Origin: Acidobacteriota bacterium | Lineage (GTDB): Bacteria; Acidobacteriota; Vicinamibacteria; Vicinamibacterales; UBA8438 | Assembly (NCBI GenBank): GCA_009861545.1 | Contig: VXME01000084.1 | Location: 1 to 50,884, forward strand | DNA: 50,884 bases | Direction of reading: 5' to 3' | Shown here: positions 1 to 50,884 of the stretch, piece after piece | Layout of the letters: every line of letters begins with the position of its first letter | Position numbering within the stretch: position 1 is the stretch's first letter | Program-made: the position numbers and the translations under genes | Notes under the pieces: generated by a model | The model's database searches: none | What the model saw: the letters and a program-made list of their open reading frames with translations, nothing else | Told to the model about the DNA's origin: nothing

Positions 1-54
1 CGAACCGGCCGATCGCGTCCTCGCCAACCGGCAAAAATAATTGTCGTTGATCAA
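1..54. repeat. Left copy of a 54-bp inverted repeat at the window ends
   Basis: Bases 1-54 are the exact reverse complement of 50830-50883. Identity stops abruptly after the palindrome TTGATCAA on the inner side. The length is close to a 55-base assembly k-mer, so this may be where assembly stopped in a multicopy element. A true terminal inverted repeat is the alternative. Confidence 0.9.
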
Positions 55-102
55 AAGGGCGAAAGCATGCTGGGTCCGGCTACCGACGAGCGTTCACGAT
101 GA

Positions 103-192
103 CCGAAATCGGTGTTCAACTTCCCGAAATCGGCGTTCAACTTCCTCCGAAACCGGCGTTCAACTTCCCCCGAAATCGGCGTTCAACTTCCT
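103..192. repeat. Four tandem copies of a 21-23 bp unit
   Basis: Units lie at 103-123, 124-146, 147-169 and 170-192. Each begins CCGAAATCGGCG (the first with T for the last C, the third with an AAACCGG variant) and ends GTTCAACTTC, giving a period of 21 then 23 bases. Each unit contains the short palindrome CCGAAATCGG. No gene starts directly behind them. Arrays like this serve as transposase-binding repeats in some insertion-sequence ends, but no transposase is visible here. Confidence 0.9.
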
Positions 193-816
193 CCGACAAA
201 CCCATCGAATACGGTGGCGACGCACGCTTCCGCCTGGCAACCACCTTGGCGGCCCTCTTTCTGCCGCGCCCAGCGACCGGCGACGACTTCCGGATCACCA
301 GAATGCTCCGGCGTCAGTCGCTCGTCAGCGCGCCGGCCGTCATCGCGATCGACCGAGGGCGTATCGTCGAGGGGCTGCGGGATCGAGCTCCCGCTGCTCA
401 ACGACGGTCATTTGCTCGACGATGATACCCGGCACGCAACCCCTTCGGCTGCTTGGTCAATGGGGGAAGCCGGACTGCCCGCGAGTTCCGAAGCGCCTCG
501 TGGTACAGCGCCGCGTCTCCGCCCTTCGTCGTTGACGATCACCTGAGTCCGGCGCGCTGGCGGCCGGAGCTGGCTGAAGACCACGGTCACGCCGCGTCGA
601 AGTACCTCGCGACCTCGAGGGGCTGGACCGTCCCGGTCTCGTTCGGATCCCCGCCCGGCGACGTGCCGGCGCCCCCCGGCCCCACCTGCTGTCGCAATGC
701 GCCGTTCCCGCCGCGGCCCGCCCTGACGAAGTGGTGGCCCCGGACTGCGGAGATCCGCCGGTATGGGAGTTGACCGGGCAGGGCGGCTCGCACGCTGCGA
801 AGCCGCGCGGGCGGGG
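193..816. other. Stretch without a convincing gene
   Basis: Open frames exist on both strands, as expected at this GC content, but none shows a recognisable domain, plausible start context or credible protein composition. The leftward frame that ends at 587 has a somewhat protein-like tail, so a gene remnant is possible. I see no tRNA or clear terminator in it. Confidence 0.5.
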
Positions 817-890
817 TGCTAACTTTTTCTGCTAACTTTTGGTGCCTGAAAGGGGCGTCCTGGGACCCGATCTGACCCGATCTGACCCGA
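817..890. repeat. Two short direct-repeat clusters
   Basis: TGCTAACTTTT occurs at 817 and again at 830 (period 13). Shortly after, GACCCGATCT is repeated at 864-890 as two and a half units of 10 bases. The AT-rich first cluster stands out in this GC-rich region. Function unknown; it lies downstream of the tRNA-Arg terminator. Confidence 0.8.
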
Positions 891-932
891 ACGCGGTAGA
901 GGCGGTCCCGGTCGGAAGAGCGCCAAAAACCC

Positions 933-967
933 AAAGAAAAAGGCCCTTTTCGTTGAGGAAAGGGCCT
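933..967 (-). terminator. Intrinsic terminator after the tRNA-Arg genes
   Basis: Read leftward, the stem AGGCCCTTT (959-967) pairs perfectly with AAAGGGCCT (941-949) and is followed by a T-rich run at 940-933. It starts 8 bases after the encoded CCA of the tRNA-Arg gene, where a tRNA terminator is expected. Confidence 0.85.
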
Positions 968-974
968 GAAGAAT

Positions 975-1051
<77 letters not shown>

Positions 1052-1109
1052 TTGTATCCACGATCCGCTCGCCAGCCGGATTCCCGGCGGCAGCGAGTAC
1101 TGACCGCGT

Positions 1110-1186
1110 TGGCGCGCCCGGAGGGATTTGAACCCCCGACCTACGGGTTCGAAGCCCGGCGCTCTATCCAGCTGAGCTACGGGCGC
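1110..1186 (-). tRNA. tRNA-Arg (anticodon TCG)
   Basis: Leftward cloverleaf with the same acceptor and D-arm sequence as the neighbouring tRNA, an anticodon loop CTTCGAA (anticodon TCG, reads CGA) and a T-arm containing GGTTCAAATCC. CCA is encoded at 1110-1112. A TAAGAT hexamer at 1197-1202, read leftward, could be its -10 element. The near-identical 5' half shared with the CCG isoacceptor suggests tandem duplication and anticodon divergence. Confidence 0.95.
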
Positions 1187-1275
1187 GCGAACGGCCATCT
1201 TACCACGCGGTCCACCGGGAATCTGCGCCGCAGGAGTCTCGCGCCGGCAGACTCCCGACGCGACCCATCGTCGCA

Positions 1276-3483
1276 CTACTCCCCGTAGGCGAATGCCGCC
1301 TCGAGTCGCGCCGGCTCGGCGGAGCGCATCTTCGCCCAGAGGTCTCCCACCTGCTCGAGGCGCGGAACGATGGACCGGATCGTGAAGTCCTGCGGCCGGA
1401 GACCGGCCGCGACCCCCTCGTGCGCCTCCGTCCAGGCGAGCGGCGTCGACACGCCGGCGAACGGGCTGGCGCGGGCGCTGTAGGCGCAGGCCAGCGTCTT
1501 GCCGTAGATGTTCTGCAGGTAGTCGATGTAGACGGCGTCGGGCCGCCGCTGCCGGACCATGCGCTCGACGGTGGCCGCCGCCGGGTGGGCGTCGGCCACC
1601 ACCGTGGCGACGATCTGGCAGAAGATCATGCCCGCTTCGTAGGGTGTGCCGGGCGGGAGCGGAATGAAGATGTGGACGCCCTCGGAGCCGGAGGTCTTGG
1701 CGAAGCAGGGCACGCCGAGACGCTCCAGCTCGTCGTGGAGCCAGCAGGCGACATCGAGCACGCGGTCGAACGTTGCTTCCGGCATCGGGTCGAGGTCGAG
1801 GGCCACCTGGTCGGCAGACTCGAGATCGTCCAGCGTGGAGAACCACGGGTCCTGCGAGATGACGGCGAGTTGCGCCATGTAGAGCAGGGTCTGAAGCTGC
1901 CCGCCGACCAGGTACGGCACGACCGAGTCGGGCTTGGCGGGGCTCTCGCGGACGGTCGCCACGCGGAGGCCGTCGGGCAGCGGGTCCGGCGCGCGGTGCT
2001 GGTAGAACGACTTGCCGCCGACGCCGTTGGGAAACCGCTTCATGACGAGGGGCCGATCCGCGACCACCGGCAGCAGGTGCGGGGCCATGCGGAGCTGGAA
2101 GCGGAGCAGCTCGCCCTTGGTGATTCCCGGTTCGGGCCAGAAGACCTTGTGGAGGTTGCCGACGGGGACGCGCGCGCCGTCGTGGAGGACGAGGGTGCCG
2201 CGCCGGCGGTTGCGCTCCAGGTCCTCGAGTTGCGCCAGCAGGTCATCGACGCCCGGGTCCGGGTGCTCCGGTTCCGGTGCGGCCGCCCGGTGCTCCGGTC
2301 GTGCCGGGGCCGTCGCTCTCCCTGTCTGCGGTGAGGTGCGCGCTTCCTTCTCGACGCGGCCGGTCGGCCGTGTCGCGGCGCGTCGCGCGGGCGGATCGGC
2401 GGCGCCGCCCGGGGGCGGGCGCCGCGCCGGAAGCCGGACATCCGCCGGCCGCTTGTCTTCCCGCAGGCCGTGGTAGACGGGATGGCGCAGCACGCCGTCC
2501 GGCGTCCACTGGCTGAACCCCGTCTGCACGACGAGGACCGGCTCGACCCAGCGGCGCTTCTCGGACGGTTTCGGCTGTGTCAGCTCCACGAAAGGCGGCG
2601 CATCGGTCGCCAGCGGGGTGAGGAGGCCGGCGATGCGGTCGAGCTCGGCGTCGGTGAATCCGGTTCCGACCTGTCCCGCGAAGACGAGCGCCCCGGTCGC
2701 CGGTCGACCCTTGCCGGCGGCGTAGTAGCCGAGGAGGAGGGCGCCGAAGTGCGGGCGCGATCCGCGCGGCAGGGTCCAGCCGCCGACCACGAACTCCTCG
2801 GTGCGCGTGAACTTCACCTTCTGCCAACCGGAACCGCGGCTGCCGCTGGCGTAGCGCCCGTCGGGGCGCTTGACGATGATTCCCTCCCAGTCGCGCTTCA
2901 GGCCGCGATCCGCCAACGCCGCGCCGTTGCCGGTCGTGCTCTCGATCAGGCGTACCGGTTGCGAGCAATCCGGGCGCAGCAGGCGTTCCAGCCGCCGCCG
3001 GCGGTCGGTAAACGGGAGCGGCCGGAGATCCTCGTCCCCGTCGCGCAGCAGGTCGAAGACGACGAGCGCGGTCGCGACGCGGCATACCGCCACGCGCACG
3101 GCACCGCCCGTCGCGTGCAGCCGCCCCTGCAGGTGCTGAAACGGCAGCGCCGCGCCGTCGTCGCCGGTCGCCACGATCTCGCCGTCCAGCAGCACCGGAC
3201 GGCGCAGCCGGCGTCCGAGGGCGGCCAGCGGCTCGACGAGATCGGGAAACTGCGCGGTCTTGTCGCGGCCCAGACGTGTGTAGAGGCAGGGGGGCGCCGA
3301 GCCGTCCAGCGCCACCAGGGCCCGTATGCCGTCGTACTTCGGTTCGAAGACGAGCTCGGGCCGCGAGAGCAGACGCGCGTGAGCGCTCGGCGGGGCCGAT
3401 TCGGCCAGCATCGGCCGCACGTCGCGCGGGTCGCCGCGCCACGCCGTCGCCGCCTGCCGTCGCCGCACCTGACGCTTCGCCAT
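1276..3483 (-). CDS. ligD: Bifunctional NHEJ DNA ligase/polymerase LigD
   Basis: Repairs double-strand breaks with Ku by filling and sealing ends. The N-terminal half is an ATP-dependent ligase with the adenylation motif EPKYDGIRA near residue 49 (Lys is the AMP-accepting residue). A Pro/Arg-rich linker of about 70 residues follows, then a primase-type polymerase domain with DLDP metal ligands and TSGSEGVH. About 735 aa in LIG-POL order, and the 3'-phosphoesterase domain found in many LigD proteins is absent. I chose ATG 3483 because the only earlier ATG (3498) lies inside a TATGCT promoter hexamer. It is divergent from ku with a 75-base gap. Confidence 0.93.
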   Translation of the reverse strand: MAKRQVRRRQAATAWRGDPRDVRPMLAESAPPSAHARLLSRPELVFEPKYDGIRALVALDGSAPPCLYTRLGRDKTAQFPDLVEPLAALGRRLRRPVLLDGEIVATGDDGAALPFQHLQGRLHATGGAVRVAVCRVATALVVFDLLRDGDEDLRPLPFTDRRRRLERLLRPDCSQPVRLIESTTGNGAALADRGLKRDWEGIIVKRPDGRYASGSRGSGWQKVKFTRTEEFVVGGWTLPRGSRPHFGALLLGYYAAGKGRPATGALVFAGQVGTGFTDAELDRIAGLLTPLATDAPPFVELTQPKPSEKRRWVEPVLVVQTGFSQWTPDGVLRHPVYHGLREDKRPADVRLPARRPPPGGAADPPARRAATRPTGRVEKEARTSPQTGRATAPARPEHRAAAPEPEHPDPGVDDLLAQLEDLERNRRRGTLVLHDGARVPVGNLHKVFWPEPGITKGELLRFQLRMAPHLLPVVADRPLVMKRFPNGVGGKSFYQHRAPDPLPDGLRVATVRESPAKPDSVVPYLVGGQLQTLLYMAQLAVISQDPWFSTLDDLESADQVALDLDPMPEATFDRVLDVACWLHDELERLGVPCFAKTSGSEGVHIFIPLPPGTPYEAGMIFCQIVATVVADAHPAAATVERMVRQRRPDAVYIDYLQNIYGKTLACAYSARASPFAGVSTPLAWTEAHEGVAAGLRPQDFTIRSIVPRLEQVGDLWAKMRSAEPARLEAAFAYGE

Positions 3484-3493
3484 GGAAACTACC

Positions 3494-3532
3494 AGCATAC
3501 GGGAACCCCGGAGCGCGTCCTGCCGATATATT
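3494..3532. promoter_or_regulatory. Divergent ligD/ku promoter region
   Basis: Leftward, TATGCT at 3494-3499 sits 10 bases before the ligD start and implies an almost leaderless transcript. Rightward, TATATT at 3527-3532 is followed by AAGGAG at 3545-3550 and the ku ATG at 3559. Neither has a convincing -35 box. Confidence 0.45.
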
Positions 3533-3558
3533 CAGGGAAGGAACAAGGAGCACGAACG

Positions 3559-4446
3559 ATGGCCGCACGTCCAACCTGGAAGGGCCACCTGAAGGTGAGC
3601 CTGGTGACCGTCCCGATCCGGGTCTTTCCCGCGACCAACGCGACCGGCGTCATCCGGTTCAACCAGTTGCACGCCACCTGCCGGACGCGGATCCGCCAGA
3701 AGAAGTGGTGCGAGGAGTGCGACACCGAGGTGGACAAGTCGGAGATCGTCAAGGGGTTCGAGTTCGAGAAGGGGCGCTACGTCGTGATGGACGACGAGGA
3801 CCTCGCCAAGGCGAAGCCCGAGTCGACCCGGATCATCAATCTGCTCCGGTTCGCCGACGTCGAGTCGATCGATCCCATCTACGTCGAGCGGCCGTACTAC
3901 TTGGCGCCGGACGGGAAGGTCGCCGGCGAGGCGTTCGCGGTGCTCCGTGAAGCCCTCGAGGGCAAGGCGGGCATCGGCAAGCTGGCGCTGCTCGGTCGGG
4001 AGTACCTGGTCGCGGTGCAGCCGCGCGAGCGGGGGCTGATGATGTTCACGCTGCGCGCGGCGAGCGAGGTGCGCCGGATGTCGGCGATAGACGAGCTCGA
4101 GGACCTGCCGGAGACGGTCAACGAGGCCGAGGTGCAGCTTGCGCGGCAAGTGATTGGAACCTTCGCCGGCGATCTGGACCTGTCGGAGTTCACCGACGAG
4201 TACCAGGCGGAGTTGCGGCGCATCATCGACGCGAAGGTCGCCGGCGAAGAGGTGGTCGAGCAGGAAGCGGATTCTCCCGCCAAGGTCGTGAACCTGATGG
4301 AGGCGCTGCGCAAGAGCCTCGATCAGGTCAGCGCGTCGAAGAAGAAACCGGTGAAGGCGCCGGCGAAGCGGGCCGCGAAGGGCGCACGCAAACGAGCGTC
4401 CGGCGCGGCGGCGGCGGCCCCGGTTCGCAAGCGCAAGCGCGCATGA
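3559..4446 (+). CDS. ku: Ku homodimeric DNA end-binding protein
   Basis: Bacterial Ku of 295 aa that threads onto broken DNA ends and recruits LigD. It begins MAARPTWKGHLKVSLVTVPI, typical of the Ku beta-barrel N-terminus, and holds the CEECDTEV segment and the conserved YYL region near residues 113-116. The C-terminus is a Lys/Arg/Ala-rich tail after about residue 255, as in many bacterial Ku proteins that use it for DNA contact. The start is supported by AAGGAG 8 bases upstream. The open frame extends far upstream, but only as antisense of ligD. Confidence 0.95.
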   Translation: MAARPTWKGHLKVSLVTVPIRVFPATNATGVIRFNQLHATCRTRIRQKKWCEECDTEVDKSEIVKGFEFEKGRYVVMDDEDLAKAKPESTRIINLLRFADVESIDPIYVERPYYLAPDGKVAGEAFAVLREALEGKAGIGKLALLGREYLVAVQPRERGLMMFTLRAASEVRRMSAIDELEDLPETVNEAEVQLARQVIGTFAGDLDLSEFTDEYQAELRRIIDAKVAGEEVVEQEADSPAKVVNLMEALRKSLDQVSASKKKPVKAPAKRAAKGARKRASGAAAAAPVRKRKRA

Positions 4447-4531
4447 CGGTCACACCGCGCAGGCACGCCCGCCGTGCATCGCGAAGGCGCCGCACCCGGT
4501 TGTCGGCAGCAGCGAGCGGCCCGGTCTGCGG

Positions 4532-5950
4532 TCAGGGCGACAAGTCGAACGCGGCCATCTGCCGGGCGTTCCGCACCAGGATGCGGCCGCCCGCCATGGC
4601 CGGGACGTTCCAGGTCTTGCCTTCGATCGCGCGAAAGCCGGCGACCTCGTCGTGGCCGTCCGGCGTCGCCCGCACCAGCACGAGGTCGCCCCGCTCGGTC
4701 AGCACCACCAGGTGGTCGCCCGCGGCCAGGAGCTGCCCGTAGCCGTAGCGCCCGCCCTTCCACCGCAGCTCGCCGGTGGCGGCGTCGATGCAGGCGAGTA
4801 TCGAATTGTCGAGCCCGTAGATGTAGCCGTCGATCAACACGGAGCTGCTGAACTTGTTCTTCATCCGGTTCGATTCCCATACCGTCGCCGCGGTGAGGCG
4901 GCTGCCGGCGGGAGTCAGCTCGACGAGCGCGGCGCCCTTTCCGTAGCCGGCCGAGAGGAAGAGTCGCGTGTCGTTTATGACGAGCGGCTGTGCGATGTTG
5001 GGCACGACCGGGACGGTCCACGGATACTCCCACAGCAGCGCCCCGTCCGCCGGCCGCAGCCCGGCGGCCCGCTCGGCGGTGACCACCACGACTTGCCGGA
5101 TGCCGCCCAGCGTCGCCAGCATGGGGGACGTATAGCCCTGGACGTCGTCCAGCACGTGCCAGGCGACGTCGCCGGTGAGGCGGTCGTAGGCGGCCACCGA
5201 CCAGTCGCGGCCTCCCGGCTGGACCACGACCACGTCGTCGACGACGAGCGGTGCTCCTGACATCGCCCAGGGCAGGTTGGCGGCGCCGCCGTCGGCCAGG
5301 ATGTCGCGTTCCCACAGGACCGCACCGGTGGAGGCGTCCAGGCAGACGAACCGACCGGTGGCGCCCAGTGCGTAGACCCGCCCGTCGTGCCAGGTCGGCG
5401 TGGCCCGCGGTCCCGGCCCGCCCAGCGTCTCCCGGAAGTGCGCCGGCCAGGCGTGCGTCCAGCGTTCGGCGCCGGAATCGACGTCGTAGGCGGCGACCAC
5501 CTCCTCGTCGCGGCGTTGCTCGATGGTGAAGGCCAGCCCGTCCGCGATCACGAAAGAGGCGTACCCGCCGCCGATCGGTCCGCTCCAGAGCGGCTCGAGC
5601 CCCTCGGCGGGCCAGTCGGTGCGAATCGGCGTCTCCGTGTAGAGCCCGTCCCGGTGCGGGCCGCGGAAGTCGGTCCAGACGGCGTCGTGTTCGGGTACCG
5701 CCGGCGTCGCCCGGTTCTCACTCGTAGCGGCCTCCGCGGCGGCCGACGGGGCCGCGGCCGAATCGTTCCGATCCGCCTCCAACGCCGCGTAGTGCGCTTC
5801 CGGCGCTCCGAACGAGAAGAGCGGCCGCATGCCGTTGCCGGCGAACTCGATCTGCAGGTCGAAGGCGACTACCAGGAGGCCGACCACCCCCGCGGCGAAG
5901 GCCGCGAGCAGGACGACCCCGGCCAGCACGCGCCCCGCCAGCGCCGTCAC
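4532..5950 (-). CDS. PQQ-binding-like beta-propeller protein
   Basis: 472 aa with one N-terminal membrane anchor (about residues 8-32, Ala/Val/Leu-rich) followed by an extracytoplasmic beta-propeller. Repeats typical of PQQ-type blades are visible (WTHAW, GRFVCLDASTGAVLWER, YDRLTGDVAWH, IDAATGELRWKG). No catalytic residues can be assigned, so it may be a BamB-like scaffold or a PQQ-type enzyme relative. The start is GTG, overlapping the coxG stop by 4 bases (GTGA), so the two are translationally coupled. Its place behind the CO-dehydrogenase-like cluster suggests, but does not prove, a link with that enzyme. Confidence 0.75.
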   Translation of the reverse strand: MTALAGRVLAGVVLLAAFAAGVVGLLVVAFDLQIEFAGNGMRPLFSFGAPEAHYAALEADRNDSAAAPSAAAEAATSENRATPAVPEHDAVWTDFRGPHRDGLYTETPIRTDWPAEGLEPLWSGPIGGGYASFVIADGLAFTIEQRRDEEVVAAYDVDSGAERWTHAWPAHFRETLGGPGPRATPTWHDGRVYALGATGRFVCLDASTGAVLWERDILADGGAANLPWAMSGAPLVVDDVVVVQPGGRDWSVAAYDRLTGDVAWHVLDDVQGYTSPMLATLGGIRQVVVVTAERAAGLRPADGALLWEYPWTVPVVPNIAQPLVINDTRLFLSAGYGKGAALVELTPAGSRLTAATVWESNRMKNKFSSSVLIDGYIYGLDNSILACIDAATGELRWKGGRYGYGQLLAAGDHLVVLTERGDLVLVRATPDGHDEVAGFRAIEGKTWNVPAMAGGRILVRNARQMAAFDLSP

Positions 5951-6405
5951 GAGCCGCCTCCCGCCGCACTGGCCCTCTCTTGCAGGCAGGCGAAGAAGCG
6001 GTCCATCATCATCTTCGAGACGCCGCCGAGGAGCCGCTGGCCGACGCGGGCGATCGTGCCTCCGACCTGCGCCCTCCCGGTCACCGCGACGCTCGTCCGG
6101 GCGCCGCCGTCGGTCTCCGCGAGGGCGACTTCCGCCGAGCCGTTCACGAAGCCGGGCTTGCCCTTGCCCTCGACGGCGAGCGTGTAGCCGGCCGGCTCGT
6201 CCTGGTCGGTCATGCGGACCGTGCCCTCGTAGCGCCCGGTGATGGCCGCGATGCCGATGGTGAGCGTGGCCCGGTAGGTGTCGTCGCCGGTCGGCTCCAT
6301 AGCCTCGCAGCCGGGGAGGCAGCCGGCGATGACCTGCGGGTCGATCAGCAGGTCCCAGACCCGTTGCCGGGGCGCGTCGAACGTGTAGGTGGCCGAAACT
6401 TCCAT
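5947..6405 (-). CDS. coxG: CoxG-like SRPBCC-domain protein
   Basis: 152 aa, a single START/SRPBCC hydrophobic-pocket fold of the CO dehydrogenase subunit G family: MEVSATYTFDAPRQRVWDLL at the N-terminus, a central 'DPQVIAGCLPGCEAME' and a C-terminal helix with a KMMMDRFF segment. CoxG proteins accompany molybdenum hydroxylases and are tied to maturation or membrane attachment. The start is the only Met in range, and TATGCT lies 6 bases before it, so this gene and the propeller gene may form their own leaderless transcript 50 bases after coxE. Confidence 0.85.
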   Translation of the reverse strand: MEVSATYTFDAPRQRVWDLLIDPQVIAGCLPGCEAMEPTGDDTYRATLTIGIAAITGRYEGTVRMTDQDEPAGYTLAVEGKGKPGFVNGSAEVALAETDGGARTSVAVTGRAQVGGTIARVGQRLLGGVSKMMMDRFFACLQERASAAGGGS

Positions 6406-6411
6406 GTGATC

Positions 6412-6417
6412 AGCATA
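6412..6417 (-). promoter_or_regulatory. -10 hexamer for a leaderless coxG transcript
   Basis: TATGCT read leftward, exactly 6 bases before the coxG ATG. Transcription would begin at or next to the start codon. No clear -35 box is seen. Confidence 0.4.
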
Positions 6418-6455
6418 CCGCGCAAACGTCGGCGAGGCGGTGCCGGAAGGAAGGG

Positions 6456-7640
6456 TCAGGCCGGCGTCGGCGCCTGACGCCGGGCCGGGCGGTGCGCGGG
6501 CAGGCCGTTCAGGTGGCGGGCCAGCGCCTCGAGACTGGCCAGGTTGTGCACCGGCAGGAAGTCGTCGATCGACGGCAGGGCGGCCAGCATGCCGCGCGTC
6601 AGCGGCACGTAGTCGGGCGACCCGAGCAGCGGGTTCAGCCAGATCAGGCGATGGCACGAGCGCTGGAGCCGCGCGATCTCCGCTCGCAGGCAACCCGGCT
6701 CGCCGCGGTCCCAGCCGTCGGATATCAGGAGCACGATCGGACCCTGGCCCCGTACCCGCCGAGCCCAATCGACGTTGAACGTCCGCAACGCGTCGCCGAT
6801 TCGCGTCCCGCCGCCGAAGTCGGTGATGGTGCGCGGCAGGTGGGGCACCGCGACCTCGGCCTTGCGCGTGACGAGTTGCCGGGTGATGCGCGTCAGGCGC
6901 GTCGCGAAGACGAACGACTCGACCCGGCCCAGCCGCCCGCCGCCGGTCAGCGCATGGACGAAGTGCAGCAGCATCCGGCTGTAGCGCTCCATCGAGCCGC
7001 TGACGTCGCACAGCAGGATCAGGGGTCGCCGCCTGGTCTTGCGGCGCCGCTCCGGCAGGTCGATCAGCTCGCCGCCGAAGCGCATGTTGGCGCGCACCGT
7101 CCGGCGCAGGTCCAACGCGGGGCCCCGGCCGGGCGTCCAGCGCCTGGACGTACGCTCGCCCAGGTCCCAGTGCAGATCGGCCATCATGCGCTCGGCCGCG
7201 GCCAGCTCTTCCTCGGTGAACTGCTCGAAGTCCTTCGCGTAGAGCGACTCGCGATCGCTGTAGCTGAGCACCGCCATCCGTTCGACCTGGTAGCCGGTCC
7301 GGCGTTCCGCACCGCTGCCGTCCGCATCGGATTCCGGCGCCTCCGATTCGTACTCCGGCGCTCCCGAGCGGCGCTTCTCGCCCATCGCGCTCAGGTCCTT
7401 CTCGGTCCAGTCGCCGTGCGGGCGCCGCCAGAACACGCGGAACGCCTCGTCGAACGTGGCGAGATCGTCGGCCCGGTGGATGAGCAGGCTGCGCAGCGTG
7501 TGGTAGAAGTCCGCCCGCCGCCCGACGTCGACGTGCGAGAGCGCCGCGGCCACCTCGCGCGCCCGGCCGGCCTGCACGTCGAGGCCCAGTCGGTGGAGCA
7601 GCCGGGTGAAGTGGAGCAGGTTGTGAAGGAGGTAGGACAC
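6456..7640 (-). CDS. coxE: CoxE-like von Willebrand factor A protein
   Basis: 394 aa. The C-terminal half is a VWA domain with the metal-binding MIDAS motif DVSGS near residue 210, a TRITR segment and a later 'LLISDGWDRG'. The N-terminal half is helical and charged. In carboxydotrophs CoxE works with the AAA+ ATPase CoxD to build the Cu/Mo active site of CO dehydrogenase; that role is inferred here. The start is GTG at 7640, 46 bases after the coxD stop, and the order D-E matches the classical cox cluster. Confidence 0.85.
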   Translation of the reverse strand: MSYLLHNLLHFTRLLHRLGLDVQAGRAREVAAALSHVDVGRRADFYHTLRSLLIHRADDLATFDEAFRVFWRRPHGDWTEKDLSAMGEKRRSGAPEYESEAPESDADGSGAERRTGYQVERMAVLSYSDRESLYAKDFEQFTEEELAAAERMMADLHWDLGERTSRRWTPGRGPALDLRRTVRANMRFGGELIDLPERRRKTRRRPLILLCDVSGSMERYSRMLLHFVHALTGGGRLGRVESFVFATRLTRITRQLVTRKAEVAVPHLPRTITDFGGGTRIGDALRTFNVDWARRVRGQGPIVLLISDGWDRGEPGCLRAEIARLQRSCHRLIWLNPLLGSPDYVPLTRGMLAALPSIDDFLPVHNLASLEALARHLNGLPAHRPARRQAPTPA

Positions 7641-7686
7641 CGTTCGGCAGAGGCTTCAGGAATGCGTGTGCGGCGGGAGCGACGCT

Positions 7687-8631
7687 CTACCCGGGCGCCG
7701 CCACATTCGGCCCGCCCGTGCGCGCGCCCGGCGTTTTCGCCCGGTTGAGCATCTGCTGGATCCGCTCGCCGCGGACGTTCTGCAGGTCTTCCTGCGTCTT
7801 CAGCACGATGCCCAGCGTGCGGTCGATGGTGGCCGCGTCGAGCTCCTGCTTGTCGAGCGCCACGAGCGCCGCCACCCAGTCCAGCGTCTCGGACACGCCG
7901 GTCACCTTGTAGAGGTCGGCCTGCCGCAGCTCCTGCACGAAGCCGGTCACCTGCTCGGCGAGCACGGCCGGCGCCTCGGGTACCTTCGTAGTGATGATCC
8001 GCAGCTCCTTCTCGAAGCTCGGGTAGTCGATCCAGGCGTAGACGCAGCGCCGCTTGAGCGCGTCGTGCAGCTCGCGGGTGCGGTTGGACGTGATGATCAC
8101 GACGGGCGGCGCCGCCGCCTTGATCGTCCCGAGCTCGGGTATCGTGATCTGGAAGTCGGAGAGCAGCTCGAGCAGGTAGCCCTCGAACTCCTCGTCGGCG
8201 CGGTCGAGCTCGTCGATCAGCAGCACCGGGGGCCGTTCCCGCTCCCGTAGCGCCTGCAGCAGCGGGCGCTCGATCAGGAACTCGGGGCCGAAGAGCTCAC
8301 GAGCCCGCTCGCGGCGGTCGCGCGCCTGCTCGCCGGCCGCCTCGCCGAGCCGGATCTCGATCAGTTGCCGCGCGTAGTTCCACTCGTAGACGGCGTGGGT
8401 GACGTCGAGCCCTTCGTAGCACTGCAGCCGGATCAGGTCGGCCCCGAGCGCGGCCGAGAGGACCTTGGCGACTTCGGTCTTGCCCACTCCCGCCTCGCCT
8501 TCGAGCAGCAGCGGCCGGCGCAGCTTCAGCGCGAGGTAGATGGCGGTGGCGAGCCCGTCGTCGGCGATGTACCGGCGCTCCGCAAGGAGCTGTCGCAACT
8601 CGTCAATCGACTCGGGATTCGACGGCGGCAC
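7687..8631 (-). CDS. coxD: CoxD-like MoxR-family AAA+ ATPase
   Basis: 314 aa AAA+ ATPase of the MoxR class. Walker A is GEAGVGKT near residue 43, Walker B is LLIDELDRAD near residue 138, and sensor-1 lies in 'VIITSNRTRELHDALKRRC'. MoxR proteins act as chaperones for metalloenzyme assembly together with VWA proteins, and coxE follows directly. The start is GTG, 3 bases after the coxM stop, so translation is probably coupled. I am sure of the family; the client enzyme is inferred from context. Confidence 0.88.
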   Translation of the reverse strand: MPPSNPESIDELRQLLAERRYIADDGLATAIYLALKLRRPLLLEGEAGVGKTEVAKVLSAALGADLIRLQCYEGLDVTHAVYEWNYARQLIEIRLGEAAGEQARDRRERARELFGPEFLIERPLLQALRERERPPVLLIDELDRADEEFEGYLLELLSDFQITIPELGTIKAAAPPVVIITSNRTRELHDALKRRCVYAWIDYPSFEKELRIITTKVPEAPAVLAEQVTGFVQELRQADLYKVTGVSETLDWVAALVALDKQELDAATIDRTLGIVLKTQEDLQNVRGERIQQMLNRAKTPGARTGGPNVAAPG

Positions 8632-8634
8632 CGG

Positions 8635-9549
8635 TCACGCCCGACCGGCCCGCGCGGCGGCTGCCGCGAGCGCGCGCTGGACGTACACCGGCGCGACTGC
8701 CTTGCGGTAGTCTCCCGAGGCGAACACGTCGCCGAGCAGGTCCTCGCCGAGATCGCCCGACACCGCGGCGGCCGCGGCGGCGAAGGCCTCGTCCGACGGC
8801 GGCTGATCGTTCAACGCCGCGTCGACGCCGCTGCAGCGCACCGGCTTCGGCACGAGCCCGCCGATGGCGACCGAGACGTCCGTGCAGACCGTTTCCTTCG
8901 GTTCGCCCTTGATCTTGGAGATCCAGCCCCCGCCCTTCGTGCCGATCGCGAGCGCCGCGGCGACGCCGATGACGGCGTAGCGCGAGGCGGGGTGCGAGAA
9001 CTTGACGTAGGCGGTGCCGCGGCCCGCGGCCGACGGGACGCGGATCGAGGTCAGCAGGTCGTTCTCGCCGAGCGTCGTCATCATCACGCCGGTGAAGAAG
9101 TCGCCGACGTCGACGGACCGCTCGCCGTCCTTGCCGGCCACCGTCAGCGTGGCTCCGAGCGCGGCGAGCACGGTCGGCAGGTCCGACGCGGGGTCGGCGT
9201 GCGCCAGGTTGCCGCCGATGGTGCCGCGGTTGCGCACCGCCGGGTCGCCGATCTGGCTCGCCGCCTCGGCGAGCGCGGCGGCGTGCTCCTTGATCGCGTC
9301 CGACGCGGCGATCTCCGCATGAGTCGTCAGCGCACCGATGCGCAGCCCGTCGCCGTCGGTCGAGATGCCGCGCAGCTCCGCGATGCGCCCGATGTCGATG
9401 ACCGCGGCGGGCGCCGCGAGGCGCAGCTTCAGCAGCGGGATCAGGCTGTGACCGCCCGCAAGGAGCTTCGCGCCGGGGTGCGCGGAGAGCAGTTGGCCCG
9501 CCTCGGCCACCGAGCCCGCGCGGTAGTACTCAAAATCGGCAGCAAACAT
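8635..9549 (-). CDS. coxM: Molybdenum hydroxylase FAD subunit (CoxM-like)
   Basis: 304 aa medium subunit carrying FAD between the iron-sulfur subunit and the electron acceptor. The first FAD motif AGGHSLIPLLKLR lies near residue 31 and the second, TIGGNLAHADPASDLP, near residue 114, both intact. The C-terminal CO_deh_flav_C domain covers roughly residues 190-300. It starts with ATG 4 bases after the coxL stop and ends 3 bases before coxD, so it sits inside one tight operon. Confidence 0.92.
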   Translation of the reverse strand: MFAADFEYYRAGSVAEAGQLLSAHPGAKLLAGGHSLIPLLKLRLAAPAAVIDIGRIAELRGISTDGDGLRIGALTTHAEIAASDAIKEHAAALAEAASQIGDPAVRNRGTIGGNLAHADPASDLPTVLAALGATLTVAGKDGERSVDVGDFFTGVMMTTLGENDLLTSIRVPSAAGRGTAYVKFSHPASRYAVIGVAAALAIGTKGGGWISKIKGEPKETVCTDVSVAIGGLVPKPVRCSGVDAALNDQPPSDEAFAAAAAAVSGDLGEDLLGDVFASGDYRKAVAPVYVQRALAAAAARAGRA

Positions 9550-9553
9550 TGGC

Positions 9554-11935
9554 TCAGCTCCCCTTCGCTTCCTGGATGGCGCGCCACACCCGCTCCGGCG
9601 TGAACGGCATGTCCACCCGCGTCACCCCGAGCGGCTTCAGCGCATCCATCACGGCGTTGTAGACGGCCGCCGTCGACGCGATCGTGCCCGCCTCGCCGAT
9701 TCCCTTCACGCCCAGCGGATGGTGCGGCGAGCGCGTCACGGTCGAGATGACGTCCAGGTCCGGCAGCCGGTCCGCGCGCGGGAGCGCGTAGTCGAGCATC
9801 GAGCCGGTGACGAGCTGCCCGCTCTCGTCGTAGGCCGCGCCCTCCCAGAGCGCCTGTCCCACGCCCTGCACGATGCCGCCGTGCACCTGCCCCTCGACGA
9901 TGACGGGGTTGATCTGCGGGCCGCAGTCGTCGAGCGCCGTGTACCCGGTCAGCTCGACCTGGCCCGTGCTCGCGTCCACCTCGACCACCGCGAGGTGCGC
10001 GCCGTACGGGAAGACGAAGTTGGGCGGATCGTAGAACGTGGACGCCTCGAGGCCGGCTTCCATGCCCTCCGGCAGATCCCAGGCGACGTTCGCCATCAGG
10101 GCGACGTCCTGGATCGTCTTCGCCTTGTCGGGAGAGCCCTTGACGAAGAACTTGCCGTCCGCGTAGTCCATGTCCTCGACCGAGGCCTCGAGCAGGTGCG
10201 CGGCCAGCACCTTCGCCTTGTCGCGGATCTTGCGCACGGCCAGCGCCAGCGCCGCCCCGCCCACCGCGGTGGTCCGGCTGCCGTAGGTGCCCCAGCCCAT
10301 CGGGGTGGAGTCGGTGTCGCCGTGGAAGATCTTCACGTCGCCGGCGTCGACACCGATCTCGCTGGCGACGATCTGTGCGAAGGTCGTCTCCTCGCCCTGC
10401 CCGTGCGGTGACGCCCCGATGAAGACGTGCACCTTGCCGGTCGGGTGGAAACGGACGATGGCGCTCTCCCACAGCCCGCCCTGGAAGCCGATGGCCCCGG
10501 CCACCTGCGACGGCCCCAGACCGCAGATCTCGACGTAGGACGTGAGGCCGAGCCCGAGGTACTTGCCGTTCGACGGACCGGCGGCCTGCTTCTCGCGCAA
10601 CGCCTTGTAGCCGGTGTGCTCGATCAGCTTGTCCAGCGCGCCGGGGTAGTCGCCGCTGTCGTAGTTCAGGGTAGTGACCACCTCGTGGCCGTTCTCGAAC
10701 TTCGGAATGAAGTTCTTCCGCCGGACGTCGGCCGGGTCCATCTCCAGCTTGTTCGCCAGCATGTCGATCAGCCGCTCGAGCATGAACGTCGCTTCCGGCC
10801 GGCCGGCGCCGCGGTAGGCCTCCACGGGGACGCCGTTGGTGTAGACGCCGAAGACGTCCTCCTTCAGCGCCGGAATCGTGTAGCAGCCCGACAGCATGAG
10901 GCCGTGCAGGATGGTCGGGATGCCGGGCGCCGCGGTCGACAGGTACGCGCCCATGCCGGCGTGGACGGTGCAGCGCAGGCCGGTGATCTTCCCGTCCTTC
11001 GTGGCGGCCAGCTCGACGTCCTGGACGTGATCGCGGCCGTGCGTGGTCGCCTGGTAGTTCTCGCTGCGGGTCTCGATCCACTTCACCGGCCGCCCGAGCG
11101 TCTTCGAGCAGAACACGGTGATGAAGTCGGCGGGATAGGCGGCGATCTTGCTGCCGAAGCCGCCTCCCACCTCCGGGGCGATGACGCGCAGCTTGTCCTC
11201 CGGAATCCCGGTGACGACCGAGCAGAGGAAACGGACGATGTGCGGGTTCTGGGTCGTGTTCCAGAGCGTCAGCTCGCCGGTCGCCTTGCTGTACTGCGCC
11301 ACCGCGCCGCGCGGCTCCATCGCATTCGGAATCAGCCGCTGCTGGAGGATCCGCTCCTTGATGACGACGCCGTTCGACTCGGCCTCGGCGAACGCCGCGT
11401 CGAGGTCGCCGCCGCCCGCCACGGTCCAGTGGAACGCCTGGTTCCCGGGGATGTCCTCCCCGTTGCCGTCCTTGGCGTGCAACTGCGGGGCGTCCGCCGC
11501 GGCCGCCTTCTCGGGGTCGGTGACCACCGGGAGCGGCTCGTAGTCGACCTCGATCAGATCCAGCGCGTCGTGCGCCTGATACGGGGTCTCGGCCACGACC
11601 ACCGCCACGATGTCGCCGGTGTAGCGGACGACGTCCTTCGCGATGCACGGATAGGGAGCGATCTTGAGCTCCGAGTCCGGGAGCAGCCAGGCGCAGGGTG
11701 TCGGCGCCAGGGCGCCCTCCGTGTCCGCGCCGGTGTAGACGGCGACGACCCCGGGGGCCGCCTTGGCCTCTCCGGTGTCGATGCGCGTGATGCGGGCGTG
11801 CGCGTGGCTGCTGCGGAGCATCGCCGCGTGCGCCATGCCGGGCAGCACGATGTCGTGCGTATAGGTCGCGCTGCCCGTGATGAGGCGCGGATCCTCGCGG
11901 CGGCGGATTCCGGAGCCGAAGATTCTGCTGCTCAT
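9554..11935 (-). CDS. coxL: Molybdenum hydroxylase large subunit, form II CoxL-like
   Basis: 793 aa catalytic subunit of the xanthine oxidase family, holding the molybdopterin cytosine dinucleotide cofactor. The loop that carries the Cu-binding cysteine in true CO dehydrogenases reads AYRGAGR (residues 373-379), the form II signature, in place of AYxCSFR. The catalytic Glu region GIGEAGT is present near the C-terminus. CO oxidation is therefore unproven; another aldehyde or heterocycle substrate is equally possible. The N-terminus (SSRIFGSGIRRREDPRLITG) and length fit the family. The gap to coxS is 14 bases. Confidence 0.92.
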   Translation of the reverse strand: MSSRIFGSGIRRREDPRLITGSATYTHDIVLPGMAHAAMLRSSHAHARITRIDTGEAKAAPGVVAVYTGADTEGALAPTPCAWLLPDSELKIAPYPCIAKDVVRYTGDIVAVVVAETPYQAHDALDLIEVDYEPLPVVTDPEKAAAADAPQLHAKDGNGEDIPGNQAFHWTVAGGGDLDAAFAEAESNGVVIKERILQQRLIPNAMEPRGAVAQYSKATGELTLWNTTQNPHIVRFLCSVVTGIPEDKLRVIAPEVGGGFGSKIAAYPADFITVFCSKTLGRPVKWIETRSENYQATTHGRDHVQDVELAATKDGKITGLRCTVHAGMGAYLSTAAPGIPTILHGLMLSGCYTIPALKEDVFGVYTNGVPVEAYRGAGRPEATFMLERLIDMLANKLEMDPADVRRKNFIPKFENGHEVVTTLNYDSGDYPGALDKLIEHTGYKALREKQAAGPSNGKYLGLGLTSYVEICGLGPSQVAGAIGFQGGLWESAIVRFHPTGKVHVFIGASPHGQGEETTFAQIVASEIGVDAGDVKIFHGDTDSTPMGWGTYGSRTTAVGGAALALAVRKIRDKAKVLAAHLLEASVEDMDYADGKFFVKGSPDKAKTIQDVALMANVAWDLPEGMEAGLEASTFYDPPNFVFPYGAHLAVVEVDASTGQVELTGYTALDDCGPQINPVIVEGQVHGGIVQGVGQALWEGAAYDESGQLVTGSMLDYALPRADRLPDLDVISTVTRSPHHPLGVKGIGEAGTIASTAAVYNAVMDALKPLGVTRVDMPFTPERVWRAIQEAKGS

Positions 11936-11949
11936 GGCTGTTTCTCCCG

Positions 11950-12429
<480 letters not shown>

Positions 12430-12432
12430 GCG

Positions 12433-12458
12433 TCACCTCCCAGGGGAGCGGCATTATA
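12433..12458 (-). promoter_or_regulatory. Promoter and ribosome site of the cox operon
   Basis: A perfect TATAAT (12453-12458) lies 24 bases before the coxS GTG. GGGAGGTGA at 12433-12441 is an unusually strong ribosome site and fixes the GTG at 12429 as the start. No good -35 box is seen. Confidence 0.5.
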
Positions 12459-12523
12459 GCGTTCGGCGGCGGATGCGCGCCACCGCCGGACTCGCGGGGT
12501 CCGGGCCGAAGCACCGCAGGGGA

Positions 12524-13399
12524 CTAGGAATCGCCGCCGTAGCGCTCGGCGAGGGCGTGCTTCTCGCCCACGCCGATCAGGTCGTTGAAGCGCTCGAAGG
12601 GGATGAGCCGGTCCTCGGCGCCGGCCGTCGTGCCCTCCGCCCGCAGATGTCCGTACACGGCCTCCAGCGCGCGGGCCGCGGCGTACAGGCCGGACACCGG
12701 ATAGAGGACGAGCTGGAACCCGAGCGCGGCCAGTTCCTCGCCGGAGAGCAGCGGGGTCCGTCCCTGCTCGACCATGTTCGCCACGGTCGGCCTGGGCGCC
12801 GTCCGGCCCACCACCGCCAGCTCCTCGCGCGTGCGGGGCGCCTCGACGAACGTGGCGTCCGCCCCGGCCGCACGGGCCGCCTCCGCCCTTGCGAGCGCCT
12901 CGTCCAGGCCGCCGTCGGCGATGGCGTCGGTGCGGGCGACGAGGAAGAAGTCGGCGTCGCCCTTCGCGTCCACCGCGGCGCGGATCCTGCCCAGGTACTC
13001 GTCCCGCGGGACGACCCGCTTGCCGCGCATGTGGCCGCAGCGCTTCGGCCACACCTGATCCTCCAGGAAGCAGCCGGCCGCCCCCGCCGCGATCAGCTCG
13101 CGCACGGTCCGCACCACGTTCAGCGCATTGCCGTAGCCGGTGTCGGCGTCGACGAGTATCGGGATGCCCACGCTGCCGCAGATACGCCGCGCCCGGTCGA
13201 TCACCTCGCTCTGGGTCAGGAGTCCGACGTCGGGCTCGCCGATGCAGGTGGCCGAGACGGCGTAGCCCGACACGAACGCCAGCTCGAAGCCGGCCCGCTC
13301 GGCCAGCTTCGCCGACAGCGTGTCGTAGACGCCGGGGAAGACCAGGCTGCCGGCCCGGTCGAGTACGGCGTGCACGCGCGTTGCCCCGTCGAGCGTCAT
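12524..13399 (-). CDS. PEP mutase / isocitrate lyase-family enzyme
   Basis: 291 aa TIM-barrel enzyme. It carries DADTGYG (residues 84-90, Mg binding) and the active-site loop motif KRCGH (119-123), which mark the isocitrate lyase/PEP mutase superfamily. The KRCGH cysteine favours a C-C lyase such as 2-methylisocitrate lyase or a related oxaloacetate-type enzyme over a phosphonate-forming mutase, but no other propionate or phosphonate gene is nearby. It overlaps the upstream gene by 4 bases (ATGA), so the two form an operon. Confidence 0.8.
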   Translation of the reverse strand: MTLDGATRVHAVLDRAGSLVFPGVYDTLSAKLAERAGFELAFVSGYAVSATCIGEPDVGLLTQSEVIDRARRICGSVGIPILVDADTGYGNALNVVRTVRELIAAGAAGCFLEDQVWPKRCGHMRGKRVVPRDEYLGRIRAAVDAKGDADFFLVARTDAIADGGLDEALARAEAARAAGADATFVEAPRTREELAVVGRTAPRPTVANMVEQGRTPLLSGEELAALGFQLVLYPVSGLYAAARALEAVYGHLRAEGTTAGAEDRLIPFERFNDLIGVGEKHALAERYGGDS

Positions 13400-14718
13400 T
13401 CCGGCGCCGTTCCCGTGGCCTGGCCGCCGCCGTGCGGAGCGGGCTCGAGGGCGGTGCCGAACGCTGCGAGACTGCCGGCGATCTCCGGGTTCGGCGTCAG
13501 GCCGAGCAGGTGGGCGACGAGGGGGTAGACGTCGACCGCGTCGACCGCGGGCAGTGCGACCCCGGCCGCGATTCCCGGACCGGCCGCGAGAAAGATGCCG
13601 TGCATTTCCGGCAGGGTCGGATCCCAGCCGTGCATGCCGGCCGGGGGCCGGTAGTCGGGGCCGAGGTGCACCATCCCCAGTCCGCTCGGCATGACCAGCA
13701 GGTCGCCGAGGCGCGCGCTGCGACGGGCATGGAGGTGTTCCGGGAGCTCCTCGCGCAGGTAGGCGCGCGCATGCACGAGCCGCGCGTTGAGGCGGTCGCG
13801 CAGGTCGCGTGCGCGATCCCGATCGCCGACGTGCAGGCTCACCGAAGGTCCGGCCTCAACCACTCGTACGCCGCTGAGCTCCACGACCTCCGACAGCACC
13901 GTGGTTCGATCGGGATCCGGCGCGGCCATTCCGTGATCGGAGACCACGACGAGGGCGACGCGCTCTGCGTGGGGCAGCGTGTCGATGCCGTCCATCAGCC
14001 GTCCCAGCAGCGCGTCGGCGCTCTCGACGCTTTGGCGCATGTCCGGATGATCCGGGCCGAGCCGGTGGCCGGCGCCGTCGACCAGCGAAAAGTAGAGGGT
14101 GACGAGGTGCGGGCGTTGCGCAGGCGGCAGGGCCAGCCATGCCAGGACCTGGACGATTCGCTCGCGGTTCGGCACCCGGCCGTCGTACGGGCGCCAGTGG
14201 CTGGGGCGAACGCCGCCGATGTCCGCTTCGGTTCCCGGGAAGAAGAACGCGGCGGAGACCATGCCCTGCTTCTCCGCCGTGACCCAGATCGGCTCGCCGC
14301 CCCACCAGGAGCCGTCCTGCGCGTCGTCTCGCCGCCGGTAGCTGAACTCGGCGCCGCGCGTCGGGTCGTAGAAGCGGTTGCCGACCACCCCGTGCGCTTC
14401 CGGATGCAGGCCGGTGGCGATGGAGTAGTGTCCCGGAAACGTGAGCGAAGGGAAGACGCTGACGAGGCCGGCGGCGCGCATCCCGCGGGTTGCCAGAAGG
14501 TCGAACCGGGGCGTGTCGAAGCGGCCGAGGTAGGACGGGTGAAGGCCGTCGAACGACACGAGCACGACGTGTGGCCGGGAAAGTGTGGAAGGATCGTTGA
14601 TCCCGCCGGTTCCGATCGTCTGCGCCGCCGCGAATGCCGTCCCCCAAGGCTCCGCGCCGGTACCGCACGCGACAATCCACGCGGCCAGGGCGAGAATCCG
14701 CAGCCCGGTGGACAGCAT
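13396..14718 (-). CDS. Nucleotide pyrophosphatase/phosphodiesterase-like secreted protein
   Basis: 440 aa alkaline phosphatase-superfamily protein close to ectonucleotide pyrophosphatases. Metal site 1 is in 'LVSFDGLHPSYL', the catalytic Thr in 'FPSLTFPGHYSIATGLHP', and 'VVSDHGM' holds later metal ligands. An N-terminal signal peptide (STGLRILALAAWIVACG) points to export. I chose ATG 14718 because the upstream frame only reads antisense-like residues through tRNA-His. It is 26 bases after the tRNA, so read-through from the tRNA promoter may express it. The substrate is unknown. Confidence 0.85.
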   Translation of the reverse strand: MLSTGLRILALAAWIVACGTGAEPWGTAFAAAQTIGTGGINDPSTLSRPHVVLVSFDGLHPSYLGRFDTPRFDLLATRGMRAAGLVSVFPSLTFPGHYSIATGLHPEAHGVVGNRFYDPTRGAEFSYRRRDDAQDGSWWGGEPIWVTAEKQGMVSAAFFFPGTEADIGGVRPSHWRPYDGRVPNRERIVQVLAWLALPPAQRPHLVTLYFSLVDGAGHRLGPDHPDMRQSVESADALLGRLMDGIDTLPHAERVALVVVSDHGMAAPDPDRTTVLSEVVELSGVRVVEAGPSVSLHVGDRDRARDLRDRLNARLVHARAYLREELPEHLHARRSARLGDLLVMPSGLGMVHLGPDYRPPAGMHGWDPTLPEMHGIFLAAGPGIAAGVALPAVDAVDVYPLVAHLLGLTPNPEIAGSLAAFGTALEPAPHGGGQATGTAPE

Positions 14719-14744
14719 GCGATGCACGGGTTGCCGGGAGGGGA

Positions 14745-14821
14745 TGGGGTGAGTGACGGGGCTTGAACCCGCGACCTCCGGAGCCACAGTCCGGCGCTCC
14801 ACCAACTGAGCTACACTCACC
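14745..14821 (-). tRNA. tRNA-His (anticodon GTG)
   Basis: Leftward cloverleaf with the anticodon loop CTGTGGC (GTG) and the T-arm GGGTTCAAGCC. The extra 5' G typical of tRNA-His (base 14821) can pair with discriminator C (14748), giving an 8-bp acceptor. CCA is encoded at 14745-14747. A protein frame running through it gives the familiar 'VAQLVERRTVAPEVAGSSPVT' type artefact, which is not a real N-terminus. Confidence 0.96.
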
Positions 14822-14831
14822 ACACTGCGTG

Positions 14832-14874
14832 CCGCGAGGCGGACGCCTCGCGCGGGGCACAATCGACCATTGTA
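14832..14874 (-). promoter_or_regulatory. tRNA-His promoter and leader hairpin
   Basis: TGCTACAAT ends at 14869 when read leftward and gives an extended -10 box. Between it and the tRNA lies a perfect 9-bp hairpin: CCGCGAGGC (14832-14840), loop GGAC, GCCTCGCGG (14845-14853). It would be part of the tRNA-His precursor leader. Confidence 0.5.
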
Positions 14875-14940
14875 GCATCCCGCCGCGGGCGCTCGCCCGG
14901 GCCGGCCTTCAACGGCTTCGGCGCAACCGCGGCAGGCACT

Positions 14941-14946
14941 TACAAT
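14941..14946 (+). promoter_or_regulatory. -10 hexamer for a leaderless phosphatase transcript
   Basis: TACAAT exactly 6 bases before the ATG at 14953. There is no ribosome site between them, so a leaderless mRNA is likely. Confidence 0.45.
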
Positions 14947-14952
14947 AGCGTC

Positions 14953-16263
14953 ATGTCGAAGTCAGTCGATTCCGGCGCGGATGTCGGCCGGCCGTCGGCC
15001 CGGATCGGTGACGACGCGGTGGCCGCGGCGCGCGTGATGGTCGATGCGTTCCGCCTGACGACCGACGGCAGCGACGCGGGACGCATACTCAACGGCATCC
15101 TCGACGGTCTCGTATCGCTCGTGGACCACGACGCGGCGGGCGTCTACGTCGTCGATCCGCTCGGCGCGCGCGTATCGCACAGCGTCGCCCGCGGCTGCAT
15201 CAATCCCGCGCCGGTCGACATGGAGGCGCCGTTCGAGGAGCACGGCGTCGTGGGTCGCGTCCTGGCCACCGGCGAGCCGGTTTCGCTGCACGATCAGCCG
15301 GGTGTCTGCGAAGGACGCGAGCGGGCGCGCTCGCGGCTGGTCGTGCCGCTCGTCGGCTCGCGAGGCCGCGTGCGGGGGGCGCTCGATCTGTGGTCGGACC
15401 GGTCGTCCGGCTACGACCAGGCGGCCGAGGCGGTAATCGGCGTGTACGCGTCCGCCGTCGCCGCGACCATCGAGAACGCCCGGCTGATTGCGGAAGTGCG
15501 CGACAAGCGCCGACTCGACAGCGATCTGGCGCTGGCGCGGGACGTGATGGAGGATCTGCTGCCGGGCGCGACCCCGACGCTGGCTGGATTCGACATCGCC
15601 GGGGCGCACGAGTCGTCGCTGGCCGTCGGCGGCGACTACTACGAGTTCATCCCGCTGCCGGAAGATCGCTGGGGAGTGGTTATCGCCGACGTCGTGGGCA
15701 AGGGCATCGCGGCGGCCCTGCTGGTCGCCGCGATCCGAGCCTCCATCGCCTCGCTGGTCGGCCACGAGCTGGCCGTGCGCGCGATCATGCGCCGCGCCAA
15801 CCGTTTCTTTCACGAGTCGGTCGAGGAGGGGCGCTACGTCACGCTCTTCTACATGGTGCTCGACGTCCCCGCGCGCAGCCTGCTGTATGTCAACGCCGGC
15901 CACGTGCCGCCCGTGCTGGTGCGCGCCGGCGGCGAGGTGGAGCTGCTGGAGGAGGGCGGCGTGCCGCTCGGCCTGTTCCAGGCGCCGCGCTACTTCGAGG
16001 GACACGCGACGTTGGGGCCGGGCGACGTCGTCGGGTTGTACACCGACGGCATCGTGGAGCAGACCAACCCCGAGGGGGAAGAGTACGGCAACTCGCGGCT
16101 CATCGGGACGTTGCGGGAGGCGGGAGAGGCCGGCGCGACCGAGCTGTGCAGCCGCGTGATGCAGGACGTGCACAGATTCGGAGCCGGCCGGCAGAGCGAC
16201 GATCGGACGTTGGTGATCATCCGATCGAACGCCGATCCGACCAGGGATCGGATTCCGTCGTGA
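14953..16263 (+). CDS. GAF-domain PP2C (RsbU/SpoIIE-type) phosphatase
   Basis: 436 aa. Residues about 40-180 form a GAF sensor domain, a short coiled linker follows (ENARLIAEVRDKRRLDSDL), and residues about 205-430 form a PP2C-type Ser/Thr phosphatase. Metal-binding acidic residues are in GGDYYEF (226-232), IADVVGKG (244-251), YTDGIVE and SDDRTLVII. Such proteins dephosphorylate anti-anti-sigma factors in partner-switching stress pathways, but no STAS or anti-sigma partner is adjacent. No membrane segment is seen, so it is cytoplasmic. The start is supported by the TACAAT box 6 bases away. Confidence 0.9.
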   Translation: MSKSVDSGADVGRPSARIGDDAVAAARVMVDAFRLTTDGSDAGRILNGILDGLVSLVDHDAAGVYVVDPLGARVSHSVARGCINPAPVDMEAPFEEHGVVGRVLATGEPVSLHDQPGVCEGRERARSRLVVPLVGSRGRVRGALDLWSDRSSGYDQAAEAVIGVYASAVAATIENARLIAEVRDKRRLDSDLALARDVMEDLLPGATPTLAGFDIAGAHESSLAVGGDYYEFIPLPEDRWGVVIADVVGKGIAAALLVAAIRASIASLVGHELAVRAIMRRANRFFHESVEEGRYVTLFYMVLDVPARSLLYVNAGHVPPVLVRAGGEVELLEEGGVPLGLFQAPRYFEGHATLGPGDVVGLYTDGIVEQTNPEGEEYGNSRLIGTLREAGEAGATELCSRVMQDVHRFGAGRQSDDRTLVIIRSNADPTRDRIPS

Positions 16264-16284
16264 CGGCCCCGAACGAAGAAAAGA

Positions 16285-16309
16285 GCCGGACGGGAGCCGC
16301 CCGCCCGGC
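16285..16309. terminator. Hairpin between convergent genes
   Basis: A 10-bp stem with one mismatch (GCCGGACGGG / CCCGCCCGGC) and a 5-base loop in the 54-base gap between two convergent genes. It lacks a T-run, so it may act as a bidirectional terminator only weakly. Confidence 0.35.
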
Positions 16310-16317
16310 CCTGACTC

Positions 16318-17367
16318 TCAGTTGGCGTTGACCGTGTCGTGCGCGTACCGCTGGTAGTGCGCGGCGAGGACGTCGCGGCCGAAGTCGCCGTCGAAGTCGC
16401 GCCACACGCTGTGGACGTGGTTCGCGGTGTTCTGCACGTTGTTGTACTCGATCAGGAACGTCGGGCCCTGCACGCGGTAGTAGTGCCCCTCGCCCTCCTT
16501 GAGGCTCCCCATCCAGGCGAACCGGATGCCGTCGAGTCCGGCCTCTTTCACCTTGGCAAGACGCTCGGCCGCGATCGCCGCCGGCTGCGCCTCGGCGTAC
16601 TCCTCGATCAGCGCCCAGAGGATGTCCTGCTGGCCGCGACTCAGATCGCCGAAGGCGACCCCGGAGTTCTCCTGTATCCCGGCCTCCCGGTCGGAGGTGG
16701 TCAGGATGTCGCTCGGGGCCTCGTCGGAGACGATTGCGGCCCTGCGGTGGGCGTCGGACATCGAGGCGATCAGGCTGCGGGGCAGGATGTCCTCCAGCAC
16801 CAGAACCCGCTCGCCGGCGCGGCTGCCCTCGCGAACGTACGCCGGGTTGGTGCCGAAGAACTGCGGCGTGCTGGAGGCGAGCATCCCGTCGAGGACGGTC
16901 CAATTCGCCGAGATGTGGTGCCCCTCGTAGCGCCAGCCCCAGGACCCGTCCGCGGACGGGTCACCGAAGATCATGAAGAAGTACAGCTCGGTGTCGCGGA
17001 TGGCGCGTCCTTCGCGGTCATAGAGGATCTGCTCGAGCTGCCGGATGCGCTCGGACTTCTCGTAGCCCTCGGCGCTCAGGCTCGCCTCTACCAGGGCCAG
17101 CGCCGCCTTCTTCTGCGTCCCGCTCATCGCCTTCAGGGACACGCCCTTGCGCTCGCGGGGGATGTAGTGCCAGTCGAAGCGATCGTCGCTGTTGAACGGG
17201 AACATCGCCGCGGAGCGCTGCTCCGGCGTCAGCGAGTCCAGGAACGCCTGCGCCGCCTCGGCCATCGAGGCGGTCTGGCCGGCCTTGTCCTGCATGGTGG
17301 CGGCCCCGGCGGTGACGATGGCCAGGACCACGAAGACGAGTGGAACGAGTCGCGCGGACACCTTCAT
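16318..17367 (-). CDS. Secreted DUF3500-family protein
   Basis: 349 aa with an N-terminal signal peptide (residues about 1-23, cleaved near AGA-AT). The rest matches the DUF3500 pattern: 'FLDSLTPEQRSAAMFPF' early, 'WHYIPRERKGVSLKAMS', 'GWRYEGHHISANW' in the middle and 'FLIEYNNVQNTANHVHSVWRDFDGDFG' split over the C-terminal region. The family function is unknown. It starts at ATG 17367 behind a strong AGGAGGAAA ribosome site and is a single gene convergent with the phosphatase. Confidence 0.85.
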   Translation of the reverse strand: MKVSARLVPLVFVVLAIVTAGAATMQDKAGQTASMAEAAQAFLDSLTPEQRSAAMFPFNSDDRFDWHYIPRERKGVSLKAMSGTQKKAALALVEASLSAEGYEKSERIRQLEQILYDREGRAIRDTELYFFMIFGDPSADGSWGWRYEGHHISANWTVLDGMLASSTPQFFGTNPAYVREGSRAGERVLVLEDILPRSLIASMSDAHRRAAIVSDEAPSDILTTSDREAGIQENSGVAFGDLSRGQQDILWALIEEYAEAQPAAIAAERLAKVKEAGLDGIRFAWMGSLKEGEGHYYRVQGPTFLIEYNNVQNTANHVHSVWRDFDGDFGRDVLAAHYQRYAHDTVNAN

Positions 17368-17584
17368 GGGTTTCCTCCTCAGGGCTGTCTTGCGGTGAAG
17401 GCGAGCCTACAACCGGGGGCGGGGGGCGTCAAGATGCCGGCCGTCCCCGCGCCGCCCCGGGGGCACGGGTCGGCATTGCCGGCCTGAGAACAGTCTGCGC
17501 TGCGCCCTGCGGCGCAAGCTCTCGGCCGACCACCGGAGCAGACGGTCCGCCGCCCATCCGAATGTGCGAGGATCCACACGGTTC

Positions 17585-19990
17585 ATGAAGGTGCTCGTTG
17601 CCGGCGGCCTGCCGGCGTTCCTCGTCTTTTGCGCGGCGGCGGCTGCGGGGCAGTCCGGCGGGGAAGGGTCCGCGCAGACGCGGATAGCGGCGGGGACGCC
17701 GGCGCCGGTCCCCGACGGGACGCGATTCGAGACCGACGTCGTCATCGACGGACCGCCTGCGCCCGTGGCCCCCGACGTGATCACGCGCGAGGGCGGCCAG
17801 GCGACGATGCGCGCCGTCCGGCTCCTTGCCGGCATCGAGGTCGACGGCCGGCTCGACGAGCCGGTCTACGACGCCGTGGCCCCGGTCTCCGACTTCATCC
17901 AGCAGCTTCCCGACGAGGGCGCGCTCGCGACCGAGCGGACCGACGCCTGGGTGATGTTCGACGACGAGAACTTCTACGTCGCCGGGCGCTGCTGGGACAG
18001 CGCGCCGCCGAGCGAGTGGGTGGCCACCGAGATGCGCCGCGACGCGTTCAACATGCTGAACAACGACCTGTTCGGCTTCCTGATCGACACGTTCTACGAC
18101 CGCCGCAACGCGCTGCTGTTCTATGCGAACCCGCTCGGCGGCTTCGTCGATCAGGCCCTCACCAACGAGGGCAACCCGAATCGCGACTGGAACCCGGTTT
18201 GGGACGTCAAGACGGACCGGTTCGACGGCGGTTGGACCATCGAGATGGTCGTGCCCTTCAAGTCGCTCCGCTACCGCCCGGCGCGCGACCAGGTCTGGGG
18301 GATCCAGCTTCGGCGCACCGTGATGCGCAAGAACGAATGGGCCTACCTGACCCTGATCCCGATCTCGGCCGCGGGGTTCGGCGGGCGCGGGGGCGTCTTC
18401 CGGGTGTCCGCCGCCGGCACGCTGGTGGGGCTCGAGGCGCCGCCCGCCGGCAACAACCTGGAGATCAAGCCCTATGCCATAGGGGGTTTGACCAGCGTCC
18501 CGGGGGAAGTCGCGGGGTTGAATGCCGGCCCCGACCCGCGGGTCGAGGGCGACGGCAAGCTGGGGGTGGATCTGAAGTACGGCGTCACCCAGAACCTGAC
18601 CGCCGATTTCACCGTCAACACCGACTTCGCGCAGGTCGAGGTCGACGAGCAGCAGGTGAACCTGACCCGCTTCAACCTGTTCTTCCCCGAGAAGCGGGAG
18701 TTCTTTCTCGAAGGGCGCGGCATCTTCGACTTCGCCCGCGGCAGCTTCCGTACGGCGCGCAGCCTGCGGCGGGGCAGCGTGCTCGGCGGCGGCGACGCGC
18801 CGACCATCTTCTACAGCCGCCGCATCGGGCTGCAGGGCGGGCAGGCGGTGCCGATTCTCGGCGGGGGGCGCCTGACCGGGAAGATCGGCGCGTTCGATGT
18901 CGGGGCGTTGAACATCCAGACCGGCAACGAGGCGGTCTCCGGCGCCCTGGACACGAACTTCACGGTGCTGCGCGTCAAGCGCGACATCCTGCGCCGCAGC
19001 AGCGTCGGCGGACTCGTGACGAACCGGTCGCTGGCGCTTTCCGGCGAGGGATCGAACCAGGCCTACGGCGCGGACGCCACCTTCTCGTTCTTCGACAGCG
19101 TGAACCTCCTCGGCTACTACGCGAGAACGCGCACCACCGGCGTGACGGGCCGCGACACGAGCTACCAGGCCCGCTTCGACTACGGCGCCGACCGCTACGG
19201 CCTGGAGGTGGACCACCTGCTGGTCGAGGACGACTTCCGGCCGGAGGTCGGGTTCCTGCGCCGGCGGAACTTCCGCCGCACGTCGCTGTCCGGGCGCTAC
19301 AGTCCGCGGCCGCGCTCGATCGAGTCGGTCCGCCAGTTCGTGCTGGAGGCGAGCCACGACTACTTCCTGACCGCCGACACCGGGTTCCTGGAAACGCGCC
19401 AGAACCAGGTCGCGTTCCAGACCGAGCTCGAGAGCAGCGATCAGTTCGGGGTGCGGCTGAGCGACAGCTACGAGCTGCTGCAGCGGCCGTTCTTTCCGTC
19501 GGGCGGAGACGTCGCGATTCCCGCCGGCGGCTACGGCTTCACCGACGTGCGCCTGACGTACGCGCTGGGGCCGCAGCGGCTGCTCAACGGGCGGGTGGAG
19601 GTAGCGACCGGCGGCTACTTCGACGGCGACATCACGTCCGTCGATCTCAGCCGCGGCCGGGTCGACCTGCTGCCGCAACTGGCCGTCGAGCCCAGCCTGT
19701 CGTTCAACTGGATCGACCTGCCGGGCGGATCGTTGCGCACCGATCTCGTGCGGGCGCGCGTGAACTACACCTTCACGCCCCGGATGTTCTTCAGCGGCCT
19801 GCTGCAGTACAACTCCGCGAGCCGGACGCTGGGGACCAACCTCCGGCTGCGCTGGGAGTACTCGCCCGGGAGCGAGCTGTTCGTCGTCTACACCGAGGAG
19901 CAGGATACCGATCCGCTGCGGCCGGACCGTTACGACGGGCTTCGCGACCGCGGGTTCGTGATCAAGCTCACGCGGCTGTTCCGCAACTAG
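17585..19990 (+). CDS. DUF5916-domain outer-membrane-type protein (paralogue 1)
   Basis: 801 aa with signal peptide (LVAGGLPAFLVFCAAAAAG). Residues about 75-260 resemble a family-9 carbohydrate-binding (CBM9-like) domain, and the remainder is DUF5916, rich in alternating aromatic strands that suggest a 16-22-strand outer-membrane barrel. It ends in 'FVIKLTRLFRN', a terminal aromatic strand typical of outer-membrane barrels. The ligand and role are unknown; a secretion or surface-binding function is inferred. I prefer ATG 17585 to an ATG 21 bases earlier because it gives a clean signal peptide. A close paralogue follows. Confidence 0.82.
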   Translation: MKVLVAGGLPAFLVFCAAAAAGQSGGEGSAQTRIAAGTPAPVPDGTRFETDVVIDGPPAPVAPDVITREGGQATMRAVRLLAGIEVDGRLDEPVYDAVAPVSDFIQQLPDEGALATERTDAWVMFDDENFYVAGRCWDSAPPSEWVATEMRRDAFNMLNNDLFGFLIDTFYDRRNALLFYANPLGGFVDQALTNEGNPNRDWNPVWDVKTDRFDGGWTIEMVVPFKSLRYRPARDQVWGIQLRRTVMRKNEWAYLTLIPISAAGFGGRGGVFRVSAAGTLVGLEAPPAGNNLEIKPYAIGGLTSVPGEVAGLNAGPDPRVEGDGKLGVDLKYGVTQNLTADFTVNTDFAQVEVDEQQVNLTRFNLFFPEKREFFLEGRGIFDFARGSFRTARSLRRGSVLGGGDAPTIFYSRRIGLQGGQAVPILGGGRLTGKIGAFDVGALNIQTGNEAVSGALDTNFTVLRVKRDILRRSSVGGLVTNRSLALSGEGSNQAYGADATFSFFDSVNLLGYYARTRTTGVTGRDTSYQARFDYGADRYGLEVDHLLVEDDFRPEVGFLRRRNFRRTSLSGRYSPRPRSIESVRQFVLEASHDYFLTADTGFLETRQNQVAFQTELESSDQFGVRLSDSYELLQRPFFPSGGDVAIPAGGYGFTDVRLTYALGPQRLLNGRVEVATGGYFDGDITSVDLSRGRVDLLPQLAVEPSLSFNWIDLPGGSLRTDLVRARVNYTFTPRMFFSGLLQYNSASRTLGTNLRLRWEYSPGSELFVVYTEEQDTDPLRPDRYDGLRDRGFVIKLTRLFRN

Positions 19991-20178
19991 CGCCCCGAAA
20001 CGCCTCGCAGGCTCGGCGTTCGGCCCATCCCCCCGCTCCATGACTCTGCGCCACAGCACTTCGCTTCGCTGTTCTGCGGCGCAGACTCCTGGCATGATTC
20101 GCGGTCGCGTGGGCCCGACCTTCCGGTCGAGCGCCGTAAACACCGGGGCGCTCCTGTCCGTCTGACATACTTGGCGGT

Positions 20179-23100
20179 ATGCACGGCCGATCGACACTTC
20201 TCGTTCCCTCGCAAACCATGTGGAAGATGCGCATCGTTTCGGGGCTGCTGGCCACGATTCTCTCCGTGGCGCATTCCGCGGCTCAGCCTCCGTCGGGCGC
20301 GTTGCCGGCGTCGCCCGGCGACGACGCCCTCGTGCTCGTGGTCCCCTTCACCAACCTCGCCGGTGACCCGGCGGACGACTGGATCGGCGTCGGCATCGCC
20401 GAGGCGGTCGCCATCGATCTGCAGGTGACCGGGACGCCGGTGCTGCGCGCTACGGCGGCGGCGCGCGGGGACAGCGGTTCGGGCGGGGTTCTGGAGGTCG
20501 GCCGTCGGGCCGGAGCGGGTCGGGTGGTCAGCGGCGCCTACCAGCGCAGCGGAGACCTGATCCGCGTGACCACCCGGGTCCTCGACGTGGCGGAGGGAAC
20601 CGTGCTCCGCTCCGCGACCGTGACCGGCCTGCTCGCGGACATCTTCGAGTTGCAGGACAGGGTGGCGGCCGAGCTGCGCATCGAAGCGGGGTCCGTCGAG
20701 TCACGGCCGCCGGCGCCGGCGGCGGCGGGAATGGAGCGGCCCGCGGGGCCTGCGGCAGCCGCGACCCGGTCGGATGCCCCGGCCGCCGGGGCCGCACCGG
20801 GCGCCGCGCCCGGACGCCGCGGGCCGTTCGGCCGGGCGGCGCCGCCCGCGGCGGCGCCGCCCGCGGCGCCCGGCGCGGCGCCGGCGCCGCCCCCCCGCGC
20901 CGAGCGCCCCCCCGGGGGGGGCGCCCCCCCCCCCGGGGCGCCCCGCGCCGCCGGCGCGCGCGCGGCGGGGGGCGGGGGCCGCGCGGGGGGCGGCGCCGGG
21001 GGGCGGGGGGCCGGGGGGCGGGGCGGCGCCGCCCGCGCCTCTCGGCGCGCCGTCGGCGCCGCCCGCGATTGCCGAGGCGCCTCCGGCAACGGAAGCCGCC
21101 GCCGCGGTCGCTCCCGGCGCCGCCGGCCGACCTGTCGTCGGGACCGCCGGCCTCTTCGTCGATGCGGGGCTCATCGACGGGCCGCCTGCGCCTGTGGCGC
21201 CGGCGGTGATGACACGTGACGAAGCGGGCCGTACGACGGTGCGCGCGATCCGCCTCGACGAGGGCATCCGCCTCGACGGCGTCCTCGACGAGCCGGTCTA
21301 CGAGACGGTGCCGGCCATCACCGGCTTCATTCAGCAGGTGCCCGACATCGGGGCGCCGGCGACCGAGCGGACCGAGGCGTGGATCATGTTCGACGACACG
21401 AACGTCTACGTGTCGGCCCGCGTGCACGAGTCGGTGCCGGAGAGCCAGTGGGTCGCCAACGAGATGCGGCGCGACACCAGCCAACTCCGCCAGAACGACA
21501 CGTTCACGGCTTTCTTCGACACGTTCTACGACCGCCGCAACGGCTTCAACTTCTACACCAACCCGCTCGGAGCGCGGGCCGACCAGCAGTTCACCAACGA
21601 GGGCAACCCCAACGCCGACTGGAACCCGGTGTGGGACGTGCGGACCGGCCGCTTCGCCGGCGGCTGGACGGTGGAGATGGAGATCCCGTTCAAGACGCTC
21701 CGCTATCGCTCGGAGCCGCCCCATGTCTGGGGCATCCAGCTCCGCCGGGCCATCCGGCGCAAGAACGAGTGGGTGTACCTGACGCGGTTGCCGATCTCCG
21801 CCGGTGGCGGCAGCGGCTCGGCCGGCATCTTCCGGGTCTCGGCGGCCGGGTCGCTGGTGGGTATCGAGCCGCCTCCCGCCAGCCGCAACATCGAGGTCAA
21901 GCCGTACGCCATCGGCGGCCTGACCACGGACCTGACCGCGTCCCCGCAGTTGGTCGACGAGGGCAGCGGCGACGCCGGCATCGACGTCAAGTACGGCATC
22001 ACCCAGAACCTGACCGCCGACTTCACCTACAACACCGACTTCGCGCAGGTGGAGGTGGACGAGCGGCAGGTCAACCTGACCCGCTTCCCGCTGTTCTTCC
22101 CGGAGAAGCGCGAGTTCTTTCTCGAAGGACGGGGGATCTTCGGCTTCGCGCGCGGCGGCGTGACCGGCCGGTTCGGCGGCCCCGGCGGCGGCCCGGTGGG
22201 CGGAGTCTTCGGTGACGTGAACGTGCCGCAGCTCTTCTACAGCCGCAAGATCGGGCTGGAAGCGGGCCGCGTGGTGCCCATCGTCGGCGGGGCGCGGGTG
22301 ACCGGCAAGATCGGGCAGTTCGACGTCGGGGCCCTGAACATCCAGGCCGGCGACGAGGTGGCCTCCCGTTCCGACCCGACCAACTTCACCGTCGTCCGCC
22401 TGCGGCGCGACCTCCTGCGGCGCAGCTCCGTCGGAGCGATGTTCACCAACCGTTCGGTCTCCCGGGTGGCCCCGGGCTCCAGCCAGGCCTACGGCGTCGA
22501 CGGCACCTTCGCCTTCTTCGAGAACCTGAGCCTCATCACCTACGTCGCCCGGACCCGGGTCCCGGGACCGGACCATCGCGGCAAGGACATGAGCTACCAG
22601 GGCACGTTCGAGTACGCGGCCGACCGCTACGGCCTGAAGGTCGATCACCTGCTGGTCGAGGACAACTTCCTGCCGGAGGTGGGTTTCCTCCGGCGCGACA
22701 ACTTCCGGCGCTCCTACGTCACGGGCCGCTTCAGCCCACGGCCGCAGTCGATCGAGAGCGTCCGGCAGTTCAGCCTGGAAGGGAGCATCGACTACATCCT
22801 CACCGCCGACCAGAACCACCTGGAGACGCGCCAGAACATCGTGGCGTTCCAGACCGAGTTCGAGTCGAGCGACCGGCTGACGTTTACCGCCACCGACAAC
22901 TACGAGCTGCTGGTCCGGCCGTTTACGCCTCCGGGTTCGGGCTTCTCGATCCCGGTGGGGGGCTACAGCTTCGCCGACGCGCAGATCTCCTACTCCATCG
23001 GCCAGCAGCGGCGCGTCAACGGGACGGTGGCGGTGCGGCGGGGCGCCTACTTCGACGGCGATCTGACGTCGGTGGAGCTGAGCCAGGGGCGCATCGCGGT

Positions 23101-23425
23101 GCTGCCGCAGATGTCGGTGGAGCCGACGATCTCGTTCAACTGGATCGACACGCCGTACGGCGCGTTCCAGACGAACCTGGGCGTGACGCGGGTGAACTAC
23201 GCGTTCAACCCGCGGATGTTCTTCAGCGGCCTGCTGCAGTACAACTCGGCCAGCAACTCGTTCGGCAGCAACCTGCGCCTGCGGTGGGAGTACAGCCCGG
23301 GCAGCGAGTTGTTCGTCGTATACACCGACGACCGCGACGTCACCGGCGGCTTGCGGCCCGACCGGGGTTGGGACCTGCGCAATCGCGGCTTCGTGGTCAA
23401 GTTCAACCGGCTGTTCCGCTTCTGA
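20179..23425 (+). CDS. FlgO/TolB-like domain fused to DUF5916, frameshifted (paralogue 2)
   Basis: The first frame (from 20179, with alternatives at 20218 and 20227) encodes a signal peptide and a FlgO/TolB-type domain ('LVVPFTNLAGDPADDWIG'). The second frame, read from about 20900 on, gives an Ala/Pro-rich linker and then CBM9-like plus DUF5916 domains that align along their whole length with the preceding gene and end 'FVVKFNRLFRF'. The change of frame falls in a run of C and G homopolymers (20870-21040). I read it as one gene with an assembly error or a real +1 shift. A CATACT box 7 bases before 20179 supports that start. The last 23 bases overlap metF. Confidence 0.7.
20870..21040. repeat. 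GC-homopolymer low-complexity tract
   Basis: Runs of 6-10 C or G alternate here almost without A or T. The coding frame changes inside it. Base calls in such sequence are unreliable, and the many G runs could also form quadruplexes. Confidence 0.85.
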
Positions 23426-24338
23426 CGGCTGGCAGCCCGGATGCCGCAAGCCCGAGATTCCGGACGATCGCCAGCGCCGATCGCGAGCGGTTGAGGCCGT
23501 ACAGGTGCAGGCCGGGTGCTCCGCCCGCGAGCAGCGCCTCGCACTGCCGCGAGGCGAATTCGATGCCGAACTCGGTCACCGCTTCGTCGTCGTCCCCCAG
23601 CCGGTCGAGGTCGGCGACCAGCGCCGGGGGCAGCGTCGCGCCGCACAGCGCGGTGAAGCGCTTCACCTGTTTCGTGCTCAGGATGGGCAGGATGCCGGGC
23701 GTTATCGGCACGGCGACGCCGAGCGGGCCCGTCAGGTGGTCGACCATGCGGAAGTAGTCGGCGTTGTCGAAGAAGAGCTGCGTGAGGATGAACTCGGCGC
23801 CGTGGTCGACCTTGTCGCGCAGCCGCCGCCAGTCGACTTCCCTCGCCTCGGTGCAGTCGGGATGGCCTTCGGGAAAGCCGGCGCAGCCGATTGCGAACTC
23901 GTCGGACCGGGCCTTCAGGACGTCGATGAGCTGGTAGGCGTAGTCGAACCCGCCGACCGGCCGCACGAAGTCCGGCTCCCCCGGGGGAGGATCGCCGCGC
24001 AGGGCCAGGATGTTCTCGATGCCGAGTCCCGCCGCTTCGTCGAGGAAGCCGTTCATCGCCACGCGTGTGAAGCTGACGCAGGTGACGTGCGCCATCGCGG
24101 TCAGGCCGTGCTCCCGCTGCATGCGGTCGACGATCGACAGCGTCCGGGCGCGCGTCCCGCCCCCGCCGGCGCCGTACGTGACCGAGCAGAAGTCGGGGCG
24201 CGCCTCGGCCAGACGCGGCAGCACCCGCTCGAACAGGCTCTCGTCTCCCTGCGGCGTCTTCGGCGGGAAGAACTCGATGGAAACGACCGGCCGGCCGGCG
24301 GCGCCCTTCTCGGCGTAGATGTCGGGAATGCGCTTCAC
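23403..24338 (-). CDS. metF: Methylenetetrahydrofolate reductase
   Basis: 311 aa FAD-dependent enzyme that makes 5-methyl-THF for methionine synthesis. 'SIEFFPPKTPQGDESLF' opens the barrel with the catalytic Glu near residue 22. 'PDFCSVTYGAGGG', 'HVTCVSFTR' and 'ILALRGDPP' are family hallmarks, with the FAD-contact region around 'FDNADYF'. Length is normal. The start is GTG at 24338, with TATACT 9 bases upstream. Its 3' end overlaps the convergent DUF5916 gene by 23 bases. Confidence 0.93.
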   Translation of the reverse strand: MKRIPDIYAEKGAAGRPVVSIEFFPPKTPQGDESLFERVLPRLAEARPDFCSVTYGAGGGGTRARTLSIVDRMQREHGLTAMAHVTCVSFTRVAMNGFLDEAAGLGIENILALRGDPPPGEPDFVRPVGGFDYAYQLIDVLKARSDEFAIGCAGFPEGHPDCTEAREVDWRRLRDKVDHGAEFILTQLFFDNADYFRMVDHLTGPLGVAVPITPGILPILSTKQVKRFTALCGATLPPALVADLDRLGDDDEAVTEFGIEFASRQCEALLAGGAPGLHLYGLNRSRSALAIVRNLGLAASGLPAVRSGTAG

Positions 24339-24347
24339 GGCAGCGGA

Positions 24348-24353
24348 AGTATA
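24348..24353 (-). promoter_or_regulatory. -10 hexamer of metF
   Basis: TATACT read leftward, 9 bases before the GTG start; this predicts a leader of only a few bases. Confidence 0.45.
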
Positions 24354-24440
24354 CCGGCGGGCGAATGACGGACGGTCCGGGGGGCGGGGCGGCCCGTGCG
24401 GCGGGGTGACAACCGCCCACCCGTTGTGCAGAATGGCCGG

Positions 24441-26411
24441 ATGAATCCGACCAGCGAGCCGTCTTCGCGTCCCTTCGTGCCGTTCGTGCCCGAATCGTCG
24501 GACCTGCCGGAGCTGACGTTTCGCGCGGTGCTGCTCGGCACCGCGATGGCGATCGTGCTCGGCACCGCCAACGCCTACCTGGGGATGCGGGCCGGCCTGA
24601 CGGTGGCCGCCACCTTCCCGGCGGCGGTGGTGGCGATGGCGGCGCTGCGCCTGTTCGGGGGGTCGATTCTCGAGGAGAACATGGCGCGGACCACCGCGTC
24701 GGTGGGCGAGGCGCTGGTCGCCGGGGCCATCTTCACCATCCCGGCGTTCGTCATCAGCGGGGTCTGGGACGAGCTGCGCTATTGGGAGAGCACCGCCATC
24801 ATGCTGGTCGGCGGCATCCTCGGCGTCCTATTCATCATCCTGCTGCGCCGCACCCTGGTGGTCGAGGCGGAGTTGCCCTATCCCGAGAGCGTGGCTGCGG
24901 CGGAGCTGGTCAAGGCGGGGCAGGGCGGAAGGCAGACGGGCGCCAAGTTCGTGTTCCAGGCGATGGGCGTCGCCGGGGGCTGGGAGCTGCTGAAGAACAG
25001 CAACGGCATCAAGCTGGTGGCCGACTCGGCCACGTGGTTCGTCTCGCTCGGACAGTCGACCATCGAGATGCTGGGCCGGCAGGTGAACTACGTGGGCGGG
25101 TTCCTGCTGCAGTCGCCCGCCGCATCGCCGGCGCTGCTCGGCGTGGGCTTCATCGTCGGGCCGCAGATTGCCGCCACGTTGTTCGCCGGGGCGGTGCTCG
25201 GCTGGCTGCTGCTGGTCCCGTTGAGTCTCTTCCTGAACCCGGCGCTGGCCGCCGGGGTGACCGATTCGGCCGGGTTCATCGAGCTCAGCACCGAGGTGTG
25301 GCTGCGGCAAGTCCGCCCGCTCGCCGTCGGGACGATGATCGTCGCGGCGTTCTACACGCTGTACAACCTGCGCACGTCGCTCATCCAGGGCATCGGGCGC
25401 GCCCTGGGCGACATCGGCTCCTCGCAGACGGAAGGCGCCGGCCGCCAGGACATCGACATCGACGTCCGGAAGACGCTTCTCGCAATCGTGGCGCTGGCGG
25501 TGCCCCTGTTCGGCCTCTACTGGTACTTCAGCGAGAGCGTCGGCGGCGCCTTCCTGCTGACCATCATGATGGTCATCCTCGGGTTCCTGTTCGCCGCAGT
25601 GGCCGGCTACCTGGTCGGCCTGCTCGGCAGCTCGAACAACCCGATCAGCGGTCTGACGCTCAGCACGCTGCTCATCGCCGCCGTCGTCATGGTCGGCATC
25701 GGGGTGACCGGATCCGGCGGCATCCTCGGGGTGCTGGCGGTGGCCGGCGTCGTCTGCTGCGCCTGCGGCATCTCCGGCGACATGTTGCAGGACCTGAAGG
25801 TGGGCCACATTCTCGGCGGCACGCCGTGGAAGATGCAGATCGGCGAGCTGATCGGCGTGACCGTCGCCGCCATGGTGCTCATCTGGCCGATGATCCTGAT
25901 GGACCAGGTCTACGAGATCGGCAGCCCCGAGTTGCCCGCCCCGCAGGCCGGCCTCATGGCGCTCATCTCGCAGGGCATCGTCGGCGGGGACATGGCCTGG
26001 CCGCTGGTCATTGCCGGGATGGCCCTGGCCACCGTCCTCATCCTCATCAACGCGCCGTCGCCCATGCTGATCGCGGTCGGGATGTATCTCCCGTTCCCGT
26101 CGACGGCGGGCATCTTCGTCGGCGGCCTCGTGAGCTGGTGGCTGTCGCGCTCGCTCGACGAGCAGGCGGCGACCGGCGAGGAACGGACGACCGCGACCAA
26201 CACCGGGGTGCTCCTCTCGTCCGGCTTCATCGCCGGCGAGGCGCTGATGGCCGTGCTGCTGGCCTTCGTGGTCGGAGCGAGCGAGGCGGTCCCGTGGCTG
26301 GTCCTGCCGCAGATCGCCGACAGCGCGCTCGGTGGAGCGCTCATCTTCATCCTGCTCTACTACATGCTGGTCAGGATGCCGCTGAACGCGATGCGCGGCG
26401 GCGGACAGTGA
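24441..26411 (+). CDS. OPT-family oligopeptide transporter
   Basis: 656 aa membrane protein with about 15-16 hydrophobic segments across the whole length. The family pattern is clear: 'LPELTFRAVLLGTAMAIVLG', 'NAYLGMRAGLTVAATFPAAV' in the first helices, 'LPYPESVAAAELVKAG', 'GSSNNPISGLTLST' and 'CCACGISGDMLQDLKVGHI' with its Cys residues. Prokaryotic members move short peptides or metal-chelate complexes by proton symport; the substrate here is unknown. I start at ATG 24441, since an upstream in-frame ATG (24396) adds only a charged extension. The next gene is coupled by a 4-base overlap. Confidence 0.92.
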   Translation: MNPTSEPSSRPFVPFVPESSDLPELTFRAVLLGTAMAIVLGTANAYLGMRAGLTVAATFPAAVVAMAALRLFGGSILEENMARTTASVGEALVAGAIFTIPAFVISGVWDELRYWESTAIMLVGGILGVLFIILLRRTLVVEAELPYPESVAAAELVKAGQGGRQTGAKFVFQAMGVAGGWELLKNSNGIKLVADSATWFVSLGQSTIEMLGRQVNYVGGFLLQSPAASPALLGVGFIVGPQIAATLFAGAVLGWLLLVPLSLFLNPALAAGVTDSAGFIELSTEVWLRQVRPLAVGTMIVAAFYTLYNLRTSLIQGIGRALGDIGSSQTEGAGRQDIDIDVRKTLLAIVALAVPLFGLYWYFSESVGGAFLLTIMMVILGFLFAAVAGYLVGLLGSSNNPISGLTLSTLLIAAVVMVGIGVTGSGGILGVLAVAGVVCCACGISGDMLQDLKVGHILGGTPWKMQIGELIGVTVAAMVLIWPMILMDQVYEIGSPELPAPQAGLMALISQGIVGGDMAWPLVIAGMALATVLILINAPSPMLIAVGMYLPFPSTAGIFVGGLVSWWLSRSLDEQAATGEERTTATNTGVLLSSGFIAGEALMAVLLAFVVGASEAVPWLVLPQIADSALGGALIFILLYYMLVRMPLNAMRGGGQ

Positions 26412-26863
26412 CCGCCGGGCCGCCGCCAGCACGGGATTCAGAGGCGGACGCAGGTCTTGCCGGCGCGCGAGTAGCCGGTGTCGCGCCCGTTGAGGGGGTT
26501 TGCGCCGCCTCAGCCGGCGCCGAAGGCGCGCTGCCCGCAGATGCCACCGCGTTCTGGAACGCTTGCCCGCGCCGCCGCCTGGACTGGCGCGAGCTCGACG
26601 ACGGGTGCTGCGTCGTGTTGCGCCCGCAGCTCGGCGAGGGACGCATCGGCCGCTGGATCGCCTCGAAGCTGGGCGATCCCTGCTACCGAATCCGTCTCGA
26701 CGACGTCGGATCCTTCATCTGGAAGGCGTGCGACGGCGAGACGCCGCTGACGCAGATCGCCGGGCGGCTGCGTGCGGAGTTCGGTGAACGCGTCGAGCCG
26801 GCCGAGGAACGCCTCGCGCGGTTCATCCAGTCGATGCTGCGGTCGCGAATGGTGTCGAGGTGA
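26408..26863 (+). CDS. PqqD-family protein
   Basis: 151 aa with a GTG start overlapping the transporter stop (GTGA). Residues about 55-150 match the PqqD fold: 'CPRRRLDWRELDDGCCVVLRP', 'YRIRLDDVGSFIWKACDGET', 'LTQIAGRLRAEFGERVEPAE'. PqqD proteins are peptide-binding chaperones that deliver RiPP precursors to radical-SAM enzymes, but neither is nearby. A role together with the peptide transporter is inferred. The first 40 residues are Ala/Gly-rich and may be unstructured. Confidence 0.75.
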   Translation: MTAGPPPARDSEADAGLAGARVAGVAPVEGVCAASAGAEGALPADATAFWNACPRRRLDWRELDDGCCVVLRPQLGEGRIGRWIASKLGDPCYRIRLDDVGSFIWKACDGETPLTQIAGRLRAEFGERVEPAEERLARFIQSMLRSRMVSR

Positions 26864-26961
26864 GTTCAGGCGTCGGGGGCGTCAGCAAGCCCTTGCGCAC
26901 CATGTCCGCGAGCATGGCGTCGGCGAGAATGGGACTCCGCTCGGCGCGCGGCGGCACGGGC

Positions 26962-27903
26962 TTACCGCGTGGTGTCGCATGACCGGGCCACCAGGGCCAG
27001 CACCTGGTCCGGATGGTCGGTGAACACGGCGTCGACGCCGGCCTCCATCAGCGCCGCCACCTCGCCGGCGAGGGAGTCGAACGTGGCGTCGAGCCGGTCG
27101 GCGCGCAGCGTGTAGGCGTGCACCTGCAGGCCGAGGGCGTGGGCCTGCCCGACGACGGCGGAATCCTGGAACACGAGCTCCTTGGGCACGCCGATGCCGA
27201 TCGCGTAGGAAGCGATGCGGGTCAGGCCGGCGGGCGTGAGCTGGTCCGGCCGTGCGATGAGCTGCACGCGCGGCAACTCCGTATCGAGCACCGCGAGGGC
27301 CTCGGCGTCGAACGACTGAATCCGGATCGGCCATTCGTAGCCGGCGAGCTCCGCGAGCAGGGTGGGGGCCAGCTCCGGCTGCACGCCGGGACTCTTCAGC
27401 TCCGGATAGACGCCGACCCGGCGCCCCGTGGTGCGGTTCAGTCCGTCGACCAGCTCCAGGACGTTCGCCAGGCGCGGCACGCGGAACGTCCGGTGGGGGT
27501 AGCGGTCCGGCAGGGCCTCGACGATGCGCAGCCTCTCGATCTCCGCGTAGGTGAAGTCGGCCGCGTAGTGCCGGCCGTCGGCCCGCGCCCGGTCCGGGTA
27601 GCGCTCGGCGACGTCGGTGGTGCGATCCAGGGTGATGTCGTGCAGGGCGATGGCGACGCCGTCGGCCGTCAGTACGACGTCCGGCTCGATCCAGCCGGCG
27701 CCCTGTCCGTACGCGAGCGCGTAGGCGGGCAAGGTGTGCTCCGGCAGGTAGCCCGACGCGCCGCGATGGGCGAGGATCTCCATGCAGCCGTCCTTTCCGT
27801 CCGGCTCCCCGGTCGGGGTCCGGTCCTGGGCCGCGGCGGCCGACGCCGCCAGCACGACGGCGGCGCCGCTCAACGCGGCAACGAGTCTTGTCAGGCAGGT
27901 CAT
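26962..27903 (-). CDS. Secreted glycerophosphodiester phosphodiesterase
   Basis: 313 aa GDPD TIM-barrel enzyme that hydrolyses glycerophosphodiesters. It has a signal peptide (residues 1-24, ending AASAAAAQ). The catalytic motifs are 'ILAHRGASGYLPEHTLPAY' (His and Glu/Asp pair), 'GWIEPDVVLTADGVAIALHD' and 'VYPELKSPG'. It is periplasmic. I chose ATG 27903, directly ahead of the signal peptide; the longer frame (GTG 27975) reads through a duplicated leader and is unlikely. Confidence 0.9.
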   Translation of the reverse strand: MTCLTRLVAALSGAAVVLAASAAAAQDRTPTGEPDGKDGCMEILAHRGASGYLPEHTLPAYALAYGQGAGWIEPDVVLTADGVAIALHDITLDRTTDVAERYPDRARADGRHYAADFTYAEIERLRIVEALPDRYPHRTFRVPRLANVLELVDGLNRTTGRRVGVYPELKSPGVQPELAPTLLAELAGYEWPIRIQSFDAEALAVLDTELPRVQLIARPDQLTPAGLTRIASYAIGIGVPKELVFQDSAVVGQAHALGLQVHAYTLRADRLDATFDSLAGEVAALMEAGVDAVFTDHPDQVLALVARSCDTTR

Positions 27904-27910
27904 GGTTGCT

Positions 27911-27956
27911 GGCCTTTCACCTGGGGGCGCCACCGGCCTTTCACCTGGGGGCGCCA
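27911..27956. repeat. Tandem 22-bp duplication in the phosphodiesterase leader
   Basis: Two identical 22-base units (27911-27932, 27935-27956), separated by CC. Read leftward, each contains CCAGGTGAAAGGCC, so each copy carries a possible ribosome site (AGGTGA); the inner one lies within about 15 bases of the start codon. Confidence 0.85.
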
Positions 27957-27966
27957 TTCCCTCGGA

Positions 27967-27976
27967 CGTATACACT
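27967..27976. promoter_or_regulatory. Possible divergent -10 pair
   Basis: Read leftward, TATACG (27967-27972) could serve the phosphodiesterase. Read rightward, TACACT (27971-27976) could serve the NfeD gene at 28054. The two overlap. Confidence 0.3.
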
Positions 27977-28053
27977 GAGCAGCACGGGGTTGCCGCAGTC
28001 GGGAACCCGATTCGGCGCAGAGTCTAACCGGAAGCGGCGGTGGGGAGCACGAG

Positions 28054-28512
28054 ATGTCCTGGTGGGGCTGGCTGATCATCGGATTCGTCCTGGCGGGCGC
28101 GGAGCTGTTGGCGGACGCGGGGTTCTACCTCGTCTTCGCCGGCGCCGCCGCGATCTGCGTGGGCCTCCTCGGACTCGCCGGGGTCGTCCTCCCGGCGTGG
28201 GCGCAGTGGGTGGCGTTCTCGATGCTCGCCATCGCCTCGGTGGTGCTGTTTCGGCGGAAGTGCTACGACCGGTTGCGGGGCGGCGGCGGCGGCGAGGCGG
28301 ATTTACGTCATCCGGCAATCGGGGCGACGGTCGTCGTCGACGAGGACGTCGCTTCCGGCGGGCGGACCCGGGTGCGCCTGCAGGGGACGGAGTGGACGGC
28401 GGTGAACGTGGGCCCGGATTCGATACCGCACGGGTCCGGCGCCGTGGTGGTCGATACCGACGGCGTCGCCCTGGAGATTGTCGAGGCGCCGTCCTCGGAA
28501 TCTGTTCATTGA
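28054..28512 (+). CDS. NfeD-family membrane protein
   Basis: 152 aa. Two or three hydrophobic segments fill residues about 4-68, with the family start MSWWGWLIIGFVLAGAELL. A soluble OB-fold follows ('GATVVVDEDVASGGRTRVRL', 'WTAVNVGPDSIPHGSGAVVV'). Short NfeD proteins pair with SPFH/stomatin proteins in membrane microdomains, and a band-7 gene follows 19 bases later, so this is the classic pair. It is the short form without a ClpP-like protease domain. GGGGAG precedes the ATG. Confidence 0.9.
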   Translation: MSWWGWLIIGFVLAGAELLADAGFYLVFAGAAAICVGLLGLAGVVLPAWAQWVAFSMLAIASVVLFRRKCYDRLRGGGGGEADLRHPAIGATVVVDEDVASGGRTRVRLQGTEWTAVNVGPDSIPHGSGAVVVDTDGVALEIVEAPSSESVH

Positions 28513-28531
28513 CTCGATACGGAGAACCATC

Positions 28532-29476
28532 ATGGATGCCGGTTTCATCGTCGCCCTGGTGCTGGCCCTCGTCGTGATCGTCGTCATCGCGAAGACGGCG
28601 GTGGTCGTGCCGCAACAGAACGCCTACATCATCGAGAGCCTCGGCAAGTACTCGAGAACCCTGGAGTCCGGGTTCGCGCTGCTGATCCCGTTCGTCGAGC
28701 GGGTCGCCTACCGCCACAGCCTGAAGGAACGGGCGATAGACGTCGAGGAGCAGGTCTGCATCACCGCGGACAACGTGCAGGTGGGGGTGGACGGCGTGCT
28801 CTATCTGCAAGTGATGGACGCGCGCAAGGCCTCCTACGGGATCGGCAACTACCTGTTCGCAATCGCCCAGCTCGCGCAGACCACCCTGCGCAGCGAGATC
28901 GGCAAGATCGAGCTGGACAAGACGTTCGAGGAGCGCAGCCACATCAACCTGCGCGTGGTCGAGGAGCTCGACGACGCCTCCAATCCGTGGGGCGTCAAGG
29001 TGCTGCGCTACGAGATCAAGAACATCAACCCGCCGCACGACGTGCTGAGTGCGATGGAAAAGCAGATGCGCGCCGAGCGGGAGAAGCGCGCCACGATTCT
29101 CGAGTCCGAGGGTGACCGGGACGCCAAGATCAACCAGGCCGAGGGCGAGAAGCAGCGCGTCATCAAGGAGTCCGAGGCGGCCAAGCAGCAGCAGATCAAC
29201 GAGGCCGAGGGCGAGGCGGCCGCGATCCTGGCGGTCGCCGAGGCGACCGCCGAGGGGCTGAAGAAGGTCGCCGAGGCGCTCAACGCGGAGGGCGGCGACA
29301 AGGCGATGCAGCTCCGGGTCGCCGAGGACTACCTGGAGCGTTTCGGAAACCTGGCGAAGGCGGGCAACACGCTGATCGTGCCGGCGAATCTGAGTGACGT
29401 GGCGTCCATGATCGGCGCCGCCACCACCGTGCTGAGGCAGGTCTCGGACGACGCCGGCGCCGCGCCGCGCGGATAG
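28532..29476 (+). CDS. SPFH/band 7 paraslipin-type protein (QmcA-like)
   Basis: 314 aa. One N-terminal membrane anchor (residues 4-20) is followed by the SPFH domain: 'VVPQQNAYIIESLGKYSRTL', 'GFALLIPFVERVAYRHSLKE' and 'YEIKNINPP'. Next comes a long Glu/Ala/Lys-rich coiled coil (about residues 175-260) and a C-terminal 'NTLIVPANLSDVASMIG'. It oligomerises in the inner membrane and probably works with the upstream NfeD protein. I chose ATG 28532 (GGAGA at 28521) over an ATG inside the nfeD gene. Confidence 0.93.
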   Translation: MDAGFIVALVLALVVIVVIAKTAVVVPQQNAYIIESLGKYSRTLESGFALLIPFVERVAYRHSLKERAIDVEEQVCITADNVQVGVDGVLYLQVMDARKASYGIGNYLFAIAQLAQTTLRSEIGKIELDKTFEERSHINLRVVEELDDASNPWGVKVLRYEIKNINPPHDVLSAMEKQMRAEREKRATILESEGDRDAKINQAEGEKQRVIKESEAAKQQQINEAEGEAAAILAVAEATAEGLKKVAEALNAEGGDKAMQLRVAEDYLERFGNLAKAGNTLIVPANLSDVASMIGAATTVLRQVSDDAGAAPRG

Positions 29477-29593
29477 CGCCGCCGAGACCCGTCGCGAGGC
29501 TCCGTGCGCCGGCGCGAGCCCCGCGGGCGGCCTCGTCCGGCGGACATGCCCGCGCCGCGCCGATGGGGTGTGCCTTCCTCGGCGCGCCGCGGC

Positions 29594-31402
29594 TCAGCCT
29601 CCCGGCGCATAGCGGTTGGTGATCGGCAGCCGCCGGTCCTTGCCGAAGGCGCGCGTCGAGATGCGGACGCCGGGGGGGGCCTGGCGGCGCTTGTACTCCG
29701 CGCGGTCGACGAGTTGCACCACGCGATCGACGGTCTCCCGGGCGAAGCCGAGCGTCCCTATCTCGGCCGGGCTCCGGTCCTGCTCGACGTACGCTTCCAG
29801 AATCGCGTCCAGCACGTCGTAGGGGGGCAGGCTGTCCGAGTCGCGCTGGTTGTCGCGCAGCTCGGCCGTCGGCGGCTTGTCGATGATCCGCCGCGGGATC
29901 ACCTCGCCGTCGCGGTTGCGCCAGACGGCCAGGCGATAGACCCAGGTCTTCAGCACGTCCTTCAGCACCGCGAAACCGCCGGCCATGTCGCCGTAGAGGG
30001 TGGCGTAGCCGACGCTCAGCTCGCTCTTGTTGCCGGTGGTCAGCACCAGCCAGCCGAACTTGTTGGACAGGGCCATCAGCAGGTTGCCGCGGATGCGCGC
30101 CTGCAGGTTCTCCTCGGCGACGCCGGGTTCCGTCCCGGCGAACGGCTCGGCGAGCGCGTCGCCGTACGAGACGGCCAGCTCCTCGATCGGCAGCTCCAGG
30201 AAACACGTGCCGAGCCGGCGGGCGAGGATCGCGGCGTCGTCGCGGTTCATCCCGGCGGTGTAGCGCGACGGCATGGAGACGGCGGTCACCGCGCCGGGAC
30301 CGATGGCGTCGGCCGCAATGGTGAGCGCGAGGGCGGAGTCGATGCCGCCCGAGAGTCCGAGCACGGCTCCCGGAAAGCCGTTCTTCCGGATGTAGTCGGC
30401 GGTCCCAAGCGTAAGGGCGCGGTAGATCTCCGCCTCGGGAGACAGCGCGTCCGTGGCTTCGCGTACGGCCGGCGGCGGGCGTCGGGAGGGCGCCTGGTGG
30501 AGCCGGACAACGGAAACGCGGCCTGCATCCGGTCCGGGCGCAGGACCCCGAACGGTCGCTGCATCCGGTATCGACCGGTCCCAGCGCGCGTCGGACTCTC
30601 GCTGCTCGCGGGCGGCGGTCGGGTCGAGGTCCGCGACGAGCATGTCCTCCTCGAACGGTCTGCCGCGGGCGAGTGTCGTTCCGTCCGGTCCGATGACGAG
30701 ACTGTGGCCGTCGAAAACCAGCTCGTCCTGCCCGCCCACGGCGTTGCAGAACGCGAGGAAGCAGCGGTGATTGCGGCAGCGGGCGGCGAACAGCTCCTCC
30801 CGCTCCCGGCCCTTGCCCCGGTGATAGGGCGAGGCCGAGAGGTTGACGACGACCTCCGCGCCGCCGTTCACGGCCGCCCATTCGGCCGGACCGCCCGGCA
30901 TCCAGATGTCCTCGCAGATGGTGACGCCCACCCGCCGCCCGTCGAGGTCGACCACGAGCGATTCGGTTCCCGGCAGGAAGTAGCGGCGCTCGTCGAAGAC
31001 GGCGTAGTTCGGAAGGTGGTGCTTGCGGTACAGCGCCGCGACCCGACCGTCGGCCAGGACCGCGGCGGCGTTGTGGAGCCGGGCGGTGGCGGGTGCGGCC
31101 CGGCCGCCGCCGGCCGTCCCGGACACCGCCGCCACGGGTTCCGGGACGCCGACGCAGGCAACGATGCCGGTGGCGGCGCCGGCCACCTCGCCGAGCGCGG
31201 CGGCGGCGTCCTGCACGAAGCTCGGTTTGAGCAGGAGGTCTTCCGGCGGGTAGCCGGTGAGCGACAGCTCGGGAAACAGGGCGATGTCGGCTCCCCGCTC
31301 CCGCGCCTCGCGAATCCGCGCCTGCAGAGCGGATACGTTGCCTGAAAGGTCGCCGACCACCAGATTCGACTGGCAGAGGGCGATACGGATCACGCTGGGC
31401 AT
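29594..31402 (-). CDS. nadE: Glutamine-dependent NAD+ synthetase
   Basis: 602 aa, two domains. Residues about 4-280 are a nitrilase-type glutaminase: Glu in 'LFPELSLTGYPPEDLL', Lys in 'LYRKHHLPNY' and catalytic Cys in 'VTICEDIW'. Residues about 330-600 are the NAD synthetase with the PP-loop LGLSGGIDSAL and the later 'TGNKSELSVGY'. It makes NAD+ from deamido-NAD using glutamine as ammonia donor. A short Arg/Pro-rich linker joins the domains. It begins 12 bases after the DUF3014 stop, so the two are likely co-transcribed. Confidence 0.95.
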   Translation of the reverse strand: MPSVIRIALCQSNLVVGDLSGNVSALQARIREARERGADIALFPELSLTGYPPEDLLLKPSFVQDAAAALGEVAGAATGIVACVGVPEPVAAVSGTAGGGRAAPATARLHNAAAVLADGRVAALYRKHHLPNYAVFDERRYFLPGTESLVVDLDGRRVGVTICEDIWMPGGPAEWAAVNGGAEVVVNLSASPYHRGKGREREELFAARCRNHRCFLAFCNAVGGQDELVFDGHSLVIGPDGTTLARGRPFEEDMLVADLDPTAAREQRESDARWDRSIPDAATVRGPAPGPDAGRVSVVRLHQAPSRRPPPAVREATDALSPEAEIYRALTLGTADYIRKNGFPGAVLGLSGGIDSALALTIAADAIGPGAVTAVSMPSRYTAGMNRDDAAILARRLGTCFLELPIEELAVSYGDALAEPFAGTEPGVAEENLQARIRGNLLMALSNKFGWLVLTTGNKSELSVGYATLYGDMAGGFAVLKDVLKTWVYRLAVWRNRDGEVIPRRIIDKPPTAELRDNQRDSDSLPPYDVLDAILEAYVEQDRSPAEIGTLGFARETVDRVVQLVDRAEYKRRQAPPGVRISTRAFGKDRRLPITNRYAPGG

Positions 31403-31414
31403 CGAGGCCGCGCG

Positions 31415-32281
31415 CTACCGCTGCACGGCGTGGGGCCGGGGCAGATCGCGGAAGCCGAGGGCCACCCCGATCTCCCGGATCTTCTGCTGCACGCGGCGTT
31501 GGTTGTCCGGACCCATGCCGATCAACTGGCGCTGCGCCGGCGAGAGGTACTCGAGCGTCTCGTCGGCGTACAGATACAGCGGTCCGCGCGGGACCAGTTC
31601 GGGCTGGCCTTCGATGACCGGCGCGTTGAGCAGATGCGCCACCGCCCGCCACACGGTATCGCCGAATGCGTCGCCGGGCTGGCCGAGCTCTTCGTAGGCT
31701 TCCCGCAACAACGGACGCAGCCGCCGGTACAGCTCGGCGATGCCCTCCGCGTCGAGCGAGGCCACGAGGGCCGCCGCGTCGTCGTAGCGGGCGTAGCTGG
31801 CCGTGGAGATCCGTGGCGCCGACGTATCGCCGTCGATCTGGAAGCGGCCCTCGGGTCGGAGAAACGGTACGTGCTGGGAGGGATTCGTGCCCTCGGCCAC
31901 GTTGTCGATGACGACGACGACCGTCCGCACGAGCTCGTCCGTGACGAGCCAGCTCGCCAGTTCGGGATTCGCGGACAGGTCCGCGACCAGCTCGCGAACG
32001 ACCGGGTCGCTCTCGTTGAGCGGCGGCATCTCGAACACCGGCTCCGGCTCGGGTTCCGGCTCCGGCTCGGGTTCCGGCTCGGGTGGCGGAGGCGGTGGAG
32101 GCGGCGGAGGCGGCGGAGCCTCCACGACTTCCGGTTCCGGCTCCGGTTCGGGCGCGACGTCCACCAGGAGGTAGCCGACGATCGCGACGACAATCACGAT
32201 GCCCGCGAGTCCGGCGGCGGGCGGCAGTTGCTTCACGCGGTTCAGCAGGTCCTGCAGCAATGTTGGGTTACCGTTCGTCAT
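31415..32281 (-). CDS. DUF3014-family membrane-anchored protein
   Basis: 288 aa. One transmembrane segment (about residues 22-40) is followed by a Pro/Glu spacer (PE repeats, a run of 12 Pro, PE repeats; about 43-81) that could span the periplasm. The C-terminal DUF3014 domain has typical text such as 'PPLNESDPVVRELVADLS', 'DELVRTVVVVIDNVAEG' and 'AVAHLLNAPVIEGQPELVPR'. Family function unknown. The spacer DNA is a microsatellite-like tract prone to length change. It lies upstream of nadE in one operon. Confidence 0.85.
   Translation of the reverse strand: MTNGNPTLLQDLLNRVKQLPPAAGLAGIVIVVAIVGYLLVDVAPEPEPEPEVVEAPPPPPPPPPPPPEPEPEPEPEPEPEPVFEMPPLNESDPVVRELVADLSANPELASWLVTDELVRTVVVVIDNVAEGTNPSQHVPFLRPEGRFQIDGDTSAPRISTASYARYDDAAALVASLDAEGIAELYRRLRPLLREAYEELGQPGDAFGDTVWRAVAHLLNAPVIEGQPELVPRGPLYLYADETLEYLSPAQRQLIGMGPDNQRRVQQKIREIGVALGFRDLPRPHAVQR
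32041..32150. repeat. Microsatellite-like tract encoding the Pro/Glu spacer
   Basis: Interspersed GGCTCCGG / GGCTCGGG / GTTCCGG hexamer-type units flank a GGCGGAGGC-type run. It keeps frame and encodes the Pro-Glu spacer of the DUF3014 protein. Confidence 0.7.
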
Positions 32282-32300
32282 GCCGAAACTTCCCGCTGGA

Positions 32301-32322
32301 GCGTTCCCGGAAGCGGGAACGC
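32301..32322. terminator. Perfect 9-bp hairpin between the CHRD and DUF3014 genes
   Basis: GCGTTCCCG (32301-32309), loop GAAG, CGGGAACGC (32314-32322). It lies 71 bases after the CHRD stop and 20 bases before the DUF3014 start. There is no T-run, so it could be a terminator of the upstream operon or a leader structure of the downstream one. Confidence 0.5.
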
Positions 32323-32392
32323 CATGGAGCAGTGTTCACGCCGACCCGGCCAACGGGTCGAAATTGCATGCTACCACGGATGCCGCGGCGCC

Positions 32393-32833
32393 TCAGTCGT
32401 CGCGCCGCAGGAGCCAGCCGCGCAGCTCCCCGCCGGGGTTGTTCTCCGTGTGGATCTGCACGTAGTAGCGTTCGCCGCGGAGCTCGGTGAGCTGATCGTC
32501 GGTCAACGTGACCGTGTCGACGATTTCCCCGGCGGTGCCGGTCGTCCCGCCGACGTCTATCGCAAACGCGACCCCGCCTCGACGGGCCACCGGCGCGTTG
32601 TGCACGTGAGCCGCGGTCACTCCCGAGCTCAGTCCGTCGAACCGCACCGCGACCGTGAGCGCGTTGCCGGTCAGCTCGGCCGCGACGGATCCCGCACCGG
32701 AGATCGCCGACGTGGTACGCAGGTCGACCGGCATCCGCGAGAGGCGTTCGCCGTAACGCTCGGCATCCTGTGCGCCTGCCGCCGCGACCAGCAGCACCAT
32801 GCACAGCGCCAGTCCCAGCTTGATGTTGATCAT
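32393..32833 (-). CDS. Secreted CHRD-domain protein
   Basis: 146 aa with signal peptide (about residues 1-21, ending AAAGAQ). One CHRD (chordin-type) domain covers the rest: 'AELTGNALTVAVRFDGLSSG', 'VTAAHVHNAP' and 'YYVQIHTENNPGGELRGWL', the last being the hallmark of the family. It is a periplasmic or extracellular beta-sandwich of unknown ligand. The start codon overlaps the CoA-transferase stop (ATGA), an odd partnership for a secreted protein. The upstream open frame is only antisense extension. Confidence 0.88.
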   Translation of the reverse strand: MINIKLGLALCMVLLVAAAGAQDAERYGERLSRMPVDLRTTSAISGAGSVAAELTGNALTVAVRFDGLSSGVTAAHVHNAPVARRGGVAFAIDVGGTTGTAGEIVDTVTLTDDQLTELRGERYYVQIHTENNPGGELRGWLLRRDD

Positions 32834-34029
32834 CGGTTCACTCCTCGCGTGATCGCGCCGACGGGTTGGGGACCGGTCCGGGAGTCGTCGTCCGTGCCGA
32901 GCGACTCCAGGATCTCTTCGTTGTGCTCGCCCAGCGCCGGCGGTCGGCGGTGAATGGCCGCCGGCGTCCGCGAGAGCCGGATGGGGTTGCCGAGGCTGCG
33001 CATCGTGCCGAGGCCGTCGTGCGGCATGTCGACGACCATGCCGCGCGCCCGCAGGTGCGGATCCTCCAGCGCCTCCCCGATGGACCGAACCTGCGCGCAG
33101 GGTACGTTGTGGGCGCGCAGGCGTTCGATCAGCGCGTCGCGCGTGTACTTCGCGAGGCGCGGCGTCAGCTCGGCGATGAGCCGCGGACGGTGGGCCATCC
33201 GGTCGGTGTTGGTGGCGTAGTCCGGGTGATGCTCGAGGTCGCCCGCGTTCACTGCGGCGCAGAATTGCTTCCAGAGCCGCTCGTTGCCGACGGCCACGAC
33301 GACCAGCCCGTCCGCGACCTCGATGGTCTCGTACGGGGTCAGCGTGTGGTGCTGGTTGCCCTCGCGCCCCGGCTCCTCGCCGGTGTTGAAGTAGATCCCG
33401 GCCGGCAGCGCGAGGGCCGAGGTCATGGCGTCGAGCAGCGCGATGTCGACGTGCTGGCCCTGTCCGGTGCGGTCGCGGTCCCGCAGCGCGAGGAGGATGC
33501 CGTTCATCGCGTAGAGGCCGGCAAGGTAGTCGGTGATCGCGACTCCGACCCGCGTCGGCGGGCCGTCCGGATGGCCCGTGACGTCCATCAGTCCGCTCTC
33601 GGCCTGGATGACGGCGTCGTAGCCGGGGAGGTTCTTCTTCGGGCCGATCTGCCCGTAGCCGGTGACCGAGCAGTAGACGAGCCGCGGATTCAGCGCCGCC
33701 GCGGCTTCGTAGCTGAAGCCGAGCTTCGCCAGGCTCCCCGGCCGAAAGTTCTCGATCAGGACGTCGGCGGTCGCGATCAGCCGGCGCAGCGCGTCCGCGC
33801 CGTCCTCGGACTTCAGGTCCAGCGCGACGCTCTTCTTGCTTCGGTTCAGGCCCAGGAAGAAGGTGCTCCAGCCGTCGCGGTGCGGCGCCCAGGCGCGGGT
33901 GTCGTCGCCGTGCGCGGGTTCCTCGATCTTGAGCACCTCGGCGCCCATGTCGCCCAGCATCATCGCGCAGTAGGGGCCGGCCAGCACCCGGGTGAGATCG
34001 AGCACGCGCAGTCCGTCGAGAGGAGGCAT
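32830..34029 (-). CDS. CaiB/BaiF family III CoA-transferase
   Basis: 399 aa. It has the family N-terminus 'PLDGLRVLDLTRVLAGPYC', the 'GAEVLKIEEPAHGDDTR' nucleotide/CoA loop, 'ENFRPGSLAKLGF' and the catalytic Asp in 'LPGYDAVIQA' (about residue 153). It transfers CoA between carboxylic acids; the acids are not predictable. Length is normal. A perfect TATAAT lies 11 bases before its ATG. The final 70 residues are variable and Arg-rich. Confidence 0.92.
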   Translation of the reverse strand: MPPLDGLRVLDLTRVLAGPYCAMMLGDMGAEVLKIEEPAHGDDTRAWAPHRDGWSTFFLGLNRSKKSVALDLKSEDGADALRRLIATADVLIENFRPGSLAKLGFSYEAAAALNPRLVYCSVTGYGQIGPKKNLPGYDAVIQAESGLMDVTGHPDGPPTRVGVAITDYLAGLYAMNGILLALRDRDRTGQGQHVDIALLDAMTSALALPAGIYFNTGEEPGREGNQHHTLTPYETIEVADGLVVVAVGNERLWKQFCAAVNAGDLEHHPDYATNTDRMAHRPRLIAELTPRLAKYTRDALIERLRAHNVPCAQVRSIGEALEDPHLRARGMVVDMPHDGLGTMRSLGNPIRLSRTPAAIHRRPPALGEHNEEILESLGTDDDSRTGPQPVGAITRGVNR

Positions 34030-34040
34030 CGGGTGCCGCG

Positions 34041-34046
34041 ATTATA
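34041..34046 (-). promoter_or_regulatory. Consensus -10 box of the CoA-transferase gene
   Basis: TATAAT read leftward, 11 bases before the ATG, predicting a leader of about 5 bases. No ribosome site fits between. Confidence 0.5.
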
Positions 34047-34157
34047 TGCGCGCGGCGGCTCGCTCCGGGCGGACGGTCCGGGACGGTCGTCGCCCTTGAG
34101 ACGGCGGCGGGACGCTGATAGGGTGGAACCGTCCGGACAATACAAGGAGATGCCACG

Positions 34158-35705
34158 ATGGCCCGCATCCAGCGTCCGTTCGTGAATGCCGCCGTCGCCG
34201 CCGGCCTGGCGGTTGCCGCCGCGTGTGCGACTCCCGCCGCGGATCCGGCGGATGCCTGCACCGACCTGACCACGCTGGCGCTGATCGATCTGCGGATCGG
34301 GGCGGCGGAACGCGTGCCGGCCGACGCCGGCGTGCCCGCGCACTGCAGGGTGAACGGGACTATCGAGACGGAGATCAACTTCGAGCTGCTGCTGCCCGAC
34401 GAGTGGAACGGACGGTTCCTGATGGGTGGCGGCGGCGGCTTCGTCGGCAGCGTGCAGAACCAGGCGCGCACGCTCTACGCGCACGGCGGGAGCCCGCTGC
34501 AGCGCGGCTACGCGACGGTGGGGACCGACACCGGGCACACCGGCAGCGGCATCGAGGCGGGCTGGGCGCTCGATCATCCCCGGCGGCAGGAGAACTTCGG
34601 CCATCGCGCCGTCCACCTGACCGCGGAAGCGGCCAAGTCGATCATCGGCGACTACTACGACCGGCCGGCCGACTACTCCTACTTCGTCGGCTGCTCGCGG
34701 GGCGGCGGGCAGGCGATGATGGAATCGCAGCGCTATCCGGACGACTTCGACGGCATCGTCGCCGCGGCGCCCGCCTACGACTGGACCGGCATCACCGCCG
34801 GCTTCGTGCAGAACCAACAGGCGATCTATCCCGACGGCGACATCGACGATCCGGTGCTCACCCCGGCCGCCCTCGAGCTGCTCGGGTCGAGCATCCTCGC
34901 CGCGTGCGACGCGGAGGACGGCGTCGCCGACGGCGTGCTGAACGATCCCCGCCGGTGCGATTTCGAGCCGGAGGACCTGCCCCGCTGCGCGGGCGATCGG
35001 TCCGGCGACGGCTGCGTCACCGCGGCGCAGCTTGCGGCCATCAACGCCGTCTACGACGGCCCCACCTCGAACGGCGAGCCCGTCTATCACGGATTCAACT
35101 ACGGCGGCGAGAACGACGGCGGCGGGTGGGACTCGTGGGTGGTCAGCGCCCCGCAGCGGCGAGCGGCGGGAGTTCCGAACGCGCAGTACGGTTTCGGCAC
35201 CGAGCTGTTCAAGTACTTCGTATTCAGCGATCCGGATTGGGACTACACGGTCTACGACTTCTCGACCTGGAAGGAAGACGTGGCCGAGACGGCGGCCATC
35301 CTCAATGCCACGGACACCGACCTGAGCGCGTTCCGGGACAACGGCGGCAAGATCATCTACTGGACCGGCTGGTCCGATCTGGCCCTGGCGCCGGTCGGCA
35401 CCATCGACTACTACGAGCGTCTCGAGGCCGGGGACCCCGCAACCCGCGACTACGCGCGGCTCTACATGCTGCCGGGCGTGCTCCACTGCGCCGGCGGCCC
35501 CGGCCCCGACCGCGTCGACTGGGTGGAGGCTATCCGCGCCTGGGTCGAGGAGGGCAGTGCGCCCGAGCGCCTGCTGGCGTCAAAGCTGGATCGGGACGGA
35601 CAGCCGGCGATGACGCGGCCGCTGTGTCCGTACCCGCAGGTCGCGGTCTACGACGGGACGGGGGATCCGAACGACGCGGCCAGCTTCGCCTGCGCGGCGC
35701 CGTAG
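34158..35705 (+). CDS. Tannase/feruloyl esterase-family secreted hydrolase
   Basis: 515 aa alpha/beta hydrolase of the tannase family. The signal sequence ends in 'AAACATP', so it may be a lipoprotein. The nucleophile Ser is in 'FVGCSRGGGQAMMESQRYP' (about residue 180). Downstream it has 'YDWTGITAGFVQNQ', the Cys-rich 'CDAEDGVADGVLNDPRRCDFE' loop, and 'LHCAGGPGPDRVDW' with the catalytic His. It cleaves ester bonds of phenolic or related esters outside the cytoplasm; the true substrate is unknown. AAGGAG lies 8 bases before the ATG. Confidence 0.9.
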   Translation: MARIQRPFVNAAVAAGLAVAAACATPAADPADACTDLTTLALIDLRIGAAERVPADAGVPAHCRVNGTIETEINFELLLPDEWNGRFLMGGGGGFVGSVQNQARTLYAHGGSPLQRGYATVGTDTGHTGSGIEAGWALDHPRRQENFGHRAVHLTAEAAKSIIGDYYDRPADYSYFVGCSRGGGQAMMESQRYPDDFDGIVAAAPAYDWTGITAGFVQNQQAIYPDGDIDDPVLTPAALELLGSSILAACDAEDGVADGVLNDPRRCDFEPEDLPRCAGDRSGDGCVTAAQLAAINAVYDGPTSNGEPVYHGFNYGGENDGGGWDSWVVSAPQRRAAGVPNAQYGFGTELFKYFVFSDPDWDYTVYDFSTWKEDVAETAAILNATDTDLSAFRDNGGKIIYWTGWSDLALAPVGTIDYYERLEAGDPATRDYARLYMLPGVLHCAGGPGPDRVDWVEAIRAWVEEGSAPERLLASKLDRDGQPAMTRPLCPYPQVAVYDGTGDPNDAASFACAAP

Positions 35706-35766
35706 ATTCCACAGCGCGGCCGGACTCGGCGAAGGCGCGAGGTTCCAGCGGCCGGCAGACTCCTGC

Positions 35767-37101
35767 CTACAACTCGCTCAGGTGCGCGATCCGGCCCGTG
35801 CTGTCGCCGATCTGCTCGCGGCGCACGCCCAAGCGGTCGAGCAGGGTCACGAACAGATTCGTCATCGGCGTGCCGCCCGCGTAGCGCAGGTGGCGCCCGC
35901 CGTGCAGCTTCCCGCTGCCGCCGCCGGCGAGCAGCGTCGGCAGGTCGTCGTGGGTGTGCGCGTTCGAGTCGCTCAGGCTGCTGCCGTAGACGACCATCGA
36001 GTGGTCGAGCAGCGACCCGTTCTCGTCCTCCGCCTCCCGCAGCTTCCCGAGGAAGTAGGCGAGCATCGCCACGTGGTGTCGGTCGATCATCGCCAGCCGG
36101 GCCATCTTCTCCGGGTCGTTCTGGTGGTGCGACAGCCCGTGGTGGGCGTCCGGTACGCCGATGGAGCGGTAGGTCCGGTTGCCTCCCTCGCGGCTGTACA
36201 TCAGCGTGACCACCCGCGTCAGGTCCGCCTGGAACGCGATGGTGACCAGATCCGACATGAGCCGGACGTGCTCCTCGAAGGTCGGCGGGATGCCGTCCGG
36301 GCGGTCGAGCACCGGCAGGTCGACGCCGTCGTAGCGAGCGTTCCGGATGCGGCGCTCCACCTCGCGCACCGAGTCGAGGTAGTCGCCCAGCTTGCGCCGG
36401 TCGCCGGCGCCGAGGGTGGAGCGCAGCCGTGCCGCGTCGTCCCGCACGAAGTCGAGCAGGCTGCGGTTCTGCCGCGCGCGAACCGCCCGCACCGCCGGGT
36501 CGGTGGTGTCGCCGTCGCCGAACAGCCGCGAGAACACCCGGCTCGGGTTGTTCTCGTAGGGCAGCGGGGTCGTCGGCGAGCTCCACGAGATGGTGTTGCT
36601 GTAGGCGCAGCTATAGCCGGAGTCGCAGCCGCCCACCATCCGTACGTCCTGCAGCCCGAGCTCCAGGGACGGCAGCGGCGTGTCGCGGCCGATCGTCTCG
36701 GCCAGCATCTGGTCGACGGACATGCCGTTGCGGATGTCGGCGCCGCGGGTCTTCTTCGGGTGCACGCCGGTCAGCCAGCTCGCGCCCGCGCGGGCGTGGT
36801 CGCCGGGGCCATCGCCGAGCGCCTCGCCGTTGCGGTGCGCGAGCCCGGTCAGAACGAGGAGATCGTCGCGGAACGGCTCGACCGGCATCAGCGTCTTGCT
36901 GAACGCGAACCCGGCGCCTTCGGCGGCGGGCGTCCAGTCCTGCATGATGATGCCGTTGGCCGTGTAGACGAACGCGACCCGGGTGACCGGGGTCGACGCG
37001 GATGCGAACGCCGGCGTCATCGCGTCGAGAAACGGCAGGGCGACGGTGGCGCCCATGCCTCGCAGGAAGGTGCGGCGGGGCAGCGCTTTTCCGGTGATCA
37101 T
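35767..37101 (-). CDS. DUF1552-family Tat-exported protein
   Basis: 444 aa. The N-terminus carries a twin-arginine signal (RRTFLRGMGATVALPFLDA). The body matches DUF1552: 'TRVAFVYTANGIIMQDWTP', 'HARAGASWLTGVHPKKTRGAD', 'SLELGLQDVRMVGGCDSGYS' and 'GSLLDHSMVVYGSSLSDSN'. Sequence features recall sulfatase/alkaline phosphatase-type folds, but the activity is unknown. It is coupled to the upstream DUF1592 gene by an ATGA overlap, the standard pairing in Acidobacteriota, Planctomycetota and Verrucomicrobiota. Confidence 0.92.
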   Translation of the reverse strand: MITGKALPRRTFLRGMGATVALPFLDAMTPAFASASTPVTRVAFVYTANGIIMQDWTPAAEGAGFAFSKTLMPVEPFRDDLLVLTGLAHRNGEALGDGPGDHARAGASWLTGVHPKKTRGADIRNGMSVDQMLAETIGRDTPLPSLELGLQDVRMVGGCDSGYSCAYSNTISWSSPTTPLPYENNPSRVFSRLFGDGDTTDPAVRAVRARQNRSLLDFVRDDAARLRSTLGAGDRRKLGDYLDSVREVERRIRNARYDGVDLPVLDRPDGIPPTFEEHVRLMSDLVTIAFQADLTRVVTLMYSREGGNRTYRSIGVPDAHHGLSHHQNDPEKMARLAMIDRHHVAMLAYFLGKLREAEDENGSLLDHSMVVYGSSLSDSNAHTHDDLPTLLAGGGSGKLHGGRHLRYAGGTPMTNLFVTLLDRLGVRREQIGDSTGRIAHLSEL

Positions 37102-39413
37102 GGCTCCGGAATCCTCCTCAGGCGGAATGGTACGCTATCGACGATGGCCGAGACCAGCGCCGAGAAGCGGTGGTCGGCGGCCGCGGCCCGGCGGCGGATC
37201 TCGCGCACCGCCGGCTGGTCGTACGATTCGAGACCGCGGCCGATGGCATAGGTCAGCAGCTTGGCGGCCAGCGTCTCGACGAACTCGTCCCGGCGGTCGA
37301 GCAGGACCCGCCGCAGGCCGGCGGGTCCGTCGACGAGCGTGCCGTCCGGCAGCGCTCCCGAGGCCTCGACGGGGACGCCCTCGTCCTCCGTCCGGTACGC
37401 GCCGACCGCGTCGAAGTTCTCCAGGGCGAATCCGAGCGGGTCGAGCTTCGCGTGGCAGGCGGCGCAGGCCGCGTTGGCGCGATGCCGCTCCAACGCCTCG
37501 CGCAGGCTGCCGGCCGAAGCCTCGGCGTCGGTTTCCAGGGCCGGCACGTCGGGCGGCGGCGGGGGCGGCGGCGCGCCGAGCAGGTTCTCCAGCACCCACT
37601 TGCCGCGCAGCACCGGAGACGTCCGCGTCGGGTACGAGGTGACCATCAGCACGCTGCCGTGCGTCAGGACGCCGCCCCGTGCCGTGTCCTCGAGCGGGAC
37701 GCGGCGAAAATAGCCGCCGTTGACGCCGTCGATGCCGTAGAAGCCGGCCAGCCGCTCGTTCAGGAACGTGTAGTCGGCGTCGATGAGCTCCAGAACGCTG
37801 CGGTCCTCGCGGATCAGGTGGTCGAGAAACAGTTCCGTCTCGCGCTCGAAGGCGTAGCGCAGCGAATCGTCGAACTCGGCGAACCGCACCGGGTCCGGCG
37901 TCCAGTCGGCCACGTTGCGCAGGTGCAGCCACTGGCCGCCGAAGTTCTCCACGAGCGCCCCGGCCTTCGGGTCGGCCAGCATCCGGGCGATCTGTCCGGC
38001 GAGCACCGGCGGGTCACCGAGTCGGCCGCGCTCGGCCAGCGCGAGCAGCTCCTCGTCGGGGATGCTGCTCCACAGGAAGAAGGACAGCCGCGACGCCAGG
38101 TCGATGTCCGAGAGGGGATGCGCCGAGCCCGGCGCGGCGTCCTCCGGCGGGCGCGGCGCCCGGAACAGGAAGCTGGGCGAGACCAGCACGCCGCTCAGCG
38201 CCATCTCGATGCCGTCCTCGAAACGTTCGCCGTCGGCGCGCCCCATGGCGAACAGGTCGAGCAGCGGGTCGATGTCCGCGGCCGTCGCCGGACGCCGCCA
38301 GGCGCGGCGGGCCAGACGCTGCAGGATGCGACGGGCGCACGGCTCCTCCGGCTCGTCCGCCGCCGGCCGGCAGACGAAGAGCTGCCGCTGGATGGCGGTC
38401 TCGCCCGGACCGGCCGCGTCGTAGGGGCCGCCGACGAGCACGTAGTCGACGGCATAGTCGTTCGTTTCGGCGCCGTCCTCGCTCCGCGCGTACTCGGTCA
38501 GGAACCCGGCTCCGATCTCGTGCTCCCCGGCCGGCAGCGGCAGCCGCAGCTCGAAGTTGCGGGTGAGCTGGTTCGCCTCCTCGGGATCGAAGTCCGCTTC
38601 GATCAGCCGGACCCGCCGGCCGTCGACGCGGACGTCCAGAAGGGGCGCCGGCATGCCGATGGTGCGCCGCCCGCCCACGCGCACGGTGAGCGTGTAGTCG
38701 GCGTCGAACGCGAAGTAGTGCCGGAACAGGATGCCGCCCCGCTCGTTGGGCGGCAACCCGTCGACGGCCTCGTCGGTGGTCCCGTCCGGCGGCTCGTAGC
38801 GCTCGACCACCGGCCGCGGGGCCAGGCTGCCCACCGCCAGCCGGCTCACGCGCCGCGCCGCCGCCACGTACTGCTCGACGTGCAGCGGCGAGACCGTCAG
38901 CACGTCGCCGATGTTGTCGAACCCGTAGCCGGAGTCGTCGGCCGGCAAGTCGCGGGCGTGGTCGAGGTCGAGCCCCAGCAGGTCGCGCACCGCGTTGCGG
39001 TACTCGGCGCGGTTCAACCGGTGGATGGCGGGCGCCCCGGGGTCGGGGTTCGCGGCCGCCTCGCGATCGAGCGCGGTCTCCAGCCACGATACCAGGCCGG
39101 CGGAGACAGCCTCGTCCGGGCGGGGGCGGCCCGCCGGGGGCATCTCGCCGGCCCGCAGCTTCTGGAACACCCTTTCGAGGACGGGCGCGTGCTCGGCAAT
39201 CCGCTCCGGATCCACCTCCTGCAGCGACAGGCCCGCTGTCAACGTCCGGTCGTTGTGGCACGCGATGCAGTGGCGGCGGACGGTGTCCCGCAGTAGATCG
39301 GGGCCGGACGCCGCGTCCTGGTTGCGCGCCTGCCCCGCCGCGATCGGCACGGCCGCGAAACAGAGGAACGCAGAGACCGTTGCTACGGCGAGCGATATTC
39401 GTCGTCCGTTCAC
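37098..39413 (-). CDS. DUF1592-family multidomain protein with cytochrome c motifs
   Basis: 771 aa, exported. After a signal peptide comes a cytochrome-like region with 'RRHCIACHN' (CxxCH), then DUF1587 ('IHRLNRAEYRNAVRDLLGLD'), DUF1595, DUF1592 ('SFFLWSSIPDEELLALAERG'), DUF1588 ('GGVLTHGSVLMVTSYPTRTSP') and DUF1585 at the C-terminus. A second CAACH motif lies in 'ACAACHAKLDPLGFALENF'. A heme-binding periplasmic role with its DUF1552 partner is likely but the reaction is unknown. I chose GTG 39413: TACACT stands 9 bases before it, and the longer frame runs antisense through the ankyrin gene. Confidence 0.9.
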   Translation of the reverse strand: MNGRRISLAVATVSAFLCFAAVPIAAGQARNQDAASGPDLLRDTVRRHCIACHNDRTLTAGLSLQEVDPERIAEHAPVLERVFQKLRAGEMPPAGRPRPDEAVSAGLVSWLETALDREAAANPDPGAPAIHRLNRAEYRNAVRDLLGLDLDHARDLPADDSGYGFDNIGDVLTVSPLHVEQYVAAARRVSRLAVGSLAPRPVVERYEPPDGTTDEAVDGLPPNERGGILFRHYFAFDADYTLTVRVGGRRTIGMPAPLLDVRVDGRRVRLIEADFDPEEANQLTRNFELRLPLPAGEHEIGAGFLTEYARSEDGAETNDYAVDYVLVGGPYDAAGPGETAIQRQLFVCRPAADEPEEPCARRILQRLARRAWRRPATAADIDPLLDLFAMGRADGERFEDGIEMALSGVLVSPSFLFRAPRPPEDAAPGSAHPLSDIDLASRLSFFLWSSIPDEELLALAERGRLGDPPVLAGQIARMLADPKAGALVENFGGQWLHLRNVADWTPDPVRFAEFDDSLRYAFERETELFLDHLIREDRSVLELIDADYTFLNERLAGFYGIDGVNGGYFRRVPLEDTARGGVLTHGSVLMVTSYPTRTSPVLRGKWVLENLLGAPPPPPPPDVPALETDAEASAGSLREALERHRANAACAACHAKLDPLGFALENFDAVGAYRTEDEGVPVEASGALPDGTLVDGPAGLRRVLLDRRDEFVETLAAKLLTYAIGRGLESYDQPAVREIRRRAAAADHRFSALVSAIVDSVPFRLRRIPEP

Positions 39414-39422
39414 TGGACTCGG

Positions 39423-39428
39423 AGTGTA
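39423..39428 (-). promoter_or_regulatory. Extended -10 of the DUF1592-DUF1552 operon
   Basis: TGCTACACT read leftward ends 9 bases before the GTG start. On the other strand TAGCAT at 39427-39432 lies 8 bases before the first ankyrin-gene ATG, so both genes may start near-leaderless transcripts from overlapping promoters. Confidence 0.45.
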
Positions 39429-39440
39429 GCATTCGATTCC

Positions 39441-39521
39441 ATGTGCAAGATGGGGTTGTCGGGGACCATGCGCAAGATGGGGTTGTCGGGGACCATGCGC
39501 AAGATGGGGTTGTCGAGGCTG
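39441..39521 (+). repeat. Three tandem 27-bp units at the ankyrin gene start
   Basis: Units at 39441, 39468 and 39495, each starting ATG(T/C)GCAAGATGGGGTTGTC. They stay in frame and encode 9-residue repeats (MRKMGLSGT type), so each copy supplies a possible start codon. Confidence 0.92.
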
Positions 39522-40823
39522 GTATTCGCGCTGGGGCTGGTCACGGCGCCGGGTGCGGTCACGCTGGCTTTCGCCCAGGAAGCTCGAGCCGGCTCCACCC
39601 CCGAGGCGACACTCTTCGCGGCGGTCCAGCGGCGGGACGCGCGAGCTGTCGCTGCGCTCGTCACCGACGGGGCCGACGTGAACGGGGCGCGCGCCGACGG
39701 CTCGACGCCGCTGGCCTGGGCCGCGCTGCGCGACGCCGCCGGCATCGTCGAGACGTTGCTGCAGGCCGGGGCCGACCCGAACGCCGTCGACGAGAACGGC
39801 GAGACGCCGCTGCTCTTTGCCAGCGGCAACGGGAACCTGCAGATTGCGCGGATGCTGTTGGATGCCGGCGCCGCCGTCGACGCGGCGCGCTGGAGCGGCG
39901 ACACGCCGCTGATGGCGGCCGTGCACGCCGGCAACGAGGCGCTCGTGCGGCTGCTGGTAGAGCGCGGCGCGGCCGTGAACGTCGCGGAGCGCCGCATGGG
40001 GCAGACACCGCTCATGTGGGCCGTTGCCGGCGGCCATACCGCCATCGCGCGCTTCCTGGTCGACGCCGGCGCCGACGTCGGCGCGGTTTCGACGAACGGC
40101 TTCCGCCCGATTCTGTTCGCGGCCGCTTCGGGCGACGCGGACAGCGCACGCGCTCTTGTCGCGGTCGGCGCCGACCCCCACGTTGTCGCCGCCGACGGCC
40201 GGGGTGCGTTCCTGATCGCCGCGGCGGAAGGCCGCGACGCGGTGACCCGGCTGATGCTCGACCACGGCGCCGACGTCAACGCCCGCGACCGCGAAGGCGG
40301 CACGGCGCTGCACGCGGTCGTCGCGCAGGGCAACGTCGAGATGGCGCGCGAGCTGGTAGCGCGGGGCGCGGACGTGCATGCCCGCAGCGGCGGCGGCCCC
40401 GGCGGCGGGGCTTGGCGCAGCACGGGCGGCTTCACGCCGTTTCTCAGGGCGGCGCAGGCGGGTGACGTCGACATGCTGGCCGCGCTGCTGGCGTTGGGGG
40501 CCGATTCGGAGGCGGTGACTAACGACGGCGCGGGCGCCGTGCTGCTCGCGTCTGGCAGCCGCAACCTGGACGCGGTCCGCTTCACGGTGGAGATCGGTCT
40601 CGACGTCAACATCCACCCGCCGGGACGCCGCAGCGCGTTTCATGTGGCCATCCGCGCCGGCGAGGACGAGATCGTCGAGTACCTGGCCGATAGCGGCGCC
40701 GACTTCGAGGCGTTGGACCAGTACGGCCGCACCCCGTTGGAAGAGGCCGAGTTCGAGGCGCCGACGCATACCATCGAGCTGATGCGACGGCTCACGGCGG
40801 AGCGGGCGGCAGGAGTACGCTAG
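39441..40823 (+). CDS. Exported ankyrin-repeat protein
   Basis: Up to 460 aa; 442 aa if the third repeated ATG (39495) is used, which leaves a normal signal peptide (RKMGLSRLVFALG...LAFAQE). The rest is about 11 ankyrin repeats with the usual 'G-TPL--A---G' and 'LL--GAD-N' pattern (for example 'NGETPLLFASGNGNLQIARM' and 'LLDAGAAVDAARWSGDTPLM'). It is a periplasmic protein-binding scaffold of unknown partner. One repeat is expanded by a Gly-rich loop (RSGGGPGGGAW). It is divergent from the DUF1592 gene with a 27-base gap. Confidence 0.88.
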   Translation: MCKMGLSGTMRKMGLSGTMRKMGLSRLVFALGLVTAPGAVTLAFAQEARAGSTPEATLFAAVQRRDARAVAALVTDGADVNGARADGSTPLAWAALRDAAGIVETLLQAGADPNAVDENGETPLLFASGNGNLQIARMLLDAGAAVDAARWSGDTPLMAAVHAGNEALVRLLVERGAAVNVAERRMGQTPLMWAVAGGHTAIARFLVDAGADVGAVSTNGFRPILFAAASGDADSARALVAVGADPHVVAADGRGAFLIAAAEGRDAVTRLMLDHGADVNARDREGGTALHAVVAQGNVEMARELVARGADVHARSGGGPGGGAWRSTGGFTPFLRAAQAGDVDMLAALLALGADSEAVTNDGAGAVLLASGSRNLDAVRFTVEIGLDVNIHPPGRRSAFHVAIRAGEDEIVEYLADSGADFEALDQYGRTPLEEAEFEAPTHTIELMRRLTAERAAGVR

Positions 40824-40850
40824 ACAGGCATAGCTTTACGGAGAGTGAAC

Positions 40851-41959
40851 TTGTACTCCTCGATACAAATCAACGGCTACCGCGGGCTCGATTCGTTCCG
40901 GATGGAGAAGCTCGGCCGCGTCAACCTGCTGGTGGGGATGAACAACTCGGGCAAGACTTCGATCCTGGAGTGCATCGAACTTCTCCGCTCGGCGGGTGAC
41001 CCGCATGTGCTGTCGGCCATTGCAGGCCGCCGAGGAGAGTGGGGACACGCGGATGATCCGGATGTGTGCGCGACTTTCGGACCTCGTCCGGACCCGCTCG
41101 ACGTGTCGCACCTTTTCGCGAACCACGAGTTGACCGGCAAGATACGTATATTGAGGCGGACCGTAGCGGAGACGTCGCAGCCGCCGGTTGGAACGACAGG
41201 GTAACGATACACGTCGAAGACCCGTCGGGTTCGGAGCCTGACGCGGAGGACGACATGACGGGCGATGACGACGAGCGACTTGCCCTTCACGTCAAGTGGA
41301 TGGACGCGCAGGACGATTTCAAGACTTTCGTCACGGATGAGGGACTCACGTGGGGACTTCGACGGCCGATGCGCCCGCGAAACGGCTCGAATCAGGCCGT
41401 TCAGTTCGTCCGGCCCAGCGGTCTGACGTCGGTGGATGTTGTTCGGACGTATAGCAAGTTCGTATTCACGAAAAAGGGTGAAGCAATCAAACAGGCGCTT
41501 CGTATCGTCGAGCCGGCAGTCGAGGACATTGCTCCGGTTGCAGATGACCGGAGGCCTTATCGCGACTCACCCGGTGGCGTCGTGCTCAAGCTTCGCGGAA
41601 TTGAGGGCCACGTCCCGATAGGGAGCATGGGCGACGGCATGTGGCGGATGCTCGGGTTGGCGCTCTCGATTTCGAACGCAAGCGGCGGAGTGCTGCTCGT
41701 CGACGAGATCGACACTGGTCTCCATTACACGGTGATGGAGGACATGTGGCGGATGGTCGGCGAACGGGCTGCTGCCCTGTCGGTTCAGGTGTTCGCCACG
41801 ACGCACAGCCGCGACTGCTACGAGAGCCTGGGGGCGGCCGTGGAATCCGACGTGGGCGACGTCACGATTCAGAGGATCGATCGGAGTCGTGGAAAAGCGG
41901 TCAGTTTCACGAACCGAGCCGTCGTGGCCGCCGGCGAGCGAAATGTCGAGGTCAGGTGA
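40851..41959 (+). pseudogene. AAA ATPase of the OLD/AAA_15 type, frameshifted
   Basis: About 370 aa in two frames. The first has 'IQINGYRGLDSFRMEKLGRV' and Walker A 'LLVGMNNSGKTSILE', and runs to a stop at 41202-41204. Homology-like text then continues in another frame ('EADRSGDVAAAGWNDRVTI'), with 'GSMGDGMWRMLGLALSI' and Walker B 'GGVLLVDEIDTGLHY' and a His-switch 'FATTHSRDCYESL'. The switch point is at 41150-41153, where one base appears missing (or two added). The start is TTG 40851 (GGAG 7 bases before) or GTG 40845. Base composition is less GC-rich than its neighbours. Programmed frameshift or sequencing error are alternatives. Confidence 0.8.
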
Positions 41960-42619
41960 GTGGCTTCCAGGAATCGCAGAGACTAACCCAGAAAGCTGCT
42001 GGTGGAGGGTGAGACAGACAAGCGTGTAATCCCGTATCTCATGGAAGCGAACGGCGTAATGTGGCCGGATCCGCCTGCCTCCCCCGTGTTCATCGAGCCG
42101 TACGGCAGCGTCGATGAGATTCTGAAGCCGGAAGTCATTTCGCTCGAGATAGGGGCATCTGGACTCGATGTCCTGGGCGTCGTGGTCGATGCGAACGGTG
42201 ACGCTGCGACACGGTGGGACCGTGTCAAGACGTGGTGTGGCAGTGAGTTTCCCGATCTGCCGGACCAGATTCCCGCCGCTGGTCTGGAGCTTGTCCACTC
42301 CGGCGGCCCGCGGTTCGGCGTCTGGATCATGCCCGACAACCGATTGACCGGGATGCTGGAGGATTTTCTGGTCGGATTGATTCCGGACGACTCTCGCCCC
42401 CTGTACGAACTCGCCACGAATTCTGTCGCCGAGGCGAAGCGCGACGGCGCGCCGTTCCGGGACGTCCACGTACGGAAGGCCGAGATTCACACGTGGCTCG
42501 CGTGGCAGGACCCGCCGGATCTGCGATTGCACGAAGCCGTCGAGCATGCCGTCCTGGATCCTGCCAGAGCCGAATCCCGGACGTTCGTGAACTGGTTCAG
42601 ACGCCTCTTTCGCGTGTAG
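41960..42619 (+). pseudogene. DUF3226 TOPRIM-like protein with an early stop codon
   Basis: GTG 41960 directly follows the ATPase stop. Codons read MASRNRRD, then TAA (41984-41986), then 'PRKLLVEGETDKRVIPYLME'. The rest is intact to 42619. The acidic pattern LVEGE and 'VVVDANGDAATRW' with later 'GVWIMPDNRLTGMLEDFL' marks DUF3226, a TOPRIM-type nuclease-like family. Without the stop the protein would be about 219 aa. Translation from GTG 42002 would lose the first beta strand and most of the region before the first catalytic Glu, so activity is doubtful. It pairs with the ATPase upstream. Confidence 0.78.
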
Positions 42620-42672
42620 ATGTCCCACGTCCTGCGTGCCGTCGAGGCGCGCGCACCGCATAGAATGGGCGT

Positions 42673-43095
42673 GTAACGCAGCTTGACGGTTTCATCGGTT
42701 CTCTCCGTCCCCTCCTGGACGCGCAGCGGGCGCACGCGGCGTGGATCTTCGGATCGCACGCCCGCGGAACGGCCTCGGCCGAGAGTGATATCGACGTCAT
42801 CGTCGTGGCGTCGACGGACCGCCCCTTCGTGGACCGGTTCCGGGACTACCTGCCTGCGATCGCGAACGCCGACGGCGGTGTCGACCTGCTCGTCTACACG
42901 CCCGAGGAGTTCGCGCGCATGCAGGCGGAGGAGCGCCCGTTTCTCGTCGACGCCCTCGCCGACGCGAGACAAATCCATGGGAGACGCCCGAGCGGCATGC
43001 TCGGTCCCGGGACTGAGGGCGTCTGCCCGCCACCTACCGATACGCCGCGGCCTGGATCTCGTACAGCTCCGCGTAGTGCCCTGCAGCCGCCATGA
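42673..43095 (+). pseudogene. MNT-type minimal nucleotidyltransferase without a clear start
   Basis: The frame encodes 'LDGFIGSLRPLLDAQRAHAA' and then the signature 'IFGSHARGTASAESDIDVIVV' of MNT nucleotidyltransferases (GS motif plus Asp pair). No usable start codon precedes it in frame: a TAGAAT box (42661-42666) is followed 6 bases later by GTA (42673), one base from GTG. The first in-frame GTG is 42805, behind the active site. The tail after about residue 107 is not family-like and overlaps the convergent ABC gene by 62 bases. MNT proteins often act as antitoxins with HEPN toxins, but no HEPN gene is adjacent. Confidence 0.65.
42982..43024. terminator. Nested inverted repeats between convergent genes
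   Basis: An outer 8-bp stem (AGACGCCC 42982-42989 / GGGCGTCT 43017-43024) encloses a hairpin (GAGC 42990-42993 / GCTC 42999-43002) and a palindrome GTCCCGGGAC (43004-43013). This gives a three-way-junction shape just before the 3' end of the leftward ABC gene (43034). It may serve as a bidirectional terminator. Confidence 0.45.
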
Positions 43096-44968
43096 GCTCC
43101 TCGTGGCTGCCCACCTCCACCACGCGAGCGCCGTCTAGGACGACGATGAGGTCGGCCATGCGTACCGTGGAGAAACGGTGCGAGACCAGTAGCGTGATGC
43201 AGCCGCCGGGGGTCGCGCTTCCGTCTGCGCCGGTCGCCCGATCGCCGTTGGTACCGGGCTCGCGTTGCCCGCCGGCCGCCCCGTTGCCAGCGGGTGTCGC
43301 GTCGCCGTTTTCGTCGCTCGCCGTGTCACGGTTCCCGTCGCCGCGCGCGGTGCCGGCGTACCGCTCGAACAGGGCGTGCTCCGTCTCCGCGTCGAGGGAG
43401 GCGGTCGGCTCGTCGAGCACCAGCAGCAGCGGTTCGTCGCGCATGAAGCCGCGGGCGAGCGCCAGCTTCTGCCACTGCCCGACGCTCACCTCCACGCCGT
43501 CCGGCCAGGTCGGGCCGAGCTGGGTGTCGAGGCCGTCGGCCAGCGTTTCGACCACGTCCTCGGCGCCGGCCCGGCCGATGGCGGCCCGCGCCGCGGGGCG
43601 GTCGTCGAGCCGCGGGACGTCGCCGACGCCGACGGTTCGTTGCGCGGGCAGCTCGAAGCGGAAGAAGTCCTGGAACGCGCCGGCGAGGCGCGAGCGCCAC
43701 GCGGCCGCCGGCATCCGCGCGAGATCCTCGCCGTCGACGAGGATGCGGCCCGCGGTCGGCTCGTACATCTTGCCGAGCAGCTTGACCAGCGTGGTCTTGC
43801 CCGCGCCGTTCTCGCCGACGAGCGCCACGACGGCGCTTGCGGGGAGCGTGAGGTCGACGTTCTCCAGCACCAGGCGGTCGGTGCCGGGATAGGCGAACGA
43901 CACCTTCTCCAGTGCGATGCCGCGCTCGATGCACGCCGGGGCCGGCCGGTCGGCGCGCTCGGCCTGCGCCGCCGCGTAGTCCTCCAGCCACGCCAGGCGT
44001 CGCGAGCCGTCGAGCCAGATCCCGCGCAGGAACCCGATCTCGCCTACCGTGGCGCTGACGTACCCGGCCAGACGCGAGCCGGCGGCGAGCAGCAGGAGGA
44101 CGTCCCCGGGCGAGGCCCGCAGTCCGGCGGCGACGAAGACGGCCGCGCCGACGTACCCGGCGCCGAACACGCTCCAGCCCAGGGTGTGCCAGCCGGCGCT
44201 CGCCCAGCGCGCCGCCGCGACCGGGCGGTACCAGCGCTCCCAGGCGGCCCGCCGATCGCCGACGAGGCGCCGGCCGATGCCGGCGATGCGGACGTCCTTG
44301 CCGGGCGCGGCGGTCGTGGCGGTGTCGAACAGGTGCCGCGCCAGACGCTGGGCCTGGGCGCCCGCCTGCTCCGCGGCGCGCTCGACCGCCGGCCGCCACG
44401 AGGCGGTCGCCACCGTCGGCAGCGCGCACAGGGCCAGCAGCGCCAGCGCGGGGTGGATCGACACCAGCAGGACCATGGTCACCGCCAGGCGCAGCACCCA
44501 GCCGCCGGTGCTAAACAGCGACATGTACATGTGGTCGAGCACGAACACCTGGTTGCGGAGGACCGCGAGCCGGTCGAGAAACGCCGGGCGTTCATGGTGC
44601 TCGACGGTGGCGACGCTCGCCTGCAGCCCGGCGACGTGCGATTCCAGCGCGATGGTGACCCGGTCGCGGAAGCGGCGCTGGATGCGGTCGCTGGCTACCC
44701 GCAGCACCCAGGTCAGGGTCGCGGAGACGGCGAGTCCGGTCGTGGCGACGGTGACGAGCGAGGAGTCGTCGCCGAGCAGCCCGTCGGCGAGCAGCTTCAG
44801 CCAGACCGCCATCAGCGCGTCGGGCAGGGCGGCCAGCAGGGCCAGTCCGAAGGCGACGGTCAGCAGCGCCGGCTCCGCGTCGAAGCCGCGCCGCAGCGCC
44901 CGCCACATCGCCGGCAGCGCCGCGGGCATGTCGTCGCCGCGGACGCGGGTGGGGTCAGTCGAGGACAT
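43034..44968 (-). CDS. ABC exporter half-transporter with an insertion in its ATPase domain
   Basis: 644 aa, six-helix membrane domain (about residues 30-330) plus ATPase. Walker A is 'VALVGENGAGKTTLVKLLG'. The signature loop is the variant VSVGQWQ in place of LSGGQ. Walker B is 'LLLVLDEPTASLDAE' and the H-loop 'LLVSHRFSTVR'. A Gly/Asp/Asn-rich insertion of about 46 residues (GDGNRDTASDENGDATPAG and onward) separates the D-loop from the H-loop. The substrate is unknown. It overlaps the upstream ABC gene by 14 bases, so the two probably form a heterodimer, with this half having the degenerate signature. Confidence 0.9.
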   Translation of the reverse strand: MSSTDPTRVRGDDMPAALPAMWRALRRGFDAEPALLTVAFGLALLAALPDALMAVWLKLLADGLLGDDSSLVTVATTGLAVSATLTWVLRVASDRIQRRFRDRVTIALESHVAGLQASVATVEHHERPAFLDRLAVLRNQVFVLDHMYMSLFSTGGWVLRLAVTMVLLVSIHPALALLALCALPTVATASWRPAVERAAEQAGAQAQRLARHLFDTATTAAPGKDVRIAGIGRRLVGDRRAAWERWYRPVAAARWASAGWHTLGWSVFGAGYVGAAVFVAAGLRASPGDVLLLLAAGSRLAGYVSATVGEIGFLRGIWLDGSRRLAWLEDYAAAQAERADRPAPACIERGIALEKVSFAYPGTDRLVLENVDLTLPASAVVALVGENGAGKTTLVKLLGKMYEPTAGRILVDGEDLARMPAAAWRSRLAGAFQDFFRFELPAQRTVGVGDVPRLDDRPAARAAIGRAGAEDVVETLADGLDTQLGPTWPDGVEVSVGQWQKLALARGFMRDEPLLLVLDEPTASLDAETEHALFERYAGTARGDGNRDTASDENGDATPAGNGAAGGQREPGTNGDRATGADGSATPGGCITLLVSHRFSTVRMADLIVVLDGARVVEVGSHEELMAAAGHYAELYEIQAAAYR

Positions 44969-46781
44969 CGAGTCCCGTCTCTTCCTCTTCCGCGAAGCGC
45001 TGCGCCTGCAGGTCGAACATCGTCCGGTAGCGTCCGCCCAGCGCCATCAGCTCCTCGTGGGCGCCCAGCTCGATGACCCGGCCCTGCTCCAGGACGCAGA
45101 TCCGGTCCGCGTGGCGGACGGTGGAGAAGCGGTGGGAGATGAGGATGGTCGTCGTCTCGCGGGTCGCCTTCAGGATCCGTTCGAAGATCTCGGCTTCGCC
45201 CCGCACGTCGAGTTGCGCGGTCGGCTCGTCGAGCAGGACGATGCCGGCGCCGCAGCGCACCGCGGCGAGCGCCCGGGCCAGCGCCACCCGCTGCCACTGT
45301 CCGCCCGAGAGCTCCGTCCCGCCGTCGTAGCCCCGGGCCAGGATGGTGTCGAGGTCGGCGAGGTCCGCCGCCCCGGCCGCGGCCAGCGCGTCGCGAACGA
45401 CCGCCTCGGGCGCCCCGGCCGGCGCCACGTTGTCGGCCAGCGGCAGCTCGAAGCGCGCGAAGTCCTGGAACACGGCCGTGATCCGCTCGCGCCAGGAATC
45501 GACGTCCAACTCGCGCAGGTCCACGCCGTCCACCTCGACGGCGCCTTCCTGCGGCTCGTAGAACCGGCACAACAGCTTGGCCAGCGTGGTCTTGCCGGCG
45601 CCGTTCTGGCCGACGATGGCCAGCGACGAACCGGCCGGAATGGTGAGATCGAACCCGTCCAGCACCGGCGTGCCCGGTCCGGAGGGATAGGCGAAGCGCA
45701 CGCCCGAGAAGCGGATCCCGCGCGCCGGGAGTCCGGCCGCCGATCTCGATCCGCGAGTCAGTGCGCCGCGCGGCGCCATCGCCTCGTGCAGGCGGAGTAC
45801 CGCCGCCGCCGGCGCCCCCGCGCCGTCGAGGGCCCAGGACAGCCCCCCGAAGGCGATCATGCTGGCGGCTATGGCGGCGCCGGCAAACATCACCAGGCGG
45901 TCCAGCGGCAGCGCGCCGGACGTGACGTCGGCGGCCAGCGACCAGAACACGACGGCGTTGGCGGCCAGAACCAGGAGCAGACTCGTCGCCACCGGCCGCT
46001 CGCGCAGCTTCGTCGCTTCCCAGCGCAGGTCGTGGAGCCGGCGCCGGTGGCGCTGGAAGCGCTCGATGATCCAGTCGGCGAGACCGAACAGCCGCAGCTC
46101 CTTGGCGGCGGGGGCATCCACCGCCAGCCGGTACGCATAGTCGGCATGGCGCTGGGCGGCGCGCACCGCGTCGGTCTGGCGGTCCTTCCACACCGCGCTC
46201 TCGCGCAGGAGCCAGTGCGTGGCGAGCCAGGCCCCGCCGAGCAGCAGCGGCGCCCACCAGGCGTAGGCGAACAGGATCGCCACGGCGGTCAGTCCGGCGA
46301 GCAGCTCGACGAGACCGGCCGCGATGAAGTCCATCGAGATCGCCAGCGGCGGTCCGCTGATGCCGAGATCGAAGTCGCGCGCCATGGTCAGGTCGCCGGC
46401 GAGCTCGGAATCTTCCAGATGGCCGATGCCGGGCGGTTCCACGCAGGCGACCGTCAATTCGTCGTAGAGCCACGCCGCGGCGGCGCTGCCGAGGTTCTGA
46501 CCCGCAGCAAGGTGCAGCGGTGGGAGCACCTGCAGCAGGACGAACACCGTCCCGACCCCGGCCAGCGGCCAGGTCAGGTCGCCGCCCGCCTCGACGGCGC
46601 CGACCAGCAGTCCCATCGCAATGGCGAACAGGGCCGGCAGCAGGCTGCGCACGATTAGAGCAGTCCACCAGATCGTGGCCAGGAACGGGTTGGCCCGCGG
46701 GAGGATGGCCAGGAACTTCCACTCCGGGCGGGCGCGCAGGCGTCGGATCACGGAGGCGTCCACCACGAAGCCGTTGCTCAC
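44955..46781 (-). CDS. ABC exporter half-transporter (canonical ATPase)
   Basis: 608 aa. The membrane domain is about residues 30-310, and the ATPase has Walker A 'LAIVGQNGAGKTTLAKLLC', the full signature 'ELSGGQWQRVALARAL', Walker B 'GIVLLDEPTAQLD' and H-loop 'ILISHRFSTVRHAD'. The start is GTG 46781, overlapping the fdhD stop (GTGA). With the following gene it makes a likely heterodimeric exporter. The substrate is not evident; peptide or lipid export is possible. The link with fdhD may be only operonic. Confidence 0.92.
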   Translation of the reverse strand: MSNGFVVDASVIRRLRARPEWKFLAILPRANPFLATIWWTALIVRSLLPALFAIAMGLLVGAVEAGGDLTWPLAGVGTVFVLLQVLPPLHLAAGQNLGSAAAAWLYDELTVACVEPPGIGHLEDSELAGDLTMARDFDLGISGPPLAISMDFIAAGLVELLAGLTAVAILFAYAWWAPLLLGGAWLATHWLLRESAVWKDRQTDAVRAAQRHADYAYRLAVDAPAAKELRLFGLADWIIERFQRHRRRLHDLRWEATKLRERPVATSLLLVLAANAVVFWSLAADVTSGALPLDRLVMFAGAAIAASMIAFGGLSWALDGAGAPAAAVLRLHEAMAPRGALTRGSRSAAGLPARGIRFSGVRFAYPSGPGTPVLDGFDLTIPAGSSLAIVGQNGAGKTTLAKLLCRFYEPQEGAVEVDGVDLRELDVDSWRERITAVFQDFARFELPLADNVAPAGAPEAVVRDALAAAGAADLADLDTILARGYDGGTELSGGQWQRVALARALAAVRCGAGIVLLDEPTAQLDVRGEAEIFERILKATRETTTILISHRFSTVRHADRICVLEQGRVIELGAHEELMALGGRYRTMFDLQAQRFAEEEETGLDVLD

Positions 46782-47716
46782 CGGCGTCCCGCCTCGATCA
46801 GGGCCTTGACTTGCGCATCGGTGAGCCTCGATTCGTCTCCCTGCCGCGTGGCGATCTCCGCTCGCGCCACGTGCAGGTTGCCCCGCCCGGGCCCGGCGAA
46901 CGTGTAGAGGGTCATGCCGGCCGCCATCGCCATGTCGACGGCCACGCTCGACGCGGCGCCCACGGACACCATCGCGGGAATGGCCGCCATGAGCGCCTTC
47001 TGCACCAGCTCGAAGCCGGCCCGGCCGCTGACGACCAGGATCCGGTCCCGGAGCGGCACCTCGTCGCGCAGCACGAAGTGGCCGATCACCTTGTCGACCG
47101 CGTTGTGGCGGCCGATGTCCTCCCGCACGCGGAGCAGCTCGCCGTCGAGCGTGAAGATGCCGGCGGCATGGATTCCCCCGGTCGCCTCGAACAGCGTCTG
47201 CGCGGCGCGAAGACGCTCCGGCAGCGCCTCGAACAGCGCAGGACGGCACTCGACCGGTGAGATCGAAGGCAACTCCTGGTCCAGGTCCTCGATCGACTCC
47301 TTGCCGCACACACCGCAGGCGGCGGTGGCTCGAAACTCGCGTTCCGGCTCCACGGTCGCGGACCGCGGGGCGGCGTGGCCCGCGTGACCCGCAAGGGTGA
47401 CCTCGACGCGGTCGCCCGCGAAAGCGGTTACCTTGATCCGGGCCGCGCCGCCGGTTGCCGCGGCTTCCCGTGCGCCCGCAACCGCGCGGAGCGATGCGAT
47501 CTCTGCGCCGCCCGCGATCATTCCCTCGGCGTGCAGAAAGCCCGCGGCGAGCTCCTCGTCGTCGCCGGGCGTGCGCATCGTCACGACCAGCGGCTTGCCG
47601 TCGAGCCGGATTTCGAGCGGCTCCTCGACGGCGATCAGATCCTGATCGAGCATCTCTCCCCGGCGCCGGACGGCGACGGATCGGAGCGCCGGCGAGTGCG
47701 CGAGGTCGGATGGCAT
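46778..47716 (-). CDS. fdhD: FdhD-family sulfurtransferase
   Basis: 312 aa. It has the catalytic Cys pair in 'ACGVCGKESIEDL' (Cys 134 and 137), 'ATGGIHAAGIFTLDGELL', 'VREDIGRHNAVDKVIG' and 'VSGRAGFELVQKALMA'. FdhD transfers sulfur to the molybdenum cofactor of formate dehydrogenases. No formate dehydrogenase is in the window; the only molybdoenzyme here is the CoxL-like one, which normally uses a different sulfurase. I start at ATG 47716, since the longer frame adds only low-complexity residues. Confidence 0.92.
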   Translation of the reverse strand: MPSDLAHSPALRSVAVRRRGEMLDQDLIAVEEPLEIRLDGKPLVVTMRTPGDDEELAAGFLHAEGMIAGGAEIASLRAVAGAREAAATGGAARIKVTAFAGDRVEVTLAGHAGHAAPRSATVEPEREFRATAACGVCGKESIEDLDQELPSISPVECRPALFEALPERLRAAQTLFEATGGIHAAGIFTLDGELLRVREDIGRHNAVDKVIGHFVLRDEVPLRDRILVVSGRAGFELVQKALMAAIPAMVSVGAASSVAVDMAMAAGMTLYTFAGPGRGNLHVARAEIATRQGDESRLTDAQVKALIEAGRR

Positions 47717-47803
47717 GCGTCGATCATAGTCCCGGCGGGCGGCGCATCGATGTGGTGACGGTCCGGGCGCTCGCGCCACGGACTCCCGGGCCCGGGCGGC
47801 CTA

Positions 47804-47809
47804 TATACT
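47804..47809 (+). promoter_or_regulatory. -10 hexamer of the truncated secreted-protein gene
   Basis: TATACT, followed by a strong GGAGG ribosome site (47821-47825) and ATG 47834. A normal leadered promoter; no clear -35. Confidence 0.45.
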
Positions 47810-47833
47810 GCTGTGGATCTGGAGGATCGCAGA

Positions 47834-48769
47834 ATGCACAGCACACGTCGTCCTTTCGGCTTCTCCGCACTACTGACGGTTCTGCTTTTCGCGCTCGCGA
47901 CGGCCCCGGCCTTCGCCCAGTGGACGCCGGATCGCCTCGCGGCGGACGAATCCGAGCTGCCGCGCACCCCCTGGGGCGCTCCGGACCTCCAGGGGGTCTG
48001 GAACAACTCGACCACTACGCCGCTCGAGCGGCTGACGAGCGAGGAGCAGGCCCTGAGCCGGGAGGCGCGGCAGGCGGTCATCGCCGCGACGCGGGGCACG
48101 GGCGCAGGCTGGCTGGAGCAGGCGGGCAACATCGAGCGCGAGTCGCTGATCATCGAGCCGCCCGACGGGCGCATCCGGATGGCCGATCAGGGCGTGCGGC
48201 GGCTCATCGACCGCGAGAACGCACGGGCCGGCCGCGGCGAGGCCGATTCGTGGCGCGACCGCAACAACTGGGAGCGGTGCATCTCGCGCACCCTGCCGAC
48301 CGCGATGATCCCCACGCTGTACAACGCCAACTACCAGATCTTCCAGACGCCGGACCACTTCGTCCTGCTGATGGAGATGATCCACGAGGCGCGCATCGTG
48401 CCGCTGGACGGGGCGCCGCACGCCTCCGGCGCCATCCGGCAGTGGCTGGGCGACGGCCGCGGGCGCTGGGAGGGGGACACGCTGGTCGTCGAAACCCTGC
48501 ACTTCAACGGGAAGCTCGACGGGGGCGACTACCAGCCGTCGCACGTCACCCCGACCGGGCCGCGCGGGTCGGGGGAGACCCTGCGGCTGACCGAGCGCTT
48601 CACGCTGGTCGACGCCAACACCATCGACTACCGGGTGACGGTCGAGGATCCGCAGACCTTCGCCGCGCCCTACACTGCGGCCATCCCGATGCACCGCTCG
48701 GCCCCCGGCGTCACGCTGTTCGAGTACGCCTGCCACGAGGGAAAGCGTAGTCGCGTGTTAGGTCGGTAG
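47834..48769 (+). pseudogene. Secreted 'DLQGVW'-type protein truncated by an integrative element
   Basis: 311 aa. Signal peptide (residues about 1-28, ending FAQ), then 'PRTPWGAPDLQGVWNNST', 'ERCISRTLPTAMIPTLYNAN', 'QTPDHFVLLMEMIHEARIVP', 'WEGDTLVVETLHFNGKL' and 'RLTERFTLVDANTIDYRV', the pattern of an uncharacterised family common in Acidobacteriota. The family normally continues past 'EYACHEGN' for some tens of residues. Here the text stops at 'EYACHEGKRSRVLGR', so the last residues come from foreign DNA. Function unknown; loss of the tail may inactivate it. Confidence 0.75.
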
Positions 48770-48781
48770 GTCCCCCGCCAA

Positions 48782-48805
48782 AAACCCCAATAACCACGGG
48801 GGTTT
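48782..48805. terminator. Hairpin at the element left end
   Basis: AAACCCC (48782-48788) and GGGGTTT (48799-48805) with a 10-base loop. Read leftward it is followed by a short T-run. It may insulate the element from the host gene or mark a recombination-site structure. Confidence 0.4.
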
Positions 48806-48940
48806 ACCCCCCGCAACCCGCATCCGATACCCCGTCCGCAAAAATCCGATCAACGGGACGTGCGTCCGTCCAATGTGGGAAGGGCGTGGTATGCTGTCCG
48901 CAGCTTGACGGTATCGGATTTGACACGGTAGGGGGACATC

Positions 48941-50083
48941 ATGAAGCTGACGCAGCGACGGGTTGACGGGATGACGACGCCGGGGCGCTACGCAGACGAC
49001 GGGGCACCGACCCTGCACTTGCTGATCGGACGGGACGGCACCAAGGCTTGGGTTCAGCGTCTTGTCATCGCAAGTCGGGACGGGTCCCCCGGTCGCCGCG
49101 TGGATCGGGGTCTTGGTCCGACCAAGGCGGTCCCCTTGACCAAGGCCCGGGAGATCGCGTTCGACAACCGCCGTCTCGCGCGTCAGGGTATCGACCCCCG
49201 TCCGACCGTCAAGGACACAGCGCCGACACTGGCCGAGGTGCTGGACAAGATGGAGAAGGATGACCGGGGGGTCGAAAAGGGTAAGGGGCTGCGCGACAGC
49301 ACCAAGCAGGCACGCGCTACGTATCTGCGATATGCGGATGCCCTGATGTCGATGCCCATCGACACCATTGGTAGGGTCGATGTCTTGTCCATCTTGCGTC
49401 CAATCTGGATTGACCGACACGCTACCGCCGTCAAGCTGCGCGGCATCCTTCGTCGGGCTTTGGGATGGGGACAGGGTCACGGATACATCGAAGTCAATTG
49501 GGCCGGGGATGCTATCGAGGGTGCACTGCCCGCAGTCAACAACGGGACCGACCATCAGGCGGCTGTCGATTACAAGGACGTGCCCGGTGTCTACCAGGGC
49601 ATCAAGGGGGACGGGGACGTTGCACGCTGCATGCGGCTGGTCATCCTGACTGCGTGTCGGTCGGGAGAGGCGATGTCTGCAAAGTGGGATGACATCGACC
49701 TTGATGCGCGTACGTGGACCATCCCCGCGTCCGATAGCAAGGTCGGTAAAGGACACGTCGTCCCGTTGACGGATGATGCTGTCGCGCAGTTGGGGACCCC
49801 TGGTAAGGGTCTTGTGTTTCGCGGACGGTCCGGGGCCGAGCTGTCTAAGGGTGCGATGCGTGCAGCGCTGCGCAAGGTCTGCCCCAAGTGCACCATGCAC
49901 GGATTCCGCAGCACGTTTCGGACTTGGGTCCAAGATGCGACCGACCATCCCCGCGTGATTGCCGAGCACGCGCTAGGACACGCTGTTGGTAGCGGGGTCG
50001 AGCGCAGCTATGCACGGGGGACGATGTTGGACAAGCGGCGGGTCTTGATGGACGACTGGACGGACTACGTCAACAGCAAGTAA
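48941..50083 (+). CDS. Tyrosine recombinase (phage/island integrase)
   Basis: 380 aa. The N-terminal arm-binding region covers about residues 1-95 and a SAM-like core-binding domain about 95-185. The catalytic domain has Arg240 (TACRSGE), Lys267 or Lys270 in the beta-hairpin, His320 and Arg323 (HGFRSTFR), His347 (EHALGH) and the nucleophile Tyr357 (ERSYARG); all are present. It inserts the element at the attachment site, here apparently in the upstream gene. Possible promoter hexamer TATGCT at 48890-48895. The leader is AGGGGGACATC, repeated at the next genes. Confidence 0.93.
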   Translation: MKLTQRRVDGMTTPGRYADDGAPTLHLLIGRDGTKAWVQRLVIASRDGSPGRRVDRGLGPTKAVPLTKAREIAFDNRRLARQGIDPRPTVKDTAPTLAEVLDKMEKDDRGVEKGKGLRDSTKQARATYLRYADALMSMPIDTIGRVDVLSILRPIWIDRHATAVKLRGILRRALGWGQGHGYIEVNWAGDAIEGALPAVNNGTDHQAAVDYKDVPGVYQGIKGDGDVARCMRLVILTACRSGEAMSAKWDDIDLDARTWTIPASDSKVGKGHVVPLTDDAVAQLGTPGKGLVFRGRSGAELSKGAMRAALRKVCPKCTMHGFRSTFRTWVQDATDHPRVIAEHALGHAVGSGVERSYARGTMLDKRRVLMDDWTDYVNSK

Positions 50084-50093
50084 GGGGGACACG

Positions 50094-50375
50094 ATGCTTA
50101 AGTCAGACGGTTACTATGGACGGTTTGTTGATGACGACAAGGGGGACACCATGCACGACGAGAAGCAAGTGACGCTAGTAGACGGACGGTGCATCATCGA
50201 CAAGGACAAGCAAGTCAACGCGGGTCCCTACTGTGCGGACTGTGGACGGTTTGTCGCGCAGCATCTTGGATACCTTGTGACTGCGGATGAAGCTCTGATG
50301 ATGGATGGCATTGTCGATCTCCATTTTGCACCGGACCAGCCGCCCGCACCCGACAACGGAGACTACAGCAAGTGA
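50094..50375 (+). CDS. Small CxxC protein of the integrative element
   Basis: 93 aa, or 74 aa from an in-frame ATG at 50151. Both ATGs have the same leader AGGGGGACA followed by two bases. The core holds 'PYCADCGRFVAQHLGY', a single CxxC that could bind zinc with a partner. It is acidic, with a Pro-rich end, and no known family is recognised. It follows the integrase by 10 bases and overlaps the next gene (GTGA). Confidence 0.6.
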   Translation: MLKSDGYYGRFVDDDKGDTMHDEKQVTLVDGRCIIDKDKQVNAGPYCADCGRFVAQHLGYLVTADEALMMDGIVDLHFAPDQPPAPDNGDYSK

Positions 50376-50575
50376 CTACCCCACTTGTCCATATCAAGCG
50401 TCGGGGGTCCCGGTTCGCACTGTGCGGACGCGGGGCCGTCGATTACATGGCATCGACACTACAAGCTGCCCGCGACCTTGCGTCCCGCCTTTGGGTCGCT
50501 AATCCCCGACTGGCAGCACCCGCGCCCGTGTGCGGGTCCTGCCGTCGTCTGTGGCGGTTAAAGCACCCGGTCTAG
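50372..50575 (+). CDS. Small basic CxxC protein of the integrative element
   Basis: 67 aa with a GTG start inside the previous stop (GTGA). It is basic (Arg-rich), with 'HIKRRGSRFALCGRG' near the N-terminus and 'PVCGSCRRLWRLKHPV' at the C-terminus. C-x(n)-CxxC could form a zinc knuckle or an excisionase/transcription-factor-like fold, but no family is recognised. The coupled start supports it being real. Confidence 0.55.
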   Translation: MTTPLVHIKRRGSRFALCGRGAVDYMASTLQAARDLASRLWVANPRLAAPAPVCGSCRRLWRLKHPV

Positions 50576-50829
50576 TCCCACCAGGGGGAACCCTTGGTCG
50601 CAACGACCGGGGGTCCCCGACCACTTACCCGACATTGGCCTAGGCCAGATACGGCGGATCGCCGTCAAGCGGTCTGTGTGCCCCGTAGCGGCGTCCCGGA
50701 CCCGGACACCCTAGACATCGACCGGGGTCGGAAAATCGCCATCACGCGGCGCTGACGCTGCCGATCCTGACGGGTCCAACCCGAGTTGTGCCCGCAGCGC
50801 TGCAAGCGTCTTGCGAACCGCGACCCCGG
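50576..50829. other. Non-coding, structure-rich tail of the element
   Basis: No credible gene. It carries a long hairpin (50585-50618), a perfect 12-bp palindrome TGGCCTAGGCCA (50636-50647), and a small stem GCAAG-CGT-CTTGC (50802-50814). It may hold attachment, replication or regulatory sites. Confidence 0.5.
50585..50618. repeat. Long imperfect hairpin after the small genes
   Basis: GGGG (50585-50588), A, CCCTTGGTCG (50591-50600) pair with CGACCGGGGG (50604-50613), T and CCCC (50615-50618), loop CAA. Two T:G wobbles and one bulged A break an otherwise continuous stem of about 15 bp. It could terminate the integrase operon, but no T-run follows. Confidence 0.6.
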
Positions 50830-50883
50830 TTGATCAACGACAATTATTTTTGCCGGTTGGCGAGGACGCGATCGGCCGGTTCG
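50830..50883. repeat. Right copy of the 54-bp inverted repeat
   Basis: Exact reverse complement of bases 1-54, starting with the palindrome TTGATCAA. See the left copy for the two explanations. Confidence 0.9.
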
Positions 50884-50884
50884 T

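Follow-up and report, generated by a model that had tools for sequence, protein, structure and literature searches.

A PDC-M38-type ATPase and DUF3226 gene pair with different breaks in three species of one acidobacterial genus

Organization of the locus

The window, the whole stretch of 50,884 nucleotides that was analysed, corresponds to contig C84 in a genome of 6.35 Mb and 174 contigs. The nearest named relatives are MAGs from Vicinamibacteria and other Acidobacteriota. The gene pair described here (Table 1) encodes an ATPase (AAA/OLD-type, AAA_15/AAA_21), which is spread over two reading frames (40845–41204 and 41066–41959), and a DUF3226 protein, whose GTG start codon is the triplet right behind the ATPase stop codon. 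The pair is followed by the remnants of a nucleotidyltransferase (MNT) gene and a HEPN gene. The GC content is 61.7% in the region 40851–42619 and 70.5% elsewhere in the window.

Table 1. Features of the locus, numbered from the first base of the window, and the related pairs in the same genome (G000).
Feature	Position	Strand	Notes
ATPase 5′ fragment (PDC-M38A-like)	40845–41204	+	Start at GTG 40845 or TTG 40851; Walker A GMNNSGKTS; correct frame to ~41146, then short missense tail (orthologs continuous in frame)
ATPase frameshift lesion, TATA	41147–41150	+	One TA more than both same-genus orthologs (alignment and frames)
ATPase 3′ fragment, other frame	41150–41959	+	Signature GSMGDG; Walker B VLLVDEID; TTHSRDC; terminal ERNVEVR
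DUF3226 GTG start and first 8 codons, then TAA as codon 9	41960–41986	+	Sense codon at this place in both sisters
DUF3226 remainder (PDC-M38B, TOPRIM-fold)	41987–42619	+	Open after the stop; first downstream start GTG 42002
Nucleotidyltransferase (MNT-like) remnant	42673–42998	+	Start codon lost (GTA); remaining coding part resembles intact sister genes
Deletion scar	42983–43036	+	Few HEPN codons, then flanking ABC-transporter gene (comparison with G027 and G025)
Diverged ATPase and DUF3226 pairs in G000	Contigs C5 (L002/L129) and C91 (L003/L130)

Family assignment and predicted folds

A search with the PADLOC models finds PDC-M38A as the best of all models for the ATPase, with E values of 2.4e-48 for the 3′ fragment and 1.3e-20 for the 5′ fragment, and PDC-M38B for the DUF3226 gene (1.8e-53). 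The Pfam matches are DUF3226 (3.4e-55) for the second gene and AAA_21/AAA_15 for the ATPase. An intact relative (L034) is matched by the same two PADLOC models, with E values of 1.8e-70 and 3.8e-57, respectively.

Structure models were built from an intact relative rather than from the broken copy in the window. The DUF3226 model (pLDDT 96) has a TOPRIM fold. Its closest structural neighbor is PH0156 (PDB entry 2p62, VIA Z score 12.6), followed by the C-terminal region of OLD (6nk8, 11.1), retron Eco2 (8.8), GajA (8.0) and AriB of PARIS (7.9). The entry 2p62 was found by this fold search; searching the PDB by sequence with DUF3226 gave no match. The ATPase model is similar to GajA (Z score 17.9) and to PtuA of retron Ec78 (18.3), and the heads of SMC and Rad50 proteins are equally good matches. 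The structural case thus points to DUF3226 as the predicted TOPRIM-fold partner of an SMC-like ATPase.

The motifs expected of these folds are conserved. The TOPRIM motifs E11-G12, D74-A75-(D/N), E131 and K170 are invariant in DUF3226, as are Walker A and Walker B in the ATPase. The second position of the DxD/DxN motif is Asp in 60 of 72 homologs and Asn in the other 12, mostly in intact pairs; a D-to-N change at this position was considered as a further lesion and rejected for this reason. The profile and structure searches agree with the initial annotation of the locus, which had described an OLD-type ATPase directly followed by a TOPRIM-like protein, in the architecture of split OLD and PARIS-like systems.

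Lesions in the ATPase and DUF3226 genes

An alignment with both same-genus orthologs, in the genomes referred to as G025 and G027, shows that the ATPase lesion consists of two extra bases, a TA repeat. The ATPase is unsplit, in a single frame, in G025 and G027 and also in intact pairs from other genera. The site of the frameshift is not a slippery heptamer. Programmed frameshifting was rejected on these two grounds.

Codon 9 of the DUF3226 gene is TAA in the window (41984–41986, in frame with GTG 41960), whereas both sisters have a sense codon here. An alternative start for this gene was examined and rejected, as the gene begins at this position in the sisters too, which lack the stop. Starting again at GTG 42002 would remove most of the first β-strand of the TOPRIM fold, just ahead of the invariant glutamate. 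A shortened DUF3226 protein could be produced from this downstream restart. The pair in the window is unable to yield either full-length protein, and it should therefore be inactive.

The lesions described in the initial annotation are partly confirmed by this comparison. The stop at codon 9 and the position of both lesions in lower-GC DNA are as reported there. The ATPase lesion and its net change of frame are also correct, but it was described as a single base at 41150–41153 and is two bases, in the TATA at 41147–41150. The module was delimited as 40851–42619, and the damage in fact runs beyond this end, into the MNT and HEPN genes.

The adjacent MNT and HEPN genes and the rest of the window

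The nucleotidyltransferase has GTA (42673–42675) in the window in place of the GTG start codon found in both sisters. The HEPN gene behind it is deleted near 42996, and only a few of its codons remain. In G025, this gene is truncated, whereas G027 carries an intact copy together with a PIN gene at this place.

The whole 50 kb are collinear with one contig of G027 (C70). A tblastn comparison of 33 G027 genes with the collinear window finds no clear lesion outside the cassette, and the lesions in the cassette are therefore more than chance. Two stops flagged elsewhere as possible broken genes were rejected, as they are located upstream of the true start codons, and the other flagged positions appear to come from ORFs that were called too long in G027.

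In the region 3207–3563 (~3.5 kb) of the window, the match to a G027 gene goes on in another frame and with lower identity, which may be a frameshift or an overlapping frame.

The same site in other genomes of the genus

The two other genomes of the genus that carry the pair, G025 and G027, have it at the same site, between an ankyrin gene and the nucleotidyltransferase. The pair has no match in the fourth genome (G026). The ATPase frame is uninterrupted in both G025 and G027, and DUF3226 is the only broken gene of the pair. In G027, a large internal segment of this gene is deleted. In G025, the gene breaks off at the end of a contig, where inverted ends of 14 bp and a duplication of ATT are found. 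This terminus is found at four places in G025 and is absent from the three other genomes of the genus, a distribution to be expected for an insertion sequence; the transposase was not recovered from the contig ends bearing the terminus. There is, therefore, one cassette at one site, with three different breaks in three species. Outside the genus, no clean empty site is found, as both the cassette and the ankyrin gene are missing beside the ABC gene of other genera.

The dN/dS ratio between the window and G025 is 0.18–0.21 (pairwise, NG86), which suggests that the loss is recent.

The divergence of the ATPase gene is uneven along its length (window 40851–41956 compared with L126 of G025 and L127 of G027). 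The first 300 bases are about equally near to both, and the rest is far nearer to G025. This pattern may reflect recombination within the gene.

The breaks at this site have a bearing on the origin of the lesions. Sequencing or assembly errors, with an intact and normal pair in the true genome, are quite unlikely as the cause. The genome is a draft, and the broken pairs found elsewhere in the collection are all from MAGs, as such errors would predict. However, the two lesions are located in a stretch of 1.8 kb, and no clear lesion is seen in the remaining genes of the collinear window. One of them is a base substitution and the other a TA repeat, with no homopolymer slip. In addition, the window lacks the neighboring HEPN gene, and the start codon of the MNT gene is gone. 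Moreover, both sisters with the pair show other, larger breaks in the DUF3226 gene, and local sequencing error does not account for different breaks of one gene across three species. Poor sequence, which had initially been offered as one reading of the locus, is thus not supported as the main cause.

Recoding had been offered as another reading. The pair would then be expressed by a frameshift in the ATPase and readthrough of the DUF3226 stop, and would stay silent until it is needed. The codons downstream of the lesions are still conserved, with dN/dS near 0.2, but recent loss explains this value equally well. The orthologs have neither lesion, reading the ATPase in one frame and DUF3226 without the stop, and there is no slippery heptamer at the frameshift. 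Among the breaks in the sisters are an insertion junction and a deletion, and recoding cannot rescue these. This reading is highly improbable.

Homologous pairs in other bacteria

A single scan finds 80 loci with DUF3226, in Acidobacteriota, Cyanobacteria, Planctomycetota, Proteobacteria, Chloroflexota and other phyla, and 78 of them include the upstream DNA and can be evaluated. DUF3226 is directly preceded by the ATPase in all 78, and both genes are uninterrupted over the matched stretch in 72. The window's own genome has two more, diverged pairs (~35% identity), with both genes open (Table 1).

The other broken pairs in this collection are all from MAGs, some apparently from one project. 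Five of them (L064, L066, L086, L089 and L091) are from MAGs of cyanobacteria and Kuenenia, three apparently from the same project (MO_167/MO_192), and their breaks may be decay or assembly error alike. A diverged pair in another genus (L014, on contig C231 of G007) is frameshifted in the ATPase and has an internal TGA in DUF3226.

The neighbors of the intact pairs are mixed. They include some Hma, DISARM, MADS and PD-T4-6 proteins, together with many housekeeping genes, and the pair at L034 adjoins M16 peptidase genes. A defence role for the family rests for this reason on the family assignment and on analogy. OLD-type ATPases can also serve in other roles, as with Cran1 (PMC12796447). Intact pairs in a plain housekeeping context had been expected to speak against a decayed or silenced defence module; such pairs do exist in part, as at L034, and the copy in the window is still broken.

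Decay of the pair and a possible mechanism of its intact members

The stretch is very probably a defence cassette of the PDC-M38 type that was acquired by horizontal transfer and was inactivated recently. It is located beside a decaying MNT/HEPN toxin–antitoxin pair in an acidobacterial, Vicinamibacteria-like draft genome. A decayed defence system was among the original readings of the locus, and the different lesions at the same locus in the sister genomes support it. The locus would then be an example of a candidate defence pair that is dying, with three breaks in three species and intact pairs in neighboring genera. In the window, the ATPase and DUF3226 genes should be annotated as pseudogenes.

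A tentative refinement of this decay is possible, if doubtful. In this split-OLD system, the TOPRIM effector would be costly and would have been destroyed repeatedly and independently at this one locus in the genus, with the ATPase outlasting it by chance or through another role. The readable ATPase next to a broken DUF3226 in G025 and G027 is consistent with this order of loss, and in the DUF3226-based search the breaks of a single partner are in DUF3226 (L038, L066 and L086), never in the ATPase alone. On the other hand, the cases are very few, several are MAGs with possible errors, and the ATPase in the window is broken too. Repeated loss of the effector with a lasting ATPase would, if true, suggest either that the effector is very costly or that the ATPase has a role of its own.

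For the intact members of the family, a split-OLD mechanism, in which the ATPase senses infection and controls the TOPRIM nuclease, seems somewhat probable by analogy. The ABC/SMC-type ATPase would dimerise with ATP, hold or recruit the small TOPRIM protein, and sense infection. The TOPRIM protein, a putative metal-dependent nuclease, would then be released or activated and cut nucleic acid, which would stop the phage or the cell. The proposed trigger, substrate, nuclease activity and defence role are taken by analogy from GajA, OLD and AriA/AriB.

Comparison with known systems

The overall arrangement of the pair is similar to that of PARIS (AriA ATPase and AriB TOPRIM nuclease; proposed OLD class 4), where ATPase and TOPRIM are encoded by separate, adjacent genes and AriB cuts tRNA (PMC10568477, PMC12409363). 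The AriA models match the ATPase of L034 (6.7e-28), in addition to the structural similarity of AriB to the TOPRIM model. The partner here is DUF3226, however, with its best scores to PDC-M38, and with PADLOC it has no match to AriB or any other PARIS model, both in the window and in L034.

The ABC-type ATPase and TOPRIM folds are shared with OLD class 1 and with OLD class 2 (GajA of Gabija). In OLD class 1, the two domains are in one polypeptide, whereas they are on separate genes in all 78 evaluable loci here. In Gabija, a UvrD/PcrA-like helicase gene is located downstream; in comparison, MNT, HEPN or ABC transporter genes are found here, and UvrD is absent from the 25 commonest neighbor families of the relatives. 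The AbiLi models of AbiL also match the ATPase well (1.6e-37 for L034), but PDC-M38A scores better, and the DUF3226 partner has no match to an AbiL model. PDC-M38 therefore resembles PARIS and OLD in outline, and by the tests made it is a member of neither PARIS nor Gabija.

The PDCs are unvalidated candidate systems from the guilt-by-embedding screen of Payne and colleagues (PMC12988326, PMC11811056), and most of them still await validation (PMC12988326). Our literature search found no papers naming DUF3226 or PDC-M38, and no published phage assay of PDC-M38. This candidate system is widespread (Cyanobacteria, Acidobacteriota, Planctomycetota and others), and its intact pairs are good first targets for a phage assay. 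The adjacent genes in the window match both PDC-M38 models with the best scores, and both genes are broken, by the two-base frameshift and the stop at codon 9. The pair represents a new member of this known candidate family, though one that is broken, a remnant rather than a working member.
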